Source: Planctomycetota bacterium
GTDB taxonomy: Bacteria; Planctomycetota; Planctomycetia; Pirellulales; Pirellulaceae
Length of the DNA: 46,178 nucleotides
Reading direction: 5' to 3'
NCBI GenBank assembly: GCA_963205385.1
Contig: CAUJKE010000173.1
Span: 1-46,178 of the forward strand
Of this stretch, positions 1 to 46,178 are shown piece by piece. Under the pieces are notes generated by a model. It was not told where the DNA came from and searched no databases. It worked only from the letters and a program-made list of their open reading frames with translations. How positions within the stretch are numbered: position 1 is the stretch's first letter; every line of letters begins with the position of its first letter. Both the position numbers and the translations under genes were made by a program.

Positions 1-69
1 AGCGCGCTTGCCGCGAGATACCAACTGCTTACACTTGCCGCCTTGACCTGAAACAGGAAAGGAAGGCCC

Positions 70-510
70 ATGCGAAAGCTGTGGCTGATTGGAGGCGCCA
101 CCGCGGTCATCGCCGCGGGCGCTGCCTTCGTGCTGCTGTCGGGCGCCAAGAGCCCCGCCGCCAGTGCCGATGCGAAAGACAAGAAGCCGGACGTCACGCT
201 CGAGTTCACCTCCAGGGAGGTGGTCAACCCGAAGAGCGTCACGTTGCCGCGGCGAATCGAGTTCACCGCCCCGCACGACGCGCCGCGCACCGCCATTCGC
301 GACTATTGGCTTTCTTTGGCGGATGCCGCGGAACGTGAAGGCAACGCTGAGGGCTGCTACCAGTATCTCTACCACGCTGGTTGGGACATGGGACTGCCAG
401 CGCTCGATGAATATGGCCCCTTGCTGGAGCGGATGGCGGCGGTTGCTGAAGGCATGGGCTCCTCGGCGCTCGCAAAACTGGCGCGGGCGCATTTGCGGTC
501 GTTGTTATAG
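70..510 (+). CDS. Hypothetical membrane-anchored or exported small protein
   Basis: 146 aa, function not recognised. The first ~25 residues are a basic start (MRK) followed by a hydrophobic Ala/Gly-rich stretch, consistent with a signal peptide or N-terminal anchor. A low-complexity Ala/Lys/Asp linker follows. The C-terminal half (about residues 75-146) looks alpha-helical, with paired helices that could be TPR-like (an AEREGNAEGCYQYLYHAG segment followed by another helix pair). The ATG is preceded by a purine-rich AGGAAAGGAAGG, a good ribosome binding site, which supports this start. It lies 24 bp upstream of the Rpn-type gene on the same strand. The helical-repeat reading is inference only. 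Confidence 0.6.
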   Translation: MRKLWLIGGATAVIAAGAAFVLLSGAKSPAASADAKDKKPDVTLEFTSREVVNPKSVTLPRRIEFTAPHDAPRTAIRDYWLSLADAAEREGNAEGCYQYLYHAGWDMGLPALDEYGPLLERMAAVAEGMGSSALAKLARAHLRSLL

Positions 511-534
511 AGGCTTTTCTTCAGGAGCCAGTCC

Positions 535-1431
535 ATGCCGCTGGGAATCGATCCGACGGTGGATTATGTCTTCAAAAAGCTGTTTGGCGATCCGGCCAAT
601 AGCGATCTTCTGATTCACGTCCTCAACGCCGTGCTGGACTTGCCGCAGCCGATTGTGGACGTGACCATCCTGAACCCGTTTAACGAGCAGGAGTTCGACG
701 AGGACAAGACCTCCATCCTAGACCTCAAGGCGAAGTGCCAGGAAGGACGCTGGTACAATGTAGAAATGCAAAGCAGGGCCATGCGGTCGCTTCCGGCCCG
801 ACTGGCGTATTACAGCGCTAGCCTATACGTCGATCAGATGGGAGCAGGCGACGGTTACGCGACATTGAAACCAGCGTTTACGATTTGCTTTCTCAACAAC
901 GTGCAATTTCGAGGCGTCAGAGAGCCACATCTACGGTTTTTATTGTGCGACGCACGTCACCGCCAAATCCTGACCGACCTGCTGCAAGTTCACACGATCG
1001 AGTTGCCGAAGTATAATTTTGGTAAGGTTGGGTTGCCGGAGGCCGATGACCTGAGCCAGTGGGCCTTCTTTCTGAGCCGCGCTGCTAAACTGGAAGCCGA
1101 TGAACTAAAGCGGTTACTCCCCGAGCCCGAGTTCATCAAAGCCACAGGAGTTGTAGAAATGATTGCCAAGACGCCCGAAGAACGCATGCGTTACGAGTCC
1201 CGCCTGAAGGCCGAACGGGATGTTCGCGCGTATATCCAGGATGCCGAGGAAATTGGCGAGGCGATTGGCCTGGAGAAAGGTCAAAAGCAAATGCTGATTC
1301 AGCAAATTCAGATATTCGAGCAACTCTTGCAGGAACCGGTAACACCGCTGGAAGAGCTTGCGGCGAATGAAGTGGCAGCATTGCAGAAGCGGCACGATGA
1401 GCTTTTGGCCCGCAGTGCGGCACGACTGTAG
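535..1431 (+). CDS. Rpn family recombination-promoting nuclease / PDDEXK-family putative transposase
   Basis: 298 aa. The N-terminus (GIDPTVDYVFKKLFGDP) is the typical opening of the Rpn/YhgA-like PD-(D/E)XK family, and the protein is close to the usual ~300 aa. The nuclease core is visible as an Asp in SILDLKAK followed by a VEMQ strand, the D...ExQ variant of the PDDEXK site. The C-terminal ~80 residues are helical and charged, ending in a probable coiled coil. Family knowledge: E. coli Rpn proteins are DNA endonucleases that promote RecA-independent recombination, and many relatives are annotated as transposases. No inverted repeats or target duplications were seen around it, so it looks like a stand-alone gene. 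The reading frame is intact. Confidence 0.85.
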   Translation: MPLGIDPTVDYVFKKLFGDPANSDLLIHVLNAVLDLPQPIVDVTILNPFNEQEFDEDKTSILDLKAKCQEGRWYNVEMQSRAMRSLPARLAYYSASLYVDQMGAGDGYATLKPAFTICFLNNVQFRGVREPHLRFLLCDARHRQILTDLLQVHTIELPKYNFGKVGLPEADDLSQWAFFLSRAAKLEADELKRLLPEPEFIKATGVVEMIAKTPEERMRYESRLKAERDVRAYIQDAEEIGEAIGLEKGQKQMLIQQIQIFEQLLQEPVTPLEELAANEVAALQKRHDELLARSAARL

Positions 1432-1508
1432 GACGGCGCTTCCCCCCGCAACGCAAGTCCTACCTGCGCCAAGTCCGGTAAGATCTTATTCGCAGAGGCT
1501 CCTGGGTA

Positions 1509-1880
1509 TTACCTCAAGAACTTCGCTAACCGGGTGTGTGTTTCCGGCTCGTGGAGCGAAGACTTGCCAAACCCAGGTTCCGCGCCAGCGGCCACGGCCG
1601 CGGCCTGATGGTCGTCATAGTTGGTGATCAGCATCACGGGGAGCGTCTGCGTCTGCGCGTCTTGCTTTAGCGCTCTGATGAACTTCAAGCCTTCATAGCC
1701 ATCGGCGTCGAAGATTCGATTGACTAACACCAGCGCGTAGTCTCCGTCCTGCGCCGCTGCGAGCGCGTCGGCCGCTGAATGTGCGGGCGTCACCTCCGCA
1801 CCGAATTCGCGTTTCAGGAGCTGCGCGAGCGCGCGGTGATCGAAGCCGCAGTTGCCGACGGAGAGGACGTGTTTGGCCAT
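1509..1880 (-). CDS. Degenerate receiver-domain (CheY-like) protein lacking the phospho-acceptor Asp
   Basis: 123 aa from the ATG at 1880 (MAKHVLSVGN); an in-frame start 5 codons upstream adds little. The whole protein is one CheY-like fold: beta1 VLSVGN, an ALVLVN strand, the GYEGLKFIRALK helix, a PVMLITNYDD strand and a GFGKSSL segment holding the conserved Lys. The usual Asp phospho-acceptor at the end of beta3 is Asn54, and the beta1 acidic pair is Gly9-Asn10. It therefore should not be phosphorylated by the normal chemistry, and it has no output domain. It is followed on the other side by the Rpn-type gene (convergent, 77 bp gap). It may act as a protein-interaction module; no partner kinase is in the window. 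Confidence 0.75.
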   Translation of the reverse strand: MAKHVLSVGNCGFDHRALAQLLKREFGAEVTPAHSAADALAAAQDGDYALVLVNRIFDADGYEGLKFIRALKQDAQTQTLPVMLITNYDDHQAAAVAAGAEPGFGKSSLHEPETHTRLAKFLR

Positions 1881-1920
1881 TGAAAACGATCGCAAGCAAA
1901 AGCAAGACGCATTGGTTCAC

Positions 1921-1975
1921 ATCCGAAATTCGAAATCCGAATTTTGTTTCGAGATTCGGATTTCGATATTCCGTA
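1921..1975. repeat. A+T-rich inverted repeat (12-bp perfect stem)
   Basis: CGAAATCCGAAT at 1931-1942 is the exact reverse complement of ATTCGGATTTCG at 1954-1965, with an 11-nt loop. Imperfect pairing extends outward to about 1923 and 1973. It lies between the end of the PQQ lipoprotein gene and the receiver gene. Its base composition is clearly lower in G+C than the flanks. There is no T-run of the kind expected of an intrinsic terminator, so it is more likely a dispersed palindromic element, though it could stop transcripts from the PQQ gene. Confidence 0.7.
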
Positions 1976-1986
1976 CGCGGGTGCGG

Positions 1987-4326
1987 CTACTCCGCCCCCA
2001 CCTTCGCGGTCGAGTCTTGAATCGCGAAGACGTGTGTCTTATTGCCGATGAACAATACGCCGTTGGCGACAATCGGGGTGCTGTAGATGGAGTTGCCCAT
2101 GTTGATCTCGGCAATCGGCTCGTGCGGCTCTTTGCTGAGATTGAAGATCACGACATCACCATCTTCATCGCCCATGTAGACGTGGCCGTCGGCGATCAGC
2201 GGCGAGCCCCAGCTTGCGGCGAGCATGTCGTACACCCAGTTCACCTGGCCGGTCTTGGCATCCATGCAGAGGAACAGGCCGCTGAAATCCGCGATGAACA
2301 GCAGGTCGTCTTTAATCGCCACGGTGCCGATGCTGCGGTGGATTTCCTCTTCGAAGTCAATCTTGCCATCACCATTGCGGTCGTGTTGGCTGTAGTGCCA
2401 GACGCAGGCGCTGTTGGGGTTGGGGATCGCAATTTCACCTTCCTCTTCCAACACGCCAATCAGGCGACGGGGGGGAACGATCTGCTTGGGATCGGCGCGT
2501 TTCACCGCGAGAAACTCACTGACGTCGCCGCTCTTGGTAGGATCGATGCAGTAGATATGCCCCACCCCTTCGCCATGCTCGGGATCTTGCCCGACGGCGA
2601 TGTAGACGAGCCCGTCATAGACGACCGGCGTGGCGATCGGTTCGTTGCGCGTGCCGCGACCGCCAAGCACCCACTTGGCTTCCTTGGGATTGAGGTCAAA
2701 CCGCCACAGCAGTTCTGGCTTGCCGTTGGTTCCTTTGTCGGCTTTGAAGCTATAGAGCCAGCCATCGCCCCCGCCGTAGATCACTTGCCACACGCCACCG
2801 AGTTTGGCGACCGCGGGGCTACTCCATTGGCCATGAATGATATTCTCGCCTGGCGAGTTGTCGGTCCAATAGACTTCCTTGGTGTTCTTGTCGATGGCGA
2901 AGAAGCTCGGCGCCTTGACGGCGGGAATGTTGACGTGCGTTTCGTCCACGCCGTTGCCGGTGCAGCAGAACAGAATGTCCCCCAGGCAGGTAATCGACGT
3001 GCTGCACATGTTGTGCTGCGACGAGCCGAGCTCCTCCATCATGTTGAACGTCCAGATCACATCCGATTCGTGCTTATCCGCTGGCGTAAGCACCTTGTAG
3101 CCCAGCAGCTTGGGGCCTTGGGCCACGATGAACAGGTCGCGATCCCCGCCTTCGGCCGGCGCCTTCAGCGTCCACTTCTTGCCAGCGTCAGCGACTTCGA
3201 CCTTCGTGTCGGCGGCGACTTCCAGGCCGCTGTCCGTGAAATGCTTAGCCAGGCCTTCCGGCAGCTTCCCAGTATTGAGCTGCGCAATGGCGGGCGCGAC
3301 TTCGTCCGCCGTGGGGTCTTCATTCTTCATGATTTCGAACATCTTGGCAGGCAGATTCTGCTCGCCGTCGTCCTCGCCATCATAAAAGCCGTTGAGATCC
3401 ACGCAGACGATTTCACCCCGGCTGGTGGTGATCCAAGCACGATCCCCTTCCGTGTAGGCCGTGGAGCAGATGCCTTGCTGCGGCCAATCGTTCGTGCGCC
3501 CCGAGGGGAGCTTTTCGCACGAGTGCTGCCAGAGGAAGTTTCCGGTCTGTTCGTCAAAACAGAGTAGCACGCCCAAGTCGATATCGGCCGGATAACGCTT
3601 GAGATAGGCGGCGTTGTTGTTGGTGCCGACCAGAACCTTGCCGTCAGCAACCACGACGTTGCCATAGGTTTGGCTGCCGGTCTGCGCCACCCACTTAATG
3701 TTCTCGCCATCGTGGTTCCACTTGTCGGTCTTGCGATCGAACGTGCCTGGATCCCAATGGGTGGGAATATGCTGGGCGATCGGCGTATTGTTGCGGTAGG
3801 ACGTGCCTCCCCACTGGCTCCAATCCCCTGCCTTAACGGGCGCGTTGGCATTCTTATCAATGGCCGGAGCGAATTTCGGCCCAATCGCAACTTGATCCTT
3901 GGGCAGATCGGTCGTGGCCGCTTCATCCGGCTTAGCTTCATCCGGCTTAGCTTCATCGGGCATTGGCGCTTCTGTTTTGGGTGCTTCCGGCTTGGGTTCA
4001 GCGGCCGGCGCGTCTTCCGTCTTGTTCGCCGGCGGCTCGAGCGTCGGTTCCATCGGCTTTACCTCCGGCGGCGTCTCGACGGCCGGCTTCACTTCCTCCA
4101 TCGGTTCCGCCGGAGCAGGCTCGGCCGGCGTGACTTCAGGCGCCGGGGCCGGCGCTTCCTCGACCGCAGGTTTCGTGGCGTCCGTCGCCGCGGGCTGGCC
4201 GGAGGTGGTCGTCGAGTTCTTCTTGCCTGGAGGCGTGGGGGGCTGACAGCCGACGAACAAGGGCGTGGCCATCAAACCAGCGAGGGCGACCCAGGCCCAT
4301 GTGAATGCGTGTAGCGTGCGCTTCAT
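1987..4326 (-). CDS. PQQ-like beta-propeller lipoprotein with EF-hand loop
   Basis: 779 aa from the ATG at 4326; an in-frame TTG three codons upstream is less likely. The N-terminus MKRTLHAFTWAW...LMATPLFVGC is a lipoprotein signal with a VGC lipobox, so the mature protein is probably lipid-anchored. About 120 residues of Pro/Ala/Glu/Lys-rich linker follow, including a short repeat (DEAKPDEAKPDEA). From about residue 160 there is a PQQ/PQQ_2-type propeller with repeated blades of the type 'dGKVLVGTNN...LLCFDEQTGNFLW', 'LFLCMDAKTGQVNWVYD' and 'HVYMGDEDGDVVIF'. Near residues 648-659 a loop DRNGDGKIDFEE matches the 12-residue EF-hand calcium loop. It probably forms an operon with the propeller gene at 4422-6677. 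The ligand is unknown; these folds often do not bind PQQ. Confidence 0.88.
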   Translation of the reverse strand: MKRTLHAFTWAWVALAGLMATPLFVGCQPPTPPGKKNSTTTSGQPAATDATKPAVEEAPAPAPEVTPAEPAPAEPMEEVKPAVETPPEVKPMEPTLEPPANKTEDAPAAEPKPEAPKTEAPMPDEAKPDEAKPDEAATTDLPKDQVAIGPKFAPAIDKNANAPVKAGDWSQWGGTSYRNNTPIAQHIPTHWDPGTFDRKTDKWNHDGENIKWVAQTGSQTYGNVVVADGKVLVGTNNNAAYLKRYPADIDLGVLLCFDEQTGNFLWQHSCEKLPSGRTNDWPQQGICSTAYTEGDRAWITTSRGEIVCVDLNGFYDGEDDGEQNLPAKMFEIMKNEDPTADEVAPAIAQLNTGKLPEGLAKHFTDSGLEVAADTKVEVADAGKKWTLKAPAEGGDRDLFIVAQGPKLLGYKVLTPADKHESDVIWTFNMMEELGSSQHNMCSTSITCLGDILFCCTGNGVDETHVNIPAVKAPSFFAIDKNTKEVYWTDNSPGENIIHGQWSSPAVAKLGGVWQVIYGGGDGWLYSFKADKGTNGKPELLWRFDLNPKEAKWVLGGRGTRNEPIATPVVYDGLVYIAVGQDPEHGEGVGHIYCIDPTKSGDVSEFLAVKRADPKQIVPPRRLIGVLEEEGEIAIPNPNSACVWHYSQHDRNGDGKIDFEEEIHRSIGTVAIKDDLLFIADFSGLFLCMDAKTGQVNWVYDMLAASWGSPLIADGHVYMGDEDGDVVIFNLSKEPHEPIAEINMGNSIYSTPIVANGVLFIGNKTHVFAIQDSTAKVGAE

Positions 4327-4421
4327 AACCGTCAAATCTCCGTAACAGATGGGTGGCGCGCCAACGGACCCGCGACATCGAACGTCGCTCGCCGTGCATC
4401 ACGCGCCACAGTGTGCATGTC

Positions 4422-6677
4422 TTATTTATTCGCGTAGACCTTGATATTGTCCAACCAAATTTCCGCATTCCCAGCATTGCCGTAGAGGCCAGGCGCCGCT
4501 TGTGTGGTGGGGAGGTCATCCACCGCCTCGATAGTCCAGTCTTCCGGTTCAGCCTCGTCTCGAGGCCAAACCTTGCCGCGGATGACCGCTTTGCCGTCTT
4601 CGTTCGCCACTTGGAGCTTCATCGTGTACCACGTGTTCGGCTCCCACGAGAAGTTGATGGTCTTGGAAAAGCGGTCCAGTTGCGAATCCCACAGACGAAG
4701 CTGCAATTCCTGCTTATCGCCGCGCATATCGAACGTGTAACCCTGCGCGGATAGCCCGACATCCGGCATGCGGTCATCGACTTTGGCGCCGAGGACGTCC
4801 GCTTGAATCGTATAGTCCGAGAGGTCGCTATGACCGAGCCAGCCGCGGCTGCGCGTCCCCTTGGGAATTGTCGTGATCTTGACCGCCACGGTGTTGCCAT
4901 CCGGTAATTTCCGCAAAATGTGGCGATAACGCATCCCGACCCAGGTAACTGGCAAATCGGAGACGCCTTCAAAGTCCCACGCCCAGGGCAGCGGCGGCAC
5001 AGTGCGAATGCGGGCGGACCCCTTCAAGTCACCGGCTTTGACTGTGAGTTGCGTCGCTTGATGTTTCAACTCGGCAGACGCCATGAACGTGCCGTCGGCC
5101 GCAATCTCGCCGGCGCCGCTGAGTTCAAACGCAGCATTATCGGCCGCTTTCAAGAACTGCCCGTGCGCGTTGAATAGGTTCACCGCGAACTTCTGCTTCT
5201 CGCCCGGCTTAAGTAGCACGTCGCAGGGTGAAACTTGCAGCCATGCAGGCGTTTGATCGTCGGCCACCGGCGCTTCGATGTTCTTGGGCGCGGGAATCGC
5301 ATCCGCCCCCGGCTTCTTGTCCGGGTCGGCCAGGCAGTACAGCGCTTGCGACGATTGCACGTAGAGCTTGCCGTGTGAAACGATCGGCGAAGCATTCACT
5401 TCCACGCCGCTTGCCAAGCGGCCACGCTTGACGATCTTCGCGCCAGCTTTGGCGTCGGGTTCGAGAATGTACCAGCGACCGTTGGCTTCGAACGCATAAA
5501 TCTTGCCGTCCGCATACAGTGGGCTGGAACGCATGATCGTCCCCAGGCCAATGGCGCGGCCGATCGGCTCGCCGGTCTTGGCATCGAGGACTTGCAGTTT
5601 GGCGGCATCGGTGAAGCAATATAATCGGCCATCCACGAGGATTGGCGAGCTTTTGCCTACGCCGAGTTCGTCAACCTTCCAAAGTTCGGCGGTCTTGGTC
5701 ACATCACCGGACTTCGTGCCGTCCACCGCGACCATCGCTCCCATCGTCGTGCCGGTGATGTTCTCTTCGCTATGCCCCATGTAAACCGTATCGCCGTCGA
5801 TGACCGGCGTGGTGTTCAGGCCGCGCTTTGAAAGATCATAATGCCACACCGGTTTGCCCGTGCGCGGCTGAAAAGCCCATAGTGCGCCGTCCCCGCCGCC
5901 GATAACCAACAGCTTTTGTCCGTTGAAGACGCCAATGACTGGCGAACTGTAGGTCGTGTCTTCCGGCAAGGGGCGCGTGCCTGCGGTCCATACCTGATCC
6001 CCGGTGTTCTTGTTGAACCCGAACATGCGGAACGTTGGCTTGGCCGTTTCGCCCCAGCCAATGATGACGCCGCCGATGATGACGAGGTCTTCGTGCACAA
6101 TGGGGAAGTTGGTGCGCCCGCCATAGGTCGTGAGCAAGCCAAACCGCTCGCTCATCGGAATCTGCCACACGATCTTGCCGGTCTCGGCGTTGAGACACTG
6201 GAAGATGCCATTGGCCCCTTGGGCGTAGACATTCCCGCTGTCCGGATCGGCCACGACACTTGACCAGCCGATGCGCACGTCCGGCACGTCCGTGTTATAG
6301 GCGTTATGTTTCGACTCCCAAATCGTCTTTCCGGTCTCCGCATCGACGCAGACGACTTTCTCTTGCAGCACTCGCAGGATTTCTTTGCTCGCAGGATCAG
6401 CTTCGCCCACGATCGTGTAGAGTTTGCCGTTCATCGTGACCGGGGTGCTCCGGCCGCCGAGATCCGCGCGCATCCAAAGGACGTTACTCCCCTCGCCGCC
6501 GTTGGGATCCCAGTCATCGATCAGTCCCGTTTGGCGCGAGATGCCATTTTGCTCAGGTCCGCGCCAATAGTTCCAATCCAGCGGATCGGCTTCGGCGGCT
6601 AATGCACCTGCGGGCAGGATACCAACGATTGTTAAGGAGAGAATCGAACCCAAAACCAGCAATAGTTTGTGTCTCAT
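4422..6677 (-). CDS. Exported PQQ-like beta-propeller protein with C-terminal jelly-roll-like domain
   Basis: 751 aa from the ATG at 6677. The longer frame upstream lacks a signal, whereas MRHKLLLVLGSILSLTIVGILPAGALAAE is a clear Sec signal peptide. Residues ~30-490 are a PQQ-like propeller opening with WNYWRGPEQNGIS, a common start for planctomycete members, with blades such as 'CVDAETGKTIWESKHN', 'CLNAETGKIVWQIP' and 'VLDAKTGEPIGRAIG'. Residues ~520-600 look like an Ig-like domain (VSPCDVLLKPGEKQKFAV). The last ~150 residues (WAWDFEGVSDLPVTWVG to WLDNIKVYANK) resemble a concanavalin-like or DUF1080-type sandwich. It lies 95 bp upstream of the second propeller gene, same strand. Role inferred only: cell-envelope binding or a structural protein. 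Confidence 0.88.
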   Translation of the reverse strand: MRHKLLLVLGSILSLTIVGILPAGALAAEADPLDWNYWRGPEQNGISRQTGLIDDWDPNGGEGSNVLWMRADLGGRSTPVTMNGKLYTIVGEADPASKEILRVLQEKVVCVDAETGKTIWESKHNAYNTDVPDVRIGWSSVVADPDSGNVYAQGANGIFQCLNAETGKIVWQIPMSERFGLLTTYGGRTNFPIVHEDLVIIGGVIIGWGETAKPTFRMFGFNKNTGDQVWTAGTRPLPEDTTYSSPVIGVFNGQKLLVIGGGDGALWAFQPRTGKPVWHYDLSKRGLNTTPVIDGDTVYMGHSEENITGTTMGAMVAVDGTKSGDVTKTAELWKVDELGVGKSSPILVDGRLYCFTDAAKLQVLDAKTGEPIGRAIGLGTIMRSSPLYADGKIYAFEANGRWYILEPDAKAGAKIVKRGRLASGVEVNASPIVSHGKLYVQSSQALYCLADPDKKPGADAIPAPKNIEAPVADDQTPAWLQVSPCDVLLKPGEKQKFAVNLFNAHGQFLKAADNAAFELSGAGEIAADGTFMASAELKHQATQLTVKAGDLKGSARIRTVPPLPWAWDFEGVSDLPVTWVGMRYRHILRKLPDGNTVAVKITTIPKGTRSRGWLGHSDLSDYTIQADVLGAKVDDRMPDVGLSAQGYTFDMRGDKQELQLRLWDSQLDRFSKTINFSWEPNTWYTMKLQVANEDGKAVIRGKVWPRDEAEPEDWTIEAVDDLPTTQAAPGLYGNAGNAEIWLDNIKVYANK

Positions 6678-6814
6678 GCGTCGGCTCGAGAGGAAAGGTG
6701 GGATAAAGCCAGGCGGGCAAGGCGCGACGGTAGTACTGTGTAAGATACGCCGAGCGACGCTCGGGAGCAAGCAGAACGGGCCCAAACGGCCAAATCATCG
6801 CACATCGCACACGG

Positions 6815-7240
6815 CTAAGCTGCTTCGCCCCACAGGGTCAGCACCAATCGCCGGCTCCCCCCATGATTGCGATGTTCGCACAGATAGATTCCCTGCCAGA
6901 CGCCCAAGAGCAGGCGGCCATTGGCGACCGGAATCGTAACGCTGCTCCCCAGCATGGCCGCCTTCACGTGAGCAGGCATATCATCGGGGCCTTCGCAGGT
7001 ATGCACGTAGGGGAAGCTCTCCGGCGCGAGGGCGTTGAAGCTCGCCTCCAAGTCGGTGCGTACGTCGGCGTCCGCGTTTTCGTTGATCGTCAGGGAAGCG
7101 GACGTGTGCTGGATGAAAACGTGCAGCATGCCGACCTGAATTTGGTCCAATTCCGGCAACGCTTCTACAATGGCTTCCGTGATCAAGTGAAAGCCCCGAC
7201 GGTATGCGGGGAGGGAAAAATGTCGTCGATGCCAGGCCAT
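6815..7240 (-). CDS. YjbQ family protein (UPF0047)
   Basis: 141 aa starting at the ATG at 7240 (MAWHRRHFSLPAYRRGFHLIT). The in-frame extension upstream was rejected because the family is ~135-140 aa and begins here. Signature elements are present: FIQHTSASLTINENADADVRTDLE in the middle and LLLGVWQGIYLCEHRNHGGSRRLVLTLWG at the end. Conserved His and Asp/Glu residues of the proposed site are intact (H in QHTSAS, E and H in CEHRNHG). Family knowledge: small trimeric proteins, sometimes called secondary thiamine-phosphate synthase because some members complement thiamine-phosphate synthase mutants; the true function is unsettled. It lies 137 bp upstream of the PQQ-propeller gene on the same strand and may be cotranscribed. 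Confidence 0.92.
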   Translation of the reverse strand: MAWHRRHFSLPAYRRGFHLITEAIVEALPELDQIQVGMLHVFIQHTSASLTINENADADVRTDLEASFNALAPESFPYVHTCEGPDDMPAHVKAAMLGSSVTIPVANGRLLLGVWQGIYLCEHRNHGGSRRLVLTLWGEAA

Positions 7241-8019
7241 GTCTTCTGCCTTGTCCGCGAACCCTGAAATTGAACTAAGTGTCTCGATTACACCTCGCCA
7301 GCACTTGAAGGTATGCGATGCCGTCGCCAAGGTCGAACCCCCTTGGGGCGAATGCCGCGAGAGGTCCGCAGCCAGCGACTGCTAGCATGGATCGACGGGC
7401 GACCGCGGGGCGTTGCGGTAAAAAACACGCCTGTAACGGCAGCTTTATGTAGATGCGATGTTCACAAGCATTTTCGCCCCGTTTGGCGTTGGTGCAAATC
7501 GATAACGGTTTGGAATCAGGCGGAGTCGCTAGCTCGGGTGGTTTGTGCAGTTTCCGGCTCCCGATTCGATAAACCATGTAAAACACGGGCGAAACAAGGG
7601 TTCGTCGCTCAAAAGGCTGAAACCTTTGTATAGCTAAGCAGTGGAGTTCCCCCGGATTAGGTTACGTAACCGGTTTCCTTTTCGCCGGAGGCGCAAAACG
7701 ACGTCAAGGGGACAGAATTTCCGAAATTCCGCGATCCGTTAGTGGCGAAAAACTTGACATACGATGTTTAGTGTCAATAATAGGGCCAGTCGCTGAACGT
7801 ACTTCCCGCCTGTGACTTGGCAGCGGGCCAGAAGTTTCCCCTGCTCAAGCCAAGTACGTAAACTAAGTACGCGAAACTTGAACAGCGTCCCCAGATGATT
7901 TTTCCGCGCGGGCCCTCTCGCACTTAAGCGAGGCCACGACCCCGTAAAGCGTTGGCAGCAGGTCGCCGCCAGACTGCCTAGCAAACGGCTCGCGAGATTT
8001 TTTAGTAGAGGTAGTTGCA
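7241..8019. other. Long intergenic region with dyads, promoter and leader of the 74-aa gene
   Basis: No convincing gene is seen in these 779 bases; the minus-strand frame at 7275-7586 has no recognisable domain. The region holds a perfect 12-bp palindrome GGTTACGTAACC (7660-7671), an inverted repeat GAATTTC-C-GAAATTC (7715-7729) and a promoter-like TTGACA/AATAAT (7754-7781). These are followed by ~230 nt that would form a leader with several possible hairpins. Examples are ACGTACTT near 7796 against AAGTACGT near 7854, and CTCGC against GCGAG near 7918-7932. Confidence 0.5.
7754..7781 (+). promoter_or_regulatory. Sigma-70-like promoter with internal dyad, upstream of the 74-aa gene
   Basis: TTGACA (7754-7759, perfect -35) and AATAAT (7776-7781, five of six to TATAAT) are separated by 16 bp. 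The -35 is also one arm of an inverted repeat TTGACA-N12-TGTCAA (7772-7777), so a dimeric regulator could cover the promoter. Transcription would start near 7788, giving a ~230-nt leader before the ATG at 8020. Confidence 0.5.
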
Positions 8020-8244
8020 ATGTCCAGTGTTCGCAACGTGTTCGATGCCATTTTGAAGTACGGTCACGATGAAGATTTTGCTCCTGAAGCGAGCAATAAC
8101 TTCTCGGCGACCGACGCCCCTGCCGGTTCACCAGAGAAGATCGAAATCCTCCGCCGTCGCGTGGAACTCGGCCTGCCTCTGTGGCACGAAGACGACCGCT
8201 TCGACTATAGCGGTTTGACCGGCGCGGTCCGTCCCCGCGAATAA
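8020..8244 (+). CDS. Small conserved-looking protein of unknown function (74 aa)
   Basis: 74 aa, acidic and soluble, with no signal or membrane segment. The C-terminal part reads EKIEILRRRVELGLPLWHEDDRFDYSGL. I recall similar short proteins with an 'LPLWH-x-DDR-x-DYSGL' tail in planctomycetes, but cannot check this here. The ATG has a good SD (AGAGGT at 8007-8012, 7 nt upstream). It is transcribed alone, with a dyad-rich promoter region upstream and a strong terminator 52 bp after the stop. That makes a genuine monocistronic gene likely despite its size. Function unknown. Confidence 0.75.
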   Translation: MSSVRNVFDAILKYGHDEDFAPEASNNFSATDAPAGSPEKIEILRRRVELGLPLWHEDDRFDYSGLTGAVRPRE

Positions 8245-8295
8245 TTGTTCGCGGCAATGACCGCCGGTGAGCGATTCAGCCACCCGATTCACCAG

Positions 8296-8323
8296 ACGCC
8301 TTCCAATTTGGGAGGCGTTTTTT
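8296..8323 (+). terminator. Rho-independent terminator of the 74-aa gene
   Basis: ACGCCTTCC (8296-8304), loop AATTT, then GGGAGGCGT (8310-8318): nine pairs including one T-G, followed directly by a run of T to 8323. It faces the plus-strand gene and lies 18 bp before the convergent CorA-like gene's stop. On the minus strand there is no T-run, so it acts in one direction. Confidence 0.88.
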
Positions 8324-8340
8324 GTGGACTGTTGCAATGC

Positions 8341-9075
8341 CTACTTCCGTGTCGCCGACACAAAACCGGCCAATAGCGCACCCCCTACGAAGCCAGTTGC
8401 GAGCATCACAAAGAACGGAACCGGCGGCGGAATCCCTTCCCAACCGTGCTGCACATTCGCTCCCAGCACCGCGGAGATCGTCGCCAGCGGGAAGAAGAAC
8501 GCGGCCAAGAGGTTCAAGCGATGGGCGGAGACGGCCATGCGGTGACTGGATGCCGCTTGGGCTTCCGCCTGTTTGGCCATCGCGAAGTCGAGTCCATTCT
8601 TGACGTCGCCATAGGTCAGTTCCGCGGAACGCTCCAGTTCATACGCGCGATCCCGGAAGTTAAGCAAGTCCCGATCTTCCGGCGCAGCCTCGCGGGCCTC
8701 CTGCAGCACTCGGTGGAGATTACGGGTGGCACGCCGCAAGGGCTCCAGTTCGCTCATCAAATCAAAGAACTGGCTGGCCGTGGAGGCCTGGCCTTCCAGT
8801 TTGTCGAGTTGATCGATGGCCTCGCCGTATTCCGCCAGATGATTGGCGAGCGTGATCGACCGGCCCCCTGGTTCATGTCCCTGCCAGACGCCTTCGGGGC
8901 TTTTCCAGAAATATCGCCCGATGCGCAGCGATGCACCCCCTGAGGGTGGTTTATGCAGCACCAAGAGCAAATGCCCATCCGCCTTCATCAGCCGCTGCCG
9001 GCCGACCGCGTCGCCCAGGCGCTGGCGGAAGATGAGAGGGACATCCCACGTTTGCGGCAGTTGCGATTTTGCCAT
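8341..9075 (-). CDS. CorA-like two-TM membrane protein lacking the GMN motif
   Basis: 244 aa. The N-terminal ~70 residues form a small alpha/beta-looking region (PLIFRQRLGDAVGRQR...LLLVLHKPPSGG). Residues ~85-190 are helical with heptad character. The C-terminal ~60 residues hold two hydrophobic segments: RLNLLAAFFFPLATISAVLGAN, then PFFVMLATGFVGGALLAGFVSA. The arrangement of a long helix, then RLN-LLAAFFFPL, then G-x-N, a short loop and a second TM is that of CorA-type Mg2+ channels. Here the pore motif reads GAN rather than GMN, and the protein is much shorter than CorA (~320 aa). Ion transport is therefore plausible but not established. It sits downstream of the MFS gene on the same strand, 159 bp away. 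Confidence 0.65.
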   Translation of the reverse strand: MAKSQLPQTWDVPLIFRQRLGDAVGRQRLMKADGHLLLVLHKPPSGGASLRIGRYFWKSPEGVWQGHEPGGRSITLANHLAEYGEAIDQLDKLEGQASTASQFFDLMSELEPLRRATRNLHRVLQEAREAAPEDRDLLNFRDRAYELERSAELTYGDVKNGLDFAMAKQAEAQAASSHRMAVSAHRLNLLAAFFFPLATISAVLGANVQHGWEGIPPPVPFFVMLATGFVGGALLAGFVSATRK

Positions 9076-9234
9076 GTGGCCCTGTGAAGCAGAGAGGCAT
9101 TTGTACTACCAGCGACACGAGCGAAGCTTTTTTCGCAGTGCCTGCCGCGGGGGCATTTACCCGGATTCGAAGTTGCGCGGAAGCTCTGCGGCTCGCGCGC
9201 GACTTTGGCAACCCTTCACTTGCACCGTTAAGCT

Positions 9235-10755
9235 TTACTCAGGCAGCGGCTGGCCTTTGGTTTCCTTGGCGAATAACAACGTGAAGATGCCAATGAGAAA
9301 CACGCAGCTCATCGACATACCAGCGTAACGCCAGTTATCGGGGACTGTGTATCCGGCCTCCGCACTGAACACACGCGAGGTCAAGAGCCCGAAAATGACC
9401 GGTCCAAACGCCGCGACATAACGCCCCACATTGTAGCAAAACGATATCCCGGTGCTCCGCAGGTACGTGGGGAAAATCTCGGGCAAGTAGATGGCGTAGC
9501 CCGCGAACAGCGAGAGCTGGAAGAAGCCCATGATGAACAGCATCCACAGGTCGTAAGGGCCTGAGAGCTTCCAAAACACCAGCGCGGTCATCAACATCGC
9601 GGCGATGAAGGCGAGCAGAAACGTGGGTTTGCGGCCCACACGTTGGGCCATCCAGCCAAACGCATACATGCCTGTAAAGGCGCCCAATTGCTGGCAGAGC
9701 AAGGTCATGCTTTGCCAGAACGTGAGCGTGCCGCTGATTTGACTGTTCATTTCCTGCGAGACGGCCTCTTCCGCGGCGGTCAGCTTTTCACGCTCATTGA
9801 GCGGCGTGAACTCCCGCTCCCATTGAAAGAGCTTCTCGAGGATTGCGATCTTTGCGGAATCCCCTTGGGCGGCGACAATCGCAGCGTCGTATTTCTCTTC
9901 GGCCACCGCTTTACGGAACACCACGCGGGTCAGATCACCGCTGAAGAAGCCAATCCCCCACAAGCCGATCACGCCGGGGATGGCGAGAAACAACCCTACA
10001 ATCGCGCTATGCCGCCAGCGTGGGTCGCCAAACATCGCCGCGTAGGAACCCCGTTTCTGTTGCACCGTCTTATCCTGAGAAACCGCTTGAAACCGTTCGG
10101 GTTCTTTCAGGCGGCGGCGGATAAACAGCGCGAGCAGCGCCGGCAAAGCGCCAATCAGGAACATCACGCGCCAAGCGCTAATCCCGGCTTGTTCCAGCGG
10201 CGAGAGTCCCCAACCGATGAGCGCGGCCGAAATGTTGCCGCCTGCCGAGAGCGCTTGCAACAGGCTCAGCGCGCGGGGACGAGCGCGGTCTGGCATGACC
10301 TCCGCGACGAGCGCCACGCCGACGGCAAATTCACCGCCGACCCCCAATCCTGTGAGAAAGCGATAAATGGCGAAGTCCCACACCGTCACCGAGAGCGAAC
10401 TCAAGCCGGTGCATAACGAGTACACGACGATCGTGATCAGCATCGTCTTGGCGCGACCGATGCGATCGCCCAAGGCGCCGAAGATCAAACCGCCGGTCGC
10501 CCAGCCAAGAATGAAAACGCTCGTTACATAGCCGCCCCATTCGCCGATCAGCGGACTTCCCTCGGCGACGCCGAGCAGATCGCGCATGGCCGTCGGCCGC
10601 GCGAGCGTGAACAGTTGCTGATCCAAGCAATCGAACAGCCAGCCCAGCGCCGCGACCAGAAAGACGAACCAATGGTAGCGCGTCATCTCGGAGTACCAGG
10701 GGCCGCTGCCTTTGTCCTCTAAGTTCTTCGAGCCAAAGTCGTGAGCGTCGTGCAT
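9235..10755 (-). CDS. MFS transporter (sugar/aromatic-acid:H+ symporter-like)
   Basis: 506 aa from the ATG at 10755, which has AGGGAA about 9 nt upstream; a TTG eight codons earlier is less likely. It has twelve hydrophobic segments. The MFS signature after TM2 is visible as LGDRIGRAKTMLI, and the matching half-2 motif as FGWMAQRVGRKPTFLL. TM4-5 carry FLTGLGVGGEFAVGVALVAEVMPDRARPRAL, typical of the sugar/aromatic acid subfamily. A ~65-residue charged insertion follows TM7 (about residues 290-355), making it longer than a normal ~430-aa member. The substrate cannot be told from sequence. The neighbours on the same strand (serine hydrolase upstream, CorA-like protein downstream) give no clear clue. 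Confidence 0.9.
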   Translation of the reverse strand: MHDAHDFGSKNLEDKGSGPWYSEMTRYHWFVFLVAALGWLFDCLDQQLFTLARPTAMRDLLGVAEGSPLIGEWGGYVTSVFILGWATGGLIFGALGDRIGRAKTMLITIVVYSLCTGLSSLSVTVWDFAIYRFLTGLGVGGEFAVGVALVAEVMPDRARPRALSLLQALSAGGNISAALIGWGLSPLEQAGISAWRVMFLIGALPALLALFIRRRLKEPERFQAVSQDKTVQQKRGSYAAMFGDPRWRHSAIVGLFLAIPGVIGLWGIGFFSGDLTRVVFRKAVAEEKYDAAIVAAQGDSAKIAILEKLFQWEREFTPLNEREKLTAAEEAVSQEMNSQISGTLTFWQSMTLLCQQLGAFTGMYAFGWMAQRVGRKPTFLLAFIAAMLMTALVFWKLSGPYDLWMLFIMGFFQLSLFAGYAIYLPEIFPTYLRSTGISFCYNVGRYVAAFGPVIFGLLTSRVFSAEAGYTVPDNWRYAGMSMSCVFLIGIFTLLFAKETKGQPLPE

Positions 10756-11049
10756 GCGAAATTCCCTGCGCAATAGCAATGCCGCCTGGCGCGGGACCGG
10801 CTTCGAGCGCTGTCGAAGGGAACCGCAGGCGCGCTGCCGAGCGCTGCGAGAAGGAACGGGGGCGGGGCCGAACCTGATGTGGGGCTCAAACGCGACCTGT
10901 CAGGTTGGTAAACAGTTGGCAGCAGTGTAAAACGCCGCTGGGGCCAGGGCAAGCCTTTACGCGGGCCCGCGTTGAGTGATTTTCTGATTTCGCGCGGGAA
11001 ATCCACCGGGCAGCGGCGACATCACGGACGATTCGGTCAGGCCTCGCGG

Positions 11050-12219
11050 CTAGTTCTGCGGCAGCACGCTCTCGACAACGAGCGTGCCGATGGCGCCTGC
11101 GAGGCGATTGACGCTTCCCTGGCCGTCGGGATGCACACGGTTGGAAAGAAAAATGTAGAACAGGTCGAGCTCGGGATCGATCCACAGCACCGTGCCGGTG
11201 AAGCCGCCGTGGCCGACCGCCTGGCTGCTCAGTCCCTGGCCGCGATTGGAGGAATAGCCGCTCCGCGCGTCCCAGCCCAGCGCCCGCCAATTCTCGCCGG
11301 GAACTTGACGCGCGCGGAACATCTCGCGCACGGTTGCCGGTTTCAAGACTTGCACGTCGCCGTGCGTCCCTTCGTCCAAGAGCATTTGCGCGTAGACCGC
11401 CAAGTCCTCGGCCGTGGAAAACAAACCTGCATGACCCGCGACGCCCCCCAGACGATACGCCCGCGGGTCGTGAACTTCCCCTTGCATCCACGTCCCATTC
11501 CGCCGCTCGGTGGGCGCGGCTCGCGCGCGGAGCGCTGCATCCGGCAAGTATCCGGTCGCGGTCAGGCCTAGTGGCTGAAAGATCTTCGCGCTGGCGAATT
11601 CGTTGAGCGGCTGCTGGCTCACACGTTCGACCACCTGGCCGAGCACTTCGAAGCCGACATCGCTGTAGACGAAACGCTCGCCGGGAGGGGCGATCGGCTT
11701 CAACGCAAAGACCCGCTCCCACGCTTTGGCTGGCCCGTCACTGTAGTCGGCGAGTGCGTTATCAGCAATTAGCCCTCCTTGGTGCGTGAGCAGGTGCTCG
11801 ATCGTGATTTCCTCCTTGCCGGCCGCCGAAAACTCGGGAATGTACTGCGCGACCGGCGCGGCGAGCTTCACCTGGCCCTCTTCGACGAGCTTCATGATCG
11901 ATGTGGCCGTGGCGAGCGGCTTGGTCAGCGACGCCAGATCGAACACGGTGTCGGTCGTCATCGCCACGCGCTGGGGCGCCACCTGCTTGTCGCCGTAGGC
12001 TTTCAAGAACGCGATCTGGCCGTGCCGCGCCACCAGCACGACGCAGCCTGGCATTTGTTTGTTTTTTATGCCGGTAGCAACGATGTCGTCGATCCCCGAC
12101 AACCTCTCCGCATCCAGCCCCGCTTTCGCCGCCGCGACAATCGGCAACCGTGGCGATGCGGCCTGCACCACAGGCGCGGCGCAGAAGGCAAGTAACAGAA
12201 CGGCGATTAGGCGATTCAT
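11050..12219 (-). CDS. Exported serine hydrolase of the beta-lactamase / class C family
   Basis: 389 aa. A Sec signal peptide is clear (MNRLIAVLLLAFCAAPVVQAASP). The catalytic SxxK motif is S97-L-T-K100 in FDLASLTKPLA. The second motif is YSD in FVYSDVGFEVLG, in place of the YxN of class C enzymes. The third, near the C-terminus, is HGGFTG, the HxG variant seen in esterase and penicillin-binding-like members of Pfam PF00144. Length and order of motifs fit the family. It acts outside the cytoplasm, probably as an esterase, D-aminopeptidase or peptidoglycan-linked hydrolase; antibiotic hydrolysis is not implied. An AGGAG lies 7 nt upstream of the ATG. It is divergent from larC. Confidence 0.9.
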   Translation of the reverse strand: MNRLIAVLLLAFCAAPVVQAASPRLPIVAAAKAGLDAERLSGIDDIVATGIKNKQMPGCVVLVARHGQIAFLKAYGDKQVAPQRVAMTTDTVFDLASLTKPLATATSIMKLVEEGQVKLAAPVAQYIPEFSAAGKEEITIEHLLTHQGGLIADNALADYSDGPAKAWERVFALKPIAPPGERFVYSDVGFEVLGQVVERVSQQPLNEFASAKIFQPLGLTATGYLPDAALRARAAPTERRNGTWMQGEVHDPRAYRLGGVAGHAGLFSTAEDLAVYAQMLLDEGTHGDVQVLKPATVREMFRARQVPGENWRALGWDARSGYSSNRGQGLSSQAVGHGGFTGTVLWIDPELDLFYIFLSNRVHPDGQGSVNRLAGAIGTLVVESVLPQN

Positions 12220-12372
12220 AGGTCAACTCCTGGGCTTGGTTATCGCCCCAGCACGCGCAGATTGCAAGCGTCGGCAGGCTGGCCAGCGCTGCCTTGTGCA
12301 AACGCCTCTCACAAACCTCGCGCGGCGAGTGATATACTACGCTTGCAACGTTCTCTTACCTTGAAGACTGCC

Positions 12373-13548
12373 ATGAAAATAGCCTATCTCGATTGTAATA
12401 GCGGCCTGGCCGGCGACATGCTGCTGGGCGCGCTCGTTGATGCAGGCGTCGACTTGACCGTCATCCAAACAGGCATCGATTCGCTCGGCATCCAAGTGCA
12501 ACTCGTGCGCGAAGAGGTGCAGAGGTGCGGGTTTCGGGCAGCCAAGATCCATGTTCAGCATGAGCCTGAGCACGCCCATCGCCACTTGCATCACATTACA
12601 GAGATGATCGATCAAGCGGCCGCGATCACCGTGCCGCAAAAGGAACTCGCCAAGCGGATCTTCACCCGCTTAGGCGAGGCCGAAGCGAAAGTTCACGGCA
12701 CGACGATTCGGAAGGTCCATTTCCACGAAGTCGGCGCGGTCGATTCCATCGCCGATATCGTGGGGTGTGCGATCGGCCTCGACCTGCTCGGCGTCGATCG
12801 CATTGTTAGCTCCCCCATCGTTACCGGATCCGGTTACGTCACCATCGCCCACGGGCGAGTAAGCGTTCCCGCGCCGGCCACGGCGGAGCTGCTCATCAAT
12901 GTGCCGCTGGGGAGTTCGCCGGTGGCGTCCGAACTCACGACCCCCACCGGCGCCGCCATTGTGTCAACCATTGCCGACGAATACGGCCCGCTCCCCCCGA
13001 TGAGCATTCAAGCGATTGGCTATGGTGCGGGAACCAAAGACTTCAAAGAGCAGCCAAACCTTGTGCGACTGGTGGTGGGTGACAGCGGCGAGAGTCCTCT
13101 GGCCGATCAGATTTGGGTGCTCGAAACGAATCTCGACGACGTCAGCGGCGAGATGATCGGACACTGCGCGACTTTGCTCGCCGAAGCCGGCGCGCTCGAC
13201 GTGTACACCACGGCCATTCAAATGAAAAAGAATCGCCCCGGCGTACTCCTCAGCGTGCTCGCCCCGGCGGGCCTGGTGGCTAAACTGGAAAAAATTCTCT
13301 TTCGCGAGACGACCACGCTCGGCATTCGGCGGTGGCCGGTGTGTCGGCACAAGCTGGAGCGTCGCCCCCACACGGTCGAAACACAGTGGGGGCCGGTGCT
13401 GGGCAAGCTGGCGATCCTGACTGATGGCAGTGCTAGCTTTTCGCCGGAGTACGAAGCGTGCTGTATTGTGGCGACGCAGCAAGGGATTTCATTGAAGGAT
13501 GTTTACGAAGCCGCCCGAAAAGCGTACAAGTCGGCCGGTGATTTGTAA
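12373..13548 (+). CDS. larC: Nickel-pincer cofactor biosynthesis protein LarC (DUF111)
   Basis: 391 aa from the ATG at 12373 (MKIAYLDCNSGLAGDMLLGALVDAG, the conserved LarC N-terminus); the upstream in-frame extension is not homologous. LarC inserts nickel into the pyridinium-3,5-bisthiocarboxylate mononucleotide cofactor used by lactate racemase and other LarA-type enzymes. Visible blocks are a His-rich stretch HEPEHAHRHLHH, then KVHGTTIRKVHFHEVGAVDSIADIVG, then ELTTPTGAAI, then LETNLDDVSGE. The C-terminal domain is fused in one frame, whereas in Lactobacillus plantarum LarC1 and LarC2 are joined by a programmed frameshift. No larA, larB or larE lies in this window. The next gene starts 3 bp after the stop. 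Confidence 0.95.
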   Translation: MKIAYLDCNSGLAGDMLLGALVDAGVDLTVIQTGIDSLGIQVQLVREEVQRCGFRAAKIHVQHEPEHAHRHLHHITEMIDQAAAITVPQKELAKRIFTRLGEAEAKVHGTTIRKVHFHEVGAVDSIADIVGCAIGLDLLGVDRIVSSPIVTGSGYVTIAHGRVSVPAPATAELLINVPLGSSPVASELTTPTGAAIVSTIADEYGPLPPMSIQAIGYGAGTKDFKEQPNLVRLVVGDSGESPLADQIWVLETNLDDVSGEMIGHCATLLAEAGALDVYTTAIQMKKNRPGVLLSVLAPAGLVAKLEKILFRETTTLGIRRWPVCRHKLERRPHTVETQWGPVLGKLAILTDGSASFSPEYEACCIVATQQGISLKDVYEAARKAYKSAGDL

Positions 13549-13551
13549 TCC

Positions 13552-14121
13552 GTGCTGCTGGATACGCGTATGGCTAGGTTCATTCCATCGCTGCCGCAAC
13601 TCTTCATGCTCATCGGCATGGGGCTGATGATCTATATTTTGTGGCGGCGGTCGAATCGTCACTTCGGCAAGGGGGGCACGGCTTATCGACCGCAGCGGCG
13701 CGTGTCCGCCCTGGAGAAAGGTCGTGACCTCGCGCTCTGTGATGCCCCGCCGGAGGTCACGCGGTGGCAGGTGGAGATGCACGAGACGGCCCGCGATCTC
13801 AAGGCGGAGGTCGATACGAAACTCGCGTTGCTGCAGATTCTGATTCAGCAGTCCAATTCCGCCGCGGAGCGTCTCGAGCAAGCCATCGCGATTGCGGAAC
13901 AGAAGGGAATTCGCACCGCGCTCGACCCCCTCGCCGCGATCGACGCTTGGAGGGAAGACGATGCGGATGCGCCCCCTAGTCCTCCAGCGGAGTTGGCCCC
14001 GCCCCAGTCCAACGCGATTTATGTCCTCGCCGATCAAGGCTACTCCGCCGCGAGCATCGCCCATGAAACAGGCTTGCCGCTGGGTGACGTCGAACTGGTC
14101 ATCAGCTTACGCGCGCACTAA
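13552..14121 (+). CDS. Single-pass membrane protein with coiled coil and HTH-like tail (DUF2802/DUF6115-like)
   Basis: 189 aa from GTG 13552, or 183 aa from ATG 13570. The latter has the more usual N-terminus, but the GTG is only 3 bp after the larC stop and would allow translational coupling. Residues ~12-32 are one hydrophobic segment (LFMLIGMGLMIYILW), followed by a basic cytosolic stretch. Residues ~85-135 are helical and charged (EMHETARDLKAEVDTKLALLQILI...), probably a coiled coil, followed by a Pro-rich linker. The last ~35 residues (IYVLADQGYSAASIAHETGLPLGDVELVISL) resemble the helix-turn-helix-like end of DUF2802 and DUF6115 proteins. Role unknown; the larC link is positional. Confidence 0.7.
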   Translation: MLLDTRMARFIPSLPQLFMLIGMGLMIYILWRRSNRHFGKGGTAYRPQRRVSALEKGRDLALCDAPPEVTRWQVEMHETARDLKAEVDTKLALLQILIQQSNSAAERLEQAIAIAEQKGIRTALDPLAAIDAWREDDADAPPSPPAELAPPQSNAIYVLADQGYSAASIAHETGLPLGDVELVISLRAH

Positions 14122-14224
14122 CGAGCAAGCGATCCATAAGCTTCCGATTTTCACGCCGCGCACAACAACACGCCCCCATGCGCCTTATGCGGATGATAAG
14201 CCAGGTGGAGAGCGAGGGCAAAGC

Positions 14225-15109
14225 CTACTTCCCGAACCATTTTTGCACCATGCGGACGGTTGTGGCGCGGCCGGCGCGGGCGATGCTAGTCGTGAGCGGA
14301 ATCCGCTTGGGGCAAACGGCGACGCAGTTCTGAGCATTGCCGCACACCATCAGGCCCCCTTCTTCCATCATCGCGTCCAGTCGCTCGCCGGCTTGCATCT
14401 TGCCGGTGGGGTTCATGTTGAAAAGCACCACCTGACTGATAGCGTGAGCGCCGATGAAGCCTTCGTCATAGGCCGCTCTCTTGCGGGCTTCGAAGTCCGC
14501 TTCGCTTTCCCCTTCCTCGCGCGTGAGTTCAACTTTCAGGTATTGCGGGCAAGCGTCCAAACAGCAACCGCAGCTCATGCATTCGGAGAGCGGATAGGTT
14601 TGCTCCTGGGTGGATTGCGATTGCCGCGGGCCGGGGCCCATGTCGTAGTAACCATCGACCGGAATCCAGGCTTCCACTTTTTGCAACGCGCGGAACAGCC
14701 GTCCACGATCGACCATCAAGTCGCGCACAACCGGGAACTTGGACATCGGCGACAATTCAATCTCGCCGGGGTGTTCGGCCAGCAGGTTATCGACCAAAGC
14801 GGAGCACGATTGCCGTACGCGGCCGTTGATCAGCATGGTGCACGCGCCGCAGACCTCTTCCAGGCAATTGCAGTCCCACACGACAGGGGCGACCCGCTTG
14901 CCGTCCACATCGGTCGCGTGAGCGGCGATCTGTTGCAGCACGCTGATCACGTTCATTTCTGGCTCGTACTTGACGCGATGACGCTCCCAGTAACTGGCTT
15001 GCCCGGGGCTATCCTGGCGCAGCACGCGAACCTCGAACGAATCAGGAGGTGCATGGCCGCCGCCGTGGCTGGTATGAGAAGCGTTGTCGTTGTGCGAGTG
15101 ATCGGACAT
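14225..15109 (-). CDS. sdhB: Succinate dehydrogenase / fumarate reductase iron-sulfur subunit
   Basis: 294 aa from the ATG at 15109 (MSDHSHNDNASHTSHGGG, a His-rich start); the longer upstream frame has no homology. The [2Fe-2S] ligands are seen in DCNCLEEVCGACTMLINGRVRQSC. The second domain has the CMSCGCCLDACP cluster motif and a later CGNAQNCVAVCPKRIP, which supply the [4Fe-4S] and [3Fe-4S] clusters. Electrons pass from FAD in SdhA through these clusters to the membrane quinone site. It is the last gene of sdhC-sdhA-sdhB, with a rather long 179-bp spacer after sdhA. It is slightly longer than the B. subtilis subunit, mainly through the N-terminal His-rich tail. Confidence 0.95.
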   Translation of the reverse strand: MSDHSHNDNASHTSHGGGHAPPDSFEVRVLRQDSPGQASYWERHRVKYEPEMNVISVLQQIAAHATDVDGKRVAPVVWDCNCLEEVCGACTMLINGRVRQSCSALVDNLLAEHPGEIELSPMSKFPVVRDLMVDRGRLFRALQKVEAWIPVDGYYDMGPGPRQSQSTQEQTYPLSECMSCGCCLDACPQYLKVELTREEGESEADFEARKRAAYDEGFIGAHAISQVVLFNMNPTGKMQAGERLDAMMEEGGLMVCGNAQNCVAVCPKRIPLTTSIARAGRATTVRMVQKWFGK

Positions 15110-15288
15110 CCGTTGTGTCTCTTCGAAACGTGCGTTAAGGGTGTTGCGAGTTGTGGCAGTACCGTGGTGCGGTAACGTAGCAGGCAGTCGGCGACGGCGG
15201 TTGGCGGAAGCGAGTTGGAGTTCGATGGTGTCTGGAGTGCCTGGCGGGCGGCACGTGGGAGTGGGCTGCTGCTGGTGCTTTGCGCGAC

Positions 15289-17292
15289 CTACGGCGTCGC
15301 GGCGACCTTGCCGGCGCCGCCGACACCAGCGCCGTTGCCGCTTTTCGAATCCTTGGCCGCCTGGCGTTCTTTCCAAACTTGCTCGATGACTTCCGCGCCG
15401 ACCAGGCCATACAATCGGGGACGAGGCGGAATCAGTGACGTATCGATATCTTCATACGTGATCTCAGGGCCACTGGGCGTGTACGTGGCGATGGTCGACT
15501 TGAGGAACTTTTGGTTGTTAACCTCGAACCGGTCACACCACTCCTGCGCTTCCTGATGGCGAGCTGCGTCGTCGGTCGATGCCAGCGCTGGCATGCCAAA
15601 ATCAGGTTTGTAATGCGCCCCGCGGCATTCGTCTCGCAAAATCGCGCCGCGCAGAATCGCCTTGGCCATGGGGAACATGTCCTGCAGTGCCTTGGTGAAG
15701 ACCACGTTTTGATTGGTCCACGAGCCAGTGTCGCTGAGAGAGCAGTTCCTCGCGCGCTCTTGCAAAGCGCTCACCGTCTCGTAGGCGGCTTCGAGTTGCG
15801 CATTGCGGCGCACCACGGTGGCGGCCTTGGTCATTACTTCGCCAAGTTCTTGGTGGACGAGATAAGGATTCTCGCCCCCTGCGTTCTTGAGCAATTGATT
15901 ATGCCGCTCCTGGTGTTGCTTCTTCGCTTGGGCAAAGAGGGAGGCAGGCAAGTCGGCGGCGGCCCCCTGGCTATTTTGCAACAACGCCTCGACACCGGGG
16001 GCGACAATCAGACCGCTGAAAATGCACGATAGCAGCGAGTTCGCCCCCAGGCGATTGCCGCCGTGGTATTGATAGTCGCACTCGCCGATGGCGTACAGGT
16101 TCGGAATATTCGTGACCTGATTCTTGGGCGATCCGACGACCAACCCTCCATCGGCCGACTTTTGATAATCGCACCACAATCCGCCCATAAAATAATGAAC
16201 GGCGGGGAAGATCTTCATCGGCGTATCGCGCGGATCGACCCCTTGGAATTTCTCGTAAATTTCGAGAATGCCGCCGAGCTTGCGGTTGAGTTCCGAGCGC
16301 TCGATGTGCGTCAAGTCGAGATACACGCACTGGCGGTCCTTATCGACGCTCAGCCCTTCGTTGACGCAAATGTCAAAGATTTCCCGCGTGGCGATATCGC
16401 GTGGCACGAGATTGCCATACTTGGGATAACGCTCTTCGAGGAAATAATAACGTTCGGTCTCGGGAATCGACATTGGATTGCGTGGGTCGTGCGGTGTCCG
16501 CGGCACCCACACGCGCCCCCCTTCGCCCCGCGCGCTCTCGCTCATCAAGCGGAGTTTATCAGCGCCGGGAACGGCGGTTGGATGGACTTGAATGAACTCG
16601 GGGTTGCCATACTTCACGCCGGCCTGGTAGCAGCGACTCGCGGCACTGCCTGTGCAAGCCATCGACATCGTCGAGCGGCCGTAAATCAAGCCAGCGCCAC
16701 CGGAGGCGACAATCACCCCGTCAGCCGGAAAGGAGCGAATCTCCATCGAAACGAGATCCTGCCCCACACAGCCGCGACAAATTCCTTGGTCGTCGACGAT
16801 CGGTCCCAGGAAATCCCAGAACTCATACTTCTTAATCATCCCGGCCGTTTCCCACCGCCGGACTTGTTCGTCCAGCGCGTAGAGCAGCTGCTGCCCGGTC
16901 GTTGCGCCGGCGAAGGCGGTCCGTTTGTAGAGCGTGCCGCCGAAGCGGCGACGATCGAGGAATCCTTCAGGCGTGCGGTTGAACGTGACGCCGAGGCGAT
17001 CCATCAGGTCGATGATTTTTGGCCCCCAGTAGGCCATTTCCTTGACCGGCGGCTGATGCTGCAGGAAGTCGCCGCCATAGACGGTGTCGTCAAAGTGCTT
17101 CCACTCGGTATCGCCTTGCTGGCGCGTCAAGTCGTTGCACGAGTTGATCCCACCTTGAGCGCATACGCTATGCGAACGTTTGACGGGTGTGAGGCTCATC
17201 AAGTCGACTTCGATGCCGACTTCGGCCAATTTCATGGCCGCAGCCAGGCCTGCCAAACCGCCACCGACAATCATTACCCGTTTCTTTGCCAT
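15289..17292 (-). CDS. sdhA: Succinate dehydrogenase / fumarate reductase flavoprotein subunit
   Basis: 667 aa. The N-terminal Rossmann motif for FAD is VMIVGGGLAGLAAAMKLAE. The FAD-attachment region carries RSHSVCAQGGIN, with the His used for covalent flavin linkage in the family. Later come EFIQVHPTAVPG and SARGEGGRVWVPR (substrate-binding residues), then GECDYQYHGGNRLGANSLL. It oxidises succinate to fumarate on the cytoplasmic face. Its size and the ...CDYQYHGGNRLG... form match the B. subtilis/epsilonproteobacterial type-B group rather than the mitochondrial type. The last ~30 residues are an Ala/Gly/Lys-rich tail. It lies 53 bp after sdhC. Confidence 0.96.
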   Translation of the reverse strand: MAKKRVMIVGGGLAGLAAAMKLAEVGIEVDLMSLTPVKRSHSVCAQGGINSCNDLTRQQGDTEWKHFDDTVYGGDFLQHQPPVKEMAYWGPKIIDLMDRLGVTFNRTPEGFLDRRRFGGTLYKRTAFAGATTGQQLLYALDEQVRRWETAGMIKKYEFWDFLGPIVDDQGICRGCVGQDLVSMEIRSFPADGVIVASGGAGLIYGRSTMSMACTGSAASRCYQAGVKYGNPEFIQVHPTAVPGADKLRLMSESARGEGGRVWVPRTPHDPRNPMSIPETERYYFLEERYPKYGNLVPRDIATREIFDICVNEGLSVDKDRQCVYLDLTHIERSELNRKLGGILEIYEKFQGVDPRDTPMKIFPAVHYFMGGLWCDYQKSADGGLVVGSPKNQVTNIPNLYAIGECDYQYHGGNRLGANSLLSCIFSGLIVAPGVEALLQNSQGAAADLPASLFAQAKKQHQERHNQLLKNAGGENPYLVHQELGEVMTKAATVVRRNAQLEAAYETVSALQERARNCSLSDTGSWTNQNVVFTKALQDMFPMAKAILRGAILRDECRGAHYKPDFGMPALASTDDAARHQEAQEWCDRFEVNNQKFLKSTIATYTPSGPEITYEDIDTSLIPPRPRLYGLVGAEVIEQVWKERQAAKDSKSGNGAGVGGAGKVAATP

Positions 17293-17345
17293 GTTGTATT
17301 ACCTATCGCCAGCCGGCAGTGTGTTGCGCGGATTATGAGGTGTGT

Positions 17346-18242
17346 TTAGTTCTGGTCAGCAGCAACTGGATCAGCGGCTTCTTGATTATCAGCCCCTTCG
17401 TCCGTGTCCCCTTGGGCGACGTCGTGCTGGTCGGAATGGAACCGCTTGTGCTCGTCCGGCAAGACTTCGCCGGTCTCGACGCGGGCTTCATACATGCGAT
17501 CTTCGATAGCGCGAGCTTGAGGAATATCGACCGCCAACATCCCCCCCAGCGACGACAGGCCCACCACGCCTAAGCCGAGCCCAAACGCCAAACAGACGTA
17601 ACCAGCCCACCGTTGGGCCGGCGGCGTGACCCACGCGCCCCAAGTGATTCCCATGGTCCAGATGCCGTTGGCCAGGTGAAAGACGCAGGCCAAAACACCA
17701 ATCGCGTAGGCGAGTTGCACCACGATCGAACCTTGCAATGCGGCCGCGGCCGTCGAAGCGGCGTTGTAGGGGGAAAATCGCGCGCCGCCGATACTCTTGA
17801 TCATGTCGAGCCACGGTTCAAAGTGGAACCAACCGTGCATGTGCCCCACGTGGTACAGAATGAAAACGAACGCGATCATGCCGGTCGCGCGCTGCATCGA
17901 GTACCGAAAATTGCCGCCATAGCGGTATGTCCCGTGGTTCGGGAGCCCCCCACGAATGATGACCACGCCGAAAATCGCGTGAAACAAGATCGGGATGAAG
18001 ATGAACACCCATTCGACCAGCGGGAGTATCCGCCCCAGGCTGTGGATGTTGAAGACCGCATTCTGAAACGTGGCCACACTGTTGAGCACGCTCGCATTGG
18101 TGATCAGGTGGATCACCATGTACGCGCCCACAGGAATCAAACCACTGAGGGAATGTAGGCGGCGCAGCAGAAACTCATTTCGCGCCAAGAAGGAGGAAGT
18201 CGGGGATGCGTTATCCACCGCAGACCTTTCTGTAGCAAGCAC
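17346..18242 (-). CDS. sdhC: Succinate dehydrogenase cytochrome b558-type membrane subunit
   Basis: 298 aa from GTG 18242; an alternative GTG at 18218 has a better SD (AGAAAGG) and is a serious candidate. Five hydrophobic segments carry conserved His residues for two hemes: RRLHSLSGLIPVGAYMVIHL, FHAIFGVVI, ILYHVGHMHGWFHF and VFHLANGIWTMGITWG. This is the single five-helix, di-heme anchor of type-B succinate:quinone oxidoreductases, related to B. subtilis SdhC. The C-terminal ~50 residues are an acidic cytosolic extension (VETGEVLPDEHKRFHSDQHD...). First gene of the operon, with a promoter-like sequence just upstream. Confidence 0.92.
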   Translation of the reverse strand: MLATERSAVDNASPTSSFLARNEFLLRRLHSLSGLIPVGAYMVIHLITNASVLNSVATFQNAVFNIHSLGRILPLVEWVFIFIPILFHAIFGVVIIRGGLPNHGTYRYGGNFRYSMQRATGMIAFVFILYHVGHMHGWFHFEPWLDMIKSIGGARFSPYNAASTAAAALQGSIVVQLAYAIGVLACVFHLANGIWTMGITWGAWVTPPAQRWAGYVCLAFGLGLGVVGLSSLGGMLAVDIPQARAIEDRMYEARVETGEVLPDEHKRFHSDQHDVAQGDTDEGADNQEAADPVAADQN

Positions 18243-18303
18243 TTAGGTGCGGAGCCGGGAGCCCGCCGCACGGTGATTGGGCCCACGAACCGCTAACCTC
18301 GGT

Positions 18304-18331
18304 AGTATAAGGCCACAACCCGTACTGGCAA
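18304..18331 (-). promoter_or_regulatory. Putative sdhCAB promoter
   Basis: Read on the minus strand, TTGCCA (18331-18326) and TATACT (18309-18304) are 16 bp apart, each five of six to the sigma-70 consensus. The expected start is near 18297, giving a leader of ~55-80 nt to sdhC. Confidence 0.5.
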
Positions 18332-18493
18332 CGGGGTAGGCCACGCTTCCAGGTTGACTCAACGTCACAGGCCGTTTCCAAATGCCGCTTGCGAAAACCG
18401 TAGCGGGACGGGTGCGCTCATTGCCGTTCTCGTGTACGGCATACCGGAGTGCGCTTGCACCTTGCGCTGCCGAATCTCCTGATCTACCGTGCG

Positions 18494-18522
18494 TTGACGT
18501 CTTCGCCGCGCGAGCGTTAAAC
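18494..18522 (+). promoter_or_regulatory. Weak candidate promoter for transketolase
   Basis: TTGACG (18494-18499) followed after 17 bp by TTAAAC (18517-18522). The -35 is good, but the -10 matches only half the consensus. It lies ~90 bp upstream of the tkt ATG. Confidence 0.3.
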
Positions 18523-18614
18523 TGGCCGGGTTGCATTTGGACTCCCCGTCGTGAGAGGGAGACGCGTCCAACGGCAAGATTCCGTATCCTTGGGAAAGTT
18601 TCATCGAGATTCGC

Positions 18615-20654
18615 ATGTCCGTTATCACAACCAATATCCAGCAGCTTGCCATCAACACGATTCGCACCCTCTCGATGGACGGCGTCCAGAAGGCCAACAG
18701 TGGTCATCCTGGCACGCCGATGGCCCTCGCGCCGGTGGCTTATACCTTGTGGCAAGATACGCTGCGCTATGACCCTTCGCGCCCCCATTGGCCGGCCCGC
18801 GATCGTTTCATTCTTTCCTGCGGTCATGCGTCGATCCTGCTGTATTCGATCCTGCATCTCACAGGCGTCCAGCGCGAAGACGGCAGCGAAGCGATCACGC
18901 TCGACAATCTCAAGAACTTTCGCCAGCTGGGTAGTCCCTGCGCTGGCCATCCTGAATATGGCGACGCCCCCGGCATTGAAACAACGACCGGTCCTTTGGG
19001 CCAAGGGGTCGGCAACAGCGTCGGCATGGCGCTGGCGGCCAAGTGGTTCTCTGCCCGCTATAACAAACCCGGCTTCGATCTGTTCGGCTACAACGTCTAC
19101 GCGATCTGCAGCGATGGCGATTTGATGGAAGGGGTCTCGTCTGAAGCGGCGTCGCTAGCGGGGCACTTGAAGCTCGACAACCTCTGCTGGATTTATGACG
19201 ACAACCACATCACCATCGAAGGGGATACCGATCTGGCCTTTAGTGAAGACGTCGGCCGGCGGTTTGAAGGTCTCGGCTGGAACGTGATCAAAGTGGCTGA
19301 TGCCAACGATTGCTGCGCGATCGGCGAGGCGCTCGACGCTTTTCAAAACACCAACTACAAGCCGACGCTGATCATCGTCCGGAGCATCATCGGCTACGGC
19401 GCTCCTCATAAGCAAAACACGCACGGCGCCCACGGCTCTCCGTTGGGCGAAGAAGAGATCAAGCTCACCAAGAAGTATTACGGCTGGCCAGAAGACGCCA
19501 AGTTCCTCGTGCCGCCGGAAGTGAAGGAGCATTTCGCCAGCGGAATTGGAGCGCGCGGCGCGCAACTCTGCAGTGCCTGGAACGAGAAGTTCACCGCCTA
19601 TAAGCAGCAGTTTGAACAAGAAGCCGCTGAACTCGAAGCGATCTGGTCGCGCGAACTGCCCGAAGGCTGGGAACAAGCGATTCCCACGTTTCCCGCCGAT
19701 GCCAAGGGGCTTGCGACGCGCGTCTCGTCCGGCCAGGTGCTGAACGCCATTGCGCCGAAATTCCCCTGGCTCGTTGGCGGCGCGGCGGACCTCGCCCCCT
19801 CCACGATGACCAATCTCGGCGCGGCCGACATGGGCAGCTTCGGCAGCAACAATTACGGCGGGCGCAACTTGCACTTTGGCATTCGCGAACACGCCATGGC
19901 GGCCGCCTGTAATGGCATGTCCCTCTCTGGCATCCGTCCCTATGGGGCGACGTTCTTCGTCTTTACCGACTATATGCGTCCGTCCATGCGACTGGCGTCC
20001 ATCATGCACCAACCGGTGCTCTATGTGCTCACGCACGACTCGATCGGCCTCGGCGAAGACGGACCAACCCATCAACCTGTCGAGCACTTGTGCGCCATGC
20101 GAGCGATTCCACGGATGATTGTGTTGCGTCCCGGTGATGCGAATGAAGTCGCGGAAGCCTATCGCGCGATTCTGCACATCCAGGATCGGCCAGTCTCGCT
20201 CGTCCTCTCGCGCCAGAACGTGCCGACGCTCGACCGCTCGAAGTACCGTTCGGCCGCCGGAACCGCCCAGGGAGCCTATGTCCTAGCCGACGCACCCAGC
20301 GGCAAGCCGCAAGTGATTCTGATTGCCACCGGCAGCGAACTGGCTATCGCCCTGGCGGCCTATGAGAAGCTCGTTGCTGAGGGTGTGGAAGCGCGCCTGG
20401 TGAGCATGCCGAGTTGGGAACTATTCGCTGACCAAAGTCAGGCGTATCGCGACAGCGTCCTGCCGCCGGGTGTGACCGCGCGCGTCGCGGTGGAAGCCGG
20501 CATCAAGCAAGGCTGGGAACGCTGGATCGGCGAAAGCGGTCGCTTCGTCGGCATGAAGAGCTTCGGCGCCTCGGCGCCGTCCACCACACTTTACGAGCAT
20601 TTCGGCATCACGCCGGAGCATGTCGTGGCCGAAGCAAAGGCGGCGCTAAAATAG
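18615..20654 (+). CDS. tkt: Transketolase
   Basis: 679 aa, the usual length. Transfers two-carbon ketol units between sugar phosphates in the pentose phosphate pathway, using thiamine diphosphate and a divalent metal. The N-terminus has DGVQKANSGHPGTPMALAP with the conserved His. The thiamine diphosphate/metal motif is CSDGDLMEGVSSEAASLAGHLKL. Later motifs include FGIREHAMAAACNGMSL with the catalytic Glu, and THDSIGLGEDGPTHQPVEHL. The C-terminal domain ends in EAGIKQGWERWIG and SFGASAPSTTLYEHFGITPEHV. All three domains are present and intact. The hydroxyacid dehydrogenase gene follows within ~60 bp, and the two may be cotranscribed. Confidence 0.97.
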   Translation: MSVITTNIQQLAINTIRTLSMDGVQKANSGHPGTPMALAPVAYTLWQDTLRYDPSRPHWPARDRFILSCGHASILLYSILHLTGVQREDGSEAITLDNLKNFRQLGSPCAGHPEYGDAPGIETTTGPLGQGVGNSVGMALAAKWFSARYNKPGFDLFGYNVYAICSDGDLMEGVSSEAASLAGHLKLDNLCWIYDDNHITIEGDTDLAFSEDVGRRFEGLGWNVIKVADANDCCAIGEALDAFQNTNYKPTLIIVRSIIGYGAPHKQNTHGAHGSPLGEEEIKLTKKYYGWPEDAKFLVPPEVKEHFASGIGARGAQLCSAWNEKFTAYKQQFEQEAAELEAIWSRELPEGWEQAIPTFPADAKGLATRVSSGQVLNAIAPKFPWLVGGAADLAPSTMTNLGAADMGSFGSNNYGGRNLHFGIREHAMAAACNGMSLSGIRPYGATFFVFTDYMRPSMRLASIMHQPVLYVLTHDSIGLGEDGPTHQPVEHLCAMRAIPRMIVLRPGDANEVAEAYRAILHIQDRPVSLVLSRQNVPTLDRSKYRSAAGTAQGAYVLADAPSGKPQVILIATGSELAIALAAYEKLVAEGVEARLVSMPSWELFADQSQAYRDSVLPPGVTARVAVEAGIKQGWERWIGESGRFVGMKSFGASAPSTTLYEHFGITPEHVVAEAKAALK

Positions 20655-20714
20655 ATTGCGAAAGGGGAGGCGGTCGTTTTGCCGGCCTGTGGGAACCTGA
20701 GGATAGCTGATTTT

Positions 20715-21719
20715 ATGCACGTTTCCGTCTTTAGCACAAAGCCTTTTGATCGGCAGTTCTTAACCCCGGCGGCGGAGCGCGCGGGGCATGAACTGCGATT
20801 CTTCGAGGCCCGCCTGATGACCGAGACCTGCTTGCTTGCGAAGGACTCGCCAGCGGTTTGCGTGTTTGTGAACGACGAGTTGCATAGCATCGTGCTGGAG
20901 CAACTCGCCGCGCAAGGGACGCGATTCATCGCCTTGCGTTGTGCCGGGTTCAACAATGTCGATCTCGCAGCCGCGGAGGGCTTGAACCTCCAGTTGGCGC
21001 GCGTGCCTGCTTATTCCCCGCACGCCGTGGCGGAGCATACGGTCGGCATGATGCTGGCCCTTAATCGCAAGTTTCACCGCGCGCACAGCCGCGTGCGCGA
21101 AGGGAACTTCTCGCTGGATGGGCTGCTCGGTTTCGATATGCACGGCCGGACGGTGGGCATTGTCGGGACGGGAAAGATCGGAGCGATCGTCGCCCGCATC
21201 CTGCATGGTTTTGGCTGCCAGGTATTGCTGCACGACGTTTACGAAAGTCCCGAACTCGCGGCGCTGGGCGAGTATGTCTCGGTCGCGGACTTACTCGCGA
21301 ACTCCGATATCGTCACCTTGCACTGCCCACTGCTCCCGACAACGCGGCATTTGATTGACGATGAAGCCGTGGCGCTGATGAAGCGCGGTGCGATGCTGAT
21401 CAATACCAGTCGCGGCGCGCTGGTCGATACGCCGGCGCTCATTCGCGGGCTAAAGTCCGGCCAGATTGGCTACGTGGGGCTCGACGTGTACGAAGAAGAA
21501 GCGGACTTGTTCTTCGAAGACTTGTCGAACCTGGTGATTCAAGACGACGTCTTTTCTCGCTTGCTCACGTTTCCCAACGTCCTCATCACATCCCACCAAG
21601 GGTTCTTTACGAAGGACGCGCTCGAGGAAATCGCGCGGGTTACGATGCAAAACATCACGGAATTTGAACGGGGCGAGCCGCTGACGAATGCGATCTCGGC
21701 GAAGATGATGAAGAAGTAG
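20715..21719 (+). CDS. D-2-hydroxyacid dehydrogenase, D-lactate dehydrogenase (LdhA)-like
   Basis: 334 aa from ATG 20715 ([16 protein letters not shown]), which matches the LdhA start. A TTG at 20679, 8 nt after a strong GGGGAGG, would add 12 residues and cannot be excluded. The NAD-binding motif is [17 protein letters not shown]. The catalytic Arg lies in [11 protein letters not shown], the Glu in the [15 protein letters not shown] region, and the catalytic His in ITSHQGFFT. The insertion [21 protein letters not shown] after DVYEEE is typical of the E. coli LdhA branch. Likely reaction: NADH-dependent reduction of pyruvate to D-lactate. larC lies in the same window, but about 7 kb away and not linked. 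Confidence 0.9.
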
Positions 21720-21817
21720 GTAGCGGGCGGGGCCTTGGGAAATGGTATGTTGTTAGCAGGATTCGTCCGCGGATTTCCACTCTGCCCCCAGCATCCCCTT
21801 GCAACGGTTCGACTCGC

Positions 21818-22297
21818 TTGATTCTGCGCCTCATTCTGCTGTTTACGCTCCTGCCGTTCATCGAGATGACGTTGCTCTTGATGATGGCGGATTACACCGA
21901 TTCGTGGTGGATACCGCTGCTGTTTGTCATCACGACCGGCGTTTTCGGAGCCTGGCTGGCCCGGCGGCAAGGGGCGAAGGTATACCAGCGGATTCAGCAG
22001 GAACTCGACGCCGGGCGGGCGCCGACCGACGCGATGATCGACGGCGTGATGATCTTTATTGCCGGCCTGCTACTGATCACGCCGGGCGTGCTGACTGACT
22101 TGTTCGGCATCACGGTCTTCATCCCGCCGATTCGCGCGTTCTACCGCCGTCAGCTCGTGGCCTGGTTTCACAAGACGTTCAAAGTTCAAACGCTCGCCAC
22201 CGACTCCGTCTCCCAACCGGACAGCGGCAATGGCTCCGTGGTTGATTCGTACGTCGTCGAAAAGCATTCGCCGGATGATGTGAGCGATCAGATTTAG
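21818..22297 (+). CDS. fxsA: FxsA family membrane protein
   Basis: 159 aa from TTG 21818; no ATG fits without losing the first membrane segment. The opening LILRLILLFTLLPFIEMTLLLMMADY, then LFVITTGVFGAWLARRQGAKVYQRIQQELDAGRAP, then GVMIFIAGLLLITPGVLTDLFGI and PPIRAFYRR are the successive signature blocks of the FxsA family. Three to four hydrophobic segments are present. In E. coli FxsA overproduction suppresses F-exclusion of phage T7; its cellular role is unclear. The hydrophilic C-terminal ~30 residues vary in the family. It lies 98 bp after the dehydrogenase gene. Confidence 0.9.
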   Translation: MILRLILLFTLLPFIEMTLLLMMADYTDSWWIPLLFVITTGVFGAWLARRQGAKVYQRIQQELDAGRAPTDAMIDGVMIFIAGLLLITPGVLTDLFGITVFIPPIRAFYRRQLVAWFHKTFKVQTLATDSVSQPDSGNGSVVDSYVVEKHSPDDVSDQI

Positions 22298-22535
22298 TAC
22301 CCCCCCAAGTTCCAGAAGTTGGGCCGTAACCGCGCGGGGAGAACGCTGGCTTTTCCGGCAATTTTTTGTGAATTCAGACGGAATCTTAGTTGTCCCAGAG
22401 CCTCCCGGTCTTTACGATGACCCTGTCAGAAGATTACGTTTCTGTAAGGTTGAAGCAATGTCGCCTCAACCGGAACCTCCGCTGTGGAGGGGGGTGCCTG
22501 GGAGGCGCGAACACCTGGATCGAGGACCGTGATTT

Positions 22536-23180
22536 ATGCAAAGTCTCCTGCGTGGCATCCATCATTTTCGCAATGGCATTTTTGAGCAGCAGCGGGAGCT
22601 CTTTGCGCGGCTGGTGGAAGGCCAAAGTCCCGAGGCGCTGTTCATCGGCTGTTCCGATTCGCGGGTCGCCCCTTCCATGATCACGCAGTCTGGTCCCGGC
22701 GATTTGTTCGAGTTGCGCAATGCGGGAAATATGATTCCCCCGTACGGCGCGAGTAATGGAGGCGAAGCGGCGGCGGTTGAGTTCGCGGTCGTGGGACTAG
22801 GGGTCAAGGACATCATCATTTGCGGACATACGTGCTGCGGAGCGATCGGCGGACTGTTGGATCCCACCACGGTTGAGAAGATGCCGCTGATGCGCACCTG
22901 GCTGGAACATGCGGAAACTACGCGCCGCATTATGGAAGAGAACTATCCTGACGTTCCGGATACAGCGCGCCGCAACATCGCCGTACAGGAGCACGCACTC
23001 CTTCAGATCGAAAATTTACAAACGCACCCCTGCGTCGCGGTCCGACTGCAACGCCGTGAGCTCACGTTGCACGCGTGGGTCTACAAACTGGAAACCGGCG
23101 AGGTATTTGCATACTCGCCGGAAGCAGGGCGCTATTTGCCGCTAGCGGCAGAATTGGTGCCGGTCGCTCGCCAGACTTGA
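22536..23180 (+). CDS. Beta-class carbonic anhydrase
   Basis: 214 aa, cytosolic (no signal). Interconverts CO2 and bicarbonate at a zinc site. The zinc ligands are visible: Cys39 in CSDSR (with the Asp41-Arg43 dyad), His98 and Cys101 in GHTCCGA. The surrounding FELRNAGNMIPPYG and AVEFAVVGLGVKDIIICGH stretches are typical of the bacterial/plant-like clade. It lies 61 bp upstream of a SulP transporter on the same strand, an arrangement that suggests bicarbonate supply or uptake. A 238-bp gap separates it from fxsA, so it probably has its own promoter. Confidence 0.95.
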   Translation: MQSLLRGIHHFRNGIFEQQRELFARLVEGQSPEALFIGCSDSRVAPSMITQSGPGDLFELRNAGNMIPPYGASNGGEAAAVEFAVVGLGVKDIIICGHTCCGAIGGLLDPTTVEKMPLMRTWLEHAETTRRIMEENYPDVPDTARRNIAVQEHALLQIENLQTHPCVAVRLQRRELTLHAWVYKLETGEVFAYSPEAGRYLPLAAELVPVARQT

Positions 23181-23241
23181 ATTTATCGGCGCAGCGGTAC
23201 CCGTGCGTCCGCGGAGTCTCATTCACCTCTCAGGAACGGCG

Positions 23242-25272
23242 ATGGCGGAATCGAAAGACAACCTACAGGCAGGCTACACTTTGGCGTATTGGCAACATGA
23301 CCTGCCAGCGTCGCTGGTCGTGTTTTTGGTTGCCATGCCGCTGTGCATGGGCATCGCGATCGCCTCGGGGGCGCCGGTCAGCGCAGGCTTGATCACTGGC
23401 ATTGTCGGCGGAATGATCGTGGGTCTGTTGGCCGGCGCGCCGCTGCAAGTGAGCGGCCCGGCGGCGGGACTGACCGTCATTGTCTACGAACTGATTCAAA
23501 CGCGCGGCCTTGAAATGCTAGGCGTGTGCGTGCTCGCCGCGGGTAGTTTGCAACTCGCCGCTGGATATTTTCGCTTGGGGCAATGGTTTCGCGCCGTCCC
23601 GCCCGCGGTGATTCAAGGCATGCTCGCGGGGATCGGCGTTTTGATTTTCGCCAGTCAGTTCCATGTCATGCTTGATGACAAGCCGCAGCACACAGGCATC
23701 CAGAACCTGTTCACGATTCCGCACGCGATTTACAAGAGCTTCCCGCTTCCGTCACTGGGCAATTCGGCAGAGCGCCAACAAGCGACGCGCGAACTCCAGC
23801 GCCTGGGCATGCTCCACCTTGCGCAGGCGGAACTCGACGAAAGCGTCCATCATTTGCTAACCGGCATCCATGCGGCGGCGGGCGATGGGAGCCTGGAGGA
23901 CCACGGCAAAGACGAGTCGCTCGCGCTCATTCCGCTGGAGATCACGACTGAAATGCGCGCGCAAATCGCGCGCGAGCTGCAAGCGTTGGTTCCCGCCCAA
24001 CGAGAAATCATCGCCGCGTTGGGAGAGATCAACGGCTCGCGCTCGGCCGAGCGGCTCGAAGCGGCGAAGTCCGCTAGCGCCGCGGCTCTGGCGGATTTAG
24101 AGGAGGGGGATCTATACGCGGCGCGAGCCTCACAAGACCAGGCCGAAAACGCAATGCTCGCCCTGTTGCGGTCGCAGAAGAATCACGGCTGGGCCGCATT
24201 GCTCGGATTGCTCACCATCATGGTGATTGTCGCCTGGAGGATGATTCCCTCGTCGCGAATCAAGCGAATCCCCGGCCCGCTCGTCGCAGTGGTGCTCGCC
24301 ACCGCAGCCGCGGCGCTGGCTGCGCTGCCGGTGATTTATGTCGAAGTTCCCGATGACTTGCGGCGCGCAATCTACTTTCCCACGTTCTCCGCATTGAGCG
24401 GTCTGCTATCGTGGGAACTCTGGGCGTTTGCAATCGTCCCCCTCGCGATCATCGCCAGCGCTGAAACATTGCTCAGCGCGGCTGCGGTCGATCAAATGCA
24501 CACGGGGCCCCGCACGAACTTCGATCGAGAACTAGCAGCCCAAGGGGCCGGCAATTTAATCTGCGGGTTGTTAGGCGCGCTCCCCATGACTGGGGTGATC
24601 GTGCGGAGCAGCACGAACGTGCAGGCGGGCGCCAAGACTCGCCTCTCGGCGGTGCTGCATGGCGCGTGGCTGTTATTGTTTGTCGTCTTCTTCGCAGGCT
24701 TCTTGCGCTCGATTCCAACTTCCGCATTGGCGGCCATTTTGGTTTACACCGGTTACAAGCTGGTCGACCTGAAGGCGGTCCGCGGCCTCGCACGCCGTGG
24801 CCACGGCGAGGTCTTGATCTATGCCGCCACGGTGGCAATGATCGTCACCACCGATTTGCTGATCGGCGTGCTGGTGGGAGTTGGCCTGGCGTTCGCAAAA
24901 TTGTTGTACGTTTTCTCAAAGTTGGAAATCGAGGTCGAGCGTCCGCCGCAAGTCGAACATTGGACACTCAACCTCCGGGGCTCCGCGACGTTTCTCAAGA
25001 TCCCGACGTTGGCTAAGCGGCTCGAGCAGATTCCACCGGATGCCCAATTGCATGTGAATGTGGAGGGATTGGATTATATCGACGCCGCCTGTCTCGATCT
25101 GCTCGACCAGTGGGAGATGCAGAACCTGGCAAACGGGGCGAAATTAGTGATTGACGCCGAATCGTTACAGGCCCGTTTCTGGCGAAAACGAAGCGGAGTC
25201 CTGCCGCAATCGTCGACGAACGCCACGCAGGCCGGAGTAGTGGCGCCCCGGCAACGCCAGCAGCCCATTTAA
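23242..25272 (+). CDS. SulP family anion (probably bicarbonate) transporter with helical insertion and STAS domain
   Basis: 676 aa from ATG 23242, which has AGGAAC just upstream; a GTG at 23203 has no such signal. The SulP core starts with WQHDLPASLVVFLVAMPLCMGIAIASGAP and contains QVSGPAAGLTVIVYELI. The second half has AETLLSAAAVDQMHTGPRTNFDRELAAQGAGN and the GALPMTGVIVRSSTNVQAGAKTRLSAVLHG block. The C-terminal ~110 residues are a STAS domain (HWTLNLRGSATFLKIPTLAKRLEQIPPD...VEGLDYIDAACLDLL). Residues ~172-312 are a hydrophilic, mostly helical insertion between two membrane segments of the core, absent from BicA-type proteins I know. With carbonic anhydrase next door, bicarbonate/Na+ symport is the best guess. 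Confidence 0.92.
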   Translation: MAESKDNLQAGYTLAYWQHDLPASLVVFLVAMPLCMGIAIASGAPVSAGLITGIVGGMIVGLLAGAPLQVSGPAAGLTVIVYELIQTRGLEMLGVCVLAAGSLQLAAGYFRLGQWFRAVPPAVIQGMLAGIGVLIFASQFHVMLDDKPQHTGIQNLFTIPHAIYKSFPLPSLGNSAERQQATRELQRLGMLHLAQAELDESVHHLLTGIHAAAGDGSLEDHGKDESLALIPLEITTEMRAQIARELQALVPAQREIIAALGEINGSRSAERLEAAKSASAAALADLEEGDLYAARASQDQAENAMLALLRSQKNHGWAALLGLLTIMVIVAWRMIPSSRIKRIPGPLVAVVLATAAAALAALPVIYVEVPDDLRRAIYFPTFSALSGLLSWELWAFAIVPLAIIASAETLLSAAAVDQMHTGPRTNFDRELAAQGAGNLICGLLGALPMTGVIVRSSTNVQAGAKTRLSAVLHGAWLLLFVVFFAGFLRSIPTSALAAILVYTGYKLVDLKAVRGLARRGHGEVLIYAATVAMIVTTDLLIGVLVGVGLAFAKLLYVFSKLEIEVERPPQVEHWTLNLRGSATFLKIPTLAKRLEQIPPDAQLHVNVEGLDYIDAACLDLLDQWEMQNLANGAKLVIDAESLQARFWRKRSGVLPQSSTNATQAGVVAPRQRQQPI

Positions 25273-25404
25273 CACGACGGGCGTCACGCCGCGGCGCGAT
25301 GCCTGTCGATGCCGGCGTGAGTTGGCGTCGCGAATCGGCTATGCTATCGAGCTTAACTCTGCGTTTCGCCGTTCAGTGGCCCAGGTTCGCGCCTGGCAGG
25401 TGGC

Positions 25405-26442
25405 ATGACCTCCGCGATCGTTCAATTTATCATTTCCGCGTTGTTGATCATCGCGGCCGGCACCGTACTGACGCGTACGGCCGACGCAATCGCTGACATC
25501 ACCAAACTCGGCAAACTGTTGATCGGCAGCATCCTCTTGGCAGGCGCCACGTCGCTGCCGGAACTCGCCGTGGATTTCCACGCGGTGCGGCACGATATGG
25601 CCGACATCGCCGTAGGCGCATTGATCGGGAGTAGCCTGTTTAACCTGTTGATCGTGGCCGTGATCGACATGATTTTTCGCGCCCGCGGAACCGTGTTCTC
25701 ACGCACGTATGCCGCCCACGCTTTGAGCGCGACCATGAGCATCACGCTCACCGCGCTGACCGGAATGGCGCTCGTTTTGGGCGCGCGTTATCCCGGCCTA
25801 TTGTTCTTGAACGCCGGTCCCGGGACGTGGATCATCGCCGTAGCTTATGTGCTCGGCGTTCGCATGGCCTACTTCGACCAGCGTTATGCAGCGGCCAGGT
25901 TAGTCGCGGAAGGTGTTGTTCCAGAAGAATCCGCCCCCGGTATGTCCTTATGGATGGCGCTGGCCGGATTTGGTGGCGCGGCCGCGTTAATCATGTTCGT
26001 CGGGCCGTACCTGGCTGACGCCTCCGATGTGATTGCCACGAAGTCGGGGCTCGGCAAGACGTTCATCGGCACCACGCTGGTGGCGCTCAGCACGTCACTC
26101 CCGGAACTAGTCGCCACCGCGACCGCCGTGCGGATGGGCTCGGCCGATTTGGCGCTCGGCAACATTTTCGGCAGCAACGCCTTTAACATGCTACTGTTTC
26201 TGCCGCTGGATATCGTCTGCCCGGGCTCCCTCATGGGGCAGGCTTCGAGCACGCACATCGTCACGTGCTTCGCGGTCATCGTCGTTACCGCCATCGCCGT
26301 GTTGGGCCAGCTTTACAACGTCGAACGGCGCATTTTGTTCCTCGAGCCTGACGCCGCGCTCATGATCGTCTTTATTCTCGGCTCGCTCTACCTCGTGTAT
26401 TTGCTGGGTTCCGGCGAGCTCGTGGCGCCGACCACGTTCTGA
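25405..26442 (+). CDS. Sodium/calcium exchanger family (CaCA, YrbG-like) membrane protein
   Basis: 345 aa with ten or so hydrophobic segments. The two alpha-repeats of the cation/Ca2+ exchanger superfamily are clear: GSILLAGATSLPELAVDF...GALIGSSLFNLLIV in the first half and GTTLVALSTSLPELVATATAVRMGSADLALGNIFGSNAFNMLLF in the second. The acidic residue in each TSLPE motif coordinates the cation. Antiport of Ca2+ (or another cation) against Na+ or H+ is expected. It follows the SulP gene by 132 bp on the same strand. If SulP is Na+-driven, this protein could help balance Na+ or Ca2+, but that is inference. Confidence 0.92.
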   Translation: MTSAIVQFIISALLIIAAGTVLTRTADAIADITKLGKLLIGSILLAGATSLPELAVDFHAVRHDMADIAVGALIGSSLFNLLIVAVIDMIFRARGTVFSRTYAAHALSATMSITLTALTGMALVLGARYPGLLFLNAGPGTWIIAVAYVLGVRMAYFDQRYAAARLVAEGVVPEESAPGMSLWMALAGFGGAAALIMFVGPYLADASDVIATKSGLGKTFIGTTLVALSTSLPELVATATAVRMGSADLALGNIFGSNAFNMLLFLPLDIVCPGSLMGQASSTHIVTCFAVIVVTAIAVLGQLYNVERRILFLEPDAALMIVFILGSLYLVYLLGSGELVAPTTF

Positions 26443-26480
26443 CGGACAACGTCAGGCAAATGCGAGCACTCAATGCCAAA

Positions 26481-26509
26481 ACGCCCCGCGAGGTTAAATC
26501 GCGGGGCGT
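26481..26509 (-). terminator. Terminator of the rplM-rpsI operon
   Basis: ACGCCCCGCG (26481-26490) and CGCGGGGCGT (26500-26509) form a perfect 10-bp stem with a 9-nt loop. On the minus strand the stem is followed by TTTGG, giving four T in a row with the last stem base. It lies 43 bp after the rpsI stop and 38 bp after the convergent exchanger gene, so it may also block read-through from that side. Confidence 0.8.
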
Positions 26510-26552
26510 GGAAATGGATTTTGAATTCTTTGGCGCTGTTGCGTTGCAGCGA

Positions 26553-26966
26553 TTAACGCTTGGAGAACTGCACGCCACGACGGGCGCCGCGGAGACCGTA
26601 CTTCTTGCGTTCCTTCATGCGCGAATCGCGTGTGAGGAAGCTATTGTCGCGCATCGCCTCAAACGTCTCGCTATCATAGCTGCACAGCGCACGGGCAATG
26701 CCCATGCGGGCAGCGCCGGCTTGACCGTTGCGGCCGCCGCCGGTGGCGCGAATCTTGACATCCACGGAGTCGCGCAGATTGACCGAGTCCAGCACTTCCA
26801 GGATCTGCCGTCGCTCTTGATCGATCGGAAAGTATTCCTCAAACGGCCGGTCGTTGATGATGATCTGGCCGGTGCCCTTGGTGATGCGAACACGGCAGAC
26901 GGAAGTCTTACGACGACCAACACCCAGGGCGGCGCCGGTACGGCTATCTTTCTTGGCAACAAGCAT
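26553..26966 (-). CDS. rpsI: 30S ribosomal protein S9
   Basis: 137 aa. The block VGRRKTSVCRVRITKGTGQIIINDRPFEEYFP, the GGGRNGQAGAARMGIARAL motif and the very basic C-terminus ending in RDSRMKERKKYGLRGARRGVQFSKR are diagnostic. The tail ends in SKR, as in nearly all bacterial S9, where it reaches the P-site tRNA. Second gene after rplM with a 43-bp gap, the standard bacterial order. Confidence 0.98.
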   Translation of the reverse strand: MLVAKKDSRTGAALGVGRRKTSVCRVRITKGTGQIIINDRPFEEYFPIDQERRQILEVLDSVNLRDSVDVKIRATGGGRNGQAGAARMGIARALCSYDSETFEAMRDNSFLTRDSRMKERKKYGLRGARRGVQFSKR

Positions 26967-27009
26967 GGGTTGATTCTTAAGTCTTAGTTGGTTTGGCGAA
27001 AATTGTGGA

Positions 27010-27462
27010 TTACTTCACGCCCATCTCTTTGGGCTGTGGTTGCTGGGCTTGATGCTCGTGATCGGGCCCAGCATAGATTTTCAGCTTCGACAGCATTTTA
27101 CGAGCGAGCGAGTCATTCTTCGGCAGCATGCGGCGCACGGCGTCGCGCAAAATGCGGTCCGGATGCCGTTCGAGCACGGTGCCCGCCGTTTGCGTCCGCT
27201 GGCCGGTGTAGCCAGTGACCCAGGCGTATTCCTTCTGCTCCCACTTCTTACCGGAAAAGTGGACCTTGTCGCAGTTCACGACAATCACAAAATCGCCAGT
27301 ATCTACATGGGGGGTGTAGGTAGGTTTGTGCTTTCCCATCAGCACCATGGCAATATCGCTGGCCAAACGGCCTACGACTTTGTCAGTCGCGTCGACCAGG
27401 AACCACTCCGGCGTGAGCTCACCCGGCTTGGCCAAATAGGACTTCGTACCAGCCACAACCAT
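27010..27462 (-). CDS. rplM: 50S ribosomal protein L13
   Basis: 150 aa, near the usual 142-150. WFLVDATDKVVGRLASDIAMVLMGKHKPTYTPHVDTGDFVIVVN is the conserved N-terminal block. VTGYTGQRTQTAGTVLERHPDRILRDAVRRMLPKN follows, and the end has KLKIYAGPDHEHQAQQP. First gene of the rplM-rpsI operon. A hairpin GGCCGC-N12-GCGGCC (27483-27506) lies in the leader region just upstream of the start; whether it serves in autoregulation is unknown. Confidence 0.98.
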   Translation of the reverse strand: MVVAGTKSYLAKPGELTPEWFLVDATDKVVGRLASDIAMVLMGKHKPTYTPHVDTGDFVIVVNCDKVHFSGKKWEQKEYAWVTGYTGQRTQTAGTVLERHPDRILRDAVRRMLPKNDSLARKMLSKLKIYAGPDHEHQAQQPQPKEMGVK

Positions 27463-27730
27463 CTCCTTCGTAGGTCTTCACCGGCCGCCACACACTACTA
27501 GCGGCCCCAACGTGCTGAGGGGAAACGAGCAATCTAGCAAGTTACTGGAATCGGTTCAAGGGTCGGTAAGGACTCTCTCCGCATTCCCCCCCTCCGTGGA
27601 GCTGCTTGGCGTGTGACCCGGCCCGTCAATGCTGCGCGAATTCGTCGCCACGACGCAAGTCAAAACTCATCGCCCTCGCTGACGCGTCGCGTTAGTAAGC
27701 GAATCCACTGCCGACCAAAGCCTTGCGGCA

Positions 27731-30001
27731 TTAGCGGGACTTTTGACCGACGACTTCAAAGGAGATCGCGGGGAAATAGCCGAAATCGGTTCGCCGGGTT
27801 TGGGGATTGGGGTTTTCCTTGGTGGGCGCAGGCGTGGTCGTGCGATAGGCATAAAAGAGCAGGTTGCCGCGCAAGCCGGCCTCGAGCTGTTCGGCGTCGC
27901 CGGTGACTTCGATGGCGTAGGTTCCCATGTTGTTGGTCACCACTTTCGCCGTGATGCCTTTGGGCTCACTCAAACTAATTTGCACATCGCCTGCCGAGAC
28001 GTTTTTGTTAATCGGCTGGATAGGCAAATAGGTCGTTCCGCCGCGTTGCACGAGCAACCGTGGGCCGGTCATGATAATGTTATACGGAGGCTTGGGGGCC
28101 GGCTTGCCGCTGACAATGACGGACCAATTCTCCACCGGAATCAAATGATGCCAGATGAATGCTTGCATCATGTTTTCCGCAGGCACGGCAGGCCGAATCT
28201 GCTTTCCCTTGCCGAGAGCGCTACCGACCATGTTGAGCACAACCGGGCCTTCCGGCGGCGTAGGGGGCATGGTGAGCGTTAACTGCACCTGATCTGCGTT
28301 GCCTGGAATGATTCCGCCGGAGAGGAAAAATCCAGGGGGCGGGTCGACGAGCTTGAGTTCGATATCGTCGGTAAAATTATCCTCACGCAAGGCGTAGACG
28401 GTGATCGGCGTGATCGCGCCGGCGCGTCCGATGATGCTGGCCGGCGTCACGCGCAGTTCATAATCTGGTTGTGGCGCCCGCAAATAGAGCCGATAGACAA
28501 AATCTTCGCCGCCATTCCCCTGCGTATCACTGATGCGGATATATGCGCCGCTGGAGGGAATATTAAAGACCAGGTGCGAATCGGCATGATGGGTCATCAA
28601 GCTTTGGGCTTTGTCCTCGAAGTCGTCGTTGAACGCGACCTCCTTGCCTTGCGCATCGGTGACGCTGATCATCGAATCCAGCGGCGAACCATGACGGCGG
28701 GCGCGAACCTCGACGGCCAACCGCCCGGAACTCGAAACGAAGTAGACATCTTCATCGCCGGGAGTGTCGATCCGCCCGTTGATGATCGCTCGCGCGGGAA
28801 CCCGTTGGGCCGTTTCTTGATCGTTGTTGGGCTCCTTGTCGAACACCTCCGGCAAGGTATCCACCAGCAACGGAACCTGTACCACATGGCCGGCGCCTTG
28901 CTCGACAGGCTGCCAACGCAAGGGACGATACTGACGGTACGGCGTGCGATCGCTCTCCAGCGTCGTCGTGGTGAGATTCCAGCCTTTTAGTGCGACCGTG
29001 GTCTTCTCGCCTGAGGAGACGCCTAACGGAAAGATGCTCGTGACAATCGGAATCTCGCCGAGGGTCAAGCGATACACAAAGTCCTCGCGGCCACGATACA
29101 GCGCGTCGTGAATGACCACCGTATAGCGATCATCCTTGGGGACTTCAAAATAGATCACCGGATCCTGGCTAAAGTAGTAGGACGATGCGTAGGATATCTC
29201 CTTGCCGGACGAGTCGGTCAACTTGAGTACTGCCTGGAACCAGCCAGGCACGGCATCGGCCAGATACGGAATGACATCACGAGCGCCTGCCACAATCACC
29301 AACCGCATTCCCTTTTTGGCCTCGAACGAAAACGAATCGGTCTCGCCAGGCATGATCTGTCCGTTGACGACGACGGGAAACTGGGTGATAGCTGCGGCGT
29401 CGGGCTGGTCATCGTTGGGCTCCGTCTCCATGACCTCGGGGTATTTGCCGACTTGAATCCAGAGCGGGTTGGACATCGCCGTTTCCGTCAGCAATCGCAG
29501 TTCGCGTTTGCCTGGTTCGGCGTCTGAGGTGAACGTGACCTTGAGTATTAGCTCTTCTTCTAATTGCTCGTTGAGTTGGCGCTTCTCGTCGCGACTGCGC
29601 TCTCGGTACTTCTCGATTTCACGCAGTTGCACTTCCGTGATATTGGCCGCTTTGGCGACTTCCTCATTCGTAGGCTTCGCTTTCCCACCCTCGACGAGCT
29701 TCTTGCGGGCATCGTCCAAGGCTGTCCGCAGATCGTTAAATTCATTTTGGGAGAGAGGCCGATACCACTGACCGATCTCCACGGTCGCGCCGCTGCCGGT
29801 GATGTACGCGTCGGCGACGTCCTTGAGATGTTGACCGCCGATCACGATCTCCCGCGTCGTTCCTTGCTGGCATCCAGCCGGAAAGGCATACGCCAGGTGA
29901 GGATCATTGGGGCGAGACTGCGCCAGAAGCAACGACGGCGCGCAGAGCAACGTAGTCAATAGCAGCAACGTGGCGCGGTGCAGGTGGGAATGCTGATTCA
30001 T
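27731..30001 (-). CDS. Secreted PPC-domain protein of a planctomycete DUF1501/DUF1549 operon
   Basis: 756 aa with a signal peptide (HRATLLLLTTLLCAPSLLLAQSRPND). Residues ~35-70 read like an IPT/TIG-type start (AFPAGCQQGTTREIVIGGQHL). A helical charged stretch follows (~90-150). Two pre-peptidase C-terminal (PPC) type beta-sandwiches start at about residue 190 (METEPNDDQPDAAAI...GQIMPGETDSFSFEA) and residue 385 (FDKEPNNDQETAQ...GRIDTPGDEDVYFV). The remainder is beta-rich. There is no catalytic domain, so this is a surface or periplasmic binding or structural protein. Such proteins commonly sit with DUF1501 and DUF1549/1553 genes in planctomycetes. Last gene of its operon, 120 bp after DUF1501. 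Confidence 0.85.
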   Translation of the reverse strand: MNQHSHLHRATLLLLTTLLCAPSLLLAQSRPNDPHLAYAFPAGCQQGTTREIVIGGQHLKDVADAYITGSGATVEIGQWYRPLSQNEFNDLRTALDDARKKLVEGGKAKPTNEEVAKAANITEVQLREIEKYRERSRDEKRQLNEQLEEELILKVTFTSDAEPGKRELRLLTETAMSNPLWIQVGKYPEVMETEPNDDQPDAAAITQFPVVVNGQIMPGETDSFSFEAKKGMRLVIVAGARDVIPYLADAVPGWFQAVLKLTDSSGKEISYASSYYFSQDPVIYFEVPKDDRYTVVIHDALYRGREDFVYRLTLGEIPIVTSIFPLGVSSGEKTTVALKGWNLTTTTLESDRTPYRQYRPLRWQPVEQGAGHVVQVPLLVDTLPEVFDKEPNNDQETAQRVPARAIINGRIDTPGDEDVYFVSSSGRLAVEVRARRHGSPLDSMISVTDAQGKEVAFNDDFEDKAQSLMTHHADSHLVFNIPSSGAYIRISDTQGNGGEDFVYRLYLRAPQPDYELRVTPASIIGRAGAITPITVYALREDNFTDDIELKLVDPPPGFFLSGGIIPGNADQVQLTLTMPPTPPEGPVVLNMVGSALGKGKQIRPAVPAENMMQAFIWHHLIPVENWSVIVSGKPAPKPPYNIIMTGPRLLVQRGGTTYLPIQPINKNVSAGDVQISLSEPKGITAKVVTNNMGTYAIEVTGDAEQLEAGLRGNLLFYAYRTTTPAPTKENPNPQTRRTDFGYFPAISFEVVGQKSR

Positions 30002-30121
30002 GGGTTGCTCCTATTCGACTTCTCTGTGCTGCTTCGAAAATGCGCCCAGCAGACGACGCTTCCAGCCGCCTGCCCAGAACGTGGACAGGCGTGAAGCCAA
30101 TTCTACTTTTTCTGCTCGTTG

Positions 30122-31516
30122 CTAAGTAATTTCCTTCAATCGCCCGCCGCTGCGCATGCCTTCATCTTCGCCGGGGGTGGCGCGAATGAAGTCGCCACGG
30201 GGGTTCGGCAGACTGGCTTCCGGATCGATGCCGACCAGTTCGTACATGGTGCCGATCAAGTCGCCGGGATAGACGGGGCGATTCTTGACGTTCTCGCCGC
30301 GCGAATCCGACTCGCCGACAACCTGCCCGCCTTTGAATCCGCCGCCGGCGACCAGCGACGAAAAGACCTTGCCGTAGTGATGGCGCCCGCCGTTCCAAGG
30401 CGATTCGGTGGCAACCTTCGGCGTGCGTCCGAATTCGCCGATGCACCATACGATGGTCGAGTCGAGCAAGCCTCGATCCGCGAGATCGGCGATCAACGTC
30501 GCCAAACCGCGATCCAGCACCGGCAACTTGCTGCGCATCGCCGCGAAATGATCCTTGTGCGTGTCCCAACCGCCATCGTTGACGGTCACGAACTTCGTCC
30601 CTTGCTCGATCAGTTTGCGCGCCGCCAGGCAGGATTGCCCGAACTTGTTGCGGCCATAGCGCACCCGCAACTCGTCCTTCTCCGTATTGAGATTGAAAAC
30701 CTGTCCCGCATCGCCGAGCATCAAGTCGTAGGCGTCGTCGCGTGATTTCGCGGCGACGACCAATTCCGAGTCGGTCGGCAACGCATTGCCGAGTGCGTTC
30801 ATGCGCGCAAGGAGCGCCCGCCGGTCCCGCTGTTGAGATTCGGAGAGATTGGCCGAGACGATTCCCTCGACGGCGAAGCGGCCTGCGTTGGGGTCGCCGC
30901 CGGTGGCGAACGGTTTGTATTTCATCCCCATGAAGCCTGCTTCGCTGAACCGTCCTTGCGGTTGGGTGAGCACGACATAGGGAGGCACCAGGCTCTCTTT
31001 CTCGGCCTGCTCCTTGTCCGATTTATCAAACGCCTTAAATGCCGTGACCACCGCGCCGGCGGCGGGGAAGACGACCTTGCCGGGATTGCGCCCGGTCTGC
31101 GTCAAGTAGGATGCCGTCTCATGCCCATTGTCGCCATGCGTGAAGCTGCGAATCAGCGAGTATTTGTCCGCGAGTTTGGCGAGTTCCGGCATCAGTTCGC
31201 CGATGTGAATTCCCGGTACGTTCGTGGGGCAGGTTCCCTTGAGCGGCCCGGTGTAGTCCGCGCCAGCGTCTGGCTTGGGGTCGAACGTGTCCACATGCGT
31301 CGGTCCACCACCTAACCAGATTTGAATCACCGCCTTGGCTGTCCCCTCTTTGGCTTTCGGAGGCGCGTCGGGGTCTACCGGAGTGGTCGTCTCCGCGCCC
31401 AGCAATCGCGCCGCGAGCAGGTAACCCGCGGAGGCGAGGAAGCCGCATTGCATTAACTGCCGACGATTTAACTCGGGACCGCAGGAAGAATCGCAATAGT
31501 AACTTTTCGCTTTCAT
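30122..31516 (-). CDS. DUF1501 domain-containing protein, Tat-exported
   Basis: 464 aa. The N-terminus has a twin-arginine signal (NRRQLMQCGFLASAGYLLAARLLGA), so the protein is probably exported folded. The DUF1501 family is related to the alkaline phosphatase/sulfatase superfamily. Recognisable blocks are AVIQIWLGGGPTHVDTFDPKPDAG, LIRSFTHGDNGHETASYLTQTGR, FVTVNDGGWDTHKDHF and VWCIGEFGRTPKV, then NGGRHHYGKVFSSLVAGGGFKGGQVVGESD. The conserved Asp/His residues for a metal site are present (HVDTFD, GWDTH, GRHHYG). The enzymatic activity is not established for the family. The DUF1549/1553 gene lies 58 bp upstream, the PPC gene downstream. Confidence 0.93.
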   Translation of the reverse strand: MKAKSYYCDSSCGPELNRRQLMQCGFLASAGYLLAARLLGAETTTPVDPDAPPKAKEGTAKAVIQIWLGGGPTHVDTFDPKPDAGADYTGPLKGTCPTNVPGIHIGELMPELAKLADKYSLIRSFTHGDNGHETASYLTQTGRNPGKVVFPAAGAVVTAFKAFDKSDKEQAEKESLVPPYVVLTQPQGRFSEAGFMGMKYKPFATGGDPNAGRFAVEGIVSANLSESQQRDRRALLARMNALGNALPTDSELVVAAKSRDDAYDLMLGDAGQVFNLNTEKDELRVRYGRNKFGQSCLAARKLIEQGTKFVTVNDGGWDTHKDHFAAMRSKLPVLDRGLATLIADLADRGLLDSTIVWCIGEFGRTPKVATESPWNGGRHHYGKVFSSLVAGGGFKGGQVVGESDSRGENVKNRPVYPGDLIGTMYELVGIDPEASLPNPRGDFIRATPGEDEGMRSGGRLKEIT

Positions 31517-31574
31517 GGCACTTCTCTCCCGGTAATGTTTTCAACTCGAATTGCGTGACTGCCACATTTTCTCA

Positions 31575-33413
31575 CTAGTGACGATACAGGAATTCATCAC
31601 TGTTAATTAAGACCCAGGCCAAGGTTTGCGCGCCATCCCCGTAGCCAGCCATACCGCCTGCCATAGCGCGTTCATCGTCCGTGGGCCGGCGCGAAAGGAT
31701 GCCCAAGTACAGCGCATCGACCGGCGCCGTATTGGGTGTGCTGCTTAACAGTTCACTAAGGCCGGAACCTTGCTTGAGTTTGTTGTGAATGTGATTGGAA
31801 TTTAATAAGTGCAGCGCTTGCGCCGCCGTAAGTTTGTTATTGCGCTCCGAGTCGAGTCCCGTATCGCGGGCAGGGCGGCCAAACATTTCGAGGAAGCTGC
31901 TCGTAATGCTCCCATCCGGCAGTTCAATGGCCCGCGTCCCTTCCGGCAGGAAGGTAAACGGCTCGGGAATGATGCTCATATAACTTTCGCTCGTCTTGGT
32001 GATCTGGCAGATGGCGTCGATCAAGACTTCTGCTTCCAGCCGCCGCACGGGATAGCTGGCGAAGTGCTCGGCTCCTAGCGATTGCTCGCCATTGGGAATG
32101 CAAGCGAGTTGGTAGGTCTGCGAAATGAGAATGATGCGATAGAGATGTTTGAGGTCGTAATCTGCCGAGATCAATTGGCTCGCGAGGAAATCGAGCAATT
32201 CCGGATTGGAGGGCGGGTTATCGACACGAATGTCGTCCGCCGGCTCGACAATGCCGCGGCCCAACAGCCAAGACCACACACGGTTTGCCGCCACGCGCGC
32301 GAACCAGGGATTCTTCTCATGGATCAGCCAGTCCGCAAAGACGCGGCGCGGATCTTCGCCCGGCGCAATTTGTACCTTGACGCTATTGGGCAGATGCGCG
32401 TTTAACGGTTCGTTAAACGCGGCTTTGTCTTTGCCTTTGCGACGATCGAAATACACGATCTCCTCCTTCCACTCGCCGGTCGGCTTATAGCCCACCTGAG
32501 AGAAGAAGACGCTCATATCCTCCAGTCGCTCGGTGGACCAGCGTTCGGTCCGTTCGCCCATGAATGTCACGGCGACCGCCTGCGCGATCGCTGCGGGTTC
32601 CTTGCCTTGCAGCGCGCGATAGAAATTCACCTGCGGAGTGCGGAAGTTGCTCCCTGAGGAAGTCAACAACGCGCGCGCGAATTCGTCGTAGGGCATGTTG
32701 TTCTTGATCGCCGTGCGAATCCAGCGATGGTACGCCTGCGCCGCTTGGGGCCAAAGTTTAATCGGAAACTCCGCTTTCACGCGCAAGATGTCCGACCATT
32801 TCATCGCCCAGTAATCCGCGAATTCTGGCCGTTCGAGCGCCATGTCGATCAGCTTCGCGCGTTTGTCGGGATCGCGATCATCGAGAAATGCGCGCGCCTC
32901 TTCCGCCGTCGGCAGCGTGCCCAGAACATCGATGTAAATACGGCGGAGGAAAACCTCATCCGAGCAGAGGGGCGCTGGCTGAATATTCAGGGCCGCGAAC
33001 TGCTTCCAAACCAGGTCGTCGATCGTTCCCAATGGTTGCGCGGGAAGCGCGCTCACAAACGGATTCGCGCCGTGCGTGGAGCTGACTTCCGTGGTCATTC
33101 CCGGTTGCGGCAGACCTGAACTCCACGGTACTGTTCCCAAGCGCAATTCGGAGCGGTCGCTCCGCAGCGACTCGTTCTCAAGCTGGTCATTTGCCGCGGA
33201 CGAGGCGGCGATGGAGCGCGACGACGCAGTTCCACGATTCTCTCGACTAACGCGCAAGATATACAGAAAGAACACGCCAAGCACCACGGTGCAAAAGATC
33301 GCGGTAAAGCTTTGCAGCAACTGGTAGTTGAAACTCCGCGAACGCCGCCGGTGCTGTCCGCGGTGGGGCGAGTTGAGCGTGACGTTCGACGGTGCTGCGC
33401 GACGAATGGACAT
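31575..33413 (-). CDS. DUF1549 and DUF1553 domain protein (PSD family) with N-terminal anchor
   Basis: 612 aa. Residues ~35-50 form one hydrophobic segment (FTAIFCTVVLGVFFLYIL) preceded by a basic region, so the protein is probably anchored with the rest outside the cytoplasm. DUF1549 starts at about residue 127 (DDLVWKQFAALNIQPAPLCSDEVFLRRIYIDVLGTLPT) and runs to ~330. DUF1553 follows from ~355 (RRVFADWLIHEKNPWFARVAANRVWSWLLGRGIVEPADDIR) to the end. The cytochrome c (PSCyt1) domain that often precedes them is absent. Function is unproven; these families are greatly expanded in planctomycetes and are suspected in polymer processing. It begins 12 bp after the YjgF-like gene, so the two are tightly linked. 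Confidence 0.93.
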   Translation of the reverse strand: MSIRRAAPSNVTLNSPHRGQHRRRSRSFNYQLLQSFTAIFCTVVLGVFFLYILRVSRENRGTASSRSIAASSAANDQLENESLRSDRSELRLGTVPWSSGLPQPGMTTEVSSTHGANPFVSALPAQPLGTIDDLVWKQFAALNIQPAPLCSDEVFLRRIYIDVLGTLPTAEEARAFLDDRDPDKRAKLIDMALERPEFADYWAMKWSDILRVKAEFPIKLWPQAAQAYHRWIRTAIKNNMPYDEFARALLTSSGSNFRTPQVNFYRALQGKEPAAIAQAVAVTFMGERTERWSTERLEDMSVFFSQVGYKPTGEWKEEIVYFDRRKGKDKAAFNEPLNAHLPNSVKVQIAPGEDPRRVFADWLIHEKNPWFARVAANRVWSWLLGRGIVEPADDIRVDNPPSNPELLDFLASQLISADYDLKHLYRIILISQTYQLACIPNGEQSLGAEHFASYPVRRLEAEVLIDAICQITKTSESYMSIIPEPFTFLPEGTRAIELPDGSITSSFLEMFGRPARDTGLDSERNNKLTAAQALHLLNSNHIHNKLKQGSGLSELLSSTPNTAPVDALYLGILSRRPTDDERAMAGGMAGYGDGAQTLAWVLINSDEFLYRH

Positions 33414-33425
33414 CTGGCAGCCTCC

Positions 33426-34844
33426 TTACGATTGAATCGGGGTGTGAACCGGGGTGGGATGGAGCGCGGAGAAGGCGACGCCTTCGATTTCCACGAGCAG
33501 ATTGGAGCGGCAGACGTCCGCTTGGGCATAGACGATGGGAAGCGCGCCAAAGCGCCGCTCGCACACCGCGCGACACGTTTCGTAGTCTTCCGGCCGTTTG
33601 ACATACACCCGAACCTTCGCCAAGTCGCGCAACTGCGCTCCGGCGCCAGGCATGCCATGCCGCGCGAAATTCTCGGGACCAATCAAGGCTTGAATGTTGT
33701 CGATGGTTTGTTCGGTTTGCTTTTCAGCATCGCCTAGATGCACCGTTTCCGAATTCAAAATGCTGGCCGTTCCCGATACCCAAGTGGTGACGTAGTCGCC
33801 AATGACCACGGCCATCGCGCGCGAGAACTTGGGGCTACGCGCCGAGAAACGTGCCGCATAGTTGAACGCCGGCGTTTGCAGCGAATTCTCCAGCGGCAGC
33901 AAACGCACATCCGAGCGCTGGGTTTGCAAAGCCAGGCAACTGAGTTCTAGCCCCAGTCCAGCGGTTCCAATACCCGTGCTGGCCGGGTAATACGCAAGGT
34001 CGCCGCGCTGGACTTGCATGCGCCCCTCGGCCTGCTCGCGGTTGAAGAAGTCGGTCCGTGCTCGATTCAATTCACGATAGCGTTCGATGCCATGCTCGGG
34101 CACCGTGATGCCCCCTTGAGACAACCACACTCGGACGACGTCGGTCATCGAAGCGCCTGCCACGGCCAAGCGCTGGGCCAACTCGTCGAACGCGACCGCC
34201 GACTGGGAATACGCGGTATCAGCCGATGGCGGCGGCGAAATCCCACCGATATGAATCCAGCGGAGCCCATCGTAGGCGACGCAAACGATACCAGGCTGCG
34301 GGAACTCAATCTGCACGCCCTTCCCCCCCAGCGCCCACGCTTCAACGGCCAATTCCTGCCCGCCGCACGGGGGCTGCACAATGAATGTCGTCGCCGGCAG
34401 TTGATCGCCGAAATACGCTTGAAAGAGCTTTTGATACGCACTCGCTGCTTCCGGACCGCGCACAAACACGGCTTGGGATGTGACGGTCATCGGACAGGCT
34501 TGTTGTTTCAGGATGGCGCGAATCGTCGAGATCGCCTCCCACGCCTGATCCGTCGCATCGCCGACCGGTTGCGGCGTCACCATCAGCCCCACGCGCGTGA
34601 CCCGCTCAAGATCGACCACTGCGTGCGTTTGGTCGCTCAGCAGGCACGGCGGCATCTGATTGCCGTTTTCATGCTCTGCAACATGCTCGGCGGAGTCGCA
34701 GGAACCACAGAGCATTCGCTTGGCAGGCGACATGCGATAACACAATACCGATCCCTTATCACTCTTTTCCGGCTTTTGCTGCCGGGAACTTTCAGGACTT
34801 GGCGTAAAACCCATCGAACCCCCTGTCGAGGTATCAAAAAACAT
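33426..34844 (-). CDS. Multi-domain YjgF/RidA-like protein
   Basis: 472 aa. The first ~70 residues are polar with several Cys (MLCGSCDSAEH, MPPC) and match nothing I know. After that, three stretches have the YjgF/RidA pattern. They are residues ~78-170 (VGLMVTPQPVGDATDQAWEAISTIRAIL), ~190-300 (IHIGGISPPPSADTAYSQSAVAFDELAQRLAVAGASMTDVVRVWLS) and ~355-465 (TTWVSGTASILNSETVHLGDAEKQTEQTIDNIQALIG...LRDLAKVRVYVKRPEDYETC). Tandem YjgF folds also occur in chorismatases (FkbO/Hyg5 type), so an enzyme of that kind is an alternative to imine deamination. The ATG has a strong purine-rich SD. First gene of a four-gene operon with DUF1549/1553, DUF1501 and PPC genes. Confidence 0.75.
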   Translation of the reverse strand: MFFDTSTGGSMGFTPSPESSRQQKPEKSDKGSVLCYRMSPAKRMLCGSCDSAEHVAEHENGNQMPPCLLSDQTHAVVDLERVTRVGLMVTPQPVGDATDQAWEAISTIRAILKQQACPMTVTSQAVFVRGPEAASAYQKLFQAYFGDQLPATTFIVQPPCGGQELAVEAWALGGKGVQIEFPQPGIVCVAYDGLRWIHIGGISPPPSADTAYSQSAVAFDELAQRLAVAGASMTDVVRVWLSQGGITVPEHGIERYRELNRARTDFFNREQAEGRMQVQRGDLAYYPASTGIGTAGLGLELSCLALQTQRSDVRLLPLENSLQTPAFNYAARFSARSPKFSRAMAVVIGDYVTTWVSGTASILNSETVHLGDAEKQTEQTIDNIQALIGPENFARHGMPGAGAQLRDLAKVRVYVKRPEDYETCRAVCERRFGALPIVYAQADVCRSNLLVEIEGVAFSALHPTPVHTPIQS

Positions 34845-35249
34845 GGCGACCCCCTCTCGGCGCTAAAAGCGCATTATTCCACTAAATTGGACATGCAAGT
34901 CCTGTTCCGGCCGTGCTAGCCCGCAAAATTGGTGAAAAACTCAATGTTTTTGAAGGAGGACGGCATCGTGGGCGAGCATAAACGCTCAGTCGCGTGTGCA
35001 TTTTCGCACACGACTGTGCGGTTCGATGTCGCGCGCGACTCACTGGCTTCAGCGAGACAAAAATTCCGATACACTACTAATGAGGTAGTGCATCGGCCAA
35101 TTGTGGTTCAGCTTTGGCTGCCGTCGTTGGCAATTTCGTAATCCCGCGACCCACGCGCACGAACCGGTCGCTAGAATATTCTCGCCGTGGAATCAGACGG
35201 CGAACGATAGCCTTTCACCATTCTCCTGTTCGTCACGGATGGCTTCCCC
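34845..35249. other. Divergent intergenic region with strong stem-loops
   Basis: 405 bases without a supportable gene of normal size. It holds GCGCT-AAA-AGCGC (34860-34872), close to the YjgF-like start. A bulged hairpin has CAGTC + GTGTGC pairing with GCACAC + GACTG (34987-35016). A long dyad has CCGAT-a-CACTAC pairing with GTAGTG-c-ATCGG (35066-35096, 11 of 12 pairs). A 54-codon frame starts at GTG 34978 with a good SD (AGGAGG at 34964-34969) and ends at 35141, but its product matches nothing known. Confidence 0.5.
35066..35096. repeat. Long perfect-armed dyad upstream of the SprT-like gene
   Basis: CCGAT (35066-35070) and CACTAC (35072-35077) pair with GTAGTG (35085-35090) and ATCGG (35092-35096), with one A/C mismatch and a 7-nt loop. 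No T-run follows. Operator, structured RNA element and dispersed palindrome are all possible. Confidence 0.55.
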
Positions 35250-36005
35250 GTGGAACTACTGCCGCTTGTTGAAACCACCAGGTTCGACGCCTCGCAAATC
35301 GCCGCGCACGCCGCGCAGGTTCAGGCGGATGTGCTGCGCCAGACGCGATACCTCGACGCGCCGAATTTCACCAGGATTCATCCCAGCGACCTGGCGATTC
35401 TTTTCGCCGCTTATGATGGTGTGTGTTTCGGCGGGAAACTGAAGCAAGCGCTGGGAGCGATGCCGCTGACTTTTGCGCTCTCCAAGCGGATGACCAGCGC
35501 CGGCGGAAAAACGGCCTGCATCACCGACCGGCGAACTGGCTTCCGGCGATTCGAGATTAGCGTCTCGGTCGCGATTTTATTCACCTGCTTCCGCGACGAC
35601 GATCATCGTCCGATCGTGACCAGCGGCATCGTCTGCCATCATCGCCTGGATGCCTTGCAGCGCGTGTTGGAACATGAAATCACGCACCTCGCGGAAATGT
35701 TGCTGTGGGATAAATCGAGTTGCGCTCAACCCCGGTTTCATTCGATCACGTACCGCTTGTTCGGCCACACGGAGAACAAGCACCAACTCATCACGCCGCG
35801 TGAGCGGGCGATCGCCAAGTTCGGCATTCGTCCCGGCATGCAAGTCCGTTTTCGTTTCGACGGCGTCGAGCACACCGGCATCGTCAACCGCGTCAACAAG
35901 CGGGCGACCGTGCTCGTCGAAGACGCCCGCGGCCAACGCTACGACAACGGCAAACATTACGCCAAGTTCTACATCCCGGTCTCGCAACTGCAGGCGGTTG
36001 AGTGA
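35250..36005 (+). CDS. SprT-like zinc metalloprotease with C-terminal SH3-like domain
   Basis: 251 aa from GTG 35250; no ATG lies near. The SprT-like core spans residues ~45-180. FAAYDGVCFGGKL is the usual FFGGxL opening, followed by LSKRMTSAGGKTA. The zinc motif HEITH is at 142-146 with Glu143 as catalytic base, and a third ligand is probably His164 in PRFHSITYRLFGH. Residues ~193-250 (GIRPGMQVRFRFDGVEHTGIVNRVNKRATVLVED) look like a small SH3-like beta barrel. Eukaryotic relatives (SPRTN) cleave DNA-protein crosslinks; the bacterial role is poorly known. It is convergent with the redoxin gene and divergent from the YjgF-like operon. Confidence 0.8.
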   Translation: MELLPLVETTRFDASQIAAHAAQVQADVLRQTRYLDAPNFTRIHPSDLAILFAAYDGVCFGGKLKQALGAMPLTFALSKRMTSAGGKTACITDRRTGFRRFEISVSVAILFTCFRDDDHRPIVTSGIVCHHRLDALQRVLEHEITHLAEMLLWDKSSCAQPRFHSITYRLFGHTENKHQLITPRERAIAKFGIRPGMQVRFRFDGVEHTGIVNRVNKRATVLVEDARGQRYDNGKHYAKFYIPVSQLQAVE

Positions 36006-36167
36006 AAGCAAGGAATCCGTCGAGTCGCAGCGCATATTGAACCAATCGCAGCAACATGGCTGATGATTCAAGACGCGATGATCGGCGCGATACTTCAATC
36101 AAGCCAGCGCTGCGGCTGCGAATTGAGAGCCTCAAGACCGATGTCTAAGGCGATTGTGCGCGCATTA

Positions 36168-38498
36168 TTATTGGGCGCCGATTGCCGGCGGCATGGGAGG
36201 TGGAACCGACTTGGAGGGACGCGACTCCTGCGCGAGCAGTCGCTGGGCCTCTTTCAACACGAAGTCGGGGTCCATGAACGGATCGGCGCCGATGTCTTGC
36301 CAGCGCACCAGGCCGGCGCCGTCGATGACGAACGTGCCGTGCAGCGTGAGATCCTCGAAGTCGTCATAACAACGGTACTTCTTGAAGACCTCAAGCTTTT
36401 CGTCGGCGACGAGCGTGAACGGAACCGGCTCGGAGTAATTCTCGATCGATTGCTTCAGTCCGGCCATGTCGTCGCTGCTAATGGCAACCACGTCCAATCC
36501 GGCCGCCCGGAAATCCTTGACTTTGGGACCGAACGCCTTGAGTTGTTCGGCGCAGTGCAAGCAACCGTGTCCCAAGTAGAAGATCACCACGACCGGCCTG
36601 CCTTGATAATCGGCCAGCGAATGCGTTTTACCTTCGGCATCCTCCAGTGCCCACGGCGCGGCAGGCGACGGTTGCCACCGGAAGGGACCGAGCGAATCGA
36701 GCGCGGGGCGGATGCCAACATCGGCCGCCGGCGTTTTCGACAAGACCCATTGCTCGCCCCAGCCAAGCTCGACGGCGATCGGCGTCAGCCGTGCAAACGG
36801 CGCGGCGGACAAGTCGATCGACCCAGACACGTTGCGCAACGTCTCGAACGCCTTCTTCGCCTCGTCCTTCTTATCGGCCTTCCACAGCCACTCGACTTGC
36901 GCCGCGAGCGGCAACACTTCGTTTTTGTTCGAGGCGACTTGCGACGCCAGGCCTTTTAAGGCCCCGTCCTGATCGCCTGCGAGAAACTGGATGCCGCACT
37001 CATACAATTTGCCGGCGTTCCCGCCTGCCTTTTTGAGCAGTTCCAAAGCCTGCTTGTAGTCGCCGGCCTGGGCGGCTTGATAGGCTTGCAACTCGCTGAT
37101 GGTTTTTTCGAGGTTGGCGATTTTGGTGCTATGGGGCTTGCGCGCGTCATCGCGACGCTTGTCGCCGTCCTTCTTGTTTTGGCGTTCCTCGCGTGACTTT
37201 TGCTCCGCTTCCTGAGCGGCCCGATCACGCGCGGCGAGCGCTTCCCGCCACTTGGCTTCGAGTTCGCCCAACGTTTTCTGACCGGACTCCGTGTCGCCCG
37301 TGCGGAACTGGGCCATGCCGAGATACCGCAGGCGCTTCAATTGCTCGTCGGCATTGTCGGTTGGTTCCAGGTAAGGTGTTTCGGAAAGTGCGATGACTTC
37401 GCCCCACATTTCGAACAGCCGCAAGACCTCGAAGAGCCGCTCCCGTCCATACTTGCTGCTCCCTTTATCGAGCGAGTTGTACTTGGGATGCCGCGGCAAC
37501 TCGCACATATTTTTCGCCAGACTCAGGGCGTCTTCCGCGCGGCCCACATGGATCATGTTGCGAATCAGCCATTCATTGTTGTGGGCGAAGTTGTGGATCT
37601 GATCGGGGAGGACACGGTCGCGCATCATGTGGGCGTGATCGACGCGGGCGGATGCTTCTTGCTGGTAGCAAGCGTCCTCATATCGTTTTAAGCCGCTATA
37701 AATGTGTCCCGGCATGTGCCACATGTGGGCGATGCTGGGGGCGGCTTGTCCACAAATCGCGGCCGAGGCCAGCGCCTTCTCCGCGCGTTGGCCGTCCCAC
37801 AAGTGAATGCGAAAGTGATGCGCGGAGTGCATCGGTTCGACCGCGAACACTTCGCCGAGGAGCGCATCGATCGCGTGATAGCTTTGAATCTTCGAACCGC
37901 TGCTGCGATTGCGCCACAATTGGAGCGCGAGCAGCGCTTTGGCTTCGATGTCGTCCGGAAACTTATAGAGAATCTTCTCGAGCGCCTCGACGTAGCCTTC
38001 GCCGCGCTCCTTCTGCTTCGCCTCGTCGAACTTCATATACGCCGCGAGCGCCTCGATGTACATCCGCTCATGCTCGCTGACTTTGTCCTTATACTTTCCG
38101 GCGGTCTCGATGAACTTCTTACCGCGCGCGGTGTTCTCGAAGTTGGCGAGCGCCATTCCCCAGTACGCCATTGCGCACTCGGGCTCAAGCGCGGCCATCT
38201 GTCGAAAGCTCCGTTCGCTTTCGAAATACCAAAAGCCGTAATATTGCCCCACGCCTTGATCGAAAAACTGCTGCACCTCGGGCTTGTCCGTCGTGATCTT
38301 GAAGTGCACCTTGCCGGTCCCGCCCATCAAGTACGCCGCTTGACGGGGGCCTTCGTTGTAAACCTCGCCGTGGGCAGAATGCCCCGCCTTGAGTGCTTCC
38401 GGCGTATCGTCAGACTGAGCCTCTTGGGCGATGACACGATTAACGGCCAGCAGTGCGAGCGCGAGGGCAACGGCGAATAACGAGTGACGCAGGATCAT
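36168..38498 (-). CDS. Exported TPR protein with C-terminal redoxin (AhpC/TSA-like) domain
   Basis: 776 aa. A signal peptide is clear (MILRHSLFAVALALALLAVNRVIAQ). Residues ~70-420 are helical TPR-like repeats (FRQMAALEPECAMAYWGMALANFENTARGKKFIE and similar). Residues ~430-490 are a highly charged coiled-coil linker (EAEQKSREERQNKKDGDKRRDD). More helical repeats follow to ~600. The last ~150 residues are a thioredoxin-fold redoxin domain: LADYQGRPVVVIFYLGHGCLHCAEQLKAFG carries a CxxC pair (CLHC) at the peroxiredoxin position. A thiol-redox or peroxide-related role outside the cytoplasm is likely. It appears monocistronic. Confidence 0.85.
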   Translation of the reverse strand: MILRHSLFAVALALALLAVNRVIAQEAQSDDTPEALKAGHSAHGEVYNEGPRQAAYLMGGTGKVHFKITTDKPEVQQFFDQGVGQYYGFWYFESERSFRQMAALEPECAMAYWGMALANFENTARGKKFIETAGKYKDKVSEHERMYIEALAAYMKFDEAKQKERGEGYVEALEKILYKFPDDIEAKALLALQLWRNRSSGSKIQSYHAIDALLGEVFAVEPMHSAHHFRIHLWDGQRAEKALASAAICGQAAPSIAHMWHMPGHIYSGLKRYEDACYQQEASARVDHAHMMRDRVLPDQIHNFAHNNEWLIRNMIHVGRAEDALSLAKNMCELPRHPKYNSLDKGSSKYGRERLFEVLRLFEMWGEVIALSETPYLEPTDNADEQLKRLRYLGMAQFRTGDTESGQKTLGELEAKWREALAARDRAAQEAEQKSREERQNKKDGDKRRDDARKPHSTKIANLEKTISELQAYQAAQAGDYKQALELLKKAGGNAGKLYECGIQFLAGDQDGALKGLASQVASNKNEVLPLAAQVEWLWKADKKDEAKKAFETLRNVSGSIDLSAAPFARLTPIAVELGWGEQWVLSKTPAADVGIRPALDSLGPFRWQPSPAAPWALEDAEGKTHSLADYQGRPVVVIFYLGHGCLHCAEQLKAFGPKVKDFRAAGLDVVAISSDDMAGLKQSIENYSEPVPFTLVADEKLEVFKKYRCYDDFEDLTLHGTFVIDGAGLVRWQDIGADPFMDPDFVLKEAQRLLAQESRPSKSVPPPMPPAIGAQ

Positions 38499-38861
38499 GA
38501 GAAGCCTGGGGCTGGTGGGACCGGGTGGCGGAGAAGATTTGCGAGCACCTCATTGTAGCCGTGAAGAGGGACGAAATGCCAACGGTTTGGCGAGTGGCGC
38601 GGCATTCATTCTCGCGTCCCACGCCATTGACCGCAGCGCCGGCCGTCGCGAACGGCAATTTTGTCGTCACTGCCACCCCTATGACTAACAGGCAGACCCC
38701 CATTTGATGAATGATTGTTCAGGTTAGTGACGGAACGGCGCCGGGTTCGTGGATAAACCTCGAGGCTATTCACGATACGACGTACAAACAGGGCATTGCG
38801 GCATTTCGTGCTCCGTTCGAAAGGCATGTTGTTTTGGGTAGAATAGCCCAAAGCGACGCGA
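38499..38861. other. Intergenic region upstream of the leuA promoter
   Basis: About 360 bases with no supportable gene. A hairpin TTTGGG-N8-CCCAAA (38833-38852) lies 9 bp before the leuA -35 box and could be an operator or the end of an upstream transcript. Nothing else stands out. Confidence 0.5.
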
Positions 38862-38890
38862 TTGACTGATCCCCACTTGCGAAGTAGAAT
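38862..38890 (+). promoter_or_regulatory. leuA promoter
   Basis: TTGACT (38862-38867) and TAGAAT (38885-38890) are each five of six to the sigma-70 consensus, with the ideal 17-bp spacing. The start is expected near 38896-38898. That gives ~70 nt before the leader peptide and ~465 nt before leuA. Confidence 0.75.
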
Positions 38891-38965
38891 GGCGAGGATA
38901 AATTGACGAACGTTTACAAGCGAGGTGGCGCGAACCTGTGCCACTGGATATAGTTCCTATTACGC

Positions 38966-39022
38966 ATGACTTCTAATTTCCTACTGCCGCGACTGCTACT
39001 AACGACGGGTGACCGGCCGTAG
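38966..39022 (+). CDS. leuA leader peptide, 18 aa, Leu-rich (attenuation)
   Basis: The frame from ATG 38966 to TAG 39020-39022 encodes MTSNFLLPRLLLTTGDRP. Five of seven successive codons (38981-39001) are Leu: CTA CTG, then two others, then CTG CTA CTA. CTA is likely a rare codon in this G+C-rich genome, which would sharpen stalling when charged tRNA-Leu is scarce. There is no strong SD, though GGAT lies ~17 nt upstream. The Leu codons end 10 nt before the 5' arm of the antiterminator, and the stop codon lies at its inner end. This is the placement needed for classical ribosome-mediated attenuation. The peptide itself probably has no function. Too short for standard gene finders. Confidence 0.8.
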   Translation: MTSNFLLPRLLLTTGDRP

Positions 39023-39079
39023 GGTGGTATTGCGTGAAAGATCGTGAAACCCCAGGCCGGTCGGCTATGGGGTTTTTTT
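39011..39079 (+). terminator. leuA transcription attenuator: antiterminator and intrinsic terminator
   Basis: Terminator: AAACCCCA (39047-39054) pairs with TGGGGTTT (39068-39075), and GCC (39056-39058) with GGC (39063-39065) above it. The T-run is at 39073-39079. Antiterminator: GACCGGCC (39011-39018) is the exact reverse complement of GGCCGGTC (39055-39062), and GGG (39022-39024) can pair with CCC (39051-39053). The two structures share 39051-39062 and so exclude each other. A ribosome stalled at the Leu codons leaves 39011 onward free, so the antiterminator forms. A ribosome that reaches the stop at 39022 covers it, so the terminator forms. Confidence 0.82.
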
Positions 39080-39361
39080 GTTGGTGGGTATTCTGTGTTG
39101 GTGGGAATTCTATGCTCAATTGGATGAACACCTTGCGACGCCGAGCGGGGGGGCCTTCACGGGCCAGCCTCCTCCTGCGCGCGCCGGCTCGCGGCCGGCT
39201 GGCGACACGATGACCTGTGGGTCGTCGTGGCCCAAGGACACCCCAGCGCGTGGCGAATTGCCGGCGCGTCCGCCGTTTGTCCTGAGCTTCCCTGGCATTC
39301 ATGGCGCGGAAGTTGCGCTTTTTCCCATAACAACGAAACAATTAAAGTAAAGAATATCCCT
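39080..39361 (+). other. Long spacer between attenuator and leuA
   Basis: 282 bases. A TTG-started frame of 90 codons (39078-39350) has no recognisable product. A GCCGGC-TCGCG-GCCGGC hairpin is at 39183-39199. The spacing is unusually long for an attenuator and its structural gene. No second promoter is obvious. Confidence 0.4.
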
Positions 39362-40921
39362 ATGTCTGAACAAAAAACGTCCGCCACAACCGATTCCCCG
39401 AACCGTACGATCAAGATTTTCGACACGACGCTCCGCGACGGCGAGCAATCGCCGGGATGCAGCATGAACCTGGCCGAGAAGCTGCAGATGGCGCAGGCTC
39501 TCGTGGAGTTGGGGGTGGATGTGATCGAGGCAGGCTTCCCGATTGCTTCGCCGGGAGACTTCGAGGCGGTCCGCGAGATCGCCGCGAACGTGCGCGGCAG
39601 CACGATTTGCGGGCTGGCCCGGTGTAACGAGATGGACATCAACCGCGCGTGGGAAGCATTGAAAAGTTCCCCCCAACCGCGGATCCACGTCTTTCTCGCA
39701 ACGAGCGCCATCCATCGCGAGTTCAAACTCAAGATGACACGCGAGGAGATCATTCAACGGGCGATTGCTGGCGTGAAGCTCGCGCATAGTCATTGCGACG
39801 ACATCGAGTTCTCACCGGAGGATGCCGCGCGAACCGAGCATGACTTTTTGTGCGCGGTCGTCGAGGCGGCGATTGACGCCGGCGCGACGACGATCAACAT
39901 TCCCGATACGGTGGGCTATGCGGTGCCGCTGCAAATGGGCGCGACGATCGCGATGCTGAGGAACCGGGTTCCCAATATCGATAAGGCGACGATCAGCGTG
40001 CATTGCCACGACGATTTAGGCATGGCCGTGGCGAACAGCCTCGCGGCCGTCGAGCACGGCGCGGGGCAAGTGGAATGCACCATCAACGGCATCGGCGAAC
40101 GCGCCGGCAACTGCTCGCTCGAAGAAGTGGTGATGGCGCTCCGCACGCGCAGCGACTTTTACAAGGCCGACACGCGCATCCATACGCCCCGACTCGTGCC
40201 GGCCAGTCGTTTGCTGACCAGCATCACCGGTATGCAGGTGCAGCGCAACAAGGCGATTGTGGGACGCAACGCTTTTGCTCACGAAGCAGGCATTCACCAG
40301 GATGGCATGCTTAAAGAACGGACCACCTACGAGATTATGCGTCCCGAGGATGTCGGCTTTCAAGCGACCGATCTCGTGCTCGGCAAGCATAGCGGGCGAG
40401 CGGCGCTGGCGGATCGCGCGCGCATTCTCGGCTATCAACTCACCGGCGAGCAATTGCAAACGGTGTTCGAGGACTTCAAACGCTTAGCCGACCGCAAGAA
40501 GGAAGTCTACGACGGCGATATCGTCGCGCTCATCGAGCAGCAATTGTACGGCGTGGAGGAAGAAGAGTGGCAGTTGGTTGCGTTCGAGGCATCTTCCGGG
40601 ACCGGCCGCAAGCCGAGTGTGAAGCTCACGCTGCGACATGGGAACGAGGACCAGACGGTGGAATCTTCCGAGGGAGACGGCCCGATCGACTGCGCGTTCC
40701 TCGCGACCGAAAAACTGACCGGCTACAAGCTGACTTGCCAGGACTATCAGGTCCAGAGCGCGACGCTCGGCCACGACGCACTGGGCGAAGTGACGCTGGA
40801 AGTGGAATACCACGGGGAAGTCATTCGCGGGCGCGGCGTTTCGACCGACACTGTGGAAGCCACCGTGATGGCCATTTTGAATGCCGTGAACCGCATCGCG
40901 CAGCGCGTGCGGAAAAACTAA
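39362..40921 (+). CDS. leuA: 2-isopropylmalate synthase
   Basis: 519 aa from ATG 39362, the usual length for the full enzyme; the in-frame extension upstream is not homologous. Condenses acetyl-CoA with 2-oxoisovalerate, the first committed step of leucine synthesis. The N-terminal TIM barrel has [18 protein letters not shown], with the Arg-Asp substrate-binding pair. The metal-binding [37 protein letters not shown] block follows, and then [16 protein letters not shown]. Residues ~385-519 are the LeuA allosteric dimer domain ([27 protein letters not shown]...), so leucine feedback inhibition is expected. It is preceded by its own promoter and a leader-peptide attenuator. No other leu gene is in the window. 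Confidence 0.97.
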
Positions 40922-40937
40922 GGACGAAGCTCGTCGT

Positions 40938-40995
40938 CGCCAAAATCGCCAGGCTTTGGATGGTGGGACGACATCCAAGCGGGGCGAGTTTGGCG
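40938..40995. repeat. Large palindromic element between convergent genes
   Basis: CGCCAAAATCGCC (40938-40950) pairs with GGCGAGTTTGGCG (40983-40995), 12 of 13 positions. Inside, TTGGATG (40956-40962) pairs perfectly with CATCCAA (40972-40978). It fills the gap between leuA and the PH-domain gene, ending 1 bp before the latter's stop. There is no good T-run, so it is either a bidirectional transcript end or a REP-like dispersed palindrome. Confidence 0.7.
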
Positions 40996-40996
40996 A

Positions 40997-41668
40997 TTAG
41001 ACGGCATGAATGCGCAGCCCGCGGCGGGTCATTTCCTTGCGGCGGGCTTTGTCGATGAGTTCGGCAATCTGCTGGACATCGTCGATGCCTTGCATGACGA
41101 GCACCGGGTGCGTCGGATCGCTCGAAGTGATCTTGATGGTTCCGACGCCAAACATTCGCTCAAAAATGCTTTGCGAGTACGTCACGTCATCCATCTCAAT
41201 GACCTCGATGCGATCGGTCGTCCGCGTGAGGATGCCGGTCGAGTGGAAAAAGCGTTGCGATGTGAGGCGGTAGCCGATGTTCAGGCGGCGATAGGTCGAA
41301 AGTGCGAGCACCCAGAGCCAGACGAGCACCATCGCGCCGATCGCGAACGGCCAGGTCACAGGCATAAAGACGCTGAGCGCCAGGCAGGCAATGGAGAGGA
41401 GCGTCACGGCGACGAAGTGTCCCAGCATGGCCTTGGGGCTATAGCTTCCAGTCCAAAGCTCTTCCTCGGGATCATCGCGGCGGCCGGTGGGACTGCGGAG
41501 CGCGGCCGCTGGGTTGCTAGCACTTTCGTCGTCCCTGGCGCGCGCGGTGCTGCCGGGCGGCGGCGGTGGTGGGGAAGTCGCGCCCTTGATGTCGTCGATG
41601 CGCGTGCCGCATTGACCGCAAAAGGACGTGCCGGAGGAAACTTCAGCGCCGCAAGAAGTGCATTTCAT
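40997..41668 (-). CDS. Zinc-ribbon and PH-domain (bPH2) membrane protein
   Basis: 223 aa from ATG 41668 (MKCTSCGAEVSSGTSFCGQCG). The N-terminal zinc ribbon has Cys3, Cys6, Cys17 and Cys20. A Pro-rich linker (six prolines in a row) and charged stretch follow. Two adjacent hydrophobic segments are at ~95-140 (FVAVTLLSIACLALSVFMPVTWPFAIGAMVLVWLWVLAL). The C-terminal ~75 residues are a bacterial PH-like domain of the YdbS/YdbT type (YRLTSQRFFHSTGILTRTTDRIEVIEMDDVTYSQSIFERMFGVGTIKI). Function unknown; such domains face the cytoplasm. It is convergent with leuA and divergent from nrdR. Confidence 0.85.
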   Translation of the reverse strand: MKCTSCGAEVSSGTSFCGQCGTRIDDIKGATSPPPPPPGSTARARDDESASNPAAALRSPTGRRDDPEEELWTGSYSPKAMLGHFVAVTLLSIACLALSVFMPVTWPFAIGAMVLVWLWVLALSTYRRLNIGYRLTSQRFFHSTGILTRTTDRIEVIEMDDVTYSQSIFERMFGVGTIKITSSDPTHPVLVMQGIDDVQQIAELIDKARRKEMTRRGLRIHAV

Positions 41669-41886
41669 GTGTGGAATTCCGAGGCGTAGCAGCAGTGAGC
41701 GAGTGATAAACGTAGCCGCGACCGAGGCAGGGCGTGGCCCATGTTCGGCCGGGAAGCGCCTGCTCATTATACTCGTGGCGCACGTCGCCGCGAGCGGGAA
41801 ACCGGTACTCGTATTCTGCAGCGACGAAATCGGCTATAGTGCACGCATGGCCGGAATTTGTCTTCGTTATGACTGCGTGAGTTGAT

Positions 41887-42348
41887 ATGCGCTGCCCCTT
41901 TTGCCGCGTTGACAACGATAAAGTCATCGACTCGCGCGCGAGCGAGGATGGCTTCTCGATTCGTCGGCGGCGACGGTGCCTGAGTTGCAAGCGGCGTTAC
42001 ACCACGTATGAGCGCGTCGAGGAAGTTGACATTAAGGTCGTCAAGAAGAACGGCGCGCGCGAAATGTTCGACCGCGAGAAGATCAAACGCGGATTGACTA
42101 AGGCTTGCTGGAAGCGGGCGATTAGCGACGAGCAGATTGAAGCGTTGATTTCTGGCGTCGAAGGGGACATTTACGGAAATTTCGAGGCGGAAGTTGAAAG
42201 CCGCGAGATTGGCGAACTCGTGATGCAACACTTGTCGGGAGTCGATCAAGTCGCCTTTGTGCGATTCGCGAGCGTCTATCGGGAGTTCAAGGATGTCCGC
42301 GACTTCGTGGATGAACTGCAGCCGATGCTCCGGAAGAAGCCGACGTAG
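41887..42348 (+). CDS. nrdR: Transcriptional repressor NrdR
   Basis: 153 aa, the usual length. The N-terminal zinc ribbon has Cys3, Cys6, Cys31 and Cys34 (MRCPFC...RRRRRCLSCKRRYTTYE). The ATP-cone domain follows from about residue 48 (VVKKNGAREMFDREKIKRGLTKACWKR...). In this family NrdR senses ATP/dATP and represses ribonucleotide reductase genes at paired NrdR boxes. No nrd gene or clear NrdR box is in this window. The region around VDQVAFVRFASVYREFKDVRDF is the conserved C-terminal end. It is convergent with the sialidase gene, 5 bp apart. Confidence 0.97.
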   Translation: MRCPFCRVDNDKVIDSRASEDGFSIRRRRRCLSCKRRYTTYERVEEVDIKVVKKNGAREMFDREKIKRGLTKACWKRAISDEQIEALISGVEGDIYGNFEAEVESREIGELVMQHLSGVDQVAFVRFASVYREFKDVRDFVDELQPMLRKKPT

Positions 42349-42353
42349 GCGCG

Positions 42354-43475
42354 CTACTTCAACTCGCGCGGGTCGAGGGTCACATGTTTGATCGACTTGC
42401 GGTCGTAGGTATAGGTGATTTGCACGCGGCCGTCTTTCGTTTGAATGACTGCGGGATACGAATACTCGCCGGGCCGGCGTTCGAGCGTTAGGACCGGCTT
42501 CCACGACTGGCCGTCATCGGAGAGAGCGACATTCAGCATGCTGCGTCCAGTGGGAAGCAAGCCGCGCCCGGTGTGATTGTAGACCAGCAACTGCCGCCCA
42601 TCGGCAAGTGTCACGGCATCGGCGCCTGCGTTGGGATTGGGGAGTTTTGTCGCGGTCAGTTTGCTCCAGGTCTGGCCACCATCTTCCGACCAGCTTTGTG
42701 CGATGACGCCTTGCTGGCTGCGGCAGAGGATTTGCAGCTTGCCGTCTGGATGCGTGAGGATGCTTGGTTGGATCGCGCCGAAGTCTTTACCGTCGTGAAT
42801 TGGTCCGATCACTTCCCACGTCTGGCCGTTGTCGCGCGAGCGTTCGAAATGCACTCGCCAGTTCTGATGTTCGCTGCTGCTGGGACAGAGGATGGCGCCA
42901 TCCTTGAACTGAATCGGCTTGTTTTTCACGGGGCCAATGAGATTGGGGTTCTTCTCGCCGAGCTTCGCGTCCTCGCCGAGCTTGCGCGGCTGCGACCAGG
43001 ATCGGCCGTTGTCGCTGGACGTAATGAGCATGCCCCACCATGTGCTCGGACTGGGACCGACTTTATAGAACAACATGAGCGGTCCTTCGGCCGGTTGAAA
43101 CAACACCGGATTCCAGCAAGGATAACGCTTCTCAGGCGTTTGCACGCCGCTGGCGACCTCCACCGGCTGGGACCACTGCTCGCCGTCGCGCCGCGAAACC
43201 CAGATGCCGACATCGGGGCTCTTTTCATGTTGACCGCCGAACCAGGCGGCGACAAGTCCGGCCGGCGTTTCGACGATGGTCGAAGCGTGACACTGCGGCG
43301 TGGGCCTGCCTTCCAGCGCGTAGATCAACTCGCCTTGCACGTATCCATTCTTTCCCGCTTCCGCGAGCGGCGGGATGGCGGGCTCGTCCGCAGCGGCGAA
43401 TTTGGCAGAGGCGCATAACGCGCAGCTTATGAGGGCCGACCACACGAACAATAACCTCAAGCGTCGCAGAACCAT
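42354..43475 (-). CDS. Exported sialidase-like (BNR/Asp-box) protein
   Basis: 373 aa from ATG 43475; the upstream frame lacks the signal peptide seen here (MVLRRLRLLFVWSALISCALCASAKFAAA). The fold is a six-bladed sialidase-type propeller. Asp-box motifs (SxDxGxxW) are visible as SSDNGRSW, SRDNGQTW, SEDGGQTW and SDDGQSW. The start of the domain is QCHASTIVETPAGLVAAWFGG, typical of the exo-alpha-sialidase-like (BNR_2) group. It may release terminal sugars outside the cytoplasm, though substrates of the planctomycete members are not proven to be sialic acids. It is divergent from a sodium:solute symporter gene with 129 bp between, which may carry the product. Confidence 0.88.
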   Translation of the reverse strand: MVLRRLRLLFVWSALISCALCASAKFAAADEPAIPPLAEAGKNGYVQGELIYALEGRPTPQCHASTIVETPAGLVAAWFGGQHEKSPDVGIWVSRRDGEQWSQPVEVASGVQTPEKRYPCWNPVLFQPAEGPLMLFYKVGPSPSTWWGMLITSSDNGRSWSQPRKLGEDAKLGEKNPNLIGPVKNKPIQFKDGAILCPSSSEHQNWRVHFERSRDNGQTWEVIGPIHDGKDFGAIQPSILTHPDGKLQILCRSQQGVIAQSWSEDGGQTWSKLTATKLPNPNAGADAVTLADGRQLLVYNHTGRGLLPTGRSMLNVALSDDGQSWKPVLTLERRPGEYSYPAVIQTKDGRVQITYTYDRKSIKHVTLDPRELK

Positions 43476-43604
43476 GCGTTTTGTCCTTGCAATCGGGGAA
43501 GCGCGCATCAAATAATGTGCCCTGTTCAATGTTGGTCGCGGCGCGGTCGCTGTCAAGCACCGGGGCGGTCACTGTAGCGTTACGCTTTGGGCGACTTGTT
43601 GACG

Positions 43605-45302
43605 ATGACCAGCCATTTTTACCTTGCCGATTGGATCGTGCTGGTTGGTTACTTCGCCGTGACGCTGGGAATTGGCTGCTATTTCTATCGCCAGACCCGT
43701 TCGACCGCAGGCTACACCGCGGCCAATCGTTCGCTGCCGGGGTGGCTGTGCGGGCTTTCGATCTTCGCCACGTTTTTGAGCAGCATTAGCTATTTGGCGC
43801 TCCCCGGCAAGTCGTTCGCCAGCAACTGGAACCCGTTTGTCTTCTCGCTGACGCTGCCGATCGCCACGTGGATCGCGGTGCGATATTTTATTCCCTACTA
43901 CCGCGCGCGGGAAGACGTGTCCGCCTATGCGGCCCTTGAACAGCGGTTTGGGCTGTGGGCAAGAATCTATGCCAGCGTGTTCTATTTGCTGACGCAGGTG
44001 GCGCGGATCGGCGTGGTGATGTATTTGATGGCGCTGCCGATGCAGGTCATCTTTGGCTGGAACATCTACACGATCCTCATTGTCACCGGCATTTGTGTCA
44101 CGCTGTACTCGTTTGTAGGCGGCATCGTGGCGGTGATTTGGAACGATGCGATTCAGGCGATCGTGCTGATGGCCGGGGCGCTGGTTTGCCTGGCGGTGAT
44201 GCTCGTCAACATGCCTGGCGGACCCACCGCGGTGCTGGAAGTCGCGGCGGCCAACAACAAGTTCTCACTCGGGAGCTTCGGCGCCGACCTGACGAGCACA
44301 ACGGTGTGGGTGCTACTGTTGTATGGATTGACGATCAACTTGCAGAATTTCGGCATCGATCAAAGCTATGTGCAACGCTACATCGCGTCGAGCACCGATC
44401 AGGAAGCGCGTCGCAGTTTATGGCTGGGGGGCTTGCTCTACGTGCCCACGAGCGCGGTGTTCTTCTTCATCGGCACGACGCTCTTCGCGTATTACGGCGC
44501 CGCGGAACCAGCGCCGGATTTATCACGCGCGCCGGATTCCAAGAGCACGGCCGCCGCCACCGATCTCGACGAAGTCCGGGCGATTGTCGCGCGGCAGCGG
44601 TTATTGCAGCGGGGCGTATCACTGGACGATCCGACGTTCGCCGCGCGGCAAGCGGAAATGGCCAGTTCGCTGGAATTGAAGGACATCGGCGATCGGGTCT
44701 TTCCGCACTTCATCGCCAAGCACTTGCCGCCGGGACTCACGGGGCTGTTGGTCGCCGCGGTGTTCGCCGCCGCCATGAGCACCGTTTCGACAAGTTTAAA
44801 TTCTTCCGCCACGCTCGTCATGAGCGACTATTACAAACGCCTGTTCGCGCCAAAGGCCAGCGAACGGGCTTGCATGTTGGTGCTCTATGCGGCCACGGTC
44901 GTGTGGGGCGTGCTCGGCACGGCGCTGGCTTTGTGGCTGGTGAGGCTGACCGAGAGCGCGCTGGACATGTGGTGGACCCTGTCCGGCATTTTCGGCGGCG
45001 GTATTACCGGGCTGTTCTTGCTCGGCATGATTGGCCGGCGCGCGAAGAACCCCGCGGCGGTCGCCGGCGTCAGCGTGGGGATGATCGCCATTTTCTGGCT
45101 CTCGCTGCCAGAGATTCTCAAGAACTTGTTGAAGCTCTCGCCGGAACATGCGCTGCATCGGTTCGCATGGGAACTACAAGCCCACACCCAGTCGTGGAGC
45201 AGCCCGCTGCATGTGTTCCTCGTGCCAGTGCTGGGGACGCTGGTCATCTTGCTAGTCGGCCTGGCCGTTAGTGAAGTCGCGGCCAGGATGCGGAACAAGT
45301 AG
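43605..45302 (+). CDS. Sodium:solute symporter (SSS) family transporter
   Basis: 565 aa from ATG 43605; a TTG at 43587 is also in frame. About 13 membrane segments. The first ones (ADWIVLVGYFAVTLGIGCYFYRQTRSTAGYTAANRSLPGWLCGLSIFATFLSSISYLALPGKSF) match the SSS family N-terminus. The core has GGIVAVIWNDAIQAIVLMAGALV and, later, GLLVAAVFAAAMSTVSTSLNSSATL, the conserved sodium-site helix. A ~90-residue hydrophilic insertion lies before that helix (~310-385, PDLSRAPDSKSTAAATDLDEVRAIVARQRLL). The cargo is probably a sugar or sugar acid, suggested only by the neighbouring sialidase-like gene. Confidence 0.93.
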   Translation: MTSHFYLADWIVLVGYFAVTLGIGCYFYRQTRSTAGYTAANRSLPGWLCGLSIFATFLSSISYLALPGKSFASNWNPFVFSLTLPIATWIAVRYFIPYYRAREDVSAYAALEQRFGLWARIYASVFYLLTQVARIGVVMYLMALPMQVIFGWNIYTILIVTGICVTLYSFVGGIVAVIWNDAIQAIVLMAGALVCLAVMLVNMPGGPTAVLEVAAANNKFSLGSFGADLTSTTVWVLLLYGLTINLQNFGIDQSYVQRYIASSTDQEARRSLWLGGLLYVPTSAVFFFIGTTLFAYYGAAEPAPDLSRAPDSKSTAAATDLDEVRAIVARQRLLQRGVSLDDPTFAARQAEMASSLELKDIGDRVFPHFIAKHLPPGLTGLLVAAVFAAAMSTVSTSLNSSATLVMSDYYKRLFAPKASERACMLVLYAATVVWGVLGTALALWLVRLTESALDMWWTLSGIFGGGITGLFLLGMIGRRAKNPAAVAGVSVGMIAIFWLSLPEILKNLLKLSPEHALHRFAWELQAHTQSWSSPLHVFLVPVLGTLVILLVGLAVSEVAARMRNK

Positions 45303-45361
45303 CCGGCACACGCCTGAGCTGGATGCTGATCTGTGGCTGGCCCCGAACGACTTCCCGGACC

Positions 45362-45530
45362 CCATCCGCCTCGTGCGGATGGTGAATGAGTTCCTTCGCT
45401 CAAGATCGCCGCGTGACGCCGGTAGCCCACAGGACTTCTTCACCATCGGGGCGAGCCTGATGGGGTCGTGATGTTGGTGCATCTGGCTACTAGCTCACCA
45501 GCTCGCTCACCATCCGCACAAGGCGGATGG
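45362..45530. repeat. Cluster of three related palindromic repeats
   Basis: Copy 1 (45362-45382) is CCATCCGC-CTCGT-GCGGATGG. Copy 3 (45510-45530) is CCATCCGC-ACAAG-GCGGATGG. Copy 2 (45443-45463) is a degenerate form CCATC...GATGG. Copies 2 and 3 share the right flank GGTCGTGAT, and copy 1 lies in the opposite orientation (its left flank is GGACC). In all, 45360-45390 and 45502-45532 form inverted repeats of ~31 bp with few mismatches. They lie between the SSS gene and the convergent PIG-L gene and look like REP-type palindromes. Confidence 0.8.
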
Positions 45531-45584
45531 GGTCGTGATCTTTTGGCCGGCGCGAAAATCGGAAACTTATTGATCGATCGCCCC

Positions 45585-46178
45585 TTATTCCACCGCGAAC
45601 GGAAACAGTTGCCGTAGTTCCTCCGGCGAAGGCATGCGTCCATACTCGCAGATTTCAAACGCCTCGGCATACTGCACCGCGCCGCCGCGCTCGTCGCCAT
45701 ACCACTTGGCGAGTGCTTCGGGAAATCGTTTGGCGGTGGCGGCGAAGCGGCGGTCAAACGCAGTGCGGACCTGGCGTTTGCGCTCGGCCACCGCCGCCGC
45801 ATTGTGCGGATCGGGCAGCAAATTCGGCCCGCCATTGCAACCCCCTTCATAGAATTGCGACTCGAGGGCTTCGACGGTGAGTAGCTTCTTGTCGATCACG
45901 TCGTCGATGGAGACGATCACATCCGCGGCGAATGTCGTTGGTTTGGTGAAGCGGTCCTCGTAATACAGGAACACAGGGTTCTTGTTAAGATGCGGGATGT
46001 CCGGACAGAAGTAAGGGACCGTCACCATGTAGGCTGCATCTTGCACGAGCACGCCGACATTGCGGTGGTCGGGATGATAGTCGTTGGGACGATGGCTGAG
46101 GACGATGTCCGCATCCCATTCGCGGATGAGCCGGGTGAGCGTCTTGCGATGTTCGAGCGTCGGCAGCAACTCGCCATC
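45585..46178 (-). CDS. PIG-L family deacetylase (partial, cut by window edge)
   Basis: The frame stays open to the window edge (reading DGELLPTLEHRKTLT at the start), so only the C-terminal ~197 residues are present. The metal-binding block of the N-acetylglucosaminyl-phosphatidylinositol/bacillithiol/mycothiol deacetylase family is partly visible: VLSHRPNDYHPDHRNVG carries the second HPDH motif. The first motif (HPDDE) would lie beyond the edge. Later, QFYEGGCNGGPNLLPD and FAATAKRFPEALAKWYGDERG fit planctomycete members. It likely removes an acetyl group from an N-acetyl sugar. It is convergent with the SSS gene. Confidence 0.88.
   Translation of the reverse strand, partial: DGELLPTLEHRKTLTRLIREWDADIVLSHRPNDYHPDHRNVGVLVQDAAYMVTVPYFCPDIPHLNKNPVFLYYEDRFTKPTTFAADVIVSIDDVIDKKLLTVEALESQFYEGGCNGGPNLLPDPHNAAAVAERKRQVRTAFDRRFAATAKRFPEALAKWYGDERGGAVQYAEAFEICEYGRMPSPEELRQLFPFAVE

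Follow-up and report, generated by a model that had tools for sequence, protein, structure and literature searches.

The question that this locus raises is whether a planctomycete controls leuA, the gene for 2-isopropylmalate synthase, by leucine-responsive attenuation of transcription. The leuL leader of E. coli and Salmonella, with its Leu-rich peptide and its mutually exclusive antiterminator and terminator, is the textbook case. A sequence-only reading had proposed such a leader in the window, i.e. the whole stretch of 46,178 nucleotides analysed here from a member of the Pirellulaceae (assembly GCA_963205385.1, contig CAUJKE010000173.1). The following features of the window make up the putative attenuator and its gene:

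38862 to 38890, forward strand: promoter TTGACT-N17-TAGAAT ahead of the leader ORF, with 10 of 12 consensus matches.
38966 to 39022, forward strand: leader ORF (uORF1), 18 codons, MTSNFLLPRLLLTTGDRP followed by a stop, read from the sequence; Leu-rich ORFs are conserved before leuA.
39010 to 39025, forward strand: 5′ arm of the antiterminator, core GACCGGCC (39011-39018) plus GGGT (39022-39025), predicted with RNAduplex and overlapping the leader stop codon.
39047 to 39063, forward strand: shared arm AAACCCCAGGCCGGTCG, at once the 3′ arm of the antiterminator and the 5′ half of the terminator, from sequence, duplex prediction and fold.
39047 to 39079, forward strand: intrinsic terminator AAACCCCA...TGGGGTTT with a T-run at 39073-39079, hairpin of −17.0 kcal/mol in the predicted fold.
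39362 to 40921, forward strand: leuA, 519 aa, with Pfam HMGL-like, HCS_D2 and LeuA_dimer (PF08502), the putatively regulated gene.

The promoter that had been claimed is present, with TTGACT at 38862-38867, TAGAAT at 38885-38890 and a spacer of 17 as read from the sequence, and it is the best sigma-70-like site of the region. The leader ORF runs from an ATG at 38966 to a TAG at 39020-39022 and holds the five Leu codons attributed to it, three of them CTA (CTA at 38981, CTG at 38984, CTG at 38993, CTA at 38996 and CTA at 38999). The last of these ends at 39001, which leaves 9 nt before the antiterminator arm rather than the 10 nt given by the sequence-only reading; the stop codon does lie over that arm, as had been described, and this position is conserved among relatives. 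The gene upstream of the leader (36168-38498) is on the opposite strand, the leuA product carries the LeuA allosteric domain, and leuC of this genome sits on a different contig from leuA. The terminator is separated from leuA by 282 nt, a distance that is shorter in classical cases.

Both helices draw on the same arm. The 8-bp antiterminator core reported earlier, GACCGGCC at 39011-39018 with GGCCGGTC at 39055-39062, pairs perfectly, and the predicted duplex is longer than this (39010-39018 and 39022-39025 with 39049-39052 and 39055-39063), the extension of GGGT at 39022-39025 with ACCC at 39049-39052 spanning the stop codon. In RNAduplex, the antiterminator arm of the window and its own terminator arm reach −29.3 kcal/mol, the best of 52. 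The terminator was likewise found where it had been placed, with a stem of AAACCCCA (39047-39054) and TGGGGTTT (39068-39075) and seven T; it is absent from the output of a simple terminator scan, probably because its stem has a bulge. The claimed mutual exclusion agrees with the shared 5′ arm and with the energetics of the window: a ribosome halted at the last Leu codon, at a time when the terminator still lacks its 3′ arm, is predicted to let the antiterminator form (−26.6 kcal/mol), and a ribosome on the stop codon is predicted to permit the terminator alone (−18.8 kcal/mol). The full-length fold favours the terminator state (−40.0 vs −36.2), which would be expected of a default-off attenuator but is not proof of one. 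Folded as a single sequence, the leader of the window is only mildly unusual (z = −1.86), and the case therefore rests on conservation across relatives.

To this end, leuA and its upstream DNA were taken from relatives and from contigs of named genomes. The set comprises 77 distinct planctomycete regions together with 31 other loci, and the 700 nt upstream of leuA were scanned for short ORFs that start with ATG and contain at least 4, 5 or 6 Leu within 8 residues. At these three thresholds Leu-rich ORFs were found in 59, 47 and 27 of the 77 planctomycete regions, where dinucleotide shuffles expect 5.2, 0.95 and 0.05 and the other strand gives 2, 0 and 0. The next amino acid is Ala (12, 2 and 0), with none higher except Leu, and the 31 other loci have Leu-rich ORFs in 6, 2 and 0 cases. 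The peptides MHQNLLLPLLLLLLADDRP (L037), MNKNLSSLLPLLLLALSGPRP (L049) and MNRKLLLLELLLILPLAG (L098) are examples of these leaders. Downstream, the terminator starts 20-53 nt past the ORF stop in 52 of the 59 loci having at least 4 Leu in 8, typically as a G+C hairpin of the form AACCCCGAGGC...GCCTCGGGGTTTTTTT and then a T-run. Upstream, a promoter like TTGACY-N17-TAGAGT precedes the leader ATG, and 49 of the 77 regions score at least 10 vs 1 in shuffles; this part of the attenuator is recognized by sequence only. When the leader was searched as DNA in 100 genomes of the same family, chance matches only were obtained; it diverges fast, and anchoring on the LeuA protein is therefore needed.

In the relatives, too, the antiterminator arm covers the stop of the leader (GGCC-n-TAG-GGGTT facing AACCCC-ga-GGCC; 46 loci listed), at about −17 to +6 relative to the stop end in most loci. 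Over 91 loci, the stop-codon arm and its own terminator arm pair with a mean of −17.9 kcal/mol vs −14.4 kcal/mol for swapped arms; as controls over the same loci, shuffled arms give a mean of −12.6 kcal/mol, and flanking windows give −9.2 and −9.3 kcal/mol. Not one of 20,000 permutations was as good as the own arm pairs, and significance holds in Gemmataceae alone and also in the remaining loci alone. Among 16 Gemmataceae sequences, 91% of cells are paired in the 8-bp antiterminator and 98% in the 10-bp terminator, and double changes occur at 4 and 6 pairs, respectively, counts that overstate the number of events as related sequences are not independent; sliding the partner abolishes both helices. 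Judged from these comparisons, the leader with its two helices is conserved and covarying, and is more than chance. The sequence-only reading had predicted a Leu ORF and covarying stems in aligned leuA upstream regions of relatives, and this was borne out in dozens of genomes, order-wide and in Gemmataceae.

The choice of codons is also informative. CTA accounts for 19.6% of the Leu codons in 78 distinct leaders vs 1.6% in the adjacent leuA genes (p = 4e-56), an enrichment of about 12-fold (12.5-fold), and 59 of the 78 leaders lie above their own leuA. In the enteric leu leader, CUA is the sensitive control codon and CUG in its place lowered the sensitivity (PMC1183508). The Leu run of the planctomycete leaders is a mixture of CTN and TTR codons, so that the amino acid is conserved and the nucleotides are not, which argues for a leader that is translated and senses Leu-tRNA.

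We consider it very probable that the leuA leader is a ribosome-mediated transcription attenuator sensing charged leucyl-tRNA. Its parts, their conservation, the codon bias, the mutual exclusion of the helices and the covariation are direct observations; the switch itself would operate as follows. When leucine is ample, the ribosome would pass the Leu codons, reach the stop and cover the 5′ arm of the antiterminator, upon which the terminator at 39047-39079 would form and leuA would not be transcribed. When leucine is scarce, the ribosome would stall at the Leu codons, above all at the rare CTA, leaving the downstream arm free to pair with the terminator 5′ arm and allowing readthrough into leuA.

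Could the peptide itself be the sensor instead? Many leaders, including that of the window, end in Arg-Pro-stop, and in an arrest peptide resembling TnaC this C-terminus would stall the ribosome on leucine itself, the Leu run being secondary. Yet Arg-Pro-stop results from the GGCCgTAG of the antiterminator arm, the partner of the terminator arm, and the ending varies with the arm, reading (T/P)S-stop in Gemmataceae and R-stop in the Rhodopirellula group; an arrest peptide is therefore not favoured. The residue that is conserved is Leu, and its rare codon CTA is enriched; this speaks for decoding rather than for a nascent-chain effect, and we regard the arrest peptide as very improbable. The same low standing is given to a leader that controls translation of leuA, by masking of its ribosome binding site or by reinitiation, rather than termination of transcription. 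There are precedents for it, as actinobacterial leuA has Leu leader peptides without classical attenuation (PMC1262725) and leader-gene reinitiation has been proposed for several phyla, Planctomycetes among them (PMC4833913). Nonetheless, the G+C hairpin and T-run conserved downstream in 52 of 59 loci are mostly located far upstream of leuA, and reinitiation would call for a distance of 10-11 nt, which the leader stop does not have.

It is even harder to believe that the hairpin simply ends an upstream transcript constitutively, next to a Leu-rich ORF that is there by chance. Such intrinsic terminators are ordinary, and the modest z score of the single fold would suit one, but the comparative data already contradict this reading: the Leu ORF and its spacing from the terminator, like the stop-codon arm and the covariation, are conserved and specific to leuA. 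In addition, the upstream gene of the window (36168-38498) faces the other way.

In a 102-row tree of leuA, the leaders of the putative attenuator are clustered, with 11 changes vs 24.7 in shuffles, under a relaxed leader rule that also marked the proteobacterium L103, probably falsely. Leaders were found in Pirellulales and in some deeper lineages (L114, L121, L123 and L128), and in the family of the named Gemmataceae genome 23 of the 26 loci with upstream DNA have one (with relaxed start codons). Among the leuA regions scanned, none was found in a well-supported clade that contains Planctomicrobium (L083-L092), which suggests loss or a different mode of control; a few Pirellulaceae (L066, L069, L070, L080 and L082) also lack it, and the leader is not universal among planctomycete leuA genes. 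In the upstream regions of ilvB, trpE and leuC, from 24 relatives each, a Leu-rich ORF plus terminator was present in 0 of 72; of the genes compared, only leuA carries the leader in this group.

Some loci deserve separate mention. In the clade of L093, L100 and L101, Leu-containing ORFs precede a hairpin of very high stability, GCCCCGAGACC...GGATCTCGGGGC, whose T-run is weak or missing; this may be a variant attenuator. Contig C241 of genome G103 (L172/L176/L177) carries two inverted leuA copies 0.5 kb apart with identical scores and upstream elements, which is either a real duplication or an assembly palindrome. L137, L087 and L090 come from contigs labelled Bacteroidales and Candidatus Kuenenia, and their leuA falls within other planctomycete clades; mislabelling or contamination of these bins is the probable reason.

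Between the terminator and leuA we have identified a further element, absent from the sequence-only reading and common to Pirellulales (L033-L081, L177-L206). In the window it consists of the following:

39112 to 39213, forward strand: uORF2, about 30 codons, basic, MLNWMNTLRRRAGGPSRASLLLRAPARGRLATR followed by a stop, motif R(A/S)xLxL; an open frame with synonymous codons at Arg and Leu.
39151 to 39203, forward strand: match of the element 2 covariance model (R1), E = 3.7e-5 in its genome.
39183 to 39199, forward strand: element 2 hairpin GCCGGCT-CGC-GGCCGGC, 5 nt past the last conserved Leu codon, with a covarying stem.

An ATG lying 10 or more codons upstream leads into the uORF2 frame without interruption in all of 48 loci, vs 5 and 6 of 48 for the other frames. 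Across these 48 loci, Arg −3 is conserved in 39 (as AGG, AGA or CGN), Leu 0 in 47 and Leu +2 in 48 (as TTR or CTN). A hairpin, GCCGGYC-NNN-GRCCGGC, starts 2-5 nt past the second conserved Leu; its 7-bp stem has 93.8% of cells paired and 12 double changes vs 3.2 in shuffles. The covariance model of element 2 matches many of 118 genomes of the order, a set with which its 23 training sequences overlap only partly, and each of its 30 best matches is found immediately before leuA. An explanation as a genomic repeat was rejected, as the pattern and the best model matches are located at leuA. The hairpin has no T-run after it and lies 29-363 nt upstream of leuA, a distance that leaves masking of the leuA ribosome binding site unsupported; in the window, no complementarity of element 2 to the leuA start region was seen. 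In at least 6 loci, the L178 group among them, the uORF2 stop codon lies within the hairpin loop. In the window, an in-frame ATG at 39067, in the 3′ half of the terminator, would add 15 codons to uORF2 (39067-39111), and the start at 39112 is the favoured one, since in many relatives the ORF begins about as far from the motif. L083, L084, L085 and L087-L092 have neither the Leu-rich leader nor element 2.

On balance we lean towards element 2 being a second leuA-specific control element in tandem with the attenuator, in which R(A/S)xLxL would be read as the ribosome meets the hairpin, acting as a second leucine checkpoint or as a nascent-peptide switch. Candidate roles are a leucine checkpoint at which stalling on LxL would open the hairpin, an action of the nascent peptide, or an influence on Rho or on RNA stability.

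The planctomycete leader shares with leuL of E. coli and Salmonella a Leu-rich peptide before leuA, rare CTA control codons, and an exclusive antiterminator with an intrinsic terminator. It differs in having no detectable sequence relation to leuL, in an arm that overlaps the leader stop codon, in the long leader, in the separate contig of leuC in this genome and, in Pirellulales, in the additional conserved ORF-hairpin element. Rfam, with Leu_leader and all other families, gave no match to the window at the gathering score nor at E ≤ 5. The actinobacterial LEU element also has a run of Leu codons in a short ORF upstream of leuA, yet it folds into a pseudoknot in which the base stem joins the Leu codons to the ribosome binding site of leuA, and other attenuator parts are missing (PMC1262725), whereas terminator and antiterminator are clear in planctomycetes. 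Because of the distance to leuA, a pseudoknot of LEU type is unlikely in the window. The ilv-leu attenuator peptide of Staphylococcus aureus is likewise described as a Leu-rich leader of a branched-chain amino acid operon (PMC5794164), although of another phylum and operon. The tandem attenuators of Salmonella mgtCBR (PMC3641672) also place two short ORFs in one leader, one of them rich in a control amino acid, but serve other genes and signals, and the second ORF of Pirellulales precedes a hairpin without T-run. No description of leu attenuation in Planctomycetes was found in the literature searched, a coverage that mostly excludes subscription papers and leaves novelty unproven. Ribosome-mediated leucine attenuation is known elsewhere, and is here extended to a phylum for which no description was found.

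Ribosome-mediated attenuation requires a ribosome that translates the leader with RNA polymerase only a few dozen bases ahead. Since the ribosome needs to be close behind the polymerase, the leader bears on the separation of transcription and translation in planctomycetes, a claim made for Gemmata whose interpretation is disputed in the field. In Gemmata obscuriglobus, the two processes were reported to be separate (Gottshall et al. 2014, as relayed in PMC6212462 and PMC5394234). From the sequences we infer that the leader is translated in the cell, that it responds to leucine and that the ribosome follows RNA polymerase closely. Leu attenuation would reach a further phylum, with an additional conserved leuA leader element exposed. 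Moreover, the presence of the leader in Gemmataceae, the family of Gemmata, makes the dispute over separation genetically testable, through the leucine response of leuA via the leader codons. A leucine response that depends on the leader codons in Gemmata obscuriglobus would argue against strict separation.
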